Shown here piece after piece: positions 1 to 64,000 of a DNA stretch of 64,000 bases (position 1 is its first letter; each line of letters opens with the position of its first letter). The position numbers and the translations under genes were made by a program. The notes beneath the pieces were generated by a model. That model searched no databases and was not told the origin of the DNA. It saw only the letters and a program-made list of their open reading frames with translations. Source of the DNA: Holophagaceae bacterium. Its GTDB lineage: Bacteria > Acidobacteriota > Holophagae > Holophagales > Holophagaceae. The stretch is from positions 20,096 to 84,095 of the forward strand of contig JANYAS010000119.1 of NCBI GenBank assembly GCA_025361205.1, read 5' to 3'.

Positions 1-1172
1 AGGCGCTCCCAGTCCGGCGCGGCGTCCACCTGGGCCTTGAGCCACTGGGCGTGGTCGAGGTCGCGGCGCAGACGGGCCTGCAGCCCTTCCACGCCCACGT
101 CCATGAGGTAGAACCACAGCTTCAGGGCCCGGAAGCGCCGGCCCAACTGGATGTGCCAGTCGCGGAAGTTGCTCACCTGGCCGTCCTGGGCCGTGCGCAG
201 GTAGCTGGGGTTGGTGCTCATCACGCGGATCAAGTGCTGGGGATCCCGCACGTAGTAGGCGCTGAAGTCGAAGCCCACGCCCATCCATTTGTGGGGGTTG
301 AAGACCAGGCTGTCGGCCCGCTCCACGCCCTCCCACATCCAGCGGCATTCGGGCAGCACCATGGCCGTGCCCGCCAGGGCGGCGTCCACGTGCAGCCACA
401 TTCCGTGCTGCTCCGCCAGGTCGGCCATGGCTGCCACGGGATCCAGGGCCGTGGTGCCTGTGGTGCCCACCGCCGCCACCAGGGCACAGGGCCGCAGGCC
501 GATCTCCAGATCCTTTTCGATGGCCGCCTGCAGCAGGTCGAGGCGGATCGCATGGTTCTCATCCGTGGGGATCAGACGCAGGAAGCTGCGGCCGAAGCCC
601 GCCAGCAGGGTGGCCTTCTCGATGGAGCTGTGGCCCTGGTCCGAGGCGTAGACCACCAGCGGTGCCTCGCCACTCTGGAGGCCCTCGTCGTTCTGGGCAT
701 TGCCCGAGACCTTCTCCCGGGCGCAAAGCAAAGCGGTGAAGGTGGCAGTGCTGGCGGTGTCGTGGATGACGCCCGTGAAGGCAGGGCTGAGCCCCACCAT
801 CTGGCGGAGCCAGTCCATGACCACTTCCTCCACTTCCGTCGCTGCGGGGCTGGTCTGCCAGCTCATCCCCTGGGCACCGATGCCCGAGGCGGCAAGGTCG
901 CCGAGGATTGAGCCGTAACTGGTGTTACTGGGAAAGTAGGCGAAAAAGGATGGATGGTTCCAATGGGTGATGCCGGGGAGGATGTCCCGGTCCATGGCCG
1001 CCAAGGCCTGGGCCATGCGCCCGCCGTGCAAGGGCGGGTGGTCCGGGAAGGCGGCCCGGATCTCCCCAGGCTGGACTCGACTCATGACAGGCAGGCGCTC
1101 GAGGCCTTCGCGGTAGTCCGCGATCCAGTCCACGAGCTGATATCCGAGGCGGCGGAATTCTTGGGCGTCCAT
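1..1172 (-). CDS. PLP-dependent group II (aromatic-L-amino-acid-type) decarboxylase, C-terminus truncated by window edge
   Basis: Minus-strand reading MDAQEFRRLGYQLVDWIADYREGLERLPV...WNHPSFFAYFPSNTSYGSILGDLAASGIGAQGMSWQTSPAATEVE...HVDAALAGTAMVLPE...VFNPHKWMGVGFDFSAYYVRDP; PLP-lysine motif NPHKW. Missing from ORF track because it runs off the edge. Confidence 0.93.
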   Translation of the reverse strand, partial: MDAQEFRRLGYQLVDWIADYREGLERLPVMSRVQPGEIRAAFPDHPPLHGGRMAQALAAMDRDILPGITHWNHPSFFAYFPSNTSYGSILGDLAASGIGAQGMSWQTSPAATEVEEVVMDWLRQMVGLSPAFTGVIHDTASTATFTALLCAREKVSGNAQNDEGLQSGEAPLVVYASDQGHSSIEKATLLAGFGRSFLRLIPTDENHAIRLDLLQAAIEKDLEIGLRPCALVAAVGTTGTTALDPVAAMADLAEQHGMWLHVDAALAGTAMVLPECRWMWEGVERADSLVFNPHKWMGVGFDFSAYYVRDPQHLIRVMSTNPSYLRTAQDGQVSNFRDWHIQLGRRFRALKLWFYLMDVGVEGLQARLRRDLDHAQWLKAQVDAAPDWER

Positions 1173-1218
1173 GTCCCCATTTTGGCCGGGACCAGGACAG
1201 GTTCCTAAGAAAACTCGC

Positions 1219-1959
1219 CTAGCCCAGTTTCAGGCTCACGACCGTCTTGGTCTGGCCGCGTTCGCCTCCCCCGGAACCGCGGCTTTCCTGCGTGTAGTGG
1301 ATGACCACCAGCCGGTTGCCTGATCGGGCGAATTGGAAGGTTTCCTGTGCTTGTTGCTCAAAACTGATGACGAGCAGCGCACGTCCCTTCATGTGGGTCT
1401 GGGTCTCGGCTGCCAGGGGCAGGCCATCGGCACCGATCCACACCTTGGCCGTGGCTTCGAGCTCTTTGACATATTTCTGGTCCTGCTTGGACAGTTTGGG
1501 CATGAGCTTGAAACGAAGCAGCTTCGCTGGCTTTCCTTGCCATGCTTCGTTCTTCTCTTCTATCAGTTCCCCCTGGTCCAGGGTCCGAAGCAGTTCCTCC
1601 GCGCCACTTAGGTAGTCGTTGACCGCCACGGCCTTCAGGCCTTCAATGGCTCGCCGGGTGGCCCCTTTCTGCTCAGGATCCTTGGCCTGGGCCTTGGCTT
1701 CCTGCACGGCAGTCTGGATCAGGGCACGGCTCCAGGACATTCTCAAGCCCTGGGGACCATCCTCCACCAACGAGTTGGCCTTGCCTTCGGTGATGACGGG
1801 TTTCTTCTCATCTCCCTGCTTGCTCCAGAACTGGTAGTCCACACTTGCTTTGATCGGTTCCTGGCCATTCATGTGGGAGAGGGCGACCTTGAGGTCGCCG
1901 AGGGAATCAGCCTGTAAGAGGCCCCCGACGAGCAGCAGGGCAAGCAATCGAAGGGACAT
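1219..1959 (-). CDS. secreted hypothetical protein
   Basis: ORF with signal peptide MSLRLLALLLVGGLLQADS; the upstream 62 codons of the listed ORF look spurious. Confidence 0.7.
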   Translation of the reverse strand: MSLRLLALLLVGGLLQADSLGDLKVALSHMNGQEPIKASVDYQFWSKQGDEKKPVITEGKANSLVEDGPQGLRMSWSRALIQTAVQEAKAQAKDPEQKGATRRAIEGLKAVAVNDYLSGAEELLRTLDQGELIEEKNEAWQGKPAKLLRFKLMPKLSKQDQKYVKELEATAKVWIGADGLPLAAETQTHMKGRALLVISFEQQAQETFQFARSGNRLVVIHYTQESRGSGGGERGQTKTVVSLKLG

Positions 1960-2185
1960 GGAGGCTCCAAGGATGGATCTGCCCGATGACCGGGCCAGGA
2001 CGACTGATTCGACAGGAAATGGAACCGCTCTTGTATCTGATGGGCAGGTGCACCCTCCAGCGTAAATCGTCCAGCGACACCCAACGGAGGTGCTACAGAT
2101 CGTCAGTGTTCTACATCCCTCGAGGTTGATCCCAGTGTTGCACAACCTTGGTGACGGCCCGCTTCGTTCAGGTCAGCCGTTCCGC

Positions 2186-2401
2186 TCATGGGGTCGAATC
2201 GGGTTCATAGCGGAGCAGGTCACCGGGTTGGCAGTCCAGCTCGCGGCAGAGGGCTTCCAGGGTGGAAAAACGGATGGCTCGGGCCTTGCCGGTTTTCAGG
2301 ATGGAGAGGTTGGCCAGGGTCAGATCGACACGCTCGGCCAAGTCCCCCTGCTTCATCTTGCGCTGGGCGAGTACCACGTCGAGGGTCACGATGATGGGCA
2401 T
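2186..2401 (-). CDS. XRE/Cro-CI (YozG-like) transcriptional regulator
   Basis: 71 aa MPIIVTLDVVLAQRKMKQGDLAERVDLTLANLSILKTGKARAIRFSTLEALCRELDCQPGDLLRYE, HTH pattern. Confidence 0.9.
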   Translation of the reverse strand: MPIIVTLDVVLAQRKMKQGDLAERVDLTLANLSILKTGKARAIRFSTLEALCRELDCQPGDLLRYEPDSTP

Positions 2402-2412
2402 GGGATGTCTTT

Positions 2413-2967
2413 TCAGATGACCAGTTCTTGCTCGGACTTCAAACGACAGCCTTCTTCCATTACGTGCGCGACCAGCAGGACCACGCCACCGAAGAAGAGA
2501 CTGTCAATGACGGACCCAGTCTGATTGGCCCACGGGTGGACCACCTTGGCCGTGAGGACCTTTACGAGACCTGCCATGCCCCAGAGGACGAGGAGCATCG
2601 CCGGCGCCATCACCACCTGGATCCAACCCAGGAAGCGCACCAGCCGAACGCTCTCCATCGAGAAGGCTGCTCCTGCTTCGAACTGATGCAACAGACGGAT
2701 CAAGGCGCCGAGAGAGAGAATCGCGGTTCCTCCCGAAGTAATCAAAGGAATGAACACGAAGGCCTTGAGCAGCCAGCCTCCGTGGGCTGAACTGAACCGA
2801 AAGCCCTCCACTTCGAAGAACTGGCGCAGAACATCATTGGCGATCTTCAAGACGATATCCTCGGCAAGAAGAAGGCCCGGCGAGAAGACTAGGCATACGA
2901 CGAGAAGAAAGAACACAAACGAGGCAAATCTCCGAAGTGAACGGCTGAGGCGCTGCATGCGATCCAT
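2413..2967 (-). CDS. DUF2975-type membrane protein
   Basis: Four predicted TM segments, paired with YozG-like HTH; start at MDRMQRLSRSL preceded by AAGGAGAG. Confidence 0.8.
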   Translation of the reverse strand: MDRMQRLSRSLRRFASFVFFLLVVCLVFSPGLLLAEDIVLKIANDVLRQFFEVEGFRFSSAHGGWLLKAFVFIPLITSGGTAILSLGALIRLLHQFEAGAAFSMESVRLVRFLGWIQVVMAPAMLLVLWGMAGLVKVLTAKVVHPWANQTGSVIDSLFFGGVVLLVAHVMEEGCRLKSEQELVI

Positions 2968-3002
2968 GGTGACTCTCCTTGAGTTGAAGTTTAGTTTGTT
3001 GA

Positions 3003-3017
3003 TGTTGAAAATCAACA
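3003..3017. promoter_or_regulatory. palindrome TGTTGA-AAA-TCAACA upstream of the DUF2975/HTH operon (candidate XRE operator)
   Basis: Perfect 6-bp arms, 36 bp upstream of the minus-strand start at 2967. Confidence 0.45.
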
Positions 3018-3095
3018 CAAAAATATTGATAAACAATAAATAATAGTCGATCAACGATATTGCCTGCTTCCACCCTCATCTCCTCTTGATTTCAT

Positions 3096-3124
3096 ACTTT
3101 GAAATCATAAAATGATTTCAAAGT
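3096..3124. promoter_or_regulatory. 13-bp perfect palindrome ACTTTGAAATCAT-AAA-ATGATTTCAAAGT, candidate TA autoregulatory operator
   Basis: Perfect inverted repeat ending 8 bp before the antitoxin ATG (3133). Confidence 0.75.
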
Positions 3125-3132
3125 GAGGCACC

Positions 3133-3405
3133 ATGTTCATCACCACCCTCCGACTCGACGACGACCTGGGCCGCTTCCTGCGCGAGGTGGCGGAGGCCCA
3201 TGCCATGAGTGTGAACGGCTGGCTGGCTGAACTGCTGCGGCGCGAGCAGGCCACCGCAGCCCGGCGGAGGCTGGCCGCTGACTGGGCGGCCTATGGAAAG
3301 GATAATGAGGCCCAGTCGGTGGCCTACGCCTTCGAGGCCCAAGCCGAGGTGGCGGCGGAGCCCCAGCAGCGGGGCTACCGGGCCCGGAAGGCGAAGAGCT
3401 CATAA
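3133..3405 (+). CDS. ribbon-helix-helix-like antitoxin
   Basis: MFITTLRLDDDLGRFLREVAEAHAMSVNGWLAELLRREQA...; RHH-like N-terminus; upstream of MazF-like gene. Confidence 0.75.
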   Translation: MFITTLRLDDDLGRFLREVAEAHAMSVNGWLAELLRREQATAARRRLAADWAAYGKDNEAQSVAYAFEAQAEVAAEPQQRGYRARKAKSS

Positions 3406-3657
3406 CAAAACCCGACGAGGCCGCGATGAAGCCAGGCAGGATGCACTGTAAGGAAGGGCCCGCAGGGCGATGCGGGACATCGTTCAAGGGGCCTGACGCT
3501 GCGGGGCGCCTGCCTAGCTTCATCCCTCCGGGCGAGGGGTGGCGGGCGTCGCGATGTTTCGTCAGGCTCGTTTCGCGTAGTACCCGCTACGCTGCCACTC
3601 GCCCTCCTCGCCTCGCTCGCCCGGCCCCCCTCGCGCGGCCACGTGGGGTTCTGTTAT
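3402..3657. mobile_element. MITE-like structured element between antitoxin and toxin
   Basis: Terminal inverted repeats ATAACAAAACCCGACGAGGCCGCG / rc ATAACAGAACCCCACGTGGCCGCG (21/24); flanked by GAGCTC at 3396-3401 and 3658-3663; internal inverted repeats 3425-3440/3509-3524 (15/16) and GCCTGACG/CGTCAGGC. Confidence 0.7.
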
Positions 3658-3666
3658 GAGCTCTAA

Positions 3667-4035
3667 GTGAGTCGCACAAGCGAGGCGCTCCCTCGGTGCA
3701 GTCGGGGCGAGATCTGGCTACTGGACTGGAACCCCCGCCGGGGCTCAGAACAAGGAGGCTTCCGGCCGGGGCTGATCATCCAATCGGATCTGGGCAATCA
3801 TGCGGAGGGCGCCCGCACGACCATGTTGGTACCCCTCACCACCCAGGGGCGGCCCTATGCGTTCTACCTTCCGATCCCGAAGGGGAAGGGAAACGGCTTG
3901 CCGGTGGATTCCTGGGCCAACGCGACCCAGGTCTTCACAGTGGACAAGTCCCGACTCACGAAGCGCCTCGGCAGGGCGACTTCGGCCCAGATGAAGGCCT
4001 TGGCCGCAGCTCTGACAGCTGTTCTGGACCTCTAG
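3667..4035 (+). CDS. MazF/PemK-type endoribonuclease toxin
   Basis: ...SRGEIWLLDWNPRRGSEQGGFRPGLIIQSD...TTMLVPLTT...GLPVDSWANATQVFTVDKSRLTKRLG; GTG start. Confidence 0.85.
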   Translation: MSRTSEALPRCSRGEIWLLDWNPRRGSEQGGFRPGLIIQSDLGNHAEGARTTMLVPLTTQGRPYAFYLPIPKGKGNGLPVDSWANATQVFTVDKSRLTKRLGRATSAQMKALAAALTAVLDL

Positions 4036-4107
4036 CAAAATCGCACCGCGATGTTGGTAGCTCCACTCAACGTGCGGATCTGCCTTACGCTACGAGAAGG
4101 CGGAATC

Positions 4108-5724
4108 ATGAAGCTGGTGCTGGTGTCCATCCACGTCGAACCAGGGCCCCGGGCCGTGCCCCTGGGCCCGGCCATGTTGGCGTCGGTGCTCAGGGGCGCC
4201 TTCGGGGAGGCCATCCAGACTCGGGTGGTGGACGCCTTCGTGGCGGAAGGGGCCGCAGACTGCGCCGCACGGATCCTGGCCTCGGATCCGGAACTGGTGG
4301 GTTTCTCCATGTATGTCTGGAACCGCAGCCAAACGCTAGAGATCGCCGCTCTCCTGAAGAGGGCGAAACCGGGAATCGTTATCTTTGCGGGCGGCGCAGA
4401 GGCCACGGCGGACACCGAGGGCGTCCTTTCCGACCCCGCCATGGATTTCGTGCTGCCGGGAGAAGGCGAGGAGTTGATCGTCGAAGCCATGGACCGCCTT
4501 CTCCAGGGCGCGACGCCCTGGTCCATCGCAGCCTGGGCGAAGCCTGCCCCGGTGAAGAATCTGGCCGACCTGCCCTCCCCCTACCTGGACGGCACCCTGC
4601 GCCCCGAGGACTACGGCGGCGCGCTGTGGGAACTCTCCCGGGGCTGCCCCTTCACCTGTGATTTCTGCTACGAGGCCCGGGGCACGGCGGGCACCCGCCG
4701 GATCCCCCTGGCAAGGGTGGAGGCGGAGCTGGAGTTGTTCGAAGCCCGGGGGATCGGTGAGGTCTTCGTCCTGGATCCCACCTTCAACTACCACAAGGTG
4801 CAGGCCAAGCAGGTCCTGCGCCTCATCGCGGCCAAGGCTCCCAGCATCCACTTCTTCTTCGAGGTCCGCAGCGAGTTCCTCGACCGGGAGATGGCTGAGC
4901 TCTTCGCTGCCACCCGCTGCACGCTCCAAATCGGCCTGCAGAGCGCCCACGACGAGGTGCTCCGGAACATCAGCCGGTCGTTCGACGCAGAGGACTTCGA
5001 GGCCAAGATCCTCCTGCTCCACCAGGCGGGCGTGCCCTACGGCTTCGACCTGATCTACGGGCTGCCGGGGGACAGTCTGGATGGCTTCCGCGAGAGTGTT
5101 GATTTCGCCATGAACCTTGTGCCCAACCACCTCGACATCTTCCGGCTATCGGTGCTGCCGGGCACCCGTCTGGCCGAGACGGCGGCCGGTCTCAAGTTGG
5201 CGCATGAGGCGCACAACCCCTACCGGGTGCTGGCCTCGCCCACCTTCAGCTCCCAGGATCTGGACCAGGCCGCCCGGATCGCCCTGGGCTGCGACGTTCT
5301 CTACAACCGGGGGAAGGCGGTGCCCTGGTTCGAGATGCTCCTGGAGCCCCTGGAGATGGTGCCTGTAGCGGTCTTCGAGGGGTTCGCCGCCTGGTGGGAA
5401 GCCCACCCGACGGAGGATCTCATCGGGGCCCAGCAGGCCTTCTTCCAAGCGCTCTTCGAGGCGCGGGGTAAGCCCCTGGAAGGTGAACTCGCTGCCGATG
5501 TCATCGCCTGCTTCGGCCATTCGGTGGCCTTGATGGAAGGGCCCAGCGAGGACGGGGAACGCCAAGCCCAGCGCGTGCCCTTCCACCACGACCCCATGGC
5601 GCTCATGGCCGCCATGGAGGACGGTGTCACCAGCCTAGAGGAACTGTTCATCTGTGTTCCCGCCAAGCTCTGCGAGGCCGAGTTCCGCCTGGACGCAGAA
5701 GAACTGATCGTCCGGGTGCTGTAA
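4108..5724 (+). CDS. B12-binding-domain radical SAM protein (DUF4080-like)
   Basis: N-terminal cobalamin-binding-like region, CPFTCDFCY radical SAM cluster motif, IYGLPGD motif. Confidence 0.9.
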   Translation: MKLVLVSIHVEPGPRAVPLGPAMLASVLRGAFGEAIQTRVVDAFVAEGAADCAARILASDPELVGFSMYVWNRSQTLEIAALLKRAKPGIVIFAGGAEATADTEGVLSDPAMDFVLPGEGEELIVEAMDRLLQGATPWSIAAWAKPAPVKNLADLPSPYLDGTLRPEDYGGALWELSRGCPFTCDFCYEARGTAGTRRIPLARVEAELELFEARGIGEVFVLDPTFNYHKVQAKQVLRLIAAKAPSIHFFFEVRSEFLDREMAELFAATRCTLQIGLQSAHDEVLRNISRSFDAEDFEAKILLLHQAGVPYGFDLIYGLPGDSLDGFRESVDFAMNLVPNHLDIFRLSVLPGTRLAETAAGLKLAHEAHNPYRVLASPTFSSQDLDQAARIALGCDVLYNRGKAVPWFEMLLEPLEMVPVAVFEGFAAWWEAHPTEDLIGAQQAFFQALFEARGKPLEGELAADVIACFGHSVALMEGPSEDGERQAQRVPFHHDPMALMAAMEDGVTSLEELFICVPAKLCEAEFRLDAEELIVRVL

Positions 5725-5738
5725 TGGCAAGAGTGGGG

Positions 5739-7025
<1,287 letters not shown>

Positions 7026-7027
7026 GG

Positions 7028-8254
7028 TTACTCCGCCCGGATTGCGTCGATGATGACGAGGTTGGAGGCCCGGTAGGCCGGCAGGAAGCCCGCAGCCAGG
7101 CCCACGAGGGTGGCGACGAAGATGCCCGTGAAGATGATTCCCGGGGTGATCTGGGCGGGGAAGTCCGCCAGGGCCCGCACCAGGAAGGCGCCCGCCGAAC
7201 CCACTAGCACGCCGATGACACCGCCCGCCGCCGAGAGCAGGGCCGCTTCCAGCAGGAACTGGCGGCGGATGTCACGTTTCTTGGCGCCCAGGGCCATGCG
7301 GACGCCGATCTCCTGGGTCCGCTCCACCACGCTCACCAGCATGATGTTCATGATCACAATGCCGCCCACGCCGAGGCTCACGCTGGAGATGAGCAGGAGG
7401 AGCACGAAGGCGGCGCTGCTGATGGTCTTCCACAGTTGCTGGAGGCTCTCCTGGGTGATGATGCCGAAGGGATCGGGGCTGCGGAAGCCGGTGTGCCGCA
7501 TGGCGCGGAACAGGGCGCGCACCTCATCCATGGACGCGTCCAGGCCTTCGACGCCGCCACTGGCCTTGATGTGAAGTTCCAGACTTTCGTTGGCGGCCAT
7601 GAAGTTCTTGCGATAGACCTGCAGCGGGATGTAGATGCGGCCGTCCTGGTTGAAGCCGATGCTGCGCCCCTGCTTGACCATCACTCCGACGATGCGGAAG
7701 GGCAGGCCGCGAATGAGTAGGATGCGTCCTACGGGGTCCAGGTGGGGGAACAGCTCATCCTTGGTGTTGGCACCGATCATGGCCACGGGCAGGGAGGCCT
7801 GTTCCTCGCTTTCACTCAGGTAGCGGCCGGATTCCATGTCGATGTTGAAGAGGTTGCTGAAGTTGGCCGTGACGCCGATGACAATGACATCTGGCAGGCG
7901 CTTGTCCCCGTAGTTCACCGGCATCGCATTGCCCGTGGCGGCCGAAACTTGGGTGGCCTCCTTGAGCATCCCGCTGGACAAGCGTTCGTACTCGGCCCAG
8001 GTGATGGGTGGGCGCTTGAGGGCCTGGATGAACTCCTGGCGGGAGCGGATGATGCCGAACTTCTGGACGATGAAGACGTCCGGGGCCAGGATGATGATTT
8101 TCTCTTTGACGTAGGCATTCAGGCCCGAGATCACGCCCACCACCGCCACGATGGTGGCCACGCCGATGATGACGCCCAGCAGCGTGAGGAAGCTGCGCAG
8201 GGTGTGCGCCCGGATCGCCCTCAGGGAGGCGCGGAGAAGTTCGGTGTAATTCAT
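7028..8254 (-). CDS. ABC transporter permease (MacB_PCD/FtsX)
   Basis: LRSFLTLLGVIIGVATIVAVVGVISG...NIMLVSVVERTQEIGVRMALGAKKRDIRRQFLLEA. Confidence 0.92.
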   Translation of the reverse strand: MNYTELLRASLRAIRAHTLRSFLTLLGVIIGVATIVAVVGVISGLNAYVKEKIIILAPDVFIVQKFGIIRSRQEFIQALKRPPITWAEYERLSSGMLKEATQVSAATGNAMPVNYGDKRLPDVIVIGVTANFSNLFNIDMESGRYLSESEEQASLPVAMIGANTKDELFPHLDPVGRILLIRGLPFRIVGVMVKQGRSIGFNQDGRIYIPLQVYRKNFMAANESLELHIKASGGVEGLDASMDEVRALFRAMRHTGFRSPDPFGIITQESLQQLWKTISSAAFVLLLLISSVSLGVGGIVIMNIMLVSVVERTQEIGVRMALGAKKRDIRRQFLLEAALLSAAGGVIGVLVGSAGAFLVRALADFPAQITPGIIFTGIFVATLVGLAAGFLPAYRASNLVIIDAIRAE

Positions 8255-8350
8255 GACGGGCCAGTTAGACCGATGGGCGGGCTCTGCCCGACCAGCAGGT
8301 GGGGGTCTGGGAGAACATCGTGAGCAGAGCGAACAGGCAGTTCCCCCGGA

Positions 8351-9577
8351 TCATGATTTGGCCTCGTCTTTGTCCTTCTTCTTCACCTTCTCGGCCCGTA
8401 CCGTCTCGCCGCCCTTGAGGTCCCGCAGGGCCCGGTTGGGACCAGTGATGAGCGTCTCGCCACCCTTTAGGCCGGAGAGCACTTCGACTGAAAGATCGCC
8501 CATGAGACCGGTCTTCACGGCCACGAACTTGGCCTTGCCGCCGTCTTGGAGGAACACGCCCTCTTCCTCGCGCGGGGCGCCGGGCTTGCGGGTTTCCCCG
8601 GGTTTGAGCTTGATTTCCCGCATGACCAGGGCCTGGAAGGGGATCGCCAGGGCCTGGTCCCGGTTCCCGGTATAGATGTCCGCCTGGACGGATAAGCCGG
8701 GTTTGATGGTGAGGGGCGGATTCTGGATCCAGACCTTGACCTTGAACTTGGTGGCCTCGTTGATGCTGGTCTTCAGGATGGGGCTGCCGCCCACCTCGGT
8801 GACTTCGCCGTCGAAGGTCTGGTTGGGGTAGGCATCAATGCGGACCTGGGCCTTCAGTCCCAGCTTGACGGTGGGAATGGAGGCCTCGTCCACTTCCATT
8901 TCGGCCTCGACCTTGCTCATGTCGGAAATGGTGACCAGCACGGTTCCGGCCTGGTTCTGAATGCCGGGCACGGCGGTTTCACCGAGTTCGATGCGCCGGG
9001 CCGTGACCACCCCGTCCATGGGCGCGGTGATTGTGGAATTTCCCAGCCCGACGTGGGACTGGGCCACGTTGGCGCGGGCCTGCTCCATGCGACGACGGGA
9101 GGTTTCAGCAGCAGCCTGGGTGGTCTCGAATCCCGTGCGGGCCCGCTCGAAATCCGCGGCGGCGATGATGCCGGCCTCGCGGTTGGCCTTGGCCCGGGCA
9201 AAGTCCGACTTCGCCTGGGCCAGGTTGGCCGCGGCCGAGATCAGGTCCGATTGGGCGGCCTGGAGGGCGGCCTGCATGGCATCCGTACTCGCCCGCGCGC
9301 TTCTCGGATCGATTTCCATGAGGAACTGGCCCTTGGCGACCCGATCCCCCTCCCGCACGGCCAGGCGGGTGACCCGGCCCATCACATTGGCGGAAATATC
9401 GGCCTTGGTGACGGCCTGGACCTTGCCGTTGGCGCTCACCTTGGACTGGAGATTCTCCTTGCCCACCGTCGCGACCTGCACAGGTGTGCCTTTGTCCTGC
9501 GTGCCGGCGATAATCAGGCCGCCGATCACCAGGACCGCCAGACCTCCACCGAGGATCCACAGTTGCTTCCGCTTCAT
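8351..9577 (-). CDS. MacA-like periplasmic adaptor (efflux membrane fusion protein)
   Basis: MKRKQLWILGGGLAVLVIGGLIIAGTQDKG...KVSANGKVQAVTKADISANVMGRVTRLAVREGDRVAKGQFLMEID. Confidence 0.9.
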   Translation of the reverse strand: MKRKQLWILGGGLAVLVIGGLIIAGTQDKGTPVQVATVGKENLQSKVSANGKVQAVTKADISANVMGRVTRLAVREGDRVAKGQFLMEIDPRSARASTDAMQAALQAAQSDLISAAANLAQAKSDFARAKANREAGIIAAADFERARTGFETTQAAAETSRRRMEQARANVAQSHVGLGNSTITAPMDGVVTARRIELGETAVPGIQNQAGTVLVTISDMSKVEAEMEVDEASIPTVKLGLKAQVRIDAYPNQTFDGEVTEVGGSPILKTSINEATKFKVKVWIQNPPLTIKPGLSVQADIYTGNRDQALAIPFQALVMREIKLKPGETRKPGAPREEEGVFLQDGGKAKFVAVKTGLMGDLSVEVLSGLKGGETLITGPNRALRDLKGGETVRAEKVKKKDKDEAKS

Positions 9578-9729
9578 GTCAAAGGCCTCCCGAACGGGCT
9601 ATATAAATATGCTTCGCATGAAAGCGTAAGCGGTTTAGTGGCCGTCTCGGTCGTAAATGGAGAATATTTCTATGGACGAAAGACCTTTTAATTAGAAAAT
9701 GGTTTCATCTGTAGATCTGGAGCCCACCC

Positions 9730-10911
9730 ATGACTGTCCTTATTGCGCTCCTGCTCTCCGCCTCGATGTCGGTGGGGATTCTGTGCGCGCAAAGCCCAGC
9801 GGCACCCCCCTCGGTCGAGGATCAGCAGAAGGCGCAGGACGAGCGGATCCGGAAGCTTGAAGATGAAGTTCAGACGCTGAAGGCGGCCCTGACCGTTCCG
9901 AAAGCAGAGCCTGTGCAACTGGGCGGGGCAGGGGGCGCTGCGGCGAAGGCCTTCAACCCGGACATCAGCCTGAATGGCGATCTCTTGGGGTCCATCGGGC
10001 ATAACGAGGTTCGCCCCGTGCCCAGCATGGAGATGCACGAGGCGGAGCTGGGCATCCAGTCCGTGATCGATCCCTACTCACGGGGGGACGTGTTCATTTC
10101 CTTCGGTGAGACTGGCGTCAACGTCGAAGAAGCATTTATCACGCTGACGGCCCTACCTGGCGAATTCGTTGCCAGGATCGGCAAGATGCGGGCGGATTTC
10201 GGCAAGGTGAACACCACGCATAACCACGCGTTGGCCTGGACCGATCGCCCCCTGGTGACGGAAAACCTCCTCAACGGCGAAGACGGCATCACCGACATGG
10301 GCCTGTCCATGAGTCGAATCCTGCCTGCGCCAGGGGACCTGTTCCTGGAGGCCACCGGCCAAGTGTTCCGGGGGGATTCGGGTGAACTCTTCAAAGCGAG
10401 CCGGAAGAACGATCTGAGTATCGTGGGCCACCTGCGCGGGTACGAGGACCTGACCGAGAACACCAATCTGGAGCTCGGCTATTCCTACGCCCAGGGGCAC
10501 AACGAGCTGGGCCACGACTTCCTGACGAAGCTCCACGGCATCGACCTGAGCCTGCGATGGAAACCCCTGCGGCGCTCGATCTACAATTCGCTCCTGTGGC
10601 GCAGCGAGTTTGTGTGGAGCCAGCGCGACCAGCTGCCGGTGCGGGAACGGGCCTTCGGCCTGTACTCCAGCCTCGAATACCGGCTGGACCAGCGCTGGAC
10701 CGTGGGAGGCCGATTCGACTGGTCCGAGCGCGCGACCCTGGCAAGCCAGGTTGACCGCGGCGGTTCCGCGATCCTCACCTACTGGATGAGCGAATTCAGC
10801 CAGGCTCGCGGCCAGTACCGCTTCACCCGGTACGATGGCAACCGGAGCGGAAACGAAATCCGGCTCCAGCTCCTCTTCGTGATGGGAGCACACGGTGCGC
10901 ATCCCTTCTGA
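9730..10911 (+). CDS. porin-like outer membrane protein with N-terminal coiled-coil
   Basis: Signal peptide, coiled coil DQQKAQDERIRKLEDEVQTLKAAL, beta-rich body; adjacent to metal ABC genes. Confidence 0.65.
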   Translation: MTVLIALLLSASMSVGILCAQSPAAPPSVEDQQKAQDERIRKLEDEVQTLKAALTVPKAEPVQLGGAGGAAAKAFNPDISLNGDLLGSIGHNEVRPVPSMEMHEAELGIQSVIDPYSRGDVFISFGETGVNVEEAFITLTALPGEFVARIGKMRADFGKVNTTHNHALAWTDRPLVTENLLNGEDGITDMGLSMSRILPAPGDLFLEATGQVFRGDSGELFKASRKNDLSIVGHLRGYEDLTENTNLELGYSYAQGHNELGHDFLTKLHGIDLSLRWKPLRRSIYNSLLWRSEFVWSQRDQLPVRERAFGLYSSLEYRLDQRWTVGGRFDWSERATLASQVDRGGSAILTYWMSEFSQARGQYRFTRYDGNRSGNEIRLQLLFVMGAHGAHPF

Positions 10912-10987
10912 ATGCCAGCGACTGAGTCCTTCCTGCCACTGATTCACCCCAACCTTTATCCATGACGGCTCACCCCTGGGGGACCTG

Positions 10988-11944
10988 ATGAAGCGCCTTA
11001 CGAACTGCAGACGATCTGGCCGCACGCTGCTCGCCCTGGTGGCGGCCCTCCTACTGTCCCTGATCGCCTCCCAACCCGCGATGGCCGCCGGGAAGATCAA
11101 CATCGTGACCTCCACCAGTGATCTCGCCTCGCTCACCAGCGAGGTTGGGGGTGATCGTGTGAGCGTGATCGCCATCGCCCGCGGGTACCAGGATTGTCAC
11201 TTCGTGGAGGCGAAGCCGAGCTTCCTCCTGAACCTGCGTAAGGCCGACCTGCTGGTGGTGGTGGGGCTGCAGCTGGAGATCGGTTGGCTCCCGCCCCTGA
11301 TCACCCAGAGCGGCAACCCGAAGATCCAGCCCGCATCGCCGGGCTACTTCGATGCCTCGCAGTTCGCGGAGATCCTGGAAATCCCCACCGCCCAGGTGTC
11401 CAGAGCCATGGGGGATGTCCATCCCCTCGGGAACCCGCACTACTGGCTGGATCCCCAGAACGGGCTGCGGGTCGCGAAGGGTCTCGCCCAAAAATTGTCG
11501 GAGGTCAGCCCTGGGGATGCTCCCTATTTCCGACAGCGTCTCGAGGGTTTCCAGAAACGCTTGGCTGAGGCCGAGAAACGATGGGACGAGCAGATGAAGC
11601 CGTACCGTGGCCGGAAGATCATCACCTACCACCAGTCCTGGCCCAATTTCGTGAAGCGGTTTGGCCTGCAAGTGGCGGATTATGTCGAGCCGCGGCCAGG
11701 GATCCCCCCGAGCCCGGCCCACGTAGTGGAATTGATCGCCTTGATGAAGCGCCAGAACGTGAAGCTGATCCTGGTCGAGCCGTACTTCGACCTGAAGACG
11801 CCCCAGAGCGTGGCCAGGGAGACCGGCGGCCAGGTGGTCGTACTCATGCCCTCCGTGGGCGGGAATCCGGAAACTGGGGACTACATCAAGCTGTTTGACT
11901 ACGATATCAACCAGCTCGTAAACGCCTTCCAGCAGACCCGATAG
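10988..11944 (+). CDS. metal (Zn/Mn-type) ABC transporter substrate-binding protein
   Basis: INIVTSTSDLASLTSEVGGDRVSVIAIARGYQDCHFVEAKPSFLLNLRKADLLVVVG...DVHPLGNPHYWLDPQNGLRVAK...ITYHQSWPNFVKRFGL. Confidence 0.9.
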   Translation: MKRLTNCRRSGRTLLALVAALLLSLIASQPAMAAGKINIVTSTSDLASLTSEVGGDRVSVIAIARGYQDCHFVEAKPSFLLNLRKADLLVVVGLQLEIGWLPPLITQSGNPKIQPASPGYFDASQFAEILEIPTAQVSRAMGDVHPLGNPHYWLDPQNGLRVAKGLAQKLSEVSPGDAPYFRQRLEGFQKRLAEAEKRWDEQMKPYRGRKIITYHQSWPNFVKRFGLQVADYVEPRPGIPPSPAHVVELIALMKRQNVKLILVEPYFDLKTPQSVARETGGQVVVLMPSVGGNPETGDYIKLFDYDINQLVNAFQQTR

Positions 11945-11972
11945 AACGATTCACCGAAGGGACTGAAGACTC

Positions 11973-12857
11973 ATGGATATTTTCCTTTTCCTGCTGGCCC
12001 CCCTCGCCGCAAGCCTGATTCTCACGGGCATCCACGCCTACCTGGGCGTGCACGTGGTGGAGCGTGGCGTCATTTTTGTGGATCTCGCCTTGGCGCAGAT
12101 CGCCGCCCTGGGTGCCATCGTGGCCCTCATCATGGGCATGGATCCCCATGGGGGTTCGGCCTATTGGATCAGCCTCGGGTTCACCTTCCTGGGTGCGTTC
12201 ATATTCTCCATGGCGAAGTCCAAGCGGTCCCACATTCCCCAAGAGGCCTTCATCGGCATCGCCTACGCGGTGGCCTCGGCCGCAGCGATCCTGGCCATGA
12301 GCAAGGCCACCGGAGAGACCGAGCACCTGAAGGACATGCTGGTGGGCAACATCCTGGCGGTGTCCTGGAAGGAAGTGGCGCGGACGGCCGTGCTCTATGG
12401 CGTGATCGGGGCGTTCCACTACATCTTCCGGAAGCGGTTCCTGTTGATCTCGATGAATCCGAAAGAGGCGGAGGCCCAGGGGATTTCGGTCCGGTTCTGG
12501 GATTTCCTGTTCTACGCTTCCTTCGGCCTGGTGGTCACGTCTAGCGTGGCCATCGCGGGCGTCCTGCTGGTGTTCTGCTACCTGATCGTGCCCTCGGTGG
12601 GGGCGATGCTGTTCACCGACCGGATCGGTCCGCGCCTGACCATCGGGTGGCTGATGGGAACCCTGGTTTCCGCCCTGGGTGTGTGGCTGTCCGTCAAGCT
12701 GGACACACCGACCGGGCCGATGATCGTCTGCACCTTCGGCGGCGTCCTGGTCCTGATGTTCCTGGTGCATCTGATCATCTACCACAAACGGGGGAACGCC
12801 GAGAAGCACCAGCTGCATGGGGCCGGAGACCGGGCCTACGAGTCGGAAGCCAAATAG
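11973..12857 (+). CDS. metal ABC transporter permease (ZnuB/MntB family)
   Basis: Multi-TM; GIHAYLGVHVVERGVIFVDLALAQIAALGA. Confidence 0.9.
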   Translation: MDIFLFLLAPLAASLILTGIHAYLGVHVVERGVIFVDLALAQIAALGAIVALIMGMDPHGGSAYWISLGFTFLGAFIFSMAKSKRSHIPQEAFIGIAYAVASAAAILAMSKATGETEHLKDMLVGNILAVSWKEVARTAVLYGVIGAFHYIFRKRFLLISMNPKEAEAQGISVRFWDFLFYASFGLVVTSSVAIAGVLLVFCYLIVPSVGAMLFTDRIGPRLTIGWLMGTLVSALGVWLSVKLDTPTGPMIVCTFGGVLVLMFLVHLIIYHKRGNAEKHQLHGAGDRAYESEAK

Positions 12858-12888
12858 CCCGTCTCTCCAGTTGTGATTAAAATCATAC

Positions 12889-12903
12889 TGAGACTCGATC
12901 TCA
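12889..12903. promoter_or_regulatory. TGAGACTCGATCTCA dyad, candidate Fur-family operator
   Basis: TGAGA/TCTCA arms; 13/15 match to 15575-15589 (reverse complement); preceded by TGATTAAAATCA dyad at 12874-12885. Confidence 0.55.
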
Positions 12904-12978
12904 TTACATTACGCTGATCTCCAGACTGGACTGCCAACTCCTCCAGAGGAGCGGCGGTACCGTCGTAAAGGAGGTCCG

Positions 12979-13134
12979 ATGATTCGTGTCCGAGGTTCCG
13001 TGGAAGCCTTCAGGGCCCTTCTGGGGTGGGCCGCCCTTGCGTCAGTCCGGGAACAGCCGCAACCCCTGGGGGAGGGCGGGGAGGCCACCGAGGCGGCCGC
13101 AGCCATGATCCGCGGGGGGCTCGATGCCAAATGA
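12979..13134 (+). CDS. 51-aa hypothetical protein leading the HemS-like/ferritin operon
   Basis: ATG after AAAGGAGGTCCG; MIRVRGSVEAFRALLGWAALASVREQPQPLGEGGEATEAAAAMIRGGLDAK; overlaps next ATG by 11 nt; absent from ORF track. Confidence 0.6.
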   Translation: MIRVRGSVEAFRALLGWAALASVREQPQPLGEGGEATEAAAAMIRGGLDAK

Positions 13135-14134
13135 ACAGGCGTGGATCGCCTCCTTCACAGGGGGGCCCGGACGGGCCCAGGGGGGGGCCTCCGATCTGGA
13201 GGCCCTGTCCGCTCGCGACGATGTCCGACTCATGCCCATGTATCACGACGCCCACCGCCTCCTTGACGATTTACCCTCCCTGGGGCGTGTGGACTACACC
13301 ACTCGGAACGCCAGTGTCACCTGTACCCGGCGTGAGGCAGTGCGGACGGTTCTGCCGCTGGGGGAAGGCACCACGGTTTTTGGCGATGCCGACGGCTTGC
13401 GCTGGCTGGAATCCTCCTGGTGCCACACGGTGGCCGTCCTCAGCCGGGGCGCGGACTTCACGGCTACGCCGCCTTGCCTCCTTCTGTTTGGGGAAAGCGG
13501 GGATCTTGCCCATCAGGTTACGCTTCCGGATCCGGCGGCCTGGGAGGCCTTCATCACCCTGGTCCAGCGCCACCATTGTTGCGGGAGTTGCCTGCGGCAA
13601 CGGACGGTGGCACCTGGATCCGGAACCGCCGCGGATTGTCCGGTCTGGATGCTGCGGGAAGCCTGGAGCAGTGCCGGGTCGGAACGGGACCTGGAGGTCC
13701 GGCTGGAAAGACTCGGACTAAATCGCCTCCTCGCTTTGCGCAGCCTGGAGGGGTTGTACACCTCACCCCTCTCGGCCCAGGACCTGGCGACCTTCCTCAA
13801 GGGGCTGGCTGCGTCAGCCCTTCCCGTCCATGTGCAGCTCGGGAACCGGCACTGCACCCAGGTGCTGGAATCCCCCCTGGAAGGACTGAGCTTCGGGTCC
13901 GGGGAATGGGAGCTCCGGATGGCCCAGGCGACCCTTCGGCTCGATCCTTCCCGGATGGACAGCATCTGGTCGGTGGCGCAGCCCGTTCCCGGGGGGGAGC
14001 GGCATCGCGTCGAGTGCTATGACGCCGCCGGGGAGCGGGTGCTGACCCTCTCCCGTCCCCACGATCCAAGCCCCCTGGTCCACCTGGGATGGCAACGGCT
14101 GACCAGCCTTCTTGATGAAGGGAAGTCTGTCTGA
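13124..14134 (+). CDS. divergent HemS/HmuS-like heme utilisation protein
   Basis: C-terminal LGNRHCTQVLESPLEGLSF...LRLDPSRMDSIWSVAQPVPGGERHRVECYDAAGERVLTLS resembles HmuS 'GNRGCIQIHTGPV...W.VRKPT..G.V.S.E.FD..G'. Confidence 0.6.
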   Translation: MPNEQAWIASFTGGPGRAQGGASDLEALSARDDVRLMPMYHDAHRLLDDLPSLGRVDYTTRNASVTCTRREAVRTVLPLGEGTTVFGDADGLRWLESSWCHTVAVLSRGADFTATPPCLLLFGESGDLAHQVTLPDPAAWEAFITLVQRHHCCGSCLRQRTVAPGSGTAADCPVWMLREAWSSAGSERDLEVRLERLGLNRLLALRSLEGLYTSPLSAQDLATFLKGLAASALPVHVQLGNRHCTQVLESPLEGLSFGSGEWELRMAQATLRLDPSRMDSIWSVAQPVPGGERHRVECYDAAGERVLTLSRPHDPSPLVHLGWQRLTSLLDEGKSV

Positions 14135-14183
14135 CAGGGGCTTGCGACCGGCGCTAGACTGCCCTTCTACCAAGGAGGTCCCC

Positions 14184-14669
14184 GTGATCAGCAAGACCAT
14201 GCAGGACGCGTTGAATGCCCAGATCAATCTGGAGCAATACTCGGCCCAGCTCTACCTCGCCATGAGCGCCCATTGCACGGGGAAGAGTTTCAAGGGTTTC
14301 GCCCACTGGCTGACGGTGCAAGCTTCGGAAGAGACGGCCCACGCCGCCAAGCTCATCGGCTTCGTGTTGGACCGCGGGGGATGGTTGGAACTGCAGGTCA
14401 TCGCCGCGCCTCCCACGGACTTTGGGGGTGTGATCCAGGTCTTCGAGGGAGTCCTGGCCCACGAGAAGTCCATCACGGGGCGGATCAGCGCTTTATTCGA
14501 GCAGGCACGCAATGAGAAGGACCATGCCAGCGAAATCGCCCTCCAGTGGTACGTCACCGAGCAGGTGGAGGAAGAGTCCCGGGTGGGTGAGATCGTGGAC
14601 CACCTCCACGCCGTGGGCGACCAGGGGGGTGGGATCTGGTACCTAGATTCAAAAATGGGCAAACGCTGA
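14184..14669 (+). CDS. ftnA: non-heme ferritin
   Basis: MQDALNAQINLEQYSAQLYLAMSAHCTGKSFKGFAHWLTVQASEETAHAAKLIGFVLDRGG...QWYVTEQVEEE; GTG with AAGGAGG. Confidence 0.92.
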   Translation: MISKTMQDALNAQINLEQYSAQLYLAMSAHCTGKSFKGFAHWLTVQASEETAHAAKLIGFVLDRGGWLELQVIAAPPTDFGGVIQVFEGVLAHEKSITGRISALFEQARNEKDHASEIALQWYVTEQVEEESRVGEIVDHLHAVGDQGGGIWYLDSKMGKR

Positions 14670-14681
14670 GTTTTTTCTATA

Positions 14682-14718
14682 CACGGAAAGGGCCGCCTTT
14701 TTGGCGGCCCTTTCCGTG
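14682..14718. terminator. strong hairpin between convergent genes (terminator-like)
   Basis: CACGGAAAGGGCCGCC-TTTTT-GGCGGCCCTTTCCGTG, perfect 16-bp stem; no clear flanking U-tract. Confidence 0.6.
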
Positions 14719-14729
14719 CAGGCAACGAG

Positions 14730-15569
14730 TTACTTCTTCTTACCAAACGGATGTTCAAAGCTGAGGTAGAGGAAGATGGCCTTTTCACCGCGGCTAGCGC
14801 CCACGCCGATGGGCACGGCAATGCCCGGGACGACCTGGAGGCCGCTGGGGAAGTTGTAGGCCCAGCGGATGCCCGGGCTGAGATAGGTGGCGCTCTGGCG
14901 CTGGGTCTGGTCAGGGCCTGTCACCGCCTGCGAACGGGTGTAGACGTATTCGAGCATGACGTTGAAGCGTGAGTTCGCCAGCCAGATGAAGCTCTGGCCC
15001 AGGGTCACGTCCTGAGTGGTGGCCTTTTCGCTGAGGGTATTTTTGGCGTTGGGTGTGCGGGTGGCACCGAGATTGGTATGGGCGACGAGGGTGTCACCGA
15101 GCACCCAACTCACGGGGAGCATGACCTGAATCCCGGTGGCCCCGCGACCGTAGCCCTGCTTTTCGTCCCCGGTGGGCAGAAGCAGGGTGAACCGCGGGGC
15201 GATGGCCACCTTCGCCTCACCGTCTCCCAGCAACTGGTAACGGTAGTTCAGGGCCACATCCCCGAAGGCCTGCTTGCCGTCCAGGGAGGCGTCCAGGCGC
15301 TGCCAGGGCAGGGTGAAGCTGAACTGATGCTGCAGTCCTCCCACGGGCCATTCCTGGGTGAAGGTGTAGATCCAGTCCTTAGACTCCTGATAGCGGGTGA
15401 AGGTGCTGATGTGCTGCACGACTCCCTCTTCCTGGTTGTAGGCCTCCTCCACAAGGAAGGAGTTGTCCTGAATGGGGGCGTCCTTCTTCTCTTGGGCCGA
15501 CAGGCTGGTCGCCAAGAGGAAGAGGGCGGGAAGGAGGTGCCGGAGGGGGGAGGGGGTGAGTGTTTTCAT
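14730..15569 (-). CDS. outer membrane transporter-like beta-barrel protein
   Basis: Signal peptide MKTLTPSPLRHLLPALFLLATSLSAQ; beta-rich; candidate Fur-like motif just upstream. Confidence 0.65.
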   Translation of the reverse strand: MKTLTPSPLRHLLPALFLLATSLSAQEKKDAPIQDNSFLVEEAYNQEEGVVQHISTFTRYQESKDWIYTFTQEWPVGGLQHQFSFTLPWQRLDASLDGKQAFGDVALNYRYQLLGDGEAKVAIAPRFTLLLPTGDEKQGYGRGATGIQVMLPVSWVLGDTLVAHTNLGATRTPNAKNTLSEKATTQDVTLGQSFIWLANSRFNVMLEYVYTRSQAVTGPDQTQRQSATYLSPGIRWAYNFPSGLQVVPGIAVPIGVGASRGEKAIFLYLSFEHPFGKKK

Positions 15570-15574
15570 GAAAT

Positions 15575-15589
15575 TGATATTGAGTCTCA
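15575..15589. promoter_or_regulatory. TGATATTGAGTCTCA (rc TGAGACTCAATATCA), candidate Fur-family operator
   Basis: 13/15 match to 12889-12903; lies 5 bp upstream of the minus-strand start at 15569. Confidence 0.55.
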
Positions 15590-15790
15590 TCAGTGATTCA
15601 TTCAATACCTTGTGGTTGAGAAGTGATTTCTATCACGTGAGCCTGCAGTCTCAGCGCCGGCGATGGCTACCTCGACTATCGAGAATAAAGGGTGCGCTTG
15701 ATTTCGCGAAGGAAGGGGCCAGGGAAGGGCAGGCAGGGCCGGGATACTAAGTGATACGATGGTTCGTCATTTCGACCCGTTGGAGACTCC

Positions 15791-17872
15791 ATGAAATCTC
15801 GTTCCCTGGCCCTTTCCTTCCTGGCCCTCGCCTTGGCCGGCACCTCCCTCCGTGCCGAAGAAGGCATGTGGACCTTCGAAAACCTGCCCACGAAGAAGAT
15901 CCAGGCCACCTATGGCTGGGCTCCGGACCAGGCTTGGCTGGACCACGTGCGCCTCTCGTCCCTGCGCTTTCCCGGCGGGTCCGGCTCCTTCGTGAGCAAG
16001 GACGGCCTGGTCCTCACCAACCACCATGTGGGCCGGGGCTGGATCCAGCGCGTGAGCAGCAAGGACGTTGATTACGTGAAGAACGGCTTCGCGGCAACCA
16101 CCCGCGAGCAGGAGATCAAGGTGCCCGGCCTCGAGCTGATGACGCTCATGGCCATGGAGGACATCACCGCCCGCCTGAACAAGGCAATCAAGCCCGGCAC
16201 GCCCGAAAAGGATGCCCTGAAGGCCCGCGAGACCGAGATCGAGAAGATCAAGAAGGAGCTGCAGGAGAAGAGCGGCCTCACCTGCGAGCACGTCACCCTC
16301 TATCAAGGCGGCGAGCACTGGATCTACAGCTACAAGAAGCACACGGATGTGCGCCTGGTCTTCGCGCCCGAGCAGCAGATCGCCTTCTTCGGCGGAGACT
16401 TCGATAACTTCACCTTCCCTCGCCACAACCTGGACTTCTCGATGTTCCGCGTCTACGAGGACGGGAAGCCCTATCAGCCCAAGGAGTTCCTCCGCTGGAC
16501 ACAGACCGGCCTCGAGGCGGGCGATCTCACCTTCGTGACCGGCCACCCCGGCCGCACCAACCGCCAGGACACCCTGGCCCAGATGATCTACTCTCGCGAC
16601 TTCGCCATCCCCATGCGCCTCAAGGCCATGGAGCGCCGGAAGGACGCCCTGGTGGAATACGCCAAGCTCTCACCCGAAGCCTCCCGCCAGGTCAACACCC
16701 AGATCTTCGGCATCGAGAACGGCATCAAGGCCACTACCGGCTACTGGTCCGGCCTGAAGGACAAGGAGGCCATGGCCCGCATCGAGGCCGCCGAAAAGGA
16801 CCTCCGCGCGAAGGTGGCCAAGGATCCCAAGCTGACCGCTTCCGCCGGGGAGAGCTGGGCGAAGATCGAACAGGCAACCCTGGTGGCCAAGGGCATGGCC
16901 AAGGAGAGCATGAACATCGGTACCGCCGGTTCCACCCTGCTGGGTTACGCCCTGGCACTGGTGCGGGTGGCGGATGAGGAAGCCCTGCCCAGCGAGAAGC
17001 GCCTGCCCGAGTACAGCGACGCGAACCTGAAGACCGCCAAGGCCCGCCTGGGCATTCCCGCGCCCTACTACAAGGAGCAGGAAGTCTTCCTGTTCACCAA
17101 GGGCCTGGAGGAGGCCGCCAGGGAACTCGGCCCGCAGCATCCCTACGTGAAGGCCATGCTGGGCGGCAAGCCTGCTGCCGAAGTGGCCAAGGCCGCCGTG
17201 GAGGGCTCCACCCTCAGCGACCCCGAGGTCCGCAAGACCCTGCTGGCCGGAGGCAAGAAGGCCATCGCTGACAGCCGGGATCCGATGATCGCCCTGGCCA
17301 AGAAACTGGATCCCATTGGCCGGCAACTCCGCAAGAAGCAGGAGGAGCAGGTCCAGAGCGTCATCACCGAGCACGGGACCCGCCTTGCCAAGGCCCGCTT
17401 CGCCATCTACGGGAAGAACACCTACCCCGACGCCACCTTCACCCTGCGCCTGTCTTATGGCGCCGTGGCCGGGTACAAGGCCAACGGCACCCTGATCCAG
17501 CCCTTCACCACCTTCGGCGGTCTCTTCGACCGCTACGACGGCTGGGGCGGCAACACAGCCAAGGCCCACGACGGCGCCTGGACCTTGCCCCAGCGCTGGG
17601 TGGACAAGCGCGGCACCCTGAACCCCTCGGTGCCGTTCAATTTCGCTCACAAGGTGGACATCATCGGCGGCAACTCCGGCTCGCCCGTGATCGACAAGAA
17701 GGGCGAACTGGTGGGCCTGATCTTCGATGGCAACATCGAAAGCCTGCCTGGCAACTACTTCTACGATGAGGCCGTGAACCGCGGCGTCTCCGTGGATGCC
17801 CGCGCCATCACTCATGCTCTCGACAAGGTCTATGGCGCGAGTTCACTCGTTGCTGAGCTAACCGGGAAATAA
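15791..17872 (+). CDS. S46 family dipeptidyl-peptidase (DPP7/DPP11-like)
   Basis: EEGMWTFENLP...GSGSFVSKDGLVLTNHHVGRG...GGNSGSPVIDKKGELVGLIFDGN. Confidence 0.93.
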   Translation: MKSRSLALSFLALALAGTSLRAEEGMWTFENLPTKKIQATYGWAPDQAWLDHVRLSSLRFPGGSGSFVSKDGLVLTNHHVGRGWIQRVSSKDVDYVKNGFAATTREQEIKVPGLELMTLMAMEDITARLNKAIKPGTPEKDALKARETEIEKIKKELQEKSGLTCEHVTLYQGGEHWIYSYKKHTDVRLVFAPEQQIAFFGGDFDNFTFPRHNLDFSMFRVYEDGKPYQPKEFLRWTQTGLEAGDLTFVTGHPGRTNRQDTLAQMIYSRDFAIPMRLKAMERRKDALVEYAKLSPEASRQVNTQIFGIENGIKATTGYWSGLKDKEAMARIEAAEKDLRAKVAKDPKLTASAGESWAKIEQATLVAKGMAKESMNIGTAGSTLLGYALALVRVADEEALPSEKRLPEYSDANLKTAKARLGIPAPYYKEQEVFLFTKGLEEAARELGPQHPYVKAMLGGKPAAEVAKAAVEGSTLSDPEVRKTLLAGGKKAIADSRDPMIALAKKLDPIGRQLRKKQEEQVQSVITEHGTRLAKARFAIYGKNTYPDATFTLRLSYGAVAGYKANGTLIQPFTTFGGLFDRYDGWGGNTAKAHDGAWTLPQRWVDKRGTLNPSVPFNFAHKVDIIGGNSGSPVIDKKGELVGLIFDGNIESLPGNYFYDEAVNRGVSVDARAITHALDKVYGASSLVAELTGK

Positions 17873-17886
17873 AGAAGAACTTTTTT

Positions 17887-17970
17887 AACCGCAGATGACG
17901 CAGATTGCGCAGATGAAAAGACCTGTTCGCTAAATGGTTCTTATCTGCGTTATCTGCGACATCTGCGGTT
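17887..17970. repeat. 9-nt-periodic hairpin element, CGCAGATGA family, copy A
   Basis: AACCGCAGATGACGCAGATTGCGCAGAT (17887-17914) vs rc of 17943-17970, 25/28. Confidence 0.85.
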
Positions 17971-17999
17971 TCATCTTTGAGTCCTCTTCTGGAGTCGTT

Positions 18000-20069
18000 A
18001 TGCGTCTCACCGCCCTCGCTCTTTTGCTCGCCCTGCCCATGCTGCGTGCGGATGAGGGCATGTGGACCTTCGACAACATCCCCGTCCAGAAGATCAAGGC
18101 GAAGTACGGCGTGGAACTCGACGCGGCTTGGCTGAAGCACCTGCAATTGGCCACCGTCCGCTTCCCTGGTGGCACCGGTGCCTTCGTCAGCCGGGACGGA
18201 CTGGTGGTGACCAACCATCACGTGGGGCGGGGGGCCATCGCCCAACTGTCCAACGCCAAGGCCGACTTCGTGAAGGACGGGTTCACGGCGGCCAATAGAA
18301 CCCAGGAACTCAAGGTGCCGGGGCTCGAGCTGATGATGCTCGTGTCCATGCTGGATGTGACTGGGCAGGTGAACGCCGCCGTCACGCCGGGCATGGCGGA
18401 CAAGGATGCCCTCACGGCCCGGCGCAACGCCCTGGCCGATATTCGCAAGACCGAGGAGGCCAACACCGGCCTCACCTGTGAACCCGTCACGCTCTATCAG
18501 GGCGGGGAGTATTGGATGTACCGGTACCGGAAGTTCAGCGACATCCGGTTGGTCGCGGCGCCGGAACTGCAGGTGGCGGCCTTTGGCGGCGATCCCGACA
18601 ACTACACCTACCCCCGCCACAACCTCGATTTTGCCCTGTTCCGGGCCTATGAAAACGGCCAGCCCTACCAGCCCGTGGCCTTCCTGCCCTTCAGCGCCAA
18701 GGGTGTCTCGATGGGCGAACTGACCTTCATCTCGGGCACGCCGGGCACCACCTTCCGCCAGCAGACCCATGCCCAGATGCTTTACGCCCGGGACATCGGC
18801 CTCCCCTTCCAGCTCAAATCCTTGAAGCGCCAGAAGGCAGCCCTGCAGGCCCTTTCGGCCACCTCTGACGAGGCGCACCGCCTGGCGGCCGACGCCATCT
18901 ACGGGATCGAGAACGGGTACAAGCGGCTCAGTGGTCAGCTGCTGGGCCTGGCCAAGGCTGAGAACCTGAAAAAAGTCGAGGCGGCCGAGGCGGCCTTGAA
19001 GGCGGCCGTGGCGAAGGATGCCACCCTGCAAGGCCGCGTGGGGGCAAGCTGGGATCGCGTGGCCCAGGCCGTGGCGCGCCAGCAAGCGCTGCTGAAGGAA
19101 TCCGCCTTCGTGAGTTCGGGCCGCGTGGCGTTGCTGGGCTACGCCCTCACCCTGGTGCGCCTGGCGGAGGAAGAAGCGAAGCCCTCGGCGGCCAGGCTCA
19201 CCGAATTCAGTGAAGGCAACCTCAAGGCCACCAGGTTGCGCCTGCTGTCGCCGCGCCCCGTCCAAAAGCTGGTGGACGCCACGCTGCTCGCCGCGGGCCT
19301 GCAGGAGGCCAAGGATGAGCTGGGCTTCGACCATCCCTTCGTGAAGGCCATGCTGGACGGCCGGTCGCCGGAGCTGGTGGCCAAGACCGCAGTGGAAGGC
19401 ACCAAGCTGGACGACCCCACGGTGCGCAAGCAACTCGCCGAAGGTGGCCAGGCCGCACTGGACGCCAGTCAGGACGCCATGATCCTGCTGGTGAAGAAGC
19501 TGGATCCCCTCAATCGCAGCGTGCGTAAGCAGATGGAAGATCAAGTCACCAGCGTCTTCACCGAATACGGCGGTCGCATCGCCGAGGCCCGCTTCAAGGT
19601 CTTTGGCAAGACGGCCTACCCCGACGCCACCTTCACCCTGCGCCTGGGTTACGGACCCGTCGCCACCTACGTCAACGGCACCGGCACCAAAGCCCAGCCC
19701 TTCACCACCTTCATGGGCATGTACGACCGGCATCTGGGCTGGGGGGGCAACACCGCCGCGGCGGAGGGAGGCGCCTGGACCCTGCCCCAGCGCTAGCTCG
19801 AGCGGCAGTCGAAGCTGGACCTGACCACCCCCTTCAACTTCATCTATGCCTGCGACACAGTGGGCGGCAACAGCGGCAGCCCGGTTCTGAACGTGAAGGG
19901 CGAGTTCGTGGGCATCAATTTCGATAGCGTGTACGAGGGTCAGGGCGGCTACTACGTCTACGACCCCGACACCAAGCGCGCCGTGGCCACCGATGCCCGC
20001 GCCATCCTCGAGGCCCTGCGCAAGATCATGGATGCGGGTCATCTCGCTGATGAGCTGACCAAACACTGA
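18000..20069 (+). pseudogene. S46 family dipeptidyl-peptidase interrupted by in-frame TAG (19794-19796)
   Basis: ...GGAWTLPQR*LERQSKLDLTTPFNFIYACDTVGGNSGSPVLNVKGEF..., same frame either side; the paralogue has TGG (W) at this position. Confidence 0.85.
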
Positions 20070-20077
20070 CGGCTTAG

Positions 20078-20164
20078 AACCGCAGATGACGCAGATGACG
20101 CCGATGAAAAACAATCAGGCATTCCCTGTTCACTGCATCTGCGGAATCTGCGTCATTGGCGGTT
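20078..20164. repeat. 9-nt-periodic hairpin element, CGCAGATGA family, copy B
   Basis: AACCGCAGATGACGCAGATGACGCCGAT ... ATCTGCGGAATCTGCGTCATTGGCGGTT (20137-20164). Confidence 0.85.
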
Positions 20165-20190
20165 AAATCTTTCGTTTTCTTGGATGATTC

Positions 20191-20607
20191 ATGGACCTTT
20201 ACTTCTCCTGCTCGCTCACCGGCGGTCGCCAGGACCAGCCCATCTACGCTGCGCTGGTCGCGCATCTCCAGGCCCTGGGCCATCACGTGCTTACGGCCCA
20301 CCTTGCTTCCGATACGGTGCAGGCGGCCGACGGCGAGTTGTCTCCGGAGATCGTTTTCGCGCGGGATACAGCCTGGCTGCGCAGATGCGATGCCGTGATC
20401 GCGGAGGTGAGTACACCGTCTCATGGCGTGGGCTTTGAGATCGCCTATGCCTTGGAGCGGGACAAACCCTTGCTCTGCCTCGCTCGGGAGGGCGTCCGTG
20501 TCAGCAAGATGCTTACGGGCATCCGGAGTCCCCGCTTCGAAGTCCACACCTATCGCACTCAGGATGAAGCTCTCGTCCGCCTGGAGTCTTTCCTGGCGCG
20601 CTACTAG
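20191..20607 (+). CDS. 2'-deoxynucleoside 5'-phosphate N-hydrolase-like (RCL/DNPH1 family)
   Basis: MDLYFSCSLTGGRQDQPIYAALVAHLQALGHHVLTAHLA...DVIAEVSTPSHGVGFEIAYAL-type motif. Confidence 0.85.
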   Translation: MDLYFSCSLTGGRQDQPIYAALVAHLQALGHHVLTAHLASDTVQAADGELSPEIVFARDTAWLRRCDAVIAEVSTPSHGVGFEIAYALERDKPLLCLAREGVRVSKMLTGIRSPRFEVHTYRTQDEALVRLESFLARY

Positions 20608-20632
20608 GCCTTGTTCACCCAAGGAGGACGCC

Positions 20633-21706
20633 ATGTCCGACCCCGGAACCACCCGTCGCGATCTGTTCAAGCTGGGGGCTGCTGCGGCCGCAGGGCTCAT
20701 CGCCACCCGGCTGGGTGCGGCGGACGTCACGGAGCCCGTGGTTCTGAAACCTTCCCCACACGCGCCGTTCAATCCCGCCACGGCTCAGGCGATGCCCACC
20801 CGGAACTTGGGCCATACGGGTCACCACGTGGGCCTCTTCAGCCTGGGTGGCCAGGCGGCCATTGAGCAGCCAAACAATGAACAGCGGGCCATCCCCATCA
20901 TCGAGCGGGCCCTAGACCTCGGTGTGAACTACCTGGATACCTCCGCCCGCTACGGCGGCGATGCCCGCTGGAGCGAGCAGTACGTCGGGAAGGTGATGAA
21001 ACGTCGCCGCAAGGAGGTTTTCCTCGCCACCAAGACTCATGACCGTACGGCGGACGGTTCCCTGCGCAACCTGGAGACCTCGCTGAAGCTGCTGCAGACC
21101 GATCACGTGGACCTCTGGCAGTTGCACGCCATGAGCACCATGGACGACGTGGAGCGAGTCTGCGCCAAGGGCGGGGCCTTGGAGGCCTTCCAGAAGGCCC
21201 GGGACCAGAAGCTGGTGCGCTTCCTGGGGCTCAGCGGGCACACCGATCCCGGCGTACTCGCCGAGGCCATCCGCCGCTTCCCTTTCGATTGCGTGCTCAT
21301 GGCCTTCAACGCCGCCGATACCTGGCACCTGCCTTTCAAGAAAACCCTGCTGCCCCTGGCGGTGGAGAAGGAGATGGGCATCATTGCCATGAAGATTCCC
21401 GCCCGGGGCCGCATCCTGCAGGGCGTCCCGCCGCCGCCCCCTGAGAAGCAGCGGGGAACGGCGAAGCATGATCGCCCCGGCACCCTCACCATGAAGGAGG
21501 CCATGCGCTACACCCTGAGCCACCCCGTGAGCACCGTCATCATCGGCGTCGATACCCTCGCCCAGCTCGAAGAGAACGCGGCCATCGCCCGTGATTTTTT
21601 GCCACTGAATATTGCTCAGCTCGAAGCGCTGGAACAGAAAGTGAAACCTGTCTACGGGCAGGCGTCCTGGTACAAGCGAGACGCCCCGGCCAATCCACCG
21701 AAATGA
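20633..21706 (+). CDS. aldo/keto reductase with Tat signal
   Basis: TTRRDLFKLGAAAAAGLIATRLGA twin-arginine; LGVNYLDTSARYG; RNLETSLKLLQTDHVDLWQLH. Confidence 0.9.
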   Translation: MSDPGTTRRDLFKLGAAAAAGLIATRLGAADVTEPVVLKPSPHAPFNPATAQAMPTRNLGHTGHHVGLFSLGGQAAIEQPNNEQRAIPIIERALDLGVNYLDTSARYGGDARWSEQYVGKVMKRRRKEVFLATKTHDRTADGSLRNLETSLKLLQTDHVDLWQLHAMSTMDDVERVCAKGGALEAFQKARDQKLVRFLGLSGHTDPGVLAEAIRRFPFDCVLMAFNAADTWHLPFKKTLLPLAVEKEMGIIAMKIPARGRILQGVPPPPPEKQRGTAKHDRPGTLTMKEAMRYTLSHPVSTVIIGVDTLAQLEENAAIARDFLPLNIAQLEALEQKVKPVYGQASWYKRDAPANPPK

Positions 21707-21830
21707 AAGACACAAAAATTAGCCACCGATGAACACCGATAAAAGCTGATGAACACGGATCGAGATTAGAATAAGAGGGTCCTCATGCCCTTTTCTTGAA
21801 CCCTCAACCCAAACTCCAAGCTGGCATCCT

Positions 21831-21847
21831 GTGACCTCAGGTCACAA
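21831..21847. promoter_or_regulatory. TGTGACCT-C-AGGTCACA palindrome, candidate operator of the 66-aa ORF
   Basis: Perfect 8-bp arms, 39 bp upstream of ATG 21887. Confidence 0.5.
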
Positions 21848-21886
21848 CAGTTCGCCTGGTCCTTGTAAGGCTTCAAAGGAGACTCC

Positions 21887-22087
21887 ATGTCCAAGGTTGA
21901 TTGGAAGCCGATTACACCCTCAAAATGGGAAGGCTATCTGAACCATAGTTTCATTGGGTCGATTAAGAAGGTTGGCGAGTCACAGTTTGAAGCAACGAAC
22001 CTGGAGAAGGACCTTCAGCCCTTCTCAACCATTGAGTCAGCTCAGCAGTGGCTCGTTAAGCCAACTGTTTCCTCAAGCAAGTTGTGA
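21887..22087 (+). CDS. 66-aa hypothetical protein
   Basis: AAAGGAGAC RBS then MSKVDWKPITPSKWEGYLNHSFIGSIKKVGESQFEATNLEKDLQPFSTIESAQQWLVKPTVSSSKL. Confidence 0.65.
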   Translation: MSKVDWKPITPSKWEGYLNHSFIGSIKKVGESQFEATNLEKDLQPFSTIESAQQWLVKPTVSSSKL

Positions 22088-22228
22088 TCAGCCAAACCGT
22101 GCCTTCAACCCGGACCCCGCCAACATTGTCTGGCTCTCTTTCGCTTGGTTTGGAATTCCCCGCTTCGCTCATCGTCTCGGCGCAGGCGGGGCCGAGTAGC
22201 TTCTTCCGTCAATCATTCTCGGTGTTTA

Positions 22229-23059
22229 TCAGCTTTTATCAGTGTTCATCGGTGTTCTGCTTTTGATCTCTAGCCCCGCGTAGATTTCGGGCCGTCGGTC
22301 CTTCAGCGCGGGGAACCGCTCCCGCCAGGCTCGCAGGGGCGCCAGGTCGATGTCCCCGACCACCAGTCCCTCGGTGGCATCTCCCACGGCAATGACTTCG
22401 CCGAAGGCATCGTGGATCGCAGATCTTCCGGGGTATTCGATATGAGGATCACGCCCCACTCGGTTGACGCCGCAGACGGCCATCTGATTTTCGATGGCGC
22501 GGGCGGCCAGCAGGGTGCGCCAGGCCGATATCCGCCGCCGGGGCCAGTTGGCGGGCAGGAAGACCACCTCCGCCCCCTTCGCGGCCAGGGCACGGAAGGG
22601 CTCGGGGAAGCGCAGGTCGTAGCAGATCTGCAGGCCGCAGGGGACGCCGTCGATCTCAAAAACGGGACACTCCGTGCCGCCGCTGTAATGCAGGTTCTCT
22701 TCGCCATACGAGAAAGGGTGGATTTTGCGGTAGACCGCCACCAGGGAGCCATCGGGTGCGGTGACGAAGGCCGCGTTGCGGGGGTGGGGCGTATGGGCTT
22801 CCACCACAGTCCCCACGATGAAGAGGTCGAATTCCCGCGAAAGCGCCGCCATGGCCTCGCTGGTGGGGCCGGGAATGGGTTCGGCGAAGGGCTCCGGGGC
22901 CATGGTGAAGCCCAGGGTGAAGAGTTCCGGAAACACCGCCACGCGAGCACCTGCTCGGGCCGCCTGTTCGACGAAGCCCCGGGCCCGGGTGAGGTTGGCC
23001 GCCGGGTCCTGCCAGACCGTGTCCTGCTGGATCAGAGCGACGCGAAGCAAGGTGGACAT
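22229..23059 (-). CDS. carbon-nitrogen hydrolase (nitrilase/omega-amidase-like)
   Basis: FPELFTLGF, RKIHPFSYGEENLHYSGG, GLQICYDLRFPEPFR (E-K-C triad); last ~9 residues and stop lie in repeat arm. Confidence 0.92.
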   Translation of the reverse strand: MSTLLRVALIQQDTVWQDPAANLTRARGFVEQAARAGARVAVFPELFTLGFTMAPEPFAEPIPGPTSEAMAALSREFDLFIVGTVVEAHTPHPRNAAFVTAPDGSLVAVYRKIHPFSYGEENLHYSGGTECPVFEIDGVPCGLQICYDLRFPEPFRALAAKGAEVVFLPANWPRRRISAWRTLLAARAIENQMAVCGVNRVGRDPHIEYPGRSAIHDAFGEVIAVGDATEGLVVGDIDLAPLRAWRERFPALKDRRPEIYAGLEIKSRTPMNTDKS

Positions 23060-23103
23060 GGGTTGATCATAGTTCCGAGGCGGGGCGGACCGGATAGGAA
23101 ATG

Positions 23104-23207
23104 GCTGGTCGCGAAGGACTCGGAAGCTGCGCGGAAGGCGCTGAAAAACCGAAGGACGGCGGTCCTTTCCTCATCTTCCATGGAATTTCGCGGCTTCCGC
23201 GACCAGC
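23104..23207. repeat. GCTGGTCGCG...CGCGACCAGC hairpin element, copy 1
   Basis: 10-bp perfect arms; right side CATCTTCCATGGAATTTCGCGGCTTCCGCGACCAGC resembles 43100-43139. Confidence 0.7.
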
Positions 23208-23226
23208 AAAACCCTGATTCTTGGGC

Positions 23227-24294
23227 TCAGCATAGGAACCGCACGGGATCCAGCGGCCCAGCTTCGCCCCGCCGGAGGAATCGCTCGGTGGCGAAGGCTC
23301 CCACCGCCAGGCCGCTGGTCATGCCGTGGCCCCCGAGGCCGGCGGACCAGAATAGGCGGGGGTTCCAGGGATCCCACCCAATCACGAAGCGGCGGTCCGT
23401 CGCGAAGGTGCGCAGGCCGGTCCAGTACCGCGTGACGGGGCGCTCCGCCAGTTGTGGGGCCAGTTCCCGGAGACTGGCGAACAGGTCCTCCAACACCGCC
23501 GGATCGTTCTCCGGCTGCCGCCCGCGCGGGGGCATGGGCACGGCGACCTCCTCGCAGGGACACATGAGCAGGCCGCCGCTTTCGGGACGGAAATAGAAGG
23601 GACGATCCACCCACCAGACCCAGGGCTCCTGCTGGGGATGCGGGGCACCACTCCACACCAGGGAGCGCCGCAGGGGCGTGAAGGCGATGTTCGAACCGGC
23701 CAGCCGGCCCAGGTCACCGGCCCAGGCGCCCGCGGCAATGGCGAGGGCCTTCACGCGCAGGGGACCGCGGTCCGTGTCCAGGTCAAAGCCGTCCTTGGTG
23801 GGCCGCAGGCTGGAGACCCCGCAGCCGAAGCGCAGCTCCGCTCCGGCGGCACGGGCGCCTTCGGCACAGGTGCGCAGCAGGCCTGCGATATCGATGACGC
23901 CGTCGCCGGGAATGGCCAGATGCTCGGCAGCCTGGAGGCCGGGCAGGGGGATGCCCTCGCCGCGATGAACCTCCACGCCATGCCGAGCAGCCTCGGCCTC
24001 GAAGGTATCCAGCGGGCCGTGTTCGACGCTCACCAGCAGTCCGCCGCTGGCCGTCAGCAGGCCGGCTTCAGCCAGCCGACGCCGGCCTTCCACGGCGAGG
24101 GCCGTGTGCGCGTCGCGGCCCGTGAGCGCCCGGGCGACCGCGGCATTGTGGCCACTGGCGTAGGTGCCGGGCTGGTCCTCGCGGTCCGGCAGGACGATGC
24201 CCTTCTGACCGGCGCGGGCGAGGTGGAAGGCGAGGCTCAGTCCGGCGATGCCGCCGCCAATGATCGCAACCTTTGCCGTCTCAACCGTGTCCAT
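23227..24294 (-). CDS. FAD-dependent oxidoreductase (DAO/glycine oxidase-like)
   Basis: VAIIGGGIAGLSLAFHLARAG; C-terminal FWSAGLGGHGMTSGLAVG. Confidence 0.9.
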   Translation of the reverse strand: MDTVETAKVAIIGGGIAGLSLAFHLARAGQKGIVLPDREDQPGTYASGHNAAVARALTGRDAHTALAVEGRRRLAEAGLLTASGGLLVSVEHGPLDTFEAEAARHGVEVHRGEGIPLPGLQAAEHLAIPGDGVIDIAGLLRTCAEGARAAGAELRFGCGVSSLRPTKDGFDLDTDRGPLRVKALAIAAGAWAGDLGRLAGSNIAFTPLRRSLVWSGAPHPQQEPWVWWVDRPFYFRPESGGLLMCPCEEVAVPMPPRGRQPENDPAVLEDLFASLRELAPQLAERPVTRYWTGLRTFATDRRFVIGWDPWNPRLFWSAGLGGHGMTSGLAVGAFATERFLRRGEAGPLDPVRFLC

Positions 24295-24430
24295 GCCTCA
24301 TCCTAGCGCCAAAGGCCGTGGTTACATGCTTTCCAAGGGCGGGAGCCTCCGCTCCCTGTGACCTCCGTCAAGGATTCCATGTTGCCACATGGGTGGCAGG
24401 CGTATGATGAATGCATCCGGAGGTTGCTCC

Positions 24431-24823
24431 GTGCGGATGATCCTGCGCGCCATTCTGTCTGTCGCACTGCTCCTGGGCAGCGGGATATCGGACTGGATGC
24501 CGGCAGCTTCGCAGACGGCCTCCCTTGACTCCTGTTGCACCGGCACCCCTACGAGCATGGGGGACAGCTGCCCCTGCCCCAAGCCGGAGAACAACCGGGC
24601 CCCACAACGTGGTGCCTGCATTGAACGGCAGGGTGTGGTCGCCCAACAGGTTGCCCGAAGAGGCGACCAGGGACAGCGGCGCACCGAACCCCGGCCCGAG
24701 CCCACCACCTGGGCAGTCGCTCAGGACGTATCCTTCCTCGAGTCCGGGGACGCGCAGCCTTCCCGGGGCCGCGATCCAGACTTGGGTAGGCATCTGGCCC
24801 GACTGAGCACGTTCCGGATCTGA
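24431..24823 (+). CDS. Cys-rich exported hypothetical protein upstream of efflux operon
   Basis: GTG/ATG after GGAGGTTG; signal-like MILRAILSVALLLGSG; SLDSCCTG...DSCPCPKPENN. Confidence 0.55.
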   Translation: MRMILRAILSVALLLGSGISDWMPAASQTASLDSCCTGTPTSMGDSCPCPKPENNRAPQRGACIERQGVVAQQVARRGDQGQRRTEPRPEPTTWAVAQDVSFLESGDAQPSRGRDPDLGRHLARLSTFRI

Positions 24824-24891
24824 TCGGGGATTGAGTGAAGCCTTGCCTGCTCATTCGAGTGGGCTACCCTCATTTCCTTTCCGGAGTCTTC

Positions 24892-26277
24892 ATGCGCACC
24901 TCGCTGCGTCTGGCCCCGGCCCTGGTGCTCGTTGCATCGGGTCTGGCCCAGGCCCCCCCTTCCGCATCCCAACCTTCCGATCCCGCGCTGGCGGCGCTGC
25001 TTAGTGAGGCCTTGGCGGTCCATCCTGATATCCAGAAGGCCGAAGCGGCTGTGAGGATAGACCAGGAGCGCATTCCCCAGGCGGGCGTGCTGCCGGATCC
25101 ATCTCTATCCCTGGGTATCCAGAACGATGGCTTCAAGCGCATTGAGGTGGGCCGCATGGAGACCAGCTTCTACAGCGTGGCCCTCACGCAGCCGCTGCCG
25201 TGGCCTGGCAAGCGGGGCCTCCGCAAGGAAGTGGCGGCCATCGCCGTCGATGTATCCCAGGCCGCCCGGAGCCGGGTTCAAATGGGCCTGGAGGCCGACG
25301 TGCGGCGAGGCTACACGGCGCTGCTGCTGATCCGCGGCCAGAAGCGCCTGTTGGGCGAGCAGTCGGTCTTCCTCGAGCAGGCGGAAAAACTGGCCCGGAC
25401 CCGCTACGAGGTGGGTCAGGGCAGCCAGGGCGATCTGCTGCGGGCCCAGCTGGAGCGCACGCGCCTGCGACAGGCGACCTGGGCCCTGGATGCTGAGGAA
25501 CGCTCCACCCTCGCGGGACTGAATCGCCTCCGCCAGCACGAGCCGGCCGACCCAATCCCCACCACCGCCGCGCTCCCGGAGCTACCCGAACCGACCCTCC
25601 TCGCGCTGAACGAAGTAGAGGCTGTCAGCCCCGAGCTGGCCGGGGCCCGCGCAGGCGTGCGTCAGACGGAAAAGCTGCTCGACCTGGCGAAGCTGGATCG
25701 GCGCCCGGACTTCGCCGTCACCGCGGGCATCATGCCCCGGGGCAGCCTCGAGCCCATGTGGCAGGTGGGCGTGAGCATCTCGCTGCCCATCTATGGCCGT
25801 CAGAAACAGCAGCGGGCCGTGGCTGAACATGAGCACCATAGGGTGGGTCAGGGGGCCGAGGTGGAGTCGGTACGCACGCTCCTCCGGCAGCGCACGGAAG
25901 AACGCAACATCCAGATTGAGACGCTGCGCCGTACCCGTGACCTCTACCGCGAAGGCCTGCTGGTGCAGAGCGAGGCCAGCTTCAAGGCCACGCTGGCCCA
26001 GTACGAGTCGGGCCGTGCACCCTTCCTGGGTGCCCTGGAAGCGCTGAACGGCTGGGTGGGTGACCAGGGAGCCTACTTGCAGATCCTGGCCCAGCTCCAG
26101 GCCCAGCACATTGCCCTGCGCGAGGCGGCCCTCGGGACCACAGCCTCCATCACCGGTGGTTCTTTGGCCTCAGCCAGCATCGCAGCAGGAGCCGCTGCCG
26201 CACCTTCCGCCTCGAAATCCTCTGCCAAGGCCCCGGGCGCGCCCCAGGACAGCGGCCCCGCCATGAACAAGATGTAG
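24892..26277 (+). CDS. TolC/CusC-like outer membrane efflux protein
   Basis: Signal peptide, OEP repeats, upstream of CusBA. Confidence 0.9.
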   Translation: MRTSLRLAPALVLVASGLAQAPPSASQPSDPALAALLSEALAVHPDIQKAEAAVRIDQERIPQAGVLPDPSLSLGIQNDGFKRIEVGRMETSFYSVALTQPLPWPGKRGLRKEVAAIAVDVSQAARSRVQMGLEADVRRGYTALLLIRGQKRLLGEQSVFLEQAEKLARTRYEVGQGSQGDLLRAQLERTRLRQATWALDAEERSTLAGLNRLRQHEPADPIPTTAALPELPEPTLLALNEVEAVSPELAGARAGVRQTEKLLDLAKLDRRPDFAVTAGIMPRGSLEPMWQVGVSISLPIYGRQKQQRAVAEHEHHRVGQGAEVESVRTLLRQRTEERNIQIETLRRTRDLYREGLLVQSEASFKATLAQYESGRAPFLGALEALNGWVGDQGAYLQILAQLQAQHIALREAALGTTASITGGSLASASIAAGAAAAPSASKSSAKAPGAPQDSGPAMNKM

Positions 26278-26287
26278 GAGATTCCCC

Positions 26288-27763
26288 ATGAGCCTCGATC
26301 AACCCTCTTTCGATCCCCCGGCCCGCAAAGGCTTCCCCTTCCGCCCCGTCGCCTTCGTGGCCCTCGGCCTGGTGGTGGGCGTGGGTGGCATGCTGCTGCT
26401 GCGGCCCGGCGCCCGTGCGGGCAATCAGCACGACACCATGAGTGCTTTGTCCCAAAAGAAGCAGATGTACCAGTGCCCCATGCACCCGCAGATCATCATG
26501 GACCACGAAGGCGACTGCCCCATCTGCGGCATGAAGCTCGTGCCGATGGCCAGTGATGCCCCCAAGGAGAAGGGGAAAATCCTCTATTACATCTCCCCCA
26601 TGAACCCGAGCATCAGCTCCAAGGTCCCCATGAAAGATGAGATGGGCATGGACTATGTGCCGGTCTTCGAAGGCGACCTCCAGGGCGAGGGGGCGAGTCT
26701 GGAGTCCCACGCCGCCGTGAAAATCGACCACGAGCGTCAGCAGCTCATCGGTCTGCGGACCGAGAAGGTGATCGAGGGGAATGTGAGCGGGGAACTCCGC
26801 ACCGTGGGCCGCGTCACCGTGGATGAAACCCGGGTCCGCAAGGTGAACGTGAAGGTGGAGGGCTTCGTGGAGAAGCTCTTCGTGGACTTCGTGGGGAAAC
26901 CCGTGGCGAAGGGCCAGCCCCTGTTCAGCATCTACAGCCCGGAGTTCGTCAGCGCCCAGCGGGAATACCTGCTGGCCCAAAGCACACAGAAGGCGCTCGC
27001 GGGCGGGAGCCTGCAAGGCAGCGGCAGTGATCTGCTGGAGGCCGCCAAGCGGCGCCTCACGCTGTGGGATGTGCCCAAGGAAGCGTTGGAACGGCTCGAC
27101 AAGACGGGCGAGGTCCAGCGGGCCCTCACGCTGCGTAGCCCCATCTCAGGCGTGGTCACGGCCAAGAACGTGGTCGAGGGGGCCCGCATCACCTCGGCGG
27201 ACATCCCCTTCGAGATCACCGACCTGGGCCATGTCTGGGTCCAGGCCGACATTTACGAGGCCGAGCTGGGCCGGGTGAAGGTGGGCATGCCCGCCGACCT
27301 GACGGTCCAGGCCTACGCCGGGAAAACGTTCAAGGGCCGGATCGCCTTCGTGGATCCGAGCCTGGATCCCAAGTCCCGTACCGCCAAGGCCCGCCTGGAG
27401 TTCCCGAATCCCAAGGGAGAGCTGAAGCCCGAGATGTTCGGGGAAGTCGTGCTGAAGGCCCAGGGCCGCAAGGGCCTTATCATTCCCCTGGATGCCGTGC
27501 TAGATGCCGGCACCTCCAAGGTGGTCTTCGTCGGGTTGGGGGATGGCAAGTTCGAGCCCCGCGAAGTCACCACCGGCACCACCATCGGCGAGAAGGTCGA
27601 GATCCTCTCCGGTCTCAAGGCGGGTGAAGACGTCGTCGTCCGCGCCAACTTCCTGGTCGACTCTGAATCCCGCCTGAAGGCGGCCTTGGCTCATTTGACC
27701 CAGAAGGGCGTGCCTCAGCCTTCCGCCCCTGCGGGCGGCCATCAGCATGAGGGGGCGAAGTGA
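26288..27763 (+). CDS. cusB: CusB-like RND adaptor with heavy-metal-binding domain
   Basis: YQCPMHPQIIMDHEGDCPICGMKLVPM and ISPMNPSISSKVPMKDEMGMDYVPV. Confidence 0.92.
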   Translation: MSLDQPSFDPPARKGFPFRPVAFVALGLVVGVGGMLLLRPGARAGNQHDTMSALSQKKQMYQCPMHPQIIMDHEGDCPICGMKLVPMASDAPKEKGKILYYISPMNPSISSKVPMKDEMGMDYVPVFEGDLQGEGASLESHAAVKIDHERQQLIGLRTEKVIEGNVSGELRTVGRVTVDETRVRKVNVKVEGFVEKLFVDFVGKPVAKGQPLFSIYSPEFVSAQREYLLAQSTQKALAGGSLQGSGSDLLEAAKRRLTLWDVPKEALERLDKTGEVQRALTLRSPISGVVTAKNVVEGARITSADIPFEITDLGHVWVQADIYEAELGRVKVGMPADLTVQAYAGKTFKGRIAFVDPSLDPKSRTAKARLEFPNPKGELKPEMFGEVVLKAQGRKGLIIPLDAVLDAGTSKVVFVGLGDGKFEPREVTTGTTIGEKVEILSGLKAGEDVVVRANFLVDSESRLKAALAHLTQKGVPQPSAPAGGHQHEGAK

Positions 27764-30700
27764 GCGCACACGTAGGCTACGACCCCGAACACCCGACCTT
27801 CCTCCAGCGGATCATCCGCTTTTCGGCGGAGAACCGCTGGCTGGTGATGGCCGCCTCCGTGCTGCTGATCGTCATGTCCTTCTGGACCATGCGGAACATC
27901 CCCCTGGATGCCCTGCCGGATCTCAGCGACACCCAGGTGATCATCTACACCAAGTGGGACCGCAGCCCCGACATCGTGGAAGACCAGGTGACCTACCCCA
28001 TCGTGACCGCCCTCCTGGGCGCCCCGAAGGTGAAGGCCGTGCGGGCCCTGTCAGACTTCGGCTTCTCCTATGTCTATGTGATCTACGAGGACGGCACGGA
28101 CATCTACTGGGCCCGGTCCCGGACCCTGGAATACCTCAGCAAGATCATCTCCAGCCTGCCGCCCGGCGTGACGCCGTCGCTAGGTCCCGACGCCACCTCG
28201 GTGGGCTGGGTCTACCAGTACGCCCTGGTGGACCACAGCGGCAAGCACAGCATGGATGAATTGCGGTCCCTGCAGGACTGGTTCCTCCGCTACGGCATTC
28301 AGAGCACGCCCGGCGTGGCCGAAGTGGCCACGGTGGGGGGCCAGGCCCGGCAGTTCCAGGTCCAGGTGGATCCCAACAAGTTGGCGGCTTACAAGATCCC
28401 CATCGAAGCCGTCATCAACGCGGTGAAATCCTCCAATTCGGAGGTGGGTGGTCGCCTGGTGGAATACGGCGGACGGGAGTACATGGTCCGGGGCCGGGGC
28501 TACGTGAAGACCACCCAGGATCTCGAAAAGGCTGTGCTCAAGGCCGAGAATGGCACACCTGTCCGCATCAGCGAGGTGGCCACCGTCACCCTGGGACCGG
28601 AAATGCGCCGGGGCATTGCGGATCTGGATGGCCACGGCGATGTGGTCGGCGGCATCGTGATCATGCGCCAGGGCGAGAATGCCTTGAATGTCATCGAACG
28701 GGTCAAGACCAGGATCAAGGAGCTGAAGCAGGGCCTGCCCGAAGGCGTGGAAGTCATCACGGTCTATGACCGCTCCACGCTGATCAACAACGCCATCACC
28801 ACAGTGAAGCACAAGCTCATCGAGGAAATGATCGTCGTCTCGATCATCATCCTGATCTTTCTGTGGCATATCCCGTCGGCCATCGTGCCCATCATCACGA
28901 TCCCCGTGAGCGTGGCCCTGGCCTTCATCCCGATGTACGGCATTGGCCAGAACGCCAACCTGATGAGCCTGGCAGGCATCGCCATTTCCATCGGCGTGCT
29001 GGTGGACGGGGCCATCGTCGAGGTGGAGAACGCCTACAAAAAGATCGAACGGTGGATCGAAGCCGGGAAACCGGGGAGCTTCTACCACGTCCGGCTCGAA
29101 GCCCTCATGGAAGTGGGGCCCTCGGTATTTTTCTCCCTGCTGGTGGTGGCGGTGAGCTTCCTGCCCATCTTCACCCTGATGGATCAGGAGGGTCGCCTCT
29201 TCAAGCCCCTGGCCTTCTCCAAGAACTTCGCCATGGGCATCGCCGCCCTCCTGGCGCTCACCCTTGATCCGGCCATGCGCATGCTCTTCGCCCGGGTGGA
29301 GCCTTTCACCTTCAAGCCCAAGTGGCTGGCCTGGACCGCCACGCAGATTGCCGTGGGCAAGTACTACGCCGAGGAGAAGCATCCCATCAGCGTCTTCCTC
29401 CATTGGATCTACGAACGGCCCTGCCGCTTCGTGGTGAAGCACGCCAAGGCGACCATCGCCGTGGCCATTCTCCTGGTGGTGGCCACCATCCCGGCCTTCG
29501 TGAGCTTGGGCACTGAGTTCATGCCGCCCCTGAACGAAGGCACGCTGCTCTACATGCCCTCGACGCTGCCGGGCCTCAGCCAGACCGAGGCCCAGCGCAT
29601 CCTCCAGGTGCAGGATCGCCTCATCAAGACGGTGCCCGAAGTGGATCGTGTCTTTGGCAAGGCCGGCCGGGCCGACACCTCCACGGATCCGGCGCCCTTT
29701 TCCATGATGGAGACGGTGATCAACCTGAAGCCCGAAGACCAGTGGCGAGAGAAGCCCCGCTGGTTCAGCTCCTGGGCTCCGGACTTCCTCAAGGCCATCC
29801 TCCGGCCCATCTGGCGGGATCGCATCACCCAGGAGGAGATCGTCGCGGAGTTGGACCGCGTCGTGAAACTCCCCGCCATTCCCAACGCCTGGACCATGCC
29901 CATCAAGGCGCGCTTGGACATGCTCAGCACCGGTATCCGCACGCCCGTGGGCCTGAAGATCAACGGCGCCGATCTGGAGACCATCCAGAAGGTCGCGGTC
30001 GACGCCGAGCGCATCCTGCAAGGCGTGCCGGGTACCCGCAGCGCCTTTGCCGAACGCACGGCCCAGGGCTATTTCCTGGACTTCGTGCTGAAACGGGAGC
30101 AACTGGCCCGCTACGGCATCAGCGTCGAGCAGGCCAACATGCTGGTGATGACCGCCATCGGCGGCGACAACCAAAGCACCGTCTACGCAGGCCGGGAACG
30201 GTACCCCATCAATGTGCGCTACGCCCGGGACTACCGGGAAAGCCCGGAAGCCCTTCAGCGGGTCCTCATCCCCGCGCCGGGGGGCGCCATGATCCCCATG
30301 GAAGCGATCGCGGAGCTCAAGTGGACCACCGGCCCGGCCATGATCCGCGATGAGAACGGCCAAATGAACGGCTACGTCCTGGTGGACTTCGACACCTCCA
30401 AATTCGATGTTGGGTCCTACGTTCACAGCGCCAAGACGGCCATCGAAAAGGAACTCAAACTGCCCGCGGGGTACAGCCTCACCTGGTCCGGCCAGTACGA
30501 GAACATGATCCGCGTGAAGGAGCGGCTGAAGCTCATCCTGCCCATCACGTTGGTGCTGATCTTCGGGCTGCTCTACGCCAACACGAAGAGCGCCTTCAAG
30601 GCCTCCATCGTGATGCTGGCCGTGCCCTTCAGCGCCATCGGCGCCTTCTGGTTCCTGTGGCTGCTGGGCTACAATATGAGCATTGCCGTGTGGGTGGGCC

Positions 30701-31092
30701 TCATTGCTCTGATGGGGTTGGACGCCGAAACGGGCGTGTTCATGCTGCTCTTCCTGGACCTCAGCCATGAAGAAGCCCAAAAGGAAGGCCGCCTGAACAC
30801 CACGGGCGACCTCGTGGAAGCCATCATCCACGGTGCCGTCAAGCGAGTGCGCCCCAAGGCGATGACGGTCTTTGCAGCGTTCATGGGCCTGCTCCCCATC
30901 ATGTGGAGCACCGGCACCGGCGCCGACGTCATGAAGCGCATCGCCGCCCCCATGGTGGGCGGCCTGGCCACCAGCTTCCTCCTCGAGCTACTGGTCTACC
31001 CCTCCATCTACTACCTCTGGAAGAAGAAGGAGGTCGTGGAAGGACCCGTGACACCCGAACCCGTTCCGAGCCTCTCACTGGAACCAGCCTGA
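27760..31092 (+). CDS. cusA: CusA/CzcA-type RND permease
   Basis: 1110 aa; [36 protein letters not shown]; 4-nt GTGA overlap with cusB. Confidence 0.95.
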
Positions 31093-31118
31093 GTTCACCT
31101 TTCATTAAGGAGTTTCCA

Positions 31119-31514
31119 ATGAATGCATCACTCTTCTTCCTTCCCGTCTTTCTGACGCTTTTCGCGCTCCCGGCCCAGGCCCAGTGTGGCCCCAGCCATC
31201 ACGGGTCAAACCAGGGACACTCCGGGCACCAGGAAAGTGCTCCCGAGAGAGTCCACGCTACCAATACGATCTGCCCCGTCATGGGACAGCCTGTCAAACC
31301 TGTAAGGGATCGCGAGGTGGTCATTCGCGGGACCTACTACTTGGTTTGCTGCGACGGGTGTGGCCCGGAGATGTCCGAGCACTACAACAAATACCTCGAC
31401 AAGGATGGGCGTCCCCTGAATGACCCGCAAAGAGAATCGAACCAGGCCGGGAAGATCTCGGAACCTCCCACCACCACTGCATCTCCATCGAAGCACGATG
31501 GCCATCAGCACTGA
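31119..31514 (+). CDS. secreted YHS-like putative metal-binding protein
   Basis: NTICPVMGQPVKPVRDREVVIRGTYYLVCCDGCGPEMSEHYNKYLDKDGRP, His-rich ends. Confidence 0.75.
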   Translation: MNASLFFLPVFLTLFALPAQAQCGPSHHGSNQGHSGHQESAPERVHATNTICPVMGQPVKPVRDREVVIRGTYYLVCCDGCGPEMSEHYNKYLDKDGRPLNDPQRESNQAGKISEPPTTTASPSKHDGHQH

Positions 31515-31652
31515 TGATGGTCGAAGGATTTCCTCATTTTTCTTGATGGCGGCCCCTGACGGCATTGGCCTTCGAGGTCCGCACGAACGGTGGCGCCATG
31601 AACGGCCTGGGCCTCTCCGTCCTTTCTTGGCCGTAACCCTGAAGGAACAACC

Positions 31653-31880
31653 ATGCTCAACCTGCTCTTCGCCCTGGCCGTCACGGCCAGTCCCCAAGTT
31701 AAACCTGCCACCAACACGGCCTGCCCCGTCCTCGGCGGCAAGGTGTCGGAAAAATCGAAGACTGTCGTGGCGCGCGGCCAGGAATACCGCATCTGCTGCG
31801 GTGGCTGCGACACGACCCTGCTCAAGAATCCCGACAAGTACCTTGGGAAGGACGGCACGCCGAAGAACGCAAAGATGTAA
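31653..31880 (+). CDS. secreted YHS-like small protein
   Basis: NTACPVLGGKVSEKSKTVVARGQEYRICCGGCDTTLLKNPDKYLGKDG. Confidence 0.75.
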   Translation: MLNLLFALAVTASPQVKPATNTACPVLGGKVSEKSKTVVARGQEYRICCGGCDTTLLKNPDKYLGKDGTPKNAKM

Positions 31881-31962
31881 TCATTGCAACCATCCCATCC
31901 CCATGTGTCAATCGGCCACAGGGGGTGCGGTTACATTGGGAGCCGATGATTTCGGAGGTCTC

Positions 31963-32202
31963 ATGTTTCATACAGCCCTGCTCAGCCTTGCCGTCCTGGC
32001 CGCTCCCGCGGCCGACAAGGCCAAGCCCGCCACCAACACCAAGGATCCCGTCTGCAAGATGACCGTGGACGAAAAATCAGCGACCTTCGCCGTGCGTGGC
32101 CGGGACTACCGCGTGTGCAGCAAGCATTGTGGCGATGCGCTCCAGAAGGATCCAGACAAGTACTTGGATAAGGACGGAAGCGTGAAGGCGGAAAAAAAGT
32201 AA
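31963..32202 (+). CDS. secreted YHS domain protein
   Basis: NTKDPVCKMTVDEKSATFAVRGRDYRVCSKHCGDALQKDPDKYLDKDGSVK; RBS GGAGG. Confidence 0.8.
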   Translation: MFHTALLSLAVLAAPAADKAKPATNTKDPVCKMTVDEKSATFAVRGRDYRVCSKHCGDALQKDPDKYLDKDGSVKAEKK

Positions 32203-32492
32203 AGTAGGGACATCTCCCCCTTCAGGCCCCGAGGCGGTGGCGTTGTTCGCTGTCCCGGGGCCTTGGTGCATCCAATTTTCCAACCCAGGTGAACCGATGA
32301 TTCGCGAAAATTTACAAAGTCTACAAAGATGCCGTAATTGGAAAGAATGTCGGGAAATTAACATCTCTTAGCTTGCTGGAGTCGGGTTAGCGGCCTAGGG
32401 TGGATGCACTATCCCAATTCTTCCCGCGTCATTCGGGTGACCCCGTTCACCCGGATTCCGTGTTCCAGCTACCCCATCCCTCCGGAGGTTCT

Positions 32493-34148
32493 GTGCGACA
32501 CGCAGTTCCCTTCCTCCTTCCGACCCTGCTGCTGGCGGTCCCAGCGGACCAGATCCGGTCCGACGCCCTCTTCCGCGAGGCCCGGGGCCATCTGGCCGCC
32601 CGCGCCTTCCAGATGGGCCTCGGCCCGCAGGCCGGTTTCACCTTCAAGAACCACCATGCTGACGGCCTCGGCGAGGACCACCTCCGCGTCCATCAGACCT
32701 ACAAGGGTGTGCCCGTATTTGAAGGCGAGGCCATCGTCCATTTCCGGAACGGACGAGTGCGCGCCGTTACGGATGACCTGGTCCGGGGGATTTCGCTATC
32801 TGTGGAACCCACCCTTGGGCGGTCCGAGGCCCTGGCCGCCGCCCACGCCGTACTGGCACCGCGCGGAGCCTACACCCGTGAACCGGAGGTCACCCTCGTC
32901 GTCGCCGGCCTCGACTCTGAGCGCCAAGGCAACCGGATGGTCCGCCAGGCCCTGACCTACCACGTCCACACCGAGTTGGAGAATGGCGCCCAGGAGACGA
33001 AACACATGGACTTCCTGGTGGATGCCCACACCGGGAAGGTCCTCGAGTCCTGGGACACGCTCCACACGGCGGGGGCCACCGGTTCCGGCCAATCCCAGTG
33101 GTACGGGACCGTGAACCTTTCCACCAACGGCACGGCCTCAGGCTATGAACTGCGGGACATGACCCGGGGCACCGGCGGCACCTTCGGGAACAACGTCACC
33201 ACCAACCTCCTGAACGGCACGTCGGGCACCGGGACGATCTTCACGGATGCCGACAACCTCTGGGGTGACGGGCTCCAGTACAACGGCTCCGCCGGCATGA
33301 CCGCCAACGCCCAGACGGCGGCCGTGGATGGCCACCGGGGCGCCCAGGCCACCTGGGACTTCTACCAGAACGTCTTCGGTCGAAACGGCATCGACAATGC
33401 CGGCACGGCGTCCTACAGCCGCATGCACTACGGCAGCCAGTACGACAACGCCTTCTGGTCCGACAGCTGCTTCTGCATGACCTACGGCGATGGCGCTGCG
33501 GGCGGGTCCGTGGGCGAGGCCGACCTCGACACCGTGGGCCACGAGATGACCCACGGGGTCTGTGCCGCCACTGCCAACCTCGTCTACCGCAAGGAATCCG
33601 GCGGTCTGAACGAAGCGAACTCCGACATCTTCGGCACCCTGGTCGAGTTCTACACCCTCAACGGTGGCACCGGCAGCTTCATCCCCAGCACACCTGGCTC
33701 TGGACCCATCACCGCCAACTACAAGCTGTTCGAGAACAGCTGGGGCCACGCCTATCCGAACGAGGCCCTGCGCTGGATGTACAAACCCAGTCGCGATGGC
33801 CGTAGCCCCGACTTCTATAGCAGCACCCTCGGGAGGTTGGATGTTCACTACAGCTCCGGCGTGGCCAACCACTTCTTCTTCCTGCTGGCCCACGGTAGTC
33901 AGGTGGACAGCCTGTGCGACAACATTGCCTCGCCCATGACCAACGGGGTCACGGCCATCACGGGGATCGGCAACCATAAGGCCGGGCAGATTTGGTATCG
34001 GGCCCTCACCACCTACATGACGAAGCGCACCGACTACGCAGGCGCCCGCACCGCCACCCTGAACGCCGCTGCCGACCTCTTCGGGGGAACGGGCAGCGTG
34101 GAATACACCACCGTCAACACCGCCTGGCTGGCCGTGAACGTGAGGTAG
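32493..34148 (+). CDS. M4 (thermolysin) family metallopeptidase
   Basis: GHEMTHGVCAATANLVYRKESGGLNEANSDIFG; GTG start with GGAGG. Confidence 0.93.
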   Translation: MRHAVPFLLPTLLLAVPADQIRSDALFREARGHLAARAFQMGLGPQAGFTFKNHHADGLGEDHLRVHQTYKGVPVFEGEAIVHFRNGRVRAVTDDLVRGISLSVEPTLGRSEALAAAHAVLAPRGAYTREPEVTLVVAGLDSERQGNRMVRQALTYHVHTELENGAQETKHMDFLVDAHTGKVLESWDTLHTAGATGSGQSQWYGTVNLSTNGTASGYELRDMTRGTGGTFGNNVTTNLLNGTSGTGTIFTDADNLWGDGLQYNGSAGMTANAQTAAVDGHRGAQATWDFYQNVFGRNGIDNAGTASYSRMHYGSQYDNAFWSDSCFCMTYGDGAAGGSVGEADLDTVGHEMTHGVCAATANLVYRKESGGLNEANSDIFGTLVEFYTLNGGTGSFIPSTPGSGPITANYKLFENSWGHAYPNEALRWMYKPSRDGRSPDFYSSTLGRLDVHYSSGVANHFFFLLAHGSQVDSLCDNIASPMTNGVTAITGIGNHKAGQIWYRALTTYMTKRTDYAGARTATLNAAADLFGGTGSVEYTTVNTAWLAVNVR

Positions 34149-34168
34149 GGGTCTGCTTTCCCCCGGGG

Positions 34169-34810
34169 TCAGAGCGGATCTGGTCCCGGGGAATCGGCGC
34201 AATCCTGCAGCACGTCCAGCCAGGCCTTCAGGATGAAGGCCGTGGCACCCCAGAGGGGCGCCTGAGGCAGTTCAAGACGTGGCACAGTGAGGACCTGACC
34301 GCAGCGCTCAAGGCGTTCCACGGTCCAGGGTGCCGCCATGAGCGGCGCCAGGGGCAGCATGAGCACCTGTTCCAGTTCGTGGTCCAGGCGGAACCGGGGT
34401 TCGGGGTATTCCCACCGGAAGAACACGGGCGTAAAGCGGACACGGGCCTTGGCGACGCCGTCGGGGAAGCAGCCCAGTTCCCAGAGCCCCTCGGTGACGC
34501 CGATCTCCTCGGCCACCTCACGGCGGGCGGTGGCGGGCAGGTCCCGGTCCCGGGGCTCCACCATGCCGCCCGGGAAGGCGATCTCGCCCGGGTGATGCGG
34601 CGCGCCGAAGCCCCGCTGCACCAGCACGACCTTCCGGGCGCCCACTTCGTCGCCCCACAGGATCACCCCCACGGCGGCGCGCCGGGGATCCTTCGGGATC
34701 CGGGCGCTGAGCTTGTGGGGATTCGACCCGAGGTGGGGACGGCGCAGGCTTTCGGAGATGCACGGCCAGGGCAGCGGCGGCGCGTCGACGGGAGGGCGCC
34801 AGGCGCTCAT
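34169..34810 (-). CDS. NUDIX hydrolase, CoA pyrophosphatase-like
   Basis: GEIAFPGGMVEPRDRDLPATARREVAEEIGV. Confidence 0.9.
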   Translation of the reverse strand: MSAWRPPVDAPPLPWPCISESLRRPHLGSNPHKLSARIPKDPRRAAVGVILWGDEVGARKVVLVQRGFGAPHHPGEIAFPGGMVEPRDRDLPATARREVAEEIGVTEGLWELGCFPDGVAKARVRFTPVFFRWEYPEPRFRLDHELEQVLMLPLAPLMAAPWTVERLERCGQVLTVPRLELPQAPLWGATAFILKAWLDVLQDCADSPGPDPL

Positions 34811-37032
34811 TTCACCTTCCCGAAGACCGACCCCTTCACGCGCTCAACCGTGTAAACGCCACGGATGCGGCGAAGGCCCGCCATCAATTCAACGAGGTGG
34901 GCCCGGTCGCGCACGCGCAGGGCGATGTGGAAGAGTCCGGCGCCCTCTTCGGTCGCCGAGCCATGGAAGCGCTGGACGTTGATGCCCACGCGCTGGATGC
35001 CTTCGGACACTGCGGCCACCATGCCGGGCCGGTCCTCGGTGGTGAGGGCGATCTCGGTATCATACAGCTCCGTGCCGTGCTTGCCCCAGGCCACGTTCAC
35101 GCGGCGCTCGGGATGCAGGGTGGCGGTGTTGAGCTGGGGACAGTCCGCGCGGTGGATGGCGGTACCCCGGGTGCGGGTGATATAGCCGATCACCTCGTCG
35201 CCCCAAATGGGTTTGCAGCAGGCCGCCAGCGTGTACAGGATGCCGGTGGTATCGCCGACCACCACCGAATCCAGGAGGTTCGAAGTGTTTTCCTTCGGCT
35301 TGGCGCGCTCGGGTTCGGGGATCAACGGCTCGAGGAGCTTGTGCACCGTGATGCGGCCGAAACCCAGGGCCGCGTAGACCGCGTCCCAGCTGGCAATCTT
35401 CAGCTCGGCCAACCGGGCCTCGAGCTTGGCGTGCGATTCGGGATCGTCCAGGCGCACGGACAGGTGGCGAGCCTCGCGCTCGAGGCGTTCGCGGCCCAGG
35501 GTGATGGCGTGGGCGCGTTCCTCCTCGCGGATGAAGGCCTGAATTCGGCCCTTGGCGCCGGCGGACTTAACGAAGCCGAGCCAGTCGCGGCTGGGCTTGT
35601 GGTCGGGCCGGGTGAGGATCTCCACGCGGTCGCCGTTCTCCAGCGTGTGCCTCAGCGGCACGATGCGCCCGTTGACCTTGGCGCCCACGCAGCGGTGTCC
35701 CACCTCGGTGTGGATGGCGTAGGCGAAATCCACGGGCGTGCTGCCCTCCACCAGGCTGCGCAGATCGCCCTTCGGGGTGAACACCTGGATGCGGTTGAAG
35801 GTCAGCTCGCCGCGCAGGTTCGCCACCAGATCCCGGCTGTCCTGGGCATCCTGGTGCAGCTCGACCATCCGGCGCAGGAAAACGACCTGGTTGATCTCGG
35901 AGCGGTTCGCGATGCGGCCGTCCTTGTAGGTCCAGTGGCTGGCGATGCCCGCCTCGGCGTGCAGGTGCATTTCCTCGGTGCGGATTTGCACTTCGAAAAC
36001 GTCGCCCGAGGTCATCAGTACGGTGGTGTGAATGCTCTGGTAGCCGTTCTCTTTCGGCAGGCTGATGTAGTCCTTGAACTTGCCGGGAACGGGCTTGAAC
36101 AGGCCGTGCACCAGGCCCAGGGCCGTGTAGCAGCTGGCGCGATCCGGGCAGATGATGCGATAGGCCAGCCAGTCGTGGATGTCATCAAAGCCCTTGGCCT
36201 GGGCGCCCATCTTTTTCCAGATGCCGTAGAGGTGCTTGATGCGCCCGTACACATGGGCCGCAATGCCCTGCTGGCGAAGGATGGCCTGGAGGGCGCCGTG
36301 GATCTCCTGGATGGTGCCTGAGAGCTTGGCCCGCTTCCGTTCCACTGCCCCCAGCAGCTCGGCATGCTGCTCAGGCTCGAGTTGGCGGAAGGCGAGATCC
36401 TCGAGTTCCAGCCGCACCACGCCCATCCCCAGGCGGTTGGCGAGGGGCGCGAAGAGCTCCAGCGTCTCCCGCGAGATGCGGCGGCGCTTTTCCTCATCCA
36501 TCACGCCCAGGGTCTTCATGTTGTGCAGGCGATCCGCCAGCTTCACCAGCAGCACGCGCACATCCTTGCCCATGGCCACCAGCAGCTTGCGGACATTCTC
36601 GGCGTTGAGTAGGTGCCGGTCGGTGAAGGCCAGCTTGCTCATTTTGGTGAGCCCGTCCACGATCTCGGAAATTTCTTCCCCAAATTGAGCCTTCACCTGG
36701 GCTTGGGTCATGAGGGTATCTTCGACCACGTCGTGCAGCATCCCGCAGGCCACGCTCGCCGCGTCCAGCCGCCAATCCGCCAAACTCTGGGCCACAGCCA
36801 GGGGGTGAAAGAAATAGGCTTCGCCGCTCTTGCGGACCTGGGTGGCATGCATCTCCCGGCCCACCGCGAAGGCCCGGTTCAGCAGGGCCACATCGCCGTT
36901 GGGATGGTGCTGAAGGAACGAGGCCTTCACCCGCTCATAGGCCCCCTCCAGCGTCAGGCAGGACTCATCCCCACAAGCTGAACCTTCCCCCTCGCGGAGG
37001 ACGGGCTCCATGGCCTTCCCAGGCGTAACCAT
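34807..37032 (-). CDS. RelA/SpoT family (p)ppGpp synthetase/hydrolase
   Basis: HD domain HPLAVAQSLADWRLDAASVACGMLHDVVEDT, synthetase, TGS DFAYAIHTEVGHRCVGAKVNGR, ACT; 4-nt overlap with NUDIX gene. Confidence 0.95.
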   Translation of the reverse strand: MVTPGKAMEPVLREGEGSACGDESCLTLEGAYERVKASFLQHHPNGDVALLNRAFAVGREMHATQVRKSGEAYFFHPLAVAQSLADWRLDAASVACGMLHDVVEDTLMTQAQVKAQFGEEISEIVDGLTKMSKLAFTDRHLLNAENVRKLLVAMGKDVRVLLVKLADRLHNMKTLGVMDEEKRRRISRETLELFAPLANRLGMGVVRLELEDLAFRQLEPEQHAELLGAVERKRAKLSGTIQEIHGALQAILRQQGIAAHVYGRIKHLYGIWKKMGAQAKGFDDIHDWLAYRIICPDRASCYTALGLVHGLFKPVPGKFKDYISLPKENGYQSIHTTVLMTSGDVFEVQIRTEEMHLHAEAGIASHWTYKDGRIANRSEINQVVFLRRMVELHQDAQDSRDLVANLRGELTFNRIQVFTPKGDLRSLVEGSTPVDFAYAIHTEVGHRCVGAKVNGRIVPLRHTLENGDRVEILTRPDHKPSRDWLGFVKSAGAKGRIQAFIREEERAHAITLGRERLEREARHLSVRLDDPESHAKLEARLAELKIASWDAVYAALGFGRITVHKLLEPLIPEPERAKPKENTSNLLDSVVVGDTTGILYTLAACCKPIWGDEVIGYITRTRGTAIHRADCPQLNTATLHPERRVNVAWGKHGTELYDTEIALTTEDRPGMVAAVSEGIQRVGINVQRFHGSATEEGAGLFHIALRVRDRAHLVELMAGLRRIRGVYTVERVKGSVFGKVK

Positions 37033-37108
37033 GGTTGAGTGTCGCGCAGCGGCTGACCAGATGCCATACCGGAAGTGCGGGAAACAGGGGGGAAGGATTT
37101 GAACTTGA

Positions 37109-37215
37109 AACCGCAGATGACGCAGATTGCGCAGATAAGAGATGGCGGTCACGCTCCGCATCGTGGAAAGGTGAGGCTGATGCTTCATCTGCGGGAATCT
37201 GGGCCATCTGCGGTT
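37109..37215. repeat. 9-nt-periodic hairpin element, CGCAGATGA family, copy C
   Basis: Left arm 37109-37136 identical to copy A left arm; right arm 37187-37215. Confidence 0.85.
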
Positions 37216-37258
37216 CCATGTCTTTCCTTCTTCTCGCCACCTGCCACACACTCGGAGC

Positions 37259-38119
37259 ATGCCGCACCGATCCGCTTCCGACGATGCCCCCGCCTACAAG
37301 GGCTGGATGCGCCCAGGCCCCACGCCCCCCGGCGGTGTGGAGCTGGAACCCGGGGAAACCCTGGACGGCCTCTGCGGGCGGTGGCGCATCTTTCAGCTGA
37401 AGAAAGGCCACCGCTTCAGCGTGGATGACCTGGTGACGGCCTGGTACGGCACCACCTGGTGCCCCCGGGCTGGCCGCATCGCGGACCTGGGCTCCGGCAT
37501 CGGCAGCGTGGCCCTGATGGCCGCCTGGCGCTGCCCCGGAGCCGAGGTGCACACCGTGGAGGCCCAGGAGCAGAGCCTGCACCTGGCCCAGAAAAGCATC
37601 CGCTTCAACGGCCAGGAGGGCCGGGTCTTCCCCCGCCTGGGCGACCTGCGGGATCCCGACCTGTTCGCGGATCAGGCTCCCTTTGACCTCGTGCTGGGCA
37701 CGCCCCCCTACTGGCCCGAGGGCGACCGCTTGCCCGCCGCCCACTCCCAGGCTGTGCCCGCCCGGCTGGAGGTCCGTGGCAGCCTAGCCGACTACGCTCT
37801 GGCCGCCGCCCGTCTTTTGGCCCCGGGGGGGATCTTCGCCTGCGTCTTTCCCAATGACCAGCGGGTGCGGGCCCTCACGGCCCTGAGGGAGGCTGGCCTG
37901 CTCTGCCTCCACCGTCGCGAGATCCTTTTCAAGGACGGTGAACCCTACGGCCTGGATGTCTTCGCCGCCGGCCGACGTCAGGATTACCCCGAGGATTTCG
38001 AGTCCCGCGCCCAGTGTCCCGAGGTCGAAGCCCCGATCCTCATCCGTCAAACCGACGGCAGCGTGGATCCCGGCATCGCCCGGGTGAGGCTGGCCGTGGG
38101 GTTCCCGCCGGGGCGGTGA
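37259..38119 (+). CDS. SAM methyltransferase, TrmN6-like
   Basis: RFSVDDLVTAWYG...IADLGSGIGSVALMAA...DLVLGTPPYWPEG. Confidence 0.8.
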   Translation: MPHRSASDDAPAYKGWMRPGPTPPGGVELEPGETLDGLCGRWRIFQLKKGHRFSVDDLVTAWYGTTWCPRAGRIADLGSGIGSVALMAAWRCPGAEVHTVEAQEQSLHLAQKSIRFNGQEGRVFPRLGDLRDPDLFADQAPFDLVLGTPPYWPEGDRLPAAHSQAVPARLEVRGSLADYALAAARLLAPGGIFACVFPNDQRVRALTALREAGLLCLHRREILFKDGEPYGLDVFAAGRRQDYPEDFESRAQCPEVEAPILIRQTDGSVDPGIARVRLAVGFPPGR

Positions 38120-38175
38120 CGTCCGAAATTGGGGAGGTTGGGGCTCCCATCCGATAAGCCACCTGAGGTCAGACC

Positions 38176-38943
38176 ATGGATCGAGGCAGTTTCCTGGGCG
38201 TGTTGCTGGGGTTTGCGCTGCTGGCAGTGGCCATCGGACTGGGGCCCAATCCCAGGATCTTTTTCAATCTGCCAAGCATCATCGTGGTGGTGGGAGGGGT
38301 GATCTCGGCCACGTTGATCCGGTTCCCGCTGGAGCACGTGAGCTACGCCTTTTCCATCGCCTCGCGGGCCTTCTTCACCCGGGCGCCTGCGACCCAGGCC
38401 CTGGTGGGGCAAATCGTGGGCCTGTCCCAGCGGGCGCGGCGGGAGGGCCTGCTGAATATGGAGAAGTCCTTGGACGTGGAGGGCTTCCTGGCCAAGGGCC
38501 TACGCATGGTGGTGGACCAGTCCGACCGGGAGCACATCCATGGGGTGCTGGCTCAGGAACTGCGCGCCACGCAGGAGCGCCACCACCAGGGGCAGGAGAT
38601 CTTCCGGTTCATCGCCTTAAGCGCGCCCTCCTTCGGCATGGTGGGCACCCTGATTGGCATGGTGCAGCTCTTCGCCAGCATCAAGGATCCTTCCAACATC
38701 GGCGGCGCCATGGCCCTGTCCCTGCTGTCCACGCTGTACGGCGCGGTCATCGCCTACCTGCTGGCCATCCCCATTGCCGGGAAGCTGGAACTGCGCAGCA
38801 AGGAGGAACTACAGCTCAAGAACATCATGCTGGAAGGGGTATTGGGCATTCAGGCGGAGATGCATCCCGCGGCCCTGGAGGCCCAGCTGAATGCCTTCCT
38901 GGCGCCGAAGGAACGGGGCGCCGACCGGAGGGCCCGTGGCTAA
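38176..38943 (+). CDS. motA: flagellar motor protein MotA
   Basis: MDRGSFLGVLLGFALLAVAIGLG...GMVGTLIGMVQLFA. Confidence 0.9.
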   Translation: MDRGSFLGVLLGFALLAVAIGLGPNPRIFFNLPSIIVVVGGVISATLIRFPLEHVSYAFSIASRAFFTRAPATQALVGQIVGLSQRARREGLLNMEKSLDVEGFLAKGLRMVVDQSDREHIHGVLAQELRATQERHHQGQEIFRFIALSAPSFGMVGTLIGMVQLFASIKDPSNIGGAMALSLLSTLYGAVIAYLLAIPIAGKLELRSKEELQLKNIMLEGVLGIQAEMHPAALEAQLNAFLAPKERGADRRARG

Positions 38944-39625
38944 CCCGTCCCCCATCCGCCTGACCCGCCGGAAGGCGGACCTGGAGTCGCTCTGGCTGGT
39001 GACCTTCGCGGACCTGATGGTGCAGCTCATGGCCTTTTTCGCCCTGCTGTACTCGTTCTCGGTGGCGGACGAGACCAAGTTGCGCCAGGCGGTCACCTCC
39101 ATCCAGAAGGCCCTTGGCGTTACCAATCAGCTGACCCCTCCGCCAGGGGGGGAGGGCATCTTGCCGGGTTCTACCGGGTTGGACCCCACCAAGGCTGCGG
39201 ACCTAGAGAAGCTCCTCAATGCGGTTGAGGCCAGCGAAGGGAAGGACACGGGGACCCGCCTACGCTTCGTGAGCTTCCGGGGGGCCCTGATCTTCGAGGA
39301 AGGCTCTGCGGCCCTGACTTCAGGCAGTGACGTACTGCTGACCCGATTGTCAGAACTGGGCATCCGCTACCAGGGCTTCACCCTCGTCTGTGAGGGCCAT
39401 GCAGCGGTGGGCGAACGCGCTCGGGGCGGAGGCGATGCCCTCGACCTCAGCTCCCAGCGGGCCCTGGCGGCTCAGCGGTACCTGGCGGGGGTGGGTCTTG
39501 CGCCGGCGCGGCTGACTTCCGAAGCCCGCGGCGACAGCCAGCCTGAAGGCGATGCCGGGACCCCCGAGGGCCGCGCCCTCCAGCGCCGCGTAACCTTCCG
39601 GTTCCAGCGGGTGGCCGAGCGGTGA
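38936..39625 (+). CDS. motB: flagellar motor protein MotB (OmpA-like)
   Basis: SLWLVTFADLMVQLMAFFALLYSFS; OmpA-like C-terminus; GTG overlapping motA stop. Confidence 0.88.
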   Translation: MANPSPIRLTRRKADLESLWLVTFADLMVQLMAFFALLYSFSVADETKLRQAVTSIQKALGVTNQLTPPPGGEGILPGSTGLDPTKAADLEKLLNAVEASEGKDTGTRLRFVSFRGALIFEEGSAALTSGSDVLLTRLSELGIRYQGFTLVCEGHAAVGERARGGGDALDLSSQRALAAQRYLAGVGLAPARLTSEARGDSQPEGDAGTPEGRALQRRVTFRFQRVAER

Positions 39626-39635
39626 TGAGTCCGGA

Positions 39636-41003
39636 TTACTGAAACCTGACGTCCGACTGCGCCAGCGCATAGGCGAAGGTGGCGAGCGCCGCAGCGTTGT
39701 AGGCGAGGTCGTCCTTTTCGACCTTGTCGAAGGTGTCGGCGTGGGTGTGGTGGACGTCGAAGTAGTGGGTGCCGGCGTGCTCCACGCCGATGCCGGGGAC
39801 GCCTTCGGCCACCATGGGGCTCACGTCGGCGCCGGAATGGCCCAAGCTCAGGGTCACGTTGAAGGGCTTCATCGCCGCCTCAAGGCCCTTCAGCGAAGCC
39901 AGGGCGGCCGCCTTTGCGTCCGAGCTGGCCTTGGCCAGCTCCAGGTGGAAGCCCTTTACCCGCTCACTGCCGGAGTCGGTTTCGAGGGCGGCGATGATGT
40001 TCTTGAATTCAGAACGGTGGGCATCGCGATAGGCTTTGCCGCCGCGCAGGCCGTTCTCCTCGTTGGTCCACAGCACCACGCGGAGGGTGCGGCGGGGCTT
40101 GAGGCCCAGGCTCTGGATGAGCCGCGCCGCCTCTATCGCGATGACCGTGCCCGCGCCATCGTCCTGGGCGCCCTGGCCCACGTCCCAGCTGTCCAGGTGG
40201 CCGCTGATGATCACCACCTCCTCTGGCGTTTCAGTGCCGCGAACCTCACCCACCACATTGGCCGAAGGCGCGTCCGGCAGGGTTTTCGCGCCCATCTCAA
40301 GCTTCATTTGGATGCGCTCGCCGCGCTGCTGCATGCGCCGCATCTGGGTGGAGGCTTCGATGGTGACGCAAGCCGTCGGGATTTTCGGATAGGCGGGATC
40401 GTAGTCCATGGCGCCGGTGTGCGGCGTGTCGAGACTGATGGGTCCCACGGACCGCACCAGGGCCGCCACGGCGCCGAGCTTCGCCGCCCGGGACGCACCA
40501 TCGTGGCGGTAGATGACGGTGTGGCCGTAGCCCTTGAAGGGCACGTCGAAGAGGACGATCTTCCCCTTCACGGCCTCACCTAGCTTGTCCAGTTCGTCGA
40601 AGGAGCCCACCACCGCCACGTCGGCCGTGAGGCCGCCCTCCGGTGTGCCCACGCTACCGCCCAGGCCCAGGATGTGCAGGTGGTGCGGCGCGGGCAGAAT
40701 CAGATCGGCAGATTCGGGGCCGCGCACCCAGTGGGGCACCATCACGGGTTCGGCGTGGACGTTGACGAGACCCGCAGCCTTCAGGCGCTCCTGGGCCCAG
40801 AGGATGGCCTGATCCAAGTGGGCCGAACCCGAAAGGCGGTGGCCGATGTGATCGCAGAGCCAAGCGAGGTCCGTGTAGGCGGTGTGGGTGCGGAAGGCTT
40901 CCGCGCGGAACCGCTCCGACGTGGCCCTGAGGGTTTCCGGGGCAGCCTGGGCGCCGAGGGCGGTGGTGGCAAGGCAGAGGAGGAGGCAGCGGGTCGGGGT
41001 CAT
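39636..41003 (-). CDS. M28 family peptidase (carboxypeptidase Q-like)
   Basis: ISGHLDSWDVGQGAQDDGAGTVIAIEAARL...TNEENGLRGGKAY. Confidence 0.9.
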   Translation of the reverse strand: MTPTRCLLLCLATTALGAQAAPETLRATSERFRAEAFRTHTAYTDLAWLCDHIGHRLSGSAHLDQAILWAQERLKAAGLVNVHAEPVMVPHWVRGPESADLILPAPHHLHILGLGGSVGTPEGGLTADVAVVGSFDELDKLGEAVKGKIVLFDVPFKGYGHTVIYRHDGASRAAKLGAVAALVRSVGPISLDTPHTGAMDYDPAYPKIPTACVTIEASTQMRRMQQRGERIQMKLEMGAKTLPDAPSANVVGEVRGTETPEEVVIISGHLDSWDVGQGAQDDGAGTVIAIEAARLIQSLGLKPRRTLRVVLWTNEENGLRGGKAYRDAHRSEFKNIIAALETDSGSERVKGFHLELAKASSDAKAAALASLKGLEAAMKPFNVTLSLGHSGADVSPMVAEGVPGIGVEHAGTHYFDVHHTHADTFDKVEKDDLAYNAAALATFAYALAQSDVRFQ

Positions 41004-41011
41004 GCCTCATC

Positions 41012-41500
41012 TTACTTGGTAATACTGACTATTGCGGGCTTTTTTGCCAAGGCCTCGATCTGAGCCGCCACGGACTTCATCAGGGCATTGGGAATGGGGA
41101 CGCTCAGGCTGTACTGCTGGATCCGCCAGTGATCCTGCTCGCGGGTGAGCACGCCCGTGCCCCGGGCCGGGCCCAGGTTCGGGGTGGCCAGGTCTTCATC
41201 GAACCAGGCGGTACGGCCGTCCTTCGATAGGGTGATTGCGCGCCGCGTCACCTTGAAACTCCAGGCCTTGCCGCGCTGGAAGATGGGGTGGGCCCAAGTT
41301 TGGAAGGAAGCCTTCGTCCACCGCTCGGTGGCATCAGTCCCCAGGAACACGGCGCCATTCGCGAAGTGATCGAAGTAGCGGTTCTCGTCTGCCTGGGTCG
41401 CCGCCAGGTGCCAGTCGTCCAGCACTGCGACAATGGCCTTCTCTGCGGGCGATTGACCGGCGAGGGCCAGGGTTGCACAGAGCATCAGGGCAAGGCGCAA
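41012..41500 (-). CDS. SnoaL/NTF2-like secreted protein
   Basis: Signal peptide; ENRYFDHFANGAVFLGTDATERWTKASF...HWRIQQYSLSVPIPN. Confidence 0.8.
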   Translation of the reverse strand: MRLALMLCATLALAGQSPAEKAIVAVLDDWHLAATQADENRYFDHFANGAVFLGTDATERWTKASFQTWAHPIFQRGKAWSFKVTRRAITLSKDGRTAWFDEDLATPNLGPARGTGVLTREQDHWRIQQYSLSVPIPNALMKSVAAQIEALAKKPAIVSITK

Positions 41501-41518
41501 GGTACCTCCAGAAGGCGG

Positions 41519-43012
41519 TCAGTGGTGAGGGTCTAGCCACACCCGCACCCGCAGCCTGCCGCTGGCGTCGGTGTCGAGCACTTCCCAAGTCAGTGGTCCC
41601 CTGCGGCCCTTCGGGTTTTCGCCGGGACCCAGGTTGAAAGCGGCGTCATCGAGTTCCCACATCCGGCAGGGGAAGCGGGGCTTGGGAGGCTCGGGGGTGC
41701 CGGGATGGGCGTCCACTACGCGCACGGGGCCCTTGGGATTGCCGTGGGTCAGGAGGCGGGGATCGATGGTGGCCACCACCAGGCCTTCGTGGCCCGGGCC
41801 GAAGCGGCCGCCCACCCGGCCCCGCTCGAAGCCCCAGGGCCGGCGGACTTCCAGGCTGAAGAAACGGCCCTTCCTGCGGGGATCGGGCAGGGTGACCCAC
41901 TGGGGATCAGAGCCGGGGGCCCGGGAGGCGGGCGCGATCCAGCCCTCCCAGGTCCGCCCCGGCACCGCGAGGCGGCGGATGGTGTCGCGGAAGTGACCCC
42001 GGTACCAGAGTTCGGAGCGCACCCAAGCCATCGGATGGGAGGGACTGTAGCCCGTGTCCTCCACCCAAGGGCCCTCTTCGGGGTGGGAGCGGTCCCAGCC
42101 TCGGTACTGGCCAGCGTCCATGAGATCCCAGATGCCTGCGGTGTAGGGATCCTTGCAGCCGACGTAGAGGTCGTCCACGCGGTGCTCGCCCATGGCGTGG
42201 AAGGCCTCGTGAACGATGTTCCCCAAGGGCACCGTCTCCGTCAGGAAAAGGAGGGGCCAGCGTCGGGACTTGTTCCAGGGCAGGGGCATGAGCAGGCTCA
42301 CGGCCTTGAGATCGGCCTTGTCCGCCGTGAGGGACTGGGGCGGACCAGGGGTGATGATCCAGAGGTGATCGGGCTTGCCGTCGGGCTTCGAGGCGCCGGT
42401 GCGGTTGTCCACCCTGTCGCAGTCGGCCCAGGTTTCGCCGCGCAGCCGCTCCAGCACCCAGGCGGCCATGGCGGTCGTGTGCTCGTCATGCCGCGGCGCG
42501 GGCTGGTCGGCGCTGCGCAGCTTGAGGAAGCGCCCCTCGACGAGCGAGAGAGCACCCTTGCTTACCTCGTAGAGGTAGTTGGCGGCGCTGGCCACGCCGG
42601 GGCGGCGGGAAAAGATGAGTTCGCGCAGGGCACCATCCGGCAGCTTGGAGGCCTCGTCCGTGAAGTCGAGGCGGACCAGGAAGACGGCCTCCTGCCGGAA
42701 GCCCGGCGCAGGATGCAACACCATCTCGCGGGGCCATTCACAGGCAGGAACCAGATCGCGGCGCCAGCCGTCCTTCTCCACGGCAAGGACGGTGTCGCTG
42801 GGTTCCAGATCGAGGCGAAACCGGCCCTCAGCATTCGTAAAGGCCACGGGCGGATCCCCGGCGGGGGAGACCCGGGGCAGGCGATCCGGGTACACGCGCA
42901 CGCCTGGCAGTCCGCGTTGTCCATCCGTGATCCGGCCCTGGACCGGGGCGGCAGAAAGCGTGGTCTTCAAAAAAACCGGAACACAGAGGACACAGAGAGC
43001 AACAGAGGACAC
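41519..43012 (-). CDS. putative M6-like zinc metalloprotease; start uncertain (GTG 43012 or ORF start 43180)
   Basis: NIVHEAFHAMGEHRVDDLYVGCKDPYTAGIWDLMDAG (HExxH); N-terminus runs through repeat DNA. Confidence 0.65.
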   Translation of the reverse strand: MSSVALCVLCVPVFLKTTLSAAPVQGRITDGQRGLPGVRVYPDRLPRVSPAGDPPVAFTNAEGRFRLDLEPSDTVLAVEKDGWRRDLVPACEWPREMVLHPAPGFRQEAVFLVRLDFTDEASKLPDGALRELIFSRRPGVASAANYLYEVSKGALSLVEGRFLKLRSADQPAPRHDEHTTAMAAWVLERLRGETWADCDRVDNRTGASKPDGKPDHLWIITPGPPQSLTADKADLKAVSLLMPLPWNKSRRWPLLFLTETVPLGNIVHEAFHAMGEHRVDDLYVGCKDPYTAGIWDLMDAGQYRGWDRSHPEEGPWVEDTGYSPSHPMAWVRSELWYRGHFRDTIRRLAVPGRTWEGWIAPASRAPGSDPQWVTLPDPRRKGRFFSLEVRRPWGFERGRVGGRFGPGHEGLVVATIDPRLLTHGNPKGPVRVVDAHPGTPEPPKPRFPCRMWELDDAAFNLGPGENPKGRRGPLTWEVLDTDASGRLRVRVWLDPHH

Positions 43013-43139
43013 AGAGGAAAGAGAAGAAAGAGAAGAAAGAAAGGAAAGCGCTGGTCGCGGCGGGCTCGGCGGGCCCGTGCGGCGAGTGGCAGGGCCCCTT
43101 CCGTGTCTTCCGTGGGGTTCCGCGCCTTCCGCGACCAGC
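42981..43139. repeat. composite repeat: ACACAGAGG ~9-nt tandem tract plus GCTGGTCGCGG...CCGCGACCAGC hairpin (copy 2)
   Basis: acacagagg/acacagaga/gcaacagagg/acacagagg/aaagagaag units; 11-bp perfect arms 43050-43060/43129-43139. Confidence 0.75.
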
Positions 43140-43176
43140 CACGCTTTTTGGCTCGAGATGGGACTAAACCACATCC

Positions 43177-43983
43177 TCACGCCTGGACGAGCTTCTGCAG
43201 ATGGGCCAGCTGGGCCAGCAGGCCCACCCGGCGGCGGGTCTCGGGGGCCAGGAGGGGCTTGTCGAGGGCGTCAGACACGGGCTCCTGAAGCCGCGACCAG
43301 GTCTCCAGCTCTCCCGGGCTGTACAGAAGCAGGATGGGCATATCCCGCAATTCCTCGGATTGGTGGACGGCGAGGGCGAGGGTCTGGGCACTGCCTTCCA
43401 GCAGCTCCGTATCCAGCACCATCACGTCCGGCCGGTGGGCCAGGATTTGGGCTCGGGCCTGCCCCTCGCCCTGGGCTTCCAGAAAGGTCGCCTGGTCCTT
43501 GCCATAGTGGTTCTGGACCTGGGACCGCACCAGGGGACTGCCGGAGACCACCAGCAGTTTAGGCCGGGCCGAGGGGGGTGTGCCCGCCCGCAGCAATAGG
43601 GCGCGAATCCGGAGATGGGTTTGCACCCGCACCTGGAGCAGCAAGGTGTTGGCGGGCTTGCGGAGGAAGTCATCGGCCCCGGCGGCATAGCTTCGGTCCT
43701 TGGCGTCGCGGCTCAGGGCCGTGAGCACGATGATGGGAACGGAGGCCGTCCTTGGATCGGCCTTGATCATCTCGCAGGCCTTGAACCCGTCCAGGGACGG
43801 CATCACCGCGTCCATGATGATGAGGTCCGGCACCGTCACCTTCAGGCGGTCCAGCGCCTCCTGACCGTTCGACGCGGTGATCAGGCGGTGGCCCAGGGGC
43901 TGGAGCTGGGCTTCGATCTGGCGCCGCTGAAGGGAATTGTCCTCCACCATCAGGATGGTCATGGGGGACGCGAACTGGGACAA
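43177..43983 (-). CDS. response regulator with two REC-like domains
   Basis: MTILMVEDNSLQRRQIEAQL...DLIIMDAVMPSLDGFKACEMIK...PIIVLTALSRDAKD...KPA. Confidence 0.88.
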   Translation of the reverse strand: MSQFASPMTILMVEDNSLQRRQIEAQLQPLGHRLITASNGQEALDRLKVTVPDLIIMDAVMPSLDGFKACEMIKADPRTASVPIIVLTALSRDAKDRSYAAGADDFLRKPANTLLLQVRVQTHLRIRALLLRAGTPPSARPKLLVVSGSPLVRSQVQNHYGKDQATFLEAQGEGQARAQILAHRPDVMVLDTELLEGSAQTLALAVHQSEELRDMPILLLYSPGELETWSRLQEPVSDALDKPLLAPETRRRVGLLAQLAHLQKLVQA

Positions 43984-44123
43984 GCTGACTCCTTAGCACT
44001 CTTGATTTCGAGAGTATGGGGTCTATCGGCTTGGATCAACAGTCGGATGAAGATCGGCTCTTGGGAAAAGCACGCAGACACCAATCTGATCCAACGATAC
44101 AATGGTGGGTTCGAGGTTCCTCA

Positions 44124-45941
<1,818 letters not shown>

Positions 45942-45944
45942 CAA

Positions 45945-46034
45945 GCGGGGACAGGATTAACAGGATTAAGTGCTTGATTAACAGGATTAAAGATTGATTG
46001 CAAAAAGCTTTGATCCTGTTAATCCTGTCCCCGC
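45945..46034. repeat. 9-nt-periodic hairpin element, ACAGGATTA family, copy D
   Basis: GCGGGGACAGGATTAACAGGATT vs rc of 46012-46034, 22/23. Confidence 0.9.
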
Positions 46035-46052
46035 AGTTGTTCTTTGAGCGGC

Positions 46053-46919
46053 CTAGCCAATGCGGTCGTCGTCCTTGATCGCGCGGGACTCGAGCAGGTT
46101 GGAGATGAGGCGCTGGAGTTCGTCCTGCCCGATGATGCCGCGGCGCTGGAAGAGCCGGATGAGGCCCAGCACCAGGGTGCGGGTTCGGTAGGATTCCAGG
46201 GGCGCCACGGTGTCCCCAGCCTTGCGACTGTGCACGACATTGAAGGGGGTATCGGGTGCGGTCGGCTGGGGTGAGGGCGTCGTGAAGAAGCCGAAGGGAT
46301 CGATGTTCACCGGCTGCGTGGGTGCCGAGGCGCCGTCAAAGAACGGGTCCCGGGGAAAATCGACGACTCGGGCCGTGGTGTGGGGTACGGGCAGGGGGTC
46401 CAGCGAGAAGGTCACGGGCAGGGCATCATCCTGTCCGGAGTGGTTCCCCACTTCCACCGTCAAGGCTCCAGGAGGAAGCTCGACGCGACGGTAGAGGTCG
46501 GAGATGGCCCTCCGGAGGGCGCTGTGGGAGGCCACGACCGGTTCGATGTGAAGACCGGAGGCGAACCGGGCACTGTCGATAGCGTTGAGATCCGAGGGAT
46601 CGGACATCGCGAGCACCAGGGACTTCGGCTCCTTCGTGGAGATGGGGAGTATGGTGAACTGGTCGGCCAGCCGGTGGGGCACCAGTTTGAGAATCTGCGG
46701 CGGCACCTCGATGCTTCGCACATCCACTTGGGGCACGCCGGTCTGATGGCTGAGGAAGTCCATGAGCACTTCTTCAGAGATGTAGCCCAGCGCCACCAAG
46801 TTGCTGCCGAGCCGCCCCCGGGCGATCTTCTGGTGGGTGATGGCGCTCTGCAACTGAGCTGGCGTGATGAGTCCGCCCTCCACGAGCAGTTCACCCAGCC
46901 GTTTGATTGGTTGCTGCAT
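46053..46919 (-). CDS. GspE N-terminal (MshEN)-domain protein
   Basis: KRLGELLVEGGLITPAQLQSAITHQKIARGRLGSNLVALGYISEEVLMDFLSHQTGVP. Confidence 0.82.
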   Translation of the reverse strand: MQQPIKRLGELLVEGGLITPAQLQSAITHQKIARGRLGSNLVALGYISEEVLMDFLSHQTGVPQVDVRSIEVPPQILKLVPHRLADQFTILPISTKEPKSLVLAMSDPSDLNAIDSARFASGLHIEPVVASHSALRRAISDLYRRVELPPGALTVEVGNHSGQDDALPVTFSLDPLPVPHTTARVVDFPRDPFFDGASAPTQPVNIDPFGFFTTPSPQPTAPDTPFNVVHSRKAGDTVAPLESYRTRTLVLGLIRLFQRRGIIGQDELQRLISNLLESRAIKDDDRIG

Positions 46920-47006
46920 ATGGAGTCCCGGGATTTTCCGCTGATGCACAGAGGGTCGTCTCCAAGGTAACTTGATTCAAGGGTTTTGTGCAGGCGGGGA
47001 GGATAG

Positions 47007-47612
47007 ATGACTTCCGAGGATCTCTGGCGGGCGGCGCTGCATGACTTCAACAACCTTCTGGCCGGGCTCCAGGGCGTCCTCGACTTGAGTGACCCCCGGC
47101 TGCCTCTGGATCCTCGGAACCGGGCTCGCCTGGAATTCGCCTTGGTGGATGGGAAGTCCTTGATCACCATGGCCCGAGCCCTGGCTCTCGGATGTCAACC
47201 CGATTCGGGAATGGTCTCCTGGCCGGAGTGGCACGCAGGGCTCGAGCAGAGGCTAGAGCCCCTGGCCTCGCTCTTCCGGTGTCCCATCGAAGTGGCCGAC
47301 GTCGGCGCCTCCGGCGCCCCCTGGCCGGCGCCCCTGCTGCTGGATTGGGTAGCGGCCTTCACGCGGCAGATCCTCCCCTGGGCAGCGCCGGGTCCGCTCC
47401 GCCTGGAGGCGAAAATCGAACCCGACGCGTGGGTTCTGACCTGGCTGGGTGATGCCTCGCTCCCGTCGGCCCTGCGGCCTGAGCCTCCGTCCGAGGCACC
47501 TAGGAACCTGCCCTCGTACTGGCTCAAAGCCATGTGCGGACCCCTCGCCGTATCCATCGAAGAGACCCCGGTGGGTCTGGTGGCGCGGATGGACCGGCCT
47601 TGCGCGTCCTGA
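47007..47612 (+). CDS. HisKA-like protein with degenerate/absent ATPase (orphan DHp-like)
   Basis: RAALHDFNNLLAGLQGVLDL resembles HDFNNLL H-box; no recognisable N/G boxes in remainder. Confidence 0.55.
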   Translation: MTSEDLWRAALHDFNNLLAGLQGVLDLSDPRLPLDPRNRARLEFALVDGKSLITMARALALGCQPDSGMVSWPEWHAGLEQRLEPLASLFRCPIEVADVGASGAPWPAPLLLDWVAAFTRQILPWAAPGPLRLEAKIEPDAWVLTWLGDASLPSALRPEPPSEAPRNLPSYWLKAMCGPLAVSIEETPVGLVARMDRPCAS

Positions 47613-48283
47613 TCGTGGAGGACCAGGCCCGCACCGCGCGGGAGCTCCAGGCCGGATTGGCGGCCTCCGACATTGAGGGCCAGGTGGCGGCGAGCGCAGA
47701 GGAGGCCCTGCGCGTTCTGGACGGCGAGCCCTTCGAGGCCATGGTCGTGGACGTGATGCTGCCTGGCCTATCGGGCTTGGACCTGGTCCAGCGGCTGCGC
47801 GACCAGGGCAGGGATATCCCCGCGGTCTTTCTGTCGGCCAAGGCGGACCTCCAGGACCGCCTGCATGGCCTGGAAGTGGGCGGGGATGACTACCTGGCCA
47901 AGCCCTACAGCATCCTCGAGGTCGTAGCCCGCCTGAAGACCATCATCCGCCGGACCCAGGCGGCACCTGCCACCCAGAGCCGGAAGGTGGCTGATCTGGA
48001 GTGGGATCCCCATGCCCGTCGCATCACCCGTTCGGGGAACCGCATCGATCTCACGCCCAAGGAATACGCCATCATGGCCCTCCTGCTCGAGCACGTGGGG
48101 GAGGTGGTGGCCCGGAACCAGATGGTTCAGACCGTGTGGGGGATCAACTGCCTGGTGGACGCCAACGCGGTGGACGTCCAGATTCTCCGCCTGCGGCGTA
48201 AGGTGGACGATCCCTATCCCGTCAAGCTCATCCACACCCTACGGGGCGTGGGCCTGGTGCTGGAGCCCCGTGGCGACGCATAG
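47600..48283 (+). CDS. OmpR-family response regulator
   Basis: LRVLIVEDQARTARELQ...VVDVMLPGLSGLDLVQRLR...TPKEYAIMALLLEHVGEVVARNQMVQTVW; TTG start. Confidence 0.9.
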   Translation: MRVLIVEDQARTARELQAGLAASDIEGQVAASAEEALRVLDGEPFEAMVVDVMLPGLSGLDLVQRLRDQGRDIPAVFLSAKADLQDRLHGLEVGGDDYLAKPYSILEVVARLKTIIRRTQAAPATQSRKVADLEWDPHARRITRSGNRIDLTPKEYAIMALLLEHVGEVVARNQMVQTVWGINCLVDANAVDVQILRLRRKVDDPYPVKLIHTLRGVGLVLEPRGDA

Positions 48284-49631
48284 CGGCAGCATCCTCCGGA
48301 AGCTGCAGGGCGGCTTCGCCGCCACGGCAGTGCTGCTGGCGGGCCTCATGGCCATCTTCATGGATCGGGCCCTGCACCGTTCTCTGGAGGCGGAGGACGC
48401 CCAGGTCATGGCAGGCCAGGCCCACGTCCTGCTGGGGGAGCTGGTCTCGGGGCAGCCCCTGCAGGACTTCGAAGGGGGGCCGCGACCGGAAAAGGCCTCC
48501 TGGCGGATTCTGGACGCGCGGGGGCGGATCCTTTCCCAGAGCCGGGACCTCTTGGGTTTTCCTGACCTCCCCACGCCCACGCCGGGAGGTGGCGCCAAGG
48601 AGATCGAGACGGCCGGTGGCGGCGCCTATCTGGTGCTGGCCCGACCCTGGTCTAAGAGAGGGGCGCTCGGGGAGGAACGGGGCCTCCTGCTGCTGGTGAT
48701 GGACCGGACCCACGAGGAGGCGCTGATCCGGGAGTTCCGGCGGACCCTGCTGCTGGGCGTGATCGCGGCCGTGGTGGGGGCCGCCCTGATGGCACGGGCC
48801 ATCGCACGGTGGGGCCTGGCTCCGCTGGGGGCCCTCATCCGGGAGGCTGGATCCATCAGTGACCAGAGCCTGGACCGCCGCCTGGCTGCCGAGCACTTCC
48901 CGCTTGAACTGCAGGAACTGGTGGTCACCTTGAATGCCGCGCTTGACCGGCTGCAGGAGGCCTTCGAGCGGGTCGGCAACCTTGGGGCCGAACTGGCGCA
49001 CGAGCTAAGGACGCCCCTCCAGAATCTGCGGAGCGCCCTCGAGAACCGGGCGCGGAGGACCGCCTCCCCGGTGGACCCCGCCGAACTGGGCGCTTTGATC
49101 GAGGACTGCGATGGCATGGCGGCGCTCATCGAGCAGATCCTGTTTTTGGCCCGATCCGAGCATGCCGCGCTGGGTCTGACCTGGGTTCGCATCCCCGCCC
49201 TCGACCTGCTGGAGGAGGTCCGCGGGTTCTTCGAGGCGGCGGCGGAGGAGGCAGGGGTGAACCTGCGCGTTGAGGGGGATCCGGGCCTCATCGTCTCCGG
49301 TGACCGGCTGCTGTTGACCCGAGCCCTGCACAACCTCACGGCCAATGCCCTTCGCCACACGCCCCCCGGCGGCCAGGTGGTCCTGGGGGTGGAGGTCGGC
49401 CCCCAGGGGGTGGCGGTTTCCGTGGCGGACGATGGCCCCGGGATTCCGGAGGCCTGGATTCCCCGGCTGGGGGCGCCTTTCGTGCGGCCTCCGGATACGC
49501 GCTCCGCGGAGGGACATGGCCTCGGCCTAGCCATCGTCAAACGCATCGCAGCCATGCTCGGCGGGGAGATGATCATCGAGAGCCCGTCCGGACGGGGCAC
49601 CCGGGTGGTGATGAGGCTTCCTAACAGCTGA
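48270..49631 (+). CDS. sensor histidine kinase
   Basis: HAMP-like, ELAHELRTPLQNLR, NALRHTPPGG, DDGPGIP, GHGLGLAIVKRI; GTG start. Confidence 0.92.
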   Translation: MATHSGSILRKLQGGFAATAVLLAGLMAIFMDRALHRSLEAEDAQVMAGQAHVLLGELVSGQPLQDFEGGPRPEKASWRILDARGRILSQSRDLLGFPDLPTPTPGGGAKEIETAGGGAYLVLARPWSKRGALGEERGLLLLVMDRTHEEALIREFRRTLLLGVIAAVVGAALMARAIARWGLAPLGALIREAGSISDQSLDRRLAAEHFPLELQELVVTLNAALDRLQEAFERVGNLGAELAHELRTPLQNLRSALENRARRTASPVDPAELGALIEDCDGMAALIEQILFLARSEHAALGLTWVRIPALDLLEEVRGFFEAAAEEAGVNLRVEGDPGLIVSGDRLLLTRALHNLTANALRHTPPGGQVVLGVEVGPQGVAVSVADDGPGIPEAWIPRLGAPFVRPPDTRSAEGHGLGLAIVKRIAAMLGGEMIIESPSGRGTRVVMRLPNS

Positions 49632-49632
49632 C

Positions 49633-49662
49633 TTAATGTTCAGGTTAATGTAAGGTTATCTC
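49633..49662 (+). promoter_or_regulatory. tandem TTAATGT direct repeats (11-12 bp period), candidate response-regulator box
   Basis: TTAATGTTCAGGTTAATGTAAGGTTATC between HK stop and TonB receptor start. Confidence 0.5.
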
Positions 49663-49687
49663 TTCGATCTGTCCTCGAGGAGAATCC

Positions 49688-51751
49688 GTGCGGTTCCGTT
49701 TCCGAAGCCCTTTGTCTCTGTTCGCGCTAAGCCTCGCTGCCTCGGGTCTGGTGGCCGGGACCCCGCCTCCGTCCTCGGCCGTGGTGGAAGTGACGGCCAC
49801 GCGGTTCCCCGAGGATCCCGCCAAAGTAACTGCTTCGATCACGGTGATCACAGCCCGGGAACTGGCGGATCGGGGGGCCACGGACCTGCGCAGCGCCTTG
49901 GCGCTGGCGGCGGGGGTGTTCATCGCCCCGGGCGGTGACAATGGCCCGGCCAGTAGTGTGCCCGAGTTCTGGGGCCTGAAAGAGTTCGACGCCTTTCTCC
50001 TGGTGGTGGACGGCGTGCCCTGGGGGGGGGCCTTCAACCCCGCCTTGTCCACCCTCAGCCTGGAGGGTGTGGAACGCATCGAAGTCCAGCGGGGCGCGGC
50101 GCCGGTCCTGTACGGGGCGACCTCGTTCGTGGGCGTGATCCAGGTCATTCGCGGCCTTCCCGCCGATTCCCAAGGCTCGGTCCGCCTATCCCTCGGGAAC
50201 CATGGCAGCGGCGGCGCCGCCGTGTCGCTGCGGCTGCCTTCCGAGTCCGGCGTGGATTCCACCCTGATCGCCGATCACGATAAGCAGGGCTTCGAGGATC
50301 CCCGCACGGGGTTCAAACGCAACCACCTCCTGTGGCGGAATCGGATACAAGCCATGGACGGCGTGTTCCGCTTCGATCTGGAGGGGGCGGCCGTGGATCA
50401 GCAACCCGCCAGCCCCTTCCTCCGGGTGGGAAAGGCGCTGACCAACCAGGTGCCCCTGGACGCCAACCACAACCCTGCCGGGGCCTTCGTCAACGACCGG
50501 CGCTTCACCTTCAGCACTGGCTATGACCGGGCGCTGGGCGCCTCGACCCTTTCGTCGACCACCCTGTCCGTGTCCCGGGCCCGGCAGGAGGTCTTCCGCG
50601 GCTTCCTCACGGACGTGAGCACCGTAGATCCCAATGCCCACGGGTTCCGGGAACGCGTCGATCTCACGGATATCTATTTCGATACCCACCTCACCTGGAC
50701 GGTGGGTGCGGGGCTCAAGGTGGTGGGCGGTGTGGACCATCTGCACGGTCAGGGCATCGGCCGGGGCGGGGATTTCGACTACTTCGTGGCCCTCGACGGA
50801 GCGAATCCCCCCGCGGGAGCGACCCTGCCCAATCAGGCGTACATCCGCATCGACGACCAGCGTGACTTCTCGGGGCTCTACGCCTTCACCCAGTGGCAGG
50901 CGCTGCCGCGCCTGGTGATCGAAGGGGGCCTGAGGCTCACTCGTGCCAAGGAGACTCGGCAGGTCGCCGGTGCCGAGCCGGACGCCCGGACCACCACGCG
51001 CCCCTCCGGCAGTGCCGGGGCCACCTGGACCGCTTGGCAGTCCGGCGAGGACCGCGTGAACCTGTTTGCCGGAGCCCGCAGCACCTTCAAGCCGGCTGCC
51101 GTGGATCTGGGCCTCGACAGCAGCTCGCAGATCCTGAAGCCGGAGACCGCCGTCAGCTACGACCTCGGTGCGAAGGCGGATCTCCTGGGGCGGCGGCTTG
51201 CCCTCGAACTCAGCACCTTCCTCATGGATTTCGAGAACCTAGTGGTGCCCCAGTCCGCAGGAGGTGCGCCGGTCCGGGTGAATGCCGGGACCGAGCGGTT
51301 TCAGGGCGCCGAGTTCAGCGCAGTCTACCGATTCTCCGGAGCCACCACGGCGCGCCTGGCCTACAGCTACCACGACACGCGATTCCGGGACTACCCGAAG
51401 GATTTCGGCGATGGCACCCTGACGCAACTGGCGGGGAAGCGCCTGGAGATGTCGCCCTATCACCTGGGTGGGTTGGGATTGGCCTATGCCCCCGCGCAGG
51501 GCGTGACTGCGACTGCGGAAATGAACTACGTCGGGGCAGTCTTCCTCAACCAGCGCAACACGGCGCCCATCGGCGGGTACGCCACCTTCGCCGCCAGTCT
51601 CGGGTGGCGCGAGACGCGCTGGGACCTGCGCCTCAGCGGCCAGAACCTCACCGACCGCCGGAAGCCCGTCGCTGAAAGCGAACTGGGTGACGCCCAGTAC
51701 TACATCCTGCCGGGTCGCCAGGTGACCCTGAGCGCACGCTTTCGGTTCTGA
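49688..51751 (+). CDS. TonB-dependent receptor
   Basis: Plug VEVTATRFPEDPAKVTASITVITARELADRGATDLRSALALAAGV; C-terminal aromatic VTLSARFRF. Confidence 0.93.
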   Translation: MRFRFRSPLSLFALSLAASGLVAGTPPPSSAVVEVTATRFPEDPAKVTASITVITARELADRGATDLRSALALAAGVFIAPGGDNGPASSVPEFWGLKEFDAFLLVVDGVPWGGAFNPALSTLSLEGVERIEVQRGAAPVLYGATSFVGVIQVIRGLPADSQGSVRLSLGNHGSGGAAVSLRLPSESGVDSTLIADHDKQGFEDPRTGFKRNHLLWRNRIQAMDGVFRFDLEGAAVDQQPASPFLRVGKALTNQVPLDANHNPAGAFVNDRRFTFSTGYDRALGASTLSSTTLSVSRARQEVFRGFLTDVSTVDPNAHGFRERVDLTDIYFDTHLTWTVGAGLKVVGGVDHLHGQGIGRGGDFDYFVALDGANPPAGATLPNQAYIRIDDQRDFSGLYAFTQWQALPRLVIEGGLRLTRAKETRQVAGAEPDARTTTRPSGSAGATWTAWQSGEDRVNLFAGARSTFKPAAVDLGLDSSSQILKPETAVSYDLGAKADLLGRRLALELSTFLMDFENLVVPQSAGGAPVRVNAGTERFQGAEFSAVYRFSGATTARLAYSYHDTRFRDYPKDFGDGTLTQLAGKRLEMSPYHLGGLGLAYAPAQGVTATAEMNYVGAVFLNQRNTAPIGGYATFAASLGWRETRWDLRLSGQNLTDRRKPVAESELGDAQYYILPGRQVTLSARFRF

Positions 51752-51772
51752 CGGGACGGACAATAAAAACGG

Positions 51773-51865
51773 GGACAGGATTAACAGGATTCTCTGGGAT
51801 TAACAGGATTCAACTCAAGCGCTTGCATCTTGTCAAACAGGCCTTTCATCCTGTTAATCCTGTCC
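51773..51865. repeat. 9-nt-periodic hairpin element, ACAGGATTA family, copy E
   Basis: GGACAGGATTAACAGGAT (51773-51790) and exact rc at 51848-51865. Confidence 0.9.
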
Positions 51866-51905
51866 AGGCACCTTTTTCGGTACACTCATAGGTTTGGGCA
51901 AACCG

Positions 51906-53210
51906 ATGAAGTACCACATCCAGACCTGGGGCTGCCAGATGAACGAGCACGACGGCGAGAAGCTGTCGGGGCTGCTGTCGGCGGAGGGCTTTGAAAGCGT
52001 CGAGACCGCCGAAGAGGCGGATTTGGTGCTGCTGAACACCTGCTCCATCCGCGAGAAGGCGGTGCATAAGGTCTATTCGGAGCTGGGCCGCCTCCGGCAG
52101 GAGAAGGAGCGGCGCCCCCTGTTGGTGGGCGTCACGGGCTGTCTTGCCCAGCAGGAGCAGGCGGCCCTGTTCAAGCGGGCGCCCCACATTGACTTTGTGT
52201 TGGGCACCATGGCGCTGAAGCAGCTGCCGCGGCTCGTGGCCGAGGCCCGAGAAGGCAAGGCCCGGGTCATGGACACGGGCGAGTACCCGGACAACCACCT
52301 CTTCCCGCCCTCCGTGACCCAGCGGCAGGACACCGCCAAGGCCCTGGTGACCATCACCGAGGGCTGCAACCACGCCTGCACCTACTGCATCGTCCCCACC
52401 ACCCGTGGGGCCGAGCGCCATCGCCCTTGCGAGGACGTGCTGGCTGAGGTCCGAGGCCTCGTCGCGCGCGGCTACCGCGAAGTCGAGCTGTTGGGCCAGA
52501 ACGTGAACAGCTATGCTGGCGGCTGCACCTTCGCGGATCTGCTTGAGCGCGTGTCGGAAGTGGACGGACTGGAATGGATCCGCTTCACCACCAGCCACCC
52601 CATGAACTTCACGAAGGAGCTGGCCCGGGTGCTGGTGACGAATCCCAAGGTGGTGCCCTTCCTCCACCTGCCTCTGCAAAGCGGGAGTGATCAGGTGCTG
52701 AAGCGGATGCTCCGCGAATACACCGTGGCGGAGTATCTGGAGCGCCTAGGCTATCTGGGCGAAGGCCGCTCAAGGATGACCCTCAGCACCGATCTCATCG
52801 TGGGCTTCCCCGGGGAGACCGACGACGATTTCGAAGCCACCCTGCGCGTGCTGGATGAGGTCGCCTTCGACGGTTCCTTCAGCTTCATCTACTCGCCGCG
52901 CCCCGGCACGCCCTCGCTGCGCCTCAAGGATGACCTGCCCATGGCTGAAAAATCGGTGCGATTGGCCCGGCTCCAGCAGCGGCAGTTGACCCTCACCCGG
53001 GCCAGCAACGAGCGCTTCGTGGGCCGTACCATCCCCGTCCGCGTCGAGACCCACGGCCCCACCTCCCATGGCTGGTGGCTGGCCCACAGCGGCGAGTGGA
53101 AGACGATCCACCTGGCGGTCGAGCCGGGGCGCGTGCCGCCCTTTGGCGAACTCGTCCAGGCGCGAATCACCCTGGCGAGCCCGCATTTCCTAGGGGCGGA
53201 GCTGGTGTAG
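51906..53210 (+). CDS. miaB: tRNA-2-methylthio-N6-dimethylallyladenosine synthase
   Basis: MKYHIQTWGCQMNEHDGEKLSGLL...EGCNHACTYCIVPTTRG; TRAM-like C-terminus. Confidence 0.95.
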   Translation: MKYHIQTWGCQMNEHDGEKLSGLLSAEGFESVETAEEADLVLLNTCSIREKAVHKVYSELGRLRQEKERRPLLVGVTGCLAQQEQAALFKRAPHIDFVLGTMALKQLPRLVAEAREGKARVMDTGEYPDNHLFPPSVTQRQDTAKALVTITEGCNHACTYCIVPTTRGAERHRPCEDVLAEVRGLVARGYREVELLGQNVNSYAGGCTFADLLERVSEVDGLEWIRFTTSHPMNFTKELARVLVTNPKVVPFLHLPLQSGSDQVLKRMLREYTVAEYLERLGYLGEGRSRMTLSTDLIVGFPGETDDDFEATLRVLDEVAFDGSFSFIYSPRPGTPSLRLKDDLPMAEKSVRLARLQQRQLTLTRASNERFVGRTIPVRVETHGPTSHGWWLAHSGEWKTIHLAVEPGRVPPFGELVQARITLASPHFLGAELV

Positions 53211-53254
53211 GGACAATCCGACCGTTTGGGTTCAAATGAAAAAGGCCTATTTTT

Positions 53255-53327
53255 GCCAGGATAAAGGGGATGGAAGGGATAGCTCCTACCCAATAATCCA
53301 GATCCCCTTCATCCCCTCCATCCTGGC
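53255..53327. repeat. 9-nt-periodic hairpin element, GGATAAAGG family, copy G
   Basis: GCCAGGATAAAGGGGATGGAAGGGAT (53255-53280) vs rc of the ATCCCCTTCATCCCCTCCATCCTGGC arm from 53302, ~22/26. Confidence 0.75.
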
Positions 53328-53378
53328 CAATCAAAGCCCGCTTTTCATCGAGGCCCACCTGGCACAAGGAGCCACCAG

Positions 53379-54260
53379 CTATTGGCGGTCACTGGTCAGC
53401 GCGATGCTGAAACTCCAGTGTTTGGTGGCGGCGGGGGGTAACAGAAAGTTGCCAGGTTTCTCGCTGAATTCGCCGTCCCAGCCCGCGGGGCTGGCGTAGC
53501 CCTCCCAGGGTTCGATGCAGAGGAAGGCCGGTCCCGGGTCGGGCTTGGTCCACACCCCTAGATTCGGGAAGCCTTCCCAGCGCAGCGTCAGGGAGGGACC
53601 ACCCAGGGCCTCGAAGCGCAGGCTCCGGCTGCGGGCTTGGAGGAAGATCAGGGCGTCGTCGACGAACAGCTCCTCGCGCAGGGACAGTTCTCGGCCCTGA
53701 ATGGGCGTGGGGTACAACTCGGGCGAGAGGAGGCCCTGGGCCTCCAGGCGTCGCAGCGGCTCCGGCTCGTCCGCCTCAAAGACCAGGCGATGGGCCCTCT
53801 TGGGTACCCCAGGTGCGAGCGGCCAGCGAAAGGCGGGATGCAGCCCCAGGCTCGCGGGCAAAGGCGACTCGCCGGGATTGTGGAGTTCCAGCTCCATGCT
53901 CAGCTTGGATCGGTTCAGCGCATAGCCCACTCGCAGGCGGAAGGGGAACGGGTAGGCCGCCCGTGTACTGGCGTCATCCTTCAGTTCCAGCGAACAAGTC
54001 GTGGCAGTGCGAGAGGTCCAGGTGAACGCCCGGTTCCGGGCGAAGCCGTGCTTGGGCATGGGAAAAGGGATCCCCAAGTGGCACAGGGTGTCCCCCTTCA
54101 GGCCACCCACCACGGGGAAGAGCAGGGGGGCGTGCCGGGGCCAGAGGGGGCCCGCCGGCCAAAGCAAATCAGCTTCCCCGAGCCTCAGGGCCTGCAGTTC
54201 CGTACCGGTCGCCGCGATGATGGCCTCGGATCCGTCCAGGTGAAGTCGATGGATGTCCAT
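53379..54260 (-). CDS. aldose 1-epimerase family protein
   Basis: LWPAGPLWPRHAPLLFPVVGGLKGD...KHGFARNRAF...LGLHPAFRWPL. Confidence 0.88.
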   Translation of the reverse strand: MDIHRLHLDGSEAIIAATGTELQALRLGEADLLWPAGPLWPRHAPLLFPVVGGLKGDTLCHLGIPFPMPKHGFARNRAFTWTSRTATTCSLELKDDASTRAAYPFPFRLRVGYALNRSKLSMELELHNPGESPLPASLGLHPAFRWPLAPGVPKRAHRLVFEADEPEPLRRLEAQGLLSPELYPTPIQGRELSLREELFVDDALIFLQARSRSLRFEALGGPSLTLRWEGFPNLGVWTKPDPGPAFLCIEPWEGYASPAGWDGEFSEKPGNFLLPPAATKHWSFSIALTSDRQ

Positions 54261-54334
54261 GCCGCCATGATGACCCGGCCGTGGTAAATTGGCCCCCGTC
54301 CTTCCAGCACGAGCCTTCCCTCCCGGAGCCAGCC

Positions 54335-54877
54335 ATGCACTACACGGCGGACATCATCGCGCCGATTCTCCACGCACCCCTTGCCAATGTGCAGGCGCAT
54401 TGGCCCTTGGTCGTCGAGGCCCTGGCGGCCTTGAAGATTCTGGACCCGGCGGTGGAAGCAGCGGCCATCGCCACCATCGGATCGGAAAGCTACCTCTTCG
54501 CGCCGGAGAAGGAGGCAGGCAGCGAGGCCTACTTCCGTCGCATGTACGAGTTCGATCGGAGCTTGGGCAACGTCGAATCCGGGGACGGCGCGAGATATTG
54601 CGGCCGGGGTTTTATTCCGTTGGTCGGCCGTTCTGCCTATGCCCGGTTTGGCAAGCTGGTGGATGCGGATCTGGTGGAGCACCCCGACTTGGCCATGGAG
54701 CCTCCGGTGGCAGCCCGCATCCTGGCCTACGACCTCATGCTCAAGGGCGTGCCGAAGGCCGCCGCCGAAGGCGACTGGGTGAAGGTCCGGCGGCTGGTCC
54801 ACGGCGACCTGTCCGGGTGGAAACGATTCAACGGAATCCTGATCCCCCTGCTGAAATTGCTCCCCGAGAAGGTCTGA
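54335..54877 (+). CDS. GH19/endolysin-like peptidoglycan or chitin hydrolase
   Basis: AAIATIGSESYLFAPEKEAGSEAYFRRMYEFDRSLGN...GDGARYCGRGFIPLVGRSAYARFG. Confidence 0.75.
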   Translation: MHYTADIIAPILHAPLANVQAHWPLVVEALAALKILDPAVEAAAIATIGSESYLFAPEKEAGSEAYFRRMYEFDRSLGNVESGDGARYCGRGFIPLVGRSAYARFGKLVDADLVEHPDLAMEPPVAARILAYDLMLKGVPKAAAEGDWVKVRRLVHGDLSGWKRFNGILIPLLKLLPEKV

Positions 54878-54883
54878 CCTGGG

Positions 54884-54969
54884 TGGTGCGCCCGGCCGGG
54901 TTCGAACCGGCACGCCCTTGCGGGCAGCGGATTTTAAGTCCGCAGCGTCTGCCATTCCGCCACGGGCGC
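54884..54969 (-). tRNA. tRNA-Leu (anticodon TAA), CCA encoded
   Basis: Minus: GCGCCCGTGGCGGAATGGCAGACGCTGCGGACTTAAAATCCGCTGCCCGCAAGGGCGTGCCGGTTCGAACCCGGCCGGGCGCACCA; class II variable arm. Confidence 0.95.
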
Positions 54970-55016
54970 GTGGCTCCAGCCTAACGGCAGCCAGCCGGGC
55001 GTGATAGCTTCGACCT

Positions 55017-55346
55017 ATGGTTTCGCGTTCTGCCGCGCTACTGCTGGCGATCCTGTCGTCACCCCTGGCCGCCGAGGTCCGGGATCTGAAGGCCTTTTTC
55101 CAGGAGCGGTGCGCCATCTGTCATGGCCCCGACGGCTCGGGTCGGGGACCCAACGGTATCCGGTTGGGTGGGCGCAACCTGTTAGAGCCCCGGTGGCTGG
55201 CCAAGCAAGAGGAGGCGGACCTCGTGACCTCGATCCTCAAGGGTCGCGGCGCCATGCCCGGCTTCCGGCGGCAGATCGATGCCGCCGAGGCCCGCCAGCT
55301 GCTGGCCGATGTGACCCATGCACATGGGTCGAAGAAAAGGCCTTGA
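55017..55346 (+). CDS. monoheme cytochrome c
   Basis: Signal peptide; FFQERCAICHGPDGSGRGPNG. Confidence 0.9.
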   Translation: MVSRSAALLLAILSSPLAAEVRDLKAFFQERCAICHGPDGSGRGPNGIRLGGRNLLEPRWLAKQEEADLVTSILKGRGAMPGFRRQIDAAEARQLLADVTHAHGSKKRP

Positions 55347-55410
55347 TTTCCCCCTTGCAAGACTGCGATCGGGGGCCATATTGGCTGTTTAAACGCTCAA
55401 CGAGGTGCCC

Positions 55411-55785
55411 ATGCGCTGGACGATCCTGCTCCCGGTCCTGCTCTTCCTGCCAGGCTTTTGGGCCCAGGCCCCCGCCAAAACCTTGAACGAGTTGAAGGCT
55501 TTCTATGCCACCAACTGTGTGAAGTGCCACGGACCCGATGGCTCAGCCCGCGGCGCGGATGGGAAGAAACTGGGCGGGCTCGACTTCACGGACGCCAAGG
55601 AGACGGCCAATGAGAACGACGCAGAGATGGTGAAGACCATCCGCAAGGGGCTTCTCTTTGGCATCAGGATGCCTTCGTTCAAGGACCAGCTCTCGGAGGC
55701 CGACGCCCTCATCCTGGTGCAGGGAATCGTCCGCAAGGCGGAGAAGGGCAAGGTCATCACGCCGGAGGAGGGGGTGCCCCGGTAG
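55411..55785 (+). CDS. monoheme cytochrome c
   Basis: Signal peptide; FYATNCVKCHGPDGSARGADGKKLGG. Confidence 0.9.
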   Translation: MRWTILLPVLLFLPGFWAQAPAKTLNELKAFYATNCVKCHGPDGSARGADGKKLGGLDFTDAKETANENDAEMVKTIRKGLLFGIRMPSFKDQLSEADALILVQGIVRKAEKGKVITPEEGVPR

Positions 55786-55794
55786 CATGGATGG

Positions 55795-58092
55795 ATGCAT
55801 GGCCACACCTCCGATCCGACTGAACACCCGCTGCTTCGCAACCTGAATGCACCCCAGCAGGAGGCCGTTCGCCATGCCCGGGGGCCCCTGCTGATCCTGG
55901 CCGGGGCGGGTTCCGGCAAGACCACAGTGATCACGCGCCGCATCGCGTGGCTCATCGAAGAGGAAGGTGCGCATCCGGGTTCGATCCTGGCCATGACCTT
56001 CACCAACAAGGCCGCCGAGGAGATGCGAGACCGGGTGCAGCGGCTCGTCTCGGTGCCCGCTGCGCAGATGTGGGTGAGCACCTTCCACAGCTTCTGCACC
56101 CGCATCCTCCGCCGGGAGGGGGACCGAACGCCCGTGGGCCGCGACTTCGTCATCTTCGACCCCTCGGATCAGAAGAGCCTTGTGAAGCAGGTGTTGGCGG
56201 AGCTCAAACTGCCCGAGAAGCAATTCCATCCCAAGAAGGTTCTGGAAGTCATCGGCGACTTCAAGAACCGCTGCCTGCTGCCGGAGGAGGCCCGGGAGGA
56301 GGGCCTGGATCCCTGGACCCGCAAGGTTCTGGACGCCTACGACCTCTACCAGAAGGGCCTGAAAAACCACCGCGCCTGCGACTTTGACGACCTGCTGCTC
56401 TGGACCGAACGGCTCTTCCGTGATCCCGTCCTGCAGGCGGCCTATGGCGAGCGGTTCAAGTACATCCTAGTGGACGAGTACCAGGACACCAACCGCGCCC
56501 AGTACCTCCTGGTGCAGCACCTCGCCCGGCGCCACCACAACCTGTGCGTGGTGGGTGATGAAGATCAGTCGATCTATGGCTGGCGGGGTGCCGACATCCG
56601 CAACATTCTCGATTTCCAGCAGGATTTCCCGGAAGCCGTCCGCATCGAGCTGCTGCAGAACTACCGCTCCACGAAGAAGATCCTGGACGCCGCCTCGGGC
56701 GTGATCGCCAACAATTCCCAGCGGGTGGAGGGCAAGGGCGCGCTGAAGACCGACCTGGGGGACGGCGAGGCCATCGTCTTCAAGCTCACGGATGAGGGGC
56801 GCCTGGAGGCCGAGTGGGTGGTGCAGCGCATCCAGGAACTGCGCCAGTTTGAACCGGAGTCCAAGGTGGCCGTCCTCTACCGCGCCAACTGGCAGTCCCG
56901 GCAGATGGAAGAGGCGCTGCGCGCCCAGAACCTGGCCTACCGCCTGGTGGGCGGCGTGAAGTTCTATGAGCGCCAGGAAGTGAAGGACCTTATTTCGTAC
57001 CTGCGGCTCATCTCAAATCCCTTCGACCTGGTGAGTTTTCGCCGCTGCGTGAACGCGCCCCTGCGCGGGGTGGGGCCCACCACGCTGGGGAAGATCGAGG
57101 GCGTCATCCCCGAGGGGGGAACGCCCCTCGCAGGGCTGAGGGTGCTGCTCAAATCCGGCGAGCTGAAGGGCCGCGCCCAGCGGGAACTGGCCCGGTTCCT
57201 CGACCTATTCTGCCGGGCCGAGGTCGAGCGCGAGGCCCTGGGCCTGGCGGGCCTGGTCAAGTGGGTGCTCCAGGAGAGCGGCTACCTCCAGAGCCTGGAG
57301 GACGAGGCCACGCTCGAGGCCGAAGGCCGAATCCGCAACCTGGAGGAATTCCTCAGCGCCGCCGCCGAATCCGAATCCCTGGGCCTGCGGCTGGCGGAAT
57401 TCCTGGACCGCATCACCCTCGCTTCCGACACGGACAATATTGAGGAGGCAGCCCACCTCAGCCTCATGACCATCCACTGCGCCAAAGGCCTGGAATTCCC
57501 CTACGTGTTCGTCATCGGCATGGAGGAGGATGTCTTCCCCAACCGCAACGCCCGGGAGACGCCGGATGGCCTGGAGGAAGAGCGCCGCCTCTTCTACGTG
57601 GCCATAACTCGGGCCCAGCGACGGCTCACCCTCAGTGCCGCGCGGCGGCGCCGCATCATGGGCACCGAAATGCTATCGATGCCCAGCCGCTTCCTGCGGG
57701 AGATCCCCGCCGAGGTGCTGACGGCCCCCATCCGCTGGGGCACCGAAATCTATCAGGCAGGCGAAGGGGTGCGGCCTGGCAGTTCCTTTACCCGCGGGGC
57801 GGGCGGCGCCTCCGTGGCCACGGAACTCCAGCGCATCCGCAGCTTCTTCGATCGAGTGAAGGAGGCGCCGTTGCCTTCGGGCGCGCCGGAAGGCGGCAGG
57901 TTGTCCGAACCTGCCGAAGCACAAGACCCGAGTGCCTTCCCGGTGGGCACCCGCGTGAAGAGCGCCCGCTTCGGCGCCGGTACCATCCTCGCTGGCTCGG
58001 GGCGCGGTGACGGCCTGACCTACACCGTCCGCTTCGACCAGGGCGGCGACAAGCGCATCATGGCCCGCTTCGGGGGGCTGGAGCGGGCGTGA
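55795..58092 (+). CDS. UvrD/PcrA-type DNA helicase
   Basis: LNAPQQEAVRHARGPLLILAGAGSGKTTVITRRIAWL...VDEYQDTNRAQ...GDEDQSIYGWRGAD. Confidence 0.95.
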   Translation: MHGHTSDPTEHPLLRNLNAPQQEAVRHARGPLLILAGAGSGKTTVITRRIAWLIEEEGAHPGSILAMTFTNKAAEEMRDRVQRLVSVPAAQMWVSTFHSFCTRILRREGDRTPVGRDFVIFDPSDQKSLVKQVLAELKLPEKQFHPKKVLEVIGDFKNRCLLPEEAREEGLDPWTRKVLDAYDLYQKGLKNHRACDFDDLLLWTERLFRDPVLQAAYGERFKYILVDEYQDTNRAQYLLVQHLARRHHNLCVVGDEDQSIYGWRGADIRNILDFQQDFPEAVRIELLQNYRSTKKILDAASGVIANNSQRVEGKGALKTDLGDGEAIVFKLTDEGRLEAEWVVQRIQELRQFEPESKVAVLYRANWQSRQMEEALRAQNLAYRLVGGVKFYERQEVKDLISYLRLISNPFDLVSFRRCVNAPLRGVGPTTLGKIEGVIPEGGTPLAGLRVLLKSGELKGRAQRELARFLDLFCRAEVEREALGLAGLVKWVLQESGYLQSLEDEATLEAEGRIRNLEEFLSAAAESESLGLRLAEFLDRITLASDTDNIEEAAHLSLMTIHCAKGLEFPYVFVIGMEEDVFPNRNARETPDGLEEERRLFYVAITRAQRRLTLSAARRRRIMGTEMLSMPSRFLREIPAEVLTAPIRWGTEIYQAGEGVRPGSSFTRGAGGASVATELQRIRSFFDRVKEAPLPSGAPEGGRLSEPAEAQDPSAFPVGTRVKSARFGAGTILAGSGRGDGLTYTVRFDQGGDKRIMARFGGLERA

Positions 58093-58540
58093 AGCGGCGG
58101 GCCAGTACCGCTCGGCGATACTCGAAGATTCGGGCAATGTCCCTCCGCACCCATAGCGCCGTGACGATGCGGCCAAGGATCCCCCAGCCCACGCGGTAGC
58201 GCACCTGATCCGTCATGCGGGTGCCGCCATCGGGCAGATCCTCGAAGCGGTGGGTGTGGTGCCATAGGGCGTAGGGGCCTGCGATTTGGCGGTCGACGAA
58301 GCGCTCGCCGGGGATGAAGGTTTCGATGAGCGTTCGCCACCGGATGGGCAGGCCCCGAACCTGGACGCGGTAGTCGAACAGGGCGCCCTCCCCGCTGGGC
58401 AGGGGGCGGGGCGTGAGCATCTCGAAACTCAGCCAGGAGGGCGTGAGGGCCTCGAGATTCGCCGGATCCGCGAAGAAGAGAAAGACGTCGCCGCGCGGCG
58501 CAGGAAGGTCCTGTACCGAGATGAAAAGATCCTCCTTCAC
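58058..58540 (-). CDS. SRPBCC family protein
   Basis: DLPAPRGDVFLFFADPANLEALTPSWLSFEML...WRTLIETFIPGERFVDRQIAGPYALWHHTH; converges into helicase 3' end. Confidence 0.88.
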   Translation of the reverse strand: MKEDLFISVQDLPAPRGDVFLFFADPANLEALTPSWLSFEMLTPRPLPSGEGALFDYRVQVRGLPIRWRTLIETFIPGERFVDRQIAGPYALWHHTHRFEDLPDGGTRMTDQVRYRVGWGILGRIVTALWVRRDIARIFEYRRAVLARRFTPAPAPRSGP

Positions 58541-59454
58541 AGCAGATCCTCCAGGGCCGCTTCGGCGGTCGGAAAACGGAATTGGAAGCCCAGCACCTGG
58601 GTCCGAGCAGGGATCACGAAGGCACCCTGAAGAAGCAGGGCCTCGGCCATCTCGCCCAGCAGCAGTTTGGTGAGTGTGGTGGTGAGAAATCCCGGCACGG
58701 GGAGCAGGGGCCGCCGGAGGCGCTTGGCAACGAGGCGCATGAAGACCTCATGACTGAGGGGCTCTGGCGCCGTCCCGTTGAAGGGGCCCACCCAGGCGGG
58801 GTTGCGGGCGGCCTCGATGAACATGGTTACCAGATCGTCGAGGTGGATCCAGCTGAGGCCCTGGGCTCCGGTGCCCAGCTTGCAGCCCCCATAGAAGCGC
58901 ACGGGCAGCGCCATCTTTGGCAGGGCACCGCCTTCTCTCGCCAACACCACGCCAATGCGAACCACGGCGACCCGTACACCGAGGGCCGAAGCGGCGTCGG
59001 CCTCCGCTTCCCAGGCCCGGCAGACATCGGCGAGAAAACCGGATCCAGGCTCCGAGGACTCGGCCACGGGCGACGCGCCCTTGGGGATGTAGTAGCCGAT
59101 GGCGGAGGCATTGACAAGGGCCGCAGGAGGCTTCCTGCAGGCCTGCATGGCCGCCACGATGCGCCGGGTGGCGTGGATGCGGCTGTCCCGGATGGCTGCC
59201 TTGCGGGAGGCCGTCCAGCGCCCCTCAGCGATGCCTTCGCCGGCCAGGTTGATGACCGCATCGGCGCCCTCGAGCAGGGTCGGCAGGTCTTCCCAGTTCT
59301 GCGCCGTGGCCCCTGCGGGCAGGTTCAGGCGGCCGGGGTTGCGGGTCAACACCGTCACCTGGGTACCCCCATCGAGGAGGGCCTGCACCAGGGGTCGGCC
59401 CACCAGCCCGGTGCCACCGGCCACCACTACTCGTTTCAGGTCTCCTTCAACCAT
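58537..59454 (-). CDS. TIGR01777-type epimerase/SDR
   Basis: VVVAGGTGLVGRPLVQALLDGGTQVTVLTRNPG...VINLAGEGIAEGRWT. Confidence 0.9.
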   Translation of the reverse strand: MVEGDLKRVVVAGGTGLVGRPLVQALLDGGTQVTVLTRNPGRLNLPAGATAQNWEDLPTLLEGADAVINLAGEGIAEGRWTASRKAAIRDSRIHATRRIVAAMQACRKPPAALVNASAIGYYIPKGASPVAESSEPGSGFLADVCRAWEAEADAASALGVRVAVVRIGVVLAREGGALPKMALPVRFYGGCKLGTGAQGLSWIHLDDLVTMFIEAARNPAWVGPFNGTAPEPLSHEVFMRLVAKRLRRPLLPVPGFLTTTLTKLLLGEMAEALLLQGAFVIPARTQVLGFQFRFPTAEAALEDLL

Positions 59455-59517
59455 GGCGCCCCCTGTCCAAAATACGGTTCATCCAGAGATTTCGGGCATG
59501 GAAAGCAAAAGGAATTT

Positions 59518-59579
59518 CCGGTGAGGAACGGTGATGAACGGTGAAAATGAGGGTGCGCTTTCTCGCCATTTCTCACCGG
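59518..59579. repeat. hairpin element with ~10-nt units (GGTGATGAAC), copy H
   Basis: CCGGTGAGGAACGG / CCATTTCTCACCGG ends (12/14); ggtgaggaac ggtgatgaac ggtgaaaatg units. Confidence 0.55.
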
Positions 59580-59682
59580 TAGATCTTTACAGAGTCTTGG
59601 TCTCGTTTTTGTCCTGTCCAGGTTCGGGCGCTATCCTAATCCCAGGCTTTGAGTCCCGTGGACTCCTTCCGCCGAGGCGACC

Positions 59683-61326
59683 ATGCGCTACCTGCTCTCC
59701 AATCTGCCGCTGGATCTGGGCGAGGAGGCGCTGGACTTGGCAATGCCCTTGGCCCACGCCCTGGGGGGCATGCCGGCGGACTACCAGGCCGTGACCTTGG
59801 AGCGCCGCAGCCTCGACGCCCGGCACAAAGGCTCGATCCGCTTCCTGGTGGCCATCAGCTTCGCGTCGGAGCGCGCGCTCACGCTGGGCCCGCTGCCCGG
59901 CGGCCTGAAGCTGGACGCGGCGCTAGAGGCCCCGCCCTACGTGGTGACTGTGCCCCCGCGCCGCCCCCGGGTGGTGGTGGTCGGCAGCGGCCCCGCGGGC
60001 ACCTTCTGCGCCCTGCGCCTGCTGGACTACGGCATCGAGCCCGTCGTGCTGGAACGCGGCCCGGCCATGGGCGAGCGGGTGAAGGCCATCTCGGGGCTGT
60101 GGAAGGACGGGGTGTTGGATCCCGAGGCCAATGCCCAATTCGGGGAGGGAGGGGCCGGCACTTTCAGCGACGGCAAGCTCACCACCCGCATCGGCCATCC
60201 CGCCACCCGCTACGTGCTGGAGACCTTCGTGCGCTTCGGCGCGAATCCACGGATCCTCTACCTAGCCAAGCCCCATGTGGGCACGGATGTCATCCGCCGC
60301 TGCGCGGTCCTCATCCGCAAGGAGGCCCAGGCACGCGGCGCGCAGTACCGCTTCCGGGCCCGGCTCGCGGAGGTGCGCTTCGATGCCCAGGGCCGGGTCC
60401 GCGCTGCGGTGCTTGAGGGTGGCGAGGAGCTCCCCTGCGAGGCCTTGGTGCTGGCGCCCGGTCACAGCGCCCGGGACACCTTCGAGATGCTCCACGGCCA
60501 CGGCGTGGCCATCCGCCAGAAGCCCTTCGCCATGGGCGTTCGGGTGGAACATCCCCAGGAACTCATTGATCGCTCCCAATACGGTCCCGGCGCGGGCCAT
60601 CCCTCGCTGCCCGCGGCCGACTATAAGCTGGTCTGCAACTTCGGCCTGAACCGGGCCGCCTACAGCTTCTGCATGTGCCCCGGGGGCGAGGTCATCCAAT
60701 GCAGCAGCGAGCCGGGCGGCGTGGTGGTGAACGGCATGAGCAATGAGAAGCGCGACTCGGGGTTCGCCAACTCAGGCCTGGTGGCCAAGGTGAACACGGC
60801 GGATTTCGGCAGCGACCACCTGCTGGGGGGCATGTACTTCCAGCGCAAGTGGGAACAGGCGGCCTTCCGCGCCGCGGGGGAGACCTATGGCGCCCCAGCC
60901 ATGGCCGTGCAGGATTTCCTCAAGGGCCGCGCCACGGGCCACCTGCCGCGCACCAGCTTCCGTCCCTTCGCCGTGGCGGCGGATCTACAGACTTGCCTGC
61001 CCGACTTCGTGCGGGAACAGCTGGCCGGGGCCTTGCCCACCTTCGACAAGAAGATCCACGGCTTCGCCAGCCGGGAGGCCATCCTCCTGGCCATCGAAAG
61101 CCGCACCAGTAGCCCGATTCAGCTGCTCCGCGGCGAGGATGGACAGTCCGTGTCTCATCCAGGTCTCTACCCCTGTGGCGAGGGCGCGGGCTTCGCGGGC
61201 GGCATCACCTCGGCTGCCGTGGATGGCATCCGCGTGGCCGAGTGGATCGCCCAGAGGGCCGGTGCGCCCGTATTTCAGGCCTTCGAAAAGCAGGTGCGGG
61301 CAGGGGATCTGGCGAACGAATACTGA
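59683..61326 (+). CDS. FAD-dependent dehydrogenase/oxidoreductase
   Basis: RVVVVGSGPAGTFCALRLLDYGIEPVVLERGPAMGERV; PCGEGAGFAGGITSAAVDGIRVAEWI. Confidence 0.92.
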   Translation: MRYLLSNLPLDLGEEALDLAMPLAHALGGMPADYQAVTLERRSLDARHKGSIRFLVAISFASERALTLGPLPGGLKLDAALEAPPYVVTVPPRRPRVVVVGSGPAGTFCALRLLDYGIEPVVLERGPAMGERVKAISGLWKDGVLDPEANAQFGEGGAGTFSDGKLTTRIGHPATRYVLETFVRFGANPRILYLAKPHVGTDVIRRCAVLIRKEAQARGAQYRFRARLAEVRFDAQGRVRAAVLEGGEELPCEALVLAPGHSARDTFEMLHGHGVAIRQKPFAMGVRVEHPQELIDRSQYGPGAGHPSLPAADYKLVCNFGLNRAAYSFCMCPGGEVIQCSSEPGGVVVNGMSNEKRDSGFANSGLVAKVNTADFGSDHLLGGMYFQRKWEQAAFRAAGETYGAPAMAVQDFLKGRATGHLPRTSFRPFAVAADLQTCLPDFVREQLAGALPTFDKKIHGFASREAILLAIESRTSSPIQLLRGEDGQSVSHPGLYPCGEGAGFAGGITSAAVDGIRVAEWIAQRAGAPVFQAFEKQVRAGDLANEY

Positions 61327-61334
61327 GCCTTCGG

Positions 61335-62945
61335 TCAGCGCTTCGGCGGCGGGGGCTGGCTCCGGTCTTGCTGAAGGGTGACGCCGGCCTTCTCCAGGCT
61401 TTCCTCGGTGCCCCGCTGGAGGTTCTTCACCTGGTCCGGGCTCTCCACCAGGGTCGGCGTGAGGAAGATCGCGAGCTCTGTGTGTAATTTCGTCTTTTCC
61501 CGCTTGGTGAAGAAGCTCCCGATGAAGGGGATGTTCTTGAGCCAGGGCACGCCCCGGTCATCGTCCCCTTCCTTCGTCTTGATGATGCCGGCGAGGACCA
61601 GGGTTTCGCCGGTCCGCACCCGCACCACGGTGTCGAGGTCACGGCGATCCACCACGGGCAGGTTGGCGGAGGCGCCGCCCCCGGAGCTGGTGACATTGAG
61701 GGAGCGCACCGTCACCACTTCCGAGACGCTGGGATTCACGGCCAGGGTGATGAAGCCGTCGTCGCCGATCTGGGGCAGGATGTCCAGCACGATGCCCACG
61801 GGTACAACCAGGGGCGTGATATTGGTGGTGATGATGGCGCCCCCCAGGCCGCCGCTGGGGGTGGCCTGGCTGGTCTGCAGGAAGTAGGCCTCTTCCCGCA
61901 CGACTCGGAGGATGGCTTTCTGGTTGTTCAGGGTGGAGATGCGGGGCGAGCTGAGCACCTGGAGTTTGTTGTCCCGGGCCAGGGCCGAGAGCACGGTGTT
62001 GACCCGCATGTTGTCCACCACGAGCTGGAACACCCCGTTATCGCTGGTGACGTTCTGATTGAGCGTCTGGCCGCCCAGAAACGAAAGCCCGGCCGTGGTG
62101 CCCGAGGCCCCCAGGCCCGCGGCCGTGCCACTGAGGGCGAAGGCCCGATTCCAGTCCACGCCGATCTGGCTGTCCTTGCCCAGGGTCACTTCGACGATGC
62201 GCGCCTCCAGGATCACCTGTCGGCGGTACCGGCGGCCCATCTCGTGGAGGAAGGCCTCCACGCGGCGGTGAGTGTAGGGGTCCGCCGACACCGCCACCAG
62301 GCCCGCGTGGGGCTGGATGAGGAGGGTCTTGCCGTCCCGAGAGAAGGCGCGGCTGGCAGGGCCCGTGGGAGTGCCCGCGCCCGCGCCGGCTTCCCCGGTT
62401 CCCATGGGTTCCCCGAACACCAGGGCCGTGAGCCCCCCCTGGATTTCGGCCCAGGGATCGCTGGCGTTGCCCGAGGCCAGGGAGGACGTATAGGCGCTGC
62501 TGTGGCCGCCTTCGGAGGAACCACCACCCGAACTGCCGGTCTGGATGGTCTGGCCCGAGGCGTTGACCTTGAATTCCTTCGTGCCGACGCGGCGCTGGGC
62601 CAGGAAATCCACCGGGTAGAACCGCATGCCTCCGTCACTGCGGGCGATGCGCAGGGTGCGCCCGTGGCGGGTGGCGCTGAGGCCATGGATGGGCAGGATC
62701 TCGTCCAACAGTTCCTCCAGGGTGACGCCGTGCAGATCCAGGCCCTGCACCCGGGTTTCGAGGCCGGGATCAAAGGTGATGTTCAGATCGGTGCCTTCCG
62801 CCGCGGCCCGGATGATGTCCCGCAGGTCGGCATCGCGCACCGACAGGGTGATGCGCCGAGGCGGCGACTCCTGCGAGGCCACGGGGATCCCCGTGGAAAG
62901 CAAGGTGGCAGCAAGGGTCAGGGAGGCGAGGGCAGCGGGTCTCAA
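61335..62945 (-). CDS. pilQ: type IV pilus secretin (PilQ/MshL-like)
   Basis: SVRDADLRDIIRAAAEGTDLNITFDP...secretin LSSPRISTLNNQKAILRVVREE...VPWLKNIPFIGSFF; TTG start with AAGGAG. Confidence 0.88.
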   Translation of the reverse strand: MRPAALASLTLAATLLSTGIPVASQESPPRRITLSVRDADLRDIIRAAAEGTDLNITFDPGLETRVQGLDLHGVTLEELLDEILPIHGLSATRHGRTLRIARSDGGMRFYPVDFLAQRRVGTKEFKVNASGQTIQTGSSGGGSSEGGHSSAYTSSLASGNASDPWAEIQGGLTALVFGEPMGTGEAGAGAGTPTGPASRAFSRDGKTLLIQPHAGLVAVSADPYTHRRVEAFLHEMGRRYRRQVILEARIVEVTLGKDSQIGVDWNRAFALSGTAAGLGASGTTAGLSFLGGQTLNQNVTSDNGVFQLVVDNMRVNTVLSALARDNKLQVLSSPRISTLNNQKAILRVVREEAYFLQTSQATPSGGLGGAIITTNITPLVVPVGIVLDILPQIGDDGFITLAVNPSVSEVVTVRSLNVTSSGGGASANLPVVDRRDLDTVVRVRTGETLVLAGIIKTKEGDDDRGVPWLKNIPFIGSFFTKREKTKLHTELAIFLTPTLVESPDQVKNLQRGTEESLEKAGVTLQQDRSQPPPPKR

Positions 62946-63568
62946 TGGAGCTCCTTGGAGGGCGGCGAGGGATGGGTGCTGCGGGTCGACAAGCCACCCG
63001 AGCCCTTGAGAACCACCTGGGGGGCCGGGTCGAATCGGATGCCCTGAACGAGGAAGGGCTGGTCGTGCAAGGTCTGGCCTGGGCGGTAGCCCCGGCCCGC
63101 AAACCAGGCCCGCGGGCCTTCGGGCCCTTCGATGACGAAATCCAGCTGCGGCGCGAAGGCCGGGGCTGCGGGAGCAGGCGCGGGGCCGGTCCCCTGCGGG
63201 CGGGGCAGGGGTCGCCCCGGCTCCCCTGCGGGGCGCCCCACCGGAAGCGCCGCGGCGTCTTCGTCCAGATCGGTGCGGGTGAGGGCCGTGAGGGCACGGT
63301 GTTCGAAGCTGGCCCGGGCCTCCAGGGCGGTCGGTACGAAGGCCAGGGGGAGCAGATCCTCCCACAGGTTCGCTTCGCCACTGGAGGGTGCAGGGGGGGC
63401 GGGCTGGAGGGGCTGAGCCGTCTGAGCTACCTGGGTCTCCACCAGGGGTTCCTGGGGCGGCGGTGGAGGTGTGCCCGAGAAGGTGCGCACGTTGATCCAA
63501 ACCACGGCTGCGGCGCCGATCGCGAGAACGGGCAGGATCCAGGTCTTGTTCTGTTCAATAAAGGACAT
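62942..63568 (-). CDS. PilP-like type IV pilus assembly protein
   Basis: Single N-terminal TM, Pro-rich linker, LDFVIEGPEGPRAWFAGRGYRPGQTLHDQPFLVQGI; TTGA overlap with secretin. Confidence 0.65.
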   Translation of the reverse strand: MSFIEQNKTWILPVLAIGAAAVVWINVRTFSGTPPPPPQEPLVETQVAQTAQPLQPAPPAPSSGEANLWEDLLPLAFVPTALEARASFEHRALTALTRTDLDEDAAALPVGRPAGEPGRPLPRPQGTGPAPAPAAPAFAPQLDFVIEGPEGPRAWFAGRGYRPGQTLHDQPFLVQGIRFDPAPQVVLKGSGGLSTRSTHPSPPSKELH

Positions 63569-63571
63569 GGT

Positions 63572-64000
63572 TCACCTTGGGGCCGGGGCCGTGGGCCGCA
63601 CCACGAGACACCTGAGGAGCAGGGACTGGGCCCGACGCTCAGTTGTGGACTCCCAGCGCAGGCCCACGGGTTCGAGCAGGGGCGACACCTTCGGGATCTG
63701 CTCCAGGGCCTGGAACAGCCCCGCAGTGGCGCCGTCCAGCTGGACCTCCAGGACCCAGGCGCCCAGGGAGCCGTCCAGCGGATCGAGCCTGCCCGCGGGG
63801 GGCCCAGCCGGGGCCAGCGGTTCACCCAGCGTGAAGCTGGCCCGGATCGGATCCCAGCTGGAGCGCATCCCCCTGGCGTGGAGCCCTGAACTGGCCAGGA
63901 CACGGTCCAGCTCCGTCACCACGCGGTGGTACTGGAGGAGCCGGTCCCGGTCGTCGCGGACCAGGGCTATGCGGGTGCGCCAAGGGGCTTGGGGATCCTC
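63572..64000 (-). CDS. PilO-like protein, N-terminus beyond right edge
   Basis: Reading frame continues to the window end; LLQYHRVVTELDRVLAS...VQLDGATAGLFQALEQIPKVSPLLEPVGLRWE. Confidence 0.6.
   Translation of the reverse strand, partial: EDPQAPWRTRIALVRDDRDRLLQYHRVVTELDRVLASSGLHARGMRSSWDPIRASFTLGEPLAPAGPPAGRLDPLDGSLGAWVLEVQLDGATAGLFQALEQIPKVSPLLEPVGLRWESTTERRAQSLLLRCLVVRPTAPAPR

Follow-up and report, generated by a model that had tools for sequence, protein, structure and literature searches.

A mobile MITE with a conserved fold at the antitoxin-toxin junction of a MazF-type operon in Holophagaceae

Results and Discussion

The toxin-antitoxin locus

Why should the two genes of a toxin-antitoxin operon, whose stop and start codons overlap in related bacteria, be held apart here by a long non-coding segment? 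The locus lies in a 64,000-nt stretch of the genome of a Geothrix-like member of the Holophagaceae, hereafter the window, which starts at C176:20096. The intact downstream gene (3667..4035, + strand; 122 aa) begins with GTG at 3667, and its product is, on the evidence of a whole-length PemK/MazF family match, a MazF-type toxin (PF02452, E 7.2e-29, profile positions 2-109 of 109), with a match to the NCBIfam MazF model (3.7e-9) that falls under the cut-off of that model. The 90-aa ORF upstream of it (3133..3405, +), with last codons AAG AGC TCA TAA, gave no match in Pfam or NCBIfam and is named as the putative antitoxin from its position and orthology. A palindrome, ACTTTGAAATCAT/ATGATTTCAAAGT, with 13-nt arms that are 100% complementary, lies upstream of the antitoxin at 3096..3124 and overlaps the −10-like hexamer TAAAAT; most orthologous loci have TTTGAAATCATAAAATGATTTCAAAG or close forms of it 5' of the antitoxin gene, and the palindrome is likely to be the autoregulatory operator of the module. 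The arrangement resembles that of MazEF/PemIK operons in having a PF02452 toxin 3' of a small partner and, in relatives, a stop/start overlap, but differs from them in the element between the two genes and in an antitoxin outside the named families.

Limits of the element and target duplication

The segment between the genes is a non-coding element of 268 bp (3396..3663, +) that begins with GAG and ends with CTC, as defined by its inverted arms, its multicopy nature and the comparison of copies; a 77-aa ORF inside it has no Pfam match. Two inverted arms of 31 nt (3395-3425 and 3634-3664), 90% complementary to each other, include the left terminal inverted repeat, which is also the 5' side of the basal stem (3396..3425, +), and the right terminal inverted repeat, which forms its 3' side (3634..3663, +). 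The sequence-only reading had described an element of about 256 bp at 3402-3657, flanked by GAGCTC (3396-3401 and 3658-3663) that could be either a target duplication or the tip of the repeat. Its inverted-repeat ends were correctly recognised, but its limits have to be moved outwards to 3396-3663, since among 112 copies compared the ends are set in the main at GAG...CTC and the length is mostly 268-270 bp. GAGCTC is accordingly the tip of the inverted repeat, and its use as a target duplication is ruled out because the tips vary among copies and TNA lies outside them. An integron attC site, suggested by a GTTAGGC-like tip, was set aside on the same variation of the tips.

The target duplication of the family is, judging from the compared copies, a 3-bp TNA outside the tips: in 46 of the 112 copies both flanking triplets are TNA, in 29 they are an identical TNA, and in 68 the two triplets differ by at most one base. 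The window copy is flanked by GAA on the left (3393..3395), one mismatch from TNA and presumably an altered copy of the duplication, and by TAA on the right (3664..3666). By heuristic gene calls, the stop codon of a neighbouring gene abuts the element exactly in 31 of the 112 copies, and 82 of the 101 gene 3' ends that adjoin an element are within 30 bp of it. Since TAA and TGA are themselves TNA targets, insertions of this kind rebuild a stop codon. In the window the antitoxin ORF ends within the left end of the element, whose sequence contributes both the stop (TAA, 3403-3405), as the earlier reading had held, and two C-terminal Ser residues.

Empty orthologous sites and dispersed copies

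A further 19 genomes of the genus have MazF orthologues, and the spacer is absent from 18 of the 18 orthologous loci whose antitoxin could be aligned. The antitoxin of these orthologues ends ...RKAK* or similar, with 15 orthologues documenting such a stop, and its TGA shares bases with the toxin start codon in an ATGA or GTGA, which bears out the proposals that the element occupies a coupled antitoxin stop/toxin start and that empty sites would be found in orthologous loci. One locus (L060) has the same junction DNA, with the antitoxin frame shifted there, and another (L072) reads GCTAAATGA, with TAA at the position matching the insertion point. The empty site had been predicted to encode ...AKSSK*; this was wrong, because removal of 3396-3666 from the window locus leaves GCGAAGTGAGTCGC, that is, ...AK* with GTGA.

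The expectation of multiple copies was also borne out, by about 20 further related places in the window's own genome, many of them at contig ends as expected for repeats, and by matches in 44 of the 47 genomes that make up the genus set (Geothrix/Holophagaceae, own genome included). Named records that carry a conserved 25-mer of the element are nearly all from Geothrix or Holophagaceae, a few being labelled only Acidobacteria, and viral contigs held no exact match to this 25-mer. One record is a 2-kb contig (L221, 1968 bp) in a MAG labelled Bacteroidetes; it carries the core motif described below and is probably mis-binned. With orthologues that lack the spacer, many copies, and an insertion sequence (IS) with matching ends in a related genome, neither outcome named in advance as refuting the earlier reading was observed, and 3396-3663 is a real MITE.

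A candidate transposase

A MITE is normally taken to be the deleted relic of one IS. The ends of the MITE are common to an autonomous transposon, an IS of 869 bp in genome G023 of the same genus, with TTA/TTA flanks and ends GAACGGCTAACAAAACCC and GAGTGCCTAACAATACTACC, whose transposase is encoded in two frames with DUF4096 and DDE_Tnp_1 domains, the second part matching the IS5 family of NCBIfam. Damaged relatives with similar ends occur in G022 and G031, and G066, a genome of another genus, contains a further relative with GAAGTGGTAACAAAACCCC and TTA/TTA flanks. The MITE resembles such IS5-family elements (transpos_IS5_3 type, DUF4096 + DDE_Tnp_1) in its ends, GA(G/A)nnnCTAACAAAACC, and in a TTA/TAA duplication as in the G023 IS, and differs from them in lacking a transposase and in its interior sequence. 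Only the ends align with these ISs, the interior being unrelated, and an origin of the interior from a deleted IS5 element was therefore rejected, the alignment being limited to the ends. The DUF4096 ISs of G030, G025 and G034 were rejected as drivers, as their ends differ (GGGCCTGTT and similar). In the incomplete assembly of the own genome no intact transposase of the IS5 type, and none with DUF4096, was found. The IS5-type transposase of G023 is predicted to move elements with TAACAAAACCC ends in trans.

Probable consequences for the operon

A motif resembling GGAAGG is situated a few bases 5' of the overlapping toxin start in the orthologues. The corresponding Shine-Dalgarno-like GGAAGG of the window (3386..3391, +) has been displaced and is now about 275 nt upstream of the GTG at 3667; the hairpin formed by the element ends 3 nt 5' of this GTG, and the TAA at 3664-3666 is an in-frame stop directly before it. 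Apart from the two residues added to the antitoxin, both genes are intact. The predicted unpairedness around the toxin start is 0.25 as against 0.17-0.57 in the orthologues, and because this accessibility is within the orthologue range, structure by itself gives no proof of a block, and loss of the motif and of the overlap is the clearer consequence.

We consider it very probable that, on the lineage leading to the own genome, a TNA target within the final antitoxin codons of a MazF-type operon received a non-autonomous MITE of the IS5 type, moved in trans by an IS5-type transposase now undetected in that genome, with a presumed effect on toxin synthesis. Sequence comparison demonstrates what this reading builds on, namely membership of a family, empty orthologous loci, IS5-like ends with their duplication, and a conserved fold; the GAA on the left flank, the absence of a transposase from the own genome, the unrelated interior of the ISs and an accessibility within the orthologue range count against it. 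In the mRNA, a hairpin of about 270 nt would deprive the toxin of its Shine-Dalgarno motif and of the stop/start overlap, so that toxin synthesis would either fall or come to require that the hairpin be opened at its 5' base by the ribosome that translates the antitoxin. Such opening of the stem may occur as the ribosome terminates at 3403-3405, and some coupling would then be kept. That the insertion silences or rewires the toxin, as first proposed, is plausible.

Permanent silencing, with the module on its way to a pseudo-operon and the element without a role of its own, has a less than even chance of being correct. The displacement of the motif by about 275 nt, the stop directly before the GTG and the hairpin 3 nt upstream all point that way, whereas the intact ORFs do not, and nor do the pN/pS values of the own genes against relatives (0.27 for the antitoxin and 0.22 for the toxin), which are not above those among the other genomes (0.26 and 0.28, respectively), although a recent insertion would leave no trace in such values either way. 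By these measures both genes look constrained. The locus offers a natural experiment in translational coupling, since the same kind of gene pair overlaps in the relatives and is separated by a 270-nt hairpin in the window.

Fold and covariation

The window element folds with a predicted energy of -166 kcal/mol (z = -9 versus shuffles). The consensus fold derived from 71 aligned copies is a three-way junction in which a basal stem formed from the two ends carries two arms: arm II, the conserved structured core (3422..3528, +; match to model R1 at G000:C176:23517-23623, E 3.3e-22), and arm III (3529..3633, +, limits approximate). In the consensus alignment 97.6% of cells pair, compared with only 39-44% in a control in which the partners were slid by 1-3 columns, and compensatory changes on both sides are present in 42 of the 85 pairs. 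Doubly changed cells number 400 versus 115 in shuffles, none of 500 shuffles reaching 400, in counts drawn from related copies whose events are not independent. Ten pairs of copies that share a site were also compared, pairs that overlap in membership and in which conversion from other copies may have replaced some. The four more diverged pairs have 4-8 kept double changes each, and over all ten pairs base pairing is kept by 41 one-sided changes and broken by 25 changes. In three genomes, copies at a single orthologous site (L006, L046 and L148) carry compensatory differences in their stems, as if the fold had been maintained after insertion.

In 83 of 110 copies the better fold is that of the given strand and not of its complement, and nearly every copy retains four G-U pairs on the given strand. 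G-U cells number 109 versus 66 A-C cells, an excess that is not significant per pair. Copies between tandem genes are co-directional with them in 43 cases and opposite in 19 (p = 0.003, the copies being related). These strand and orientation data lean towards a role as RNA, short of proof. A search of Rfam gave no match to the element at the gathering score or at E up to 1, and intrinsic terminators within it were represented only by pattern hits of doubtful value.

The main rival to an RNA role is that the covariation is unselected, having arisen by template switching or gene conversion between the arms, with the fold a by-product of the palindrome. Template switching and conversion between arms are a known mutational mechanism for imperfect palindromes, and the terminal repeats have in any case to match for the transposase. 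Correction to a perfect palindrome would, on the other hand, remove the four kept G-U pairs, and the excess of kept over broken pairing at shared sites (41 versus 25) and the better folding of the given strand likewise argue against this explanation; none of the three observations is decisive, and we regard it as rather unlikely. Far weaker is the suggestion that the spacer is an immobile regulatory RNA native to the operon, such as an attenuator or processing site, which the stable conserved fold and the position between two genes might favour and which is refuted by its absence from every orthologous locus and by the relatives at unrelated places, with target duplications, in the own and other genomes.

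One core with many ends

Searches for the core with a covariance model built on arm II detected it in 9 of the 18 genera of the class sample, all nine in the window's own family, and in 0 of 16 genomes of two other families. In the own genome (L358, L359, L363-L366 and L369) and six others (L383-L412) the core is found with at least ten kinds of terminal repeats. These are GAGnnCnTAACAAAACCC (TNA), GAGCCTGTCCCAAAACC, GAGCGTGTCCAAGTAA (CTAG), GGGCTCGTTAAACAATAACC, GAGTGTGTTTCAGAATT, GGAGCTGGAACGGAATAA (TAA), GAGCTTATCCGTAAATTATT, GAGGGCGTCTGCTAAATCCC, GAGCCTGTTTCTGAATCC and GGTCCGTTCAGAAATAAACTTG, for which only one end was seen clearly, and others. Ends of the type GTCCAAGTAA with a CTAG duplication match an IS1182-family IS in G025 (L191, ends GAGCCTGTCCAAGTAA, CTAG on both sides), a likeness that holds for the core-bearing loci L363, L390 and L394 and not for the window copy. 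Ends of the type TAACAAAACC have a TNA duplication and match an IS5-family IS, and GAGCCTGCCGCACAACC ends resemble those of another IS1182-family IS, in G023 (L208).

In a tree of arm II the TAACAAAACC and GTCCAAG end classes each occur in more than one place. As the support is modest on 107 columns, an exchange of ends among core-bearing elements is favoured and not proven. The different ends could instead be the product of old drift from a single ancestral end, and for the most part the end classes do group on the same modestly supported tree. Such drift, which we think improbable, accords poorly with the match of GTCCAAGTAA/CTAG ends to an IS1182-family IS and of TAACAAAACC/TNA ends to an IS5-family IS, and with the occurrence of both end classes in more than one part of the tree. 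Under exchange, the folded core would be the unit maintained across the family and combined with different transposon ends. We tentatively go further and suggest, with less than even confidence, that the core may be a selfish unit of Holophagaceae, either structured RNA or folded DNA, whose fold is preserved along with, in most copies, an element size of about 270 bp. By exchanging its ends it would gain the use of at least two families of transposase (IS5/TNA and IS1182/CTAG), and a function in the host transcript would be the reason why the fold persists once the element has inserted. With one folded core joined to several unrelated types of end, the question whether a non-coding parasite can switch from one transposase to another becomes open to test.

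In three core loci the arm II model also picks up the second arm, read from the opposite strand (L394:1607-1715(-), L363:1606-1712(-) and L369:1394-1501(+)), so that the element in several core lineages has the look of a single hairpin unit present as an inverted dimer.

Comparison with known elements

The Correia elements of Neisseria are short repeats without coding sequence that have inverted ends and occur in many copies near genes, and in transcripts they are cut by RNase III at the terminal repeats (PMC10969869). The present element is likewise short and non-coding, with inverted ends and many copies beside genes, but differs in its IS5-like ends with TNA and in its covarying three-way-junction interior; no link to Correia elements was found by sequence or in Rfam. 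The ERIC elements of Enterobacteriaceae are imperfect palindromes located within or close to intergenic sites that are transcribed, and their insertion at gene 3' ends can change the level of mRNA (PMC10969869). The element shares with them the imperfect palindrome and the setting in or near transcribed intergenic sites, and is unlike them in size, sequence, host range and target, with 31 of 112 copies abutting a stop codon exactly. Insertion of a MITE in an operon is an already known phenomenon. What is new is the wider family, in which one covarying core is associated with apparently interchangeable ends tied to two transposase families; text searches of the literature found no published account of it.

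Two longer copies, L009 (433 bp) and L020 (472 bp), contain extra small palindromic segments in their arms, as if the elements were modular. At G003:C1:1273021-1275116 a coding segment is bracketed by two copies (L035 and L146) in opposite orientation, separated by about 1.6 kb, which possibly form a composite arrangement.
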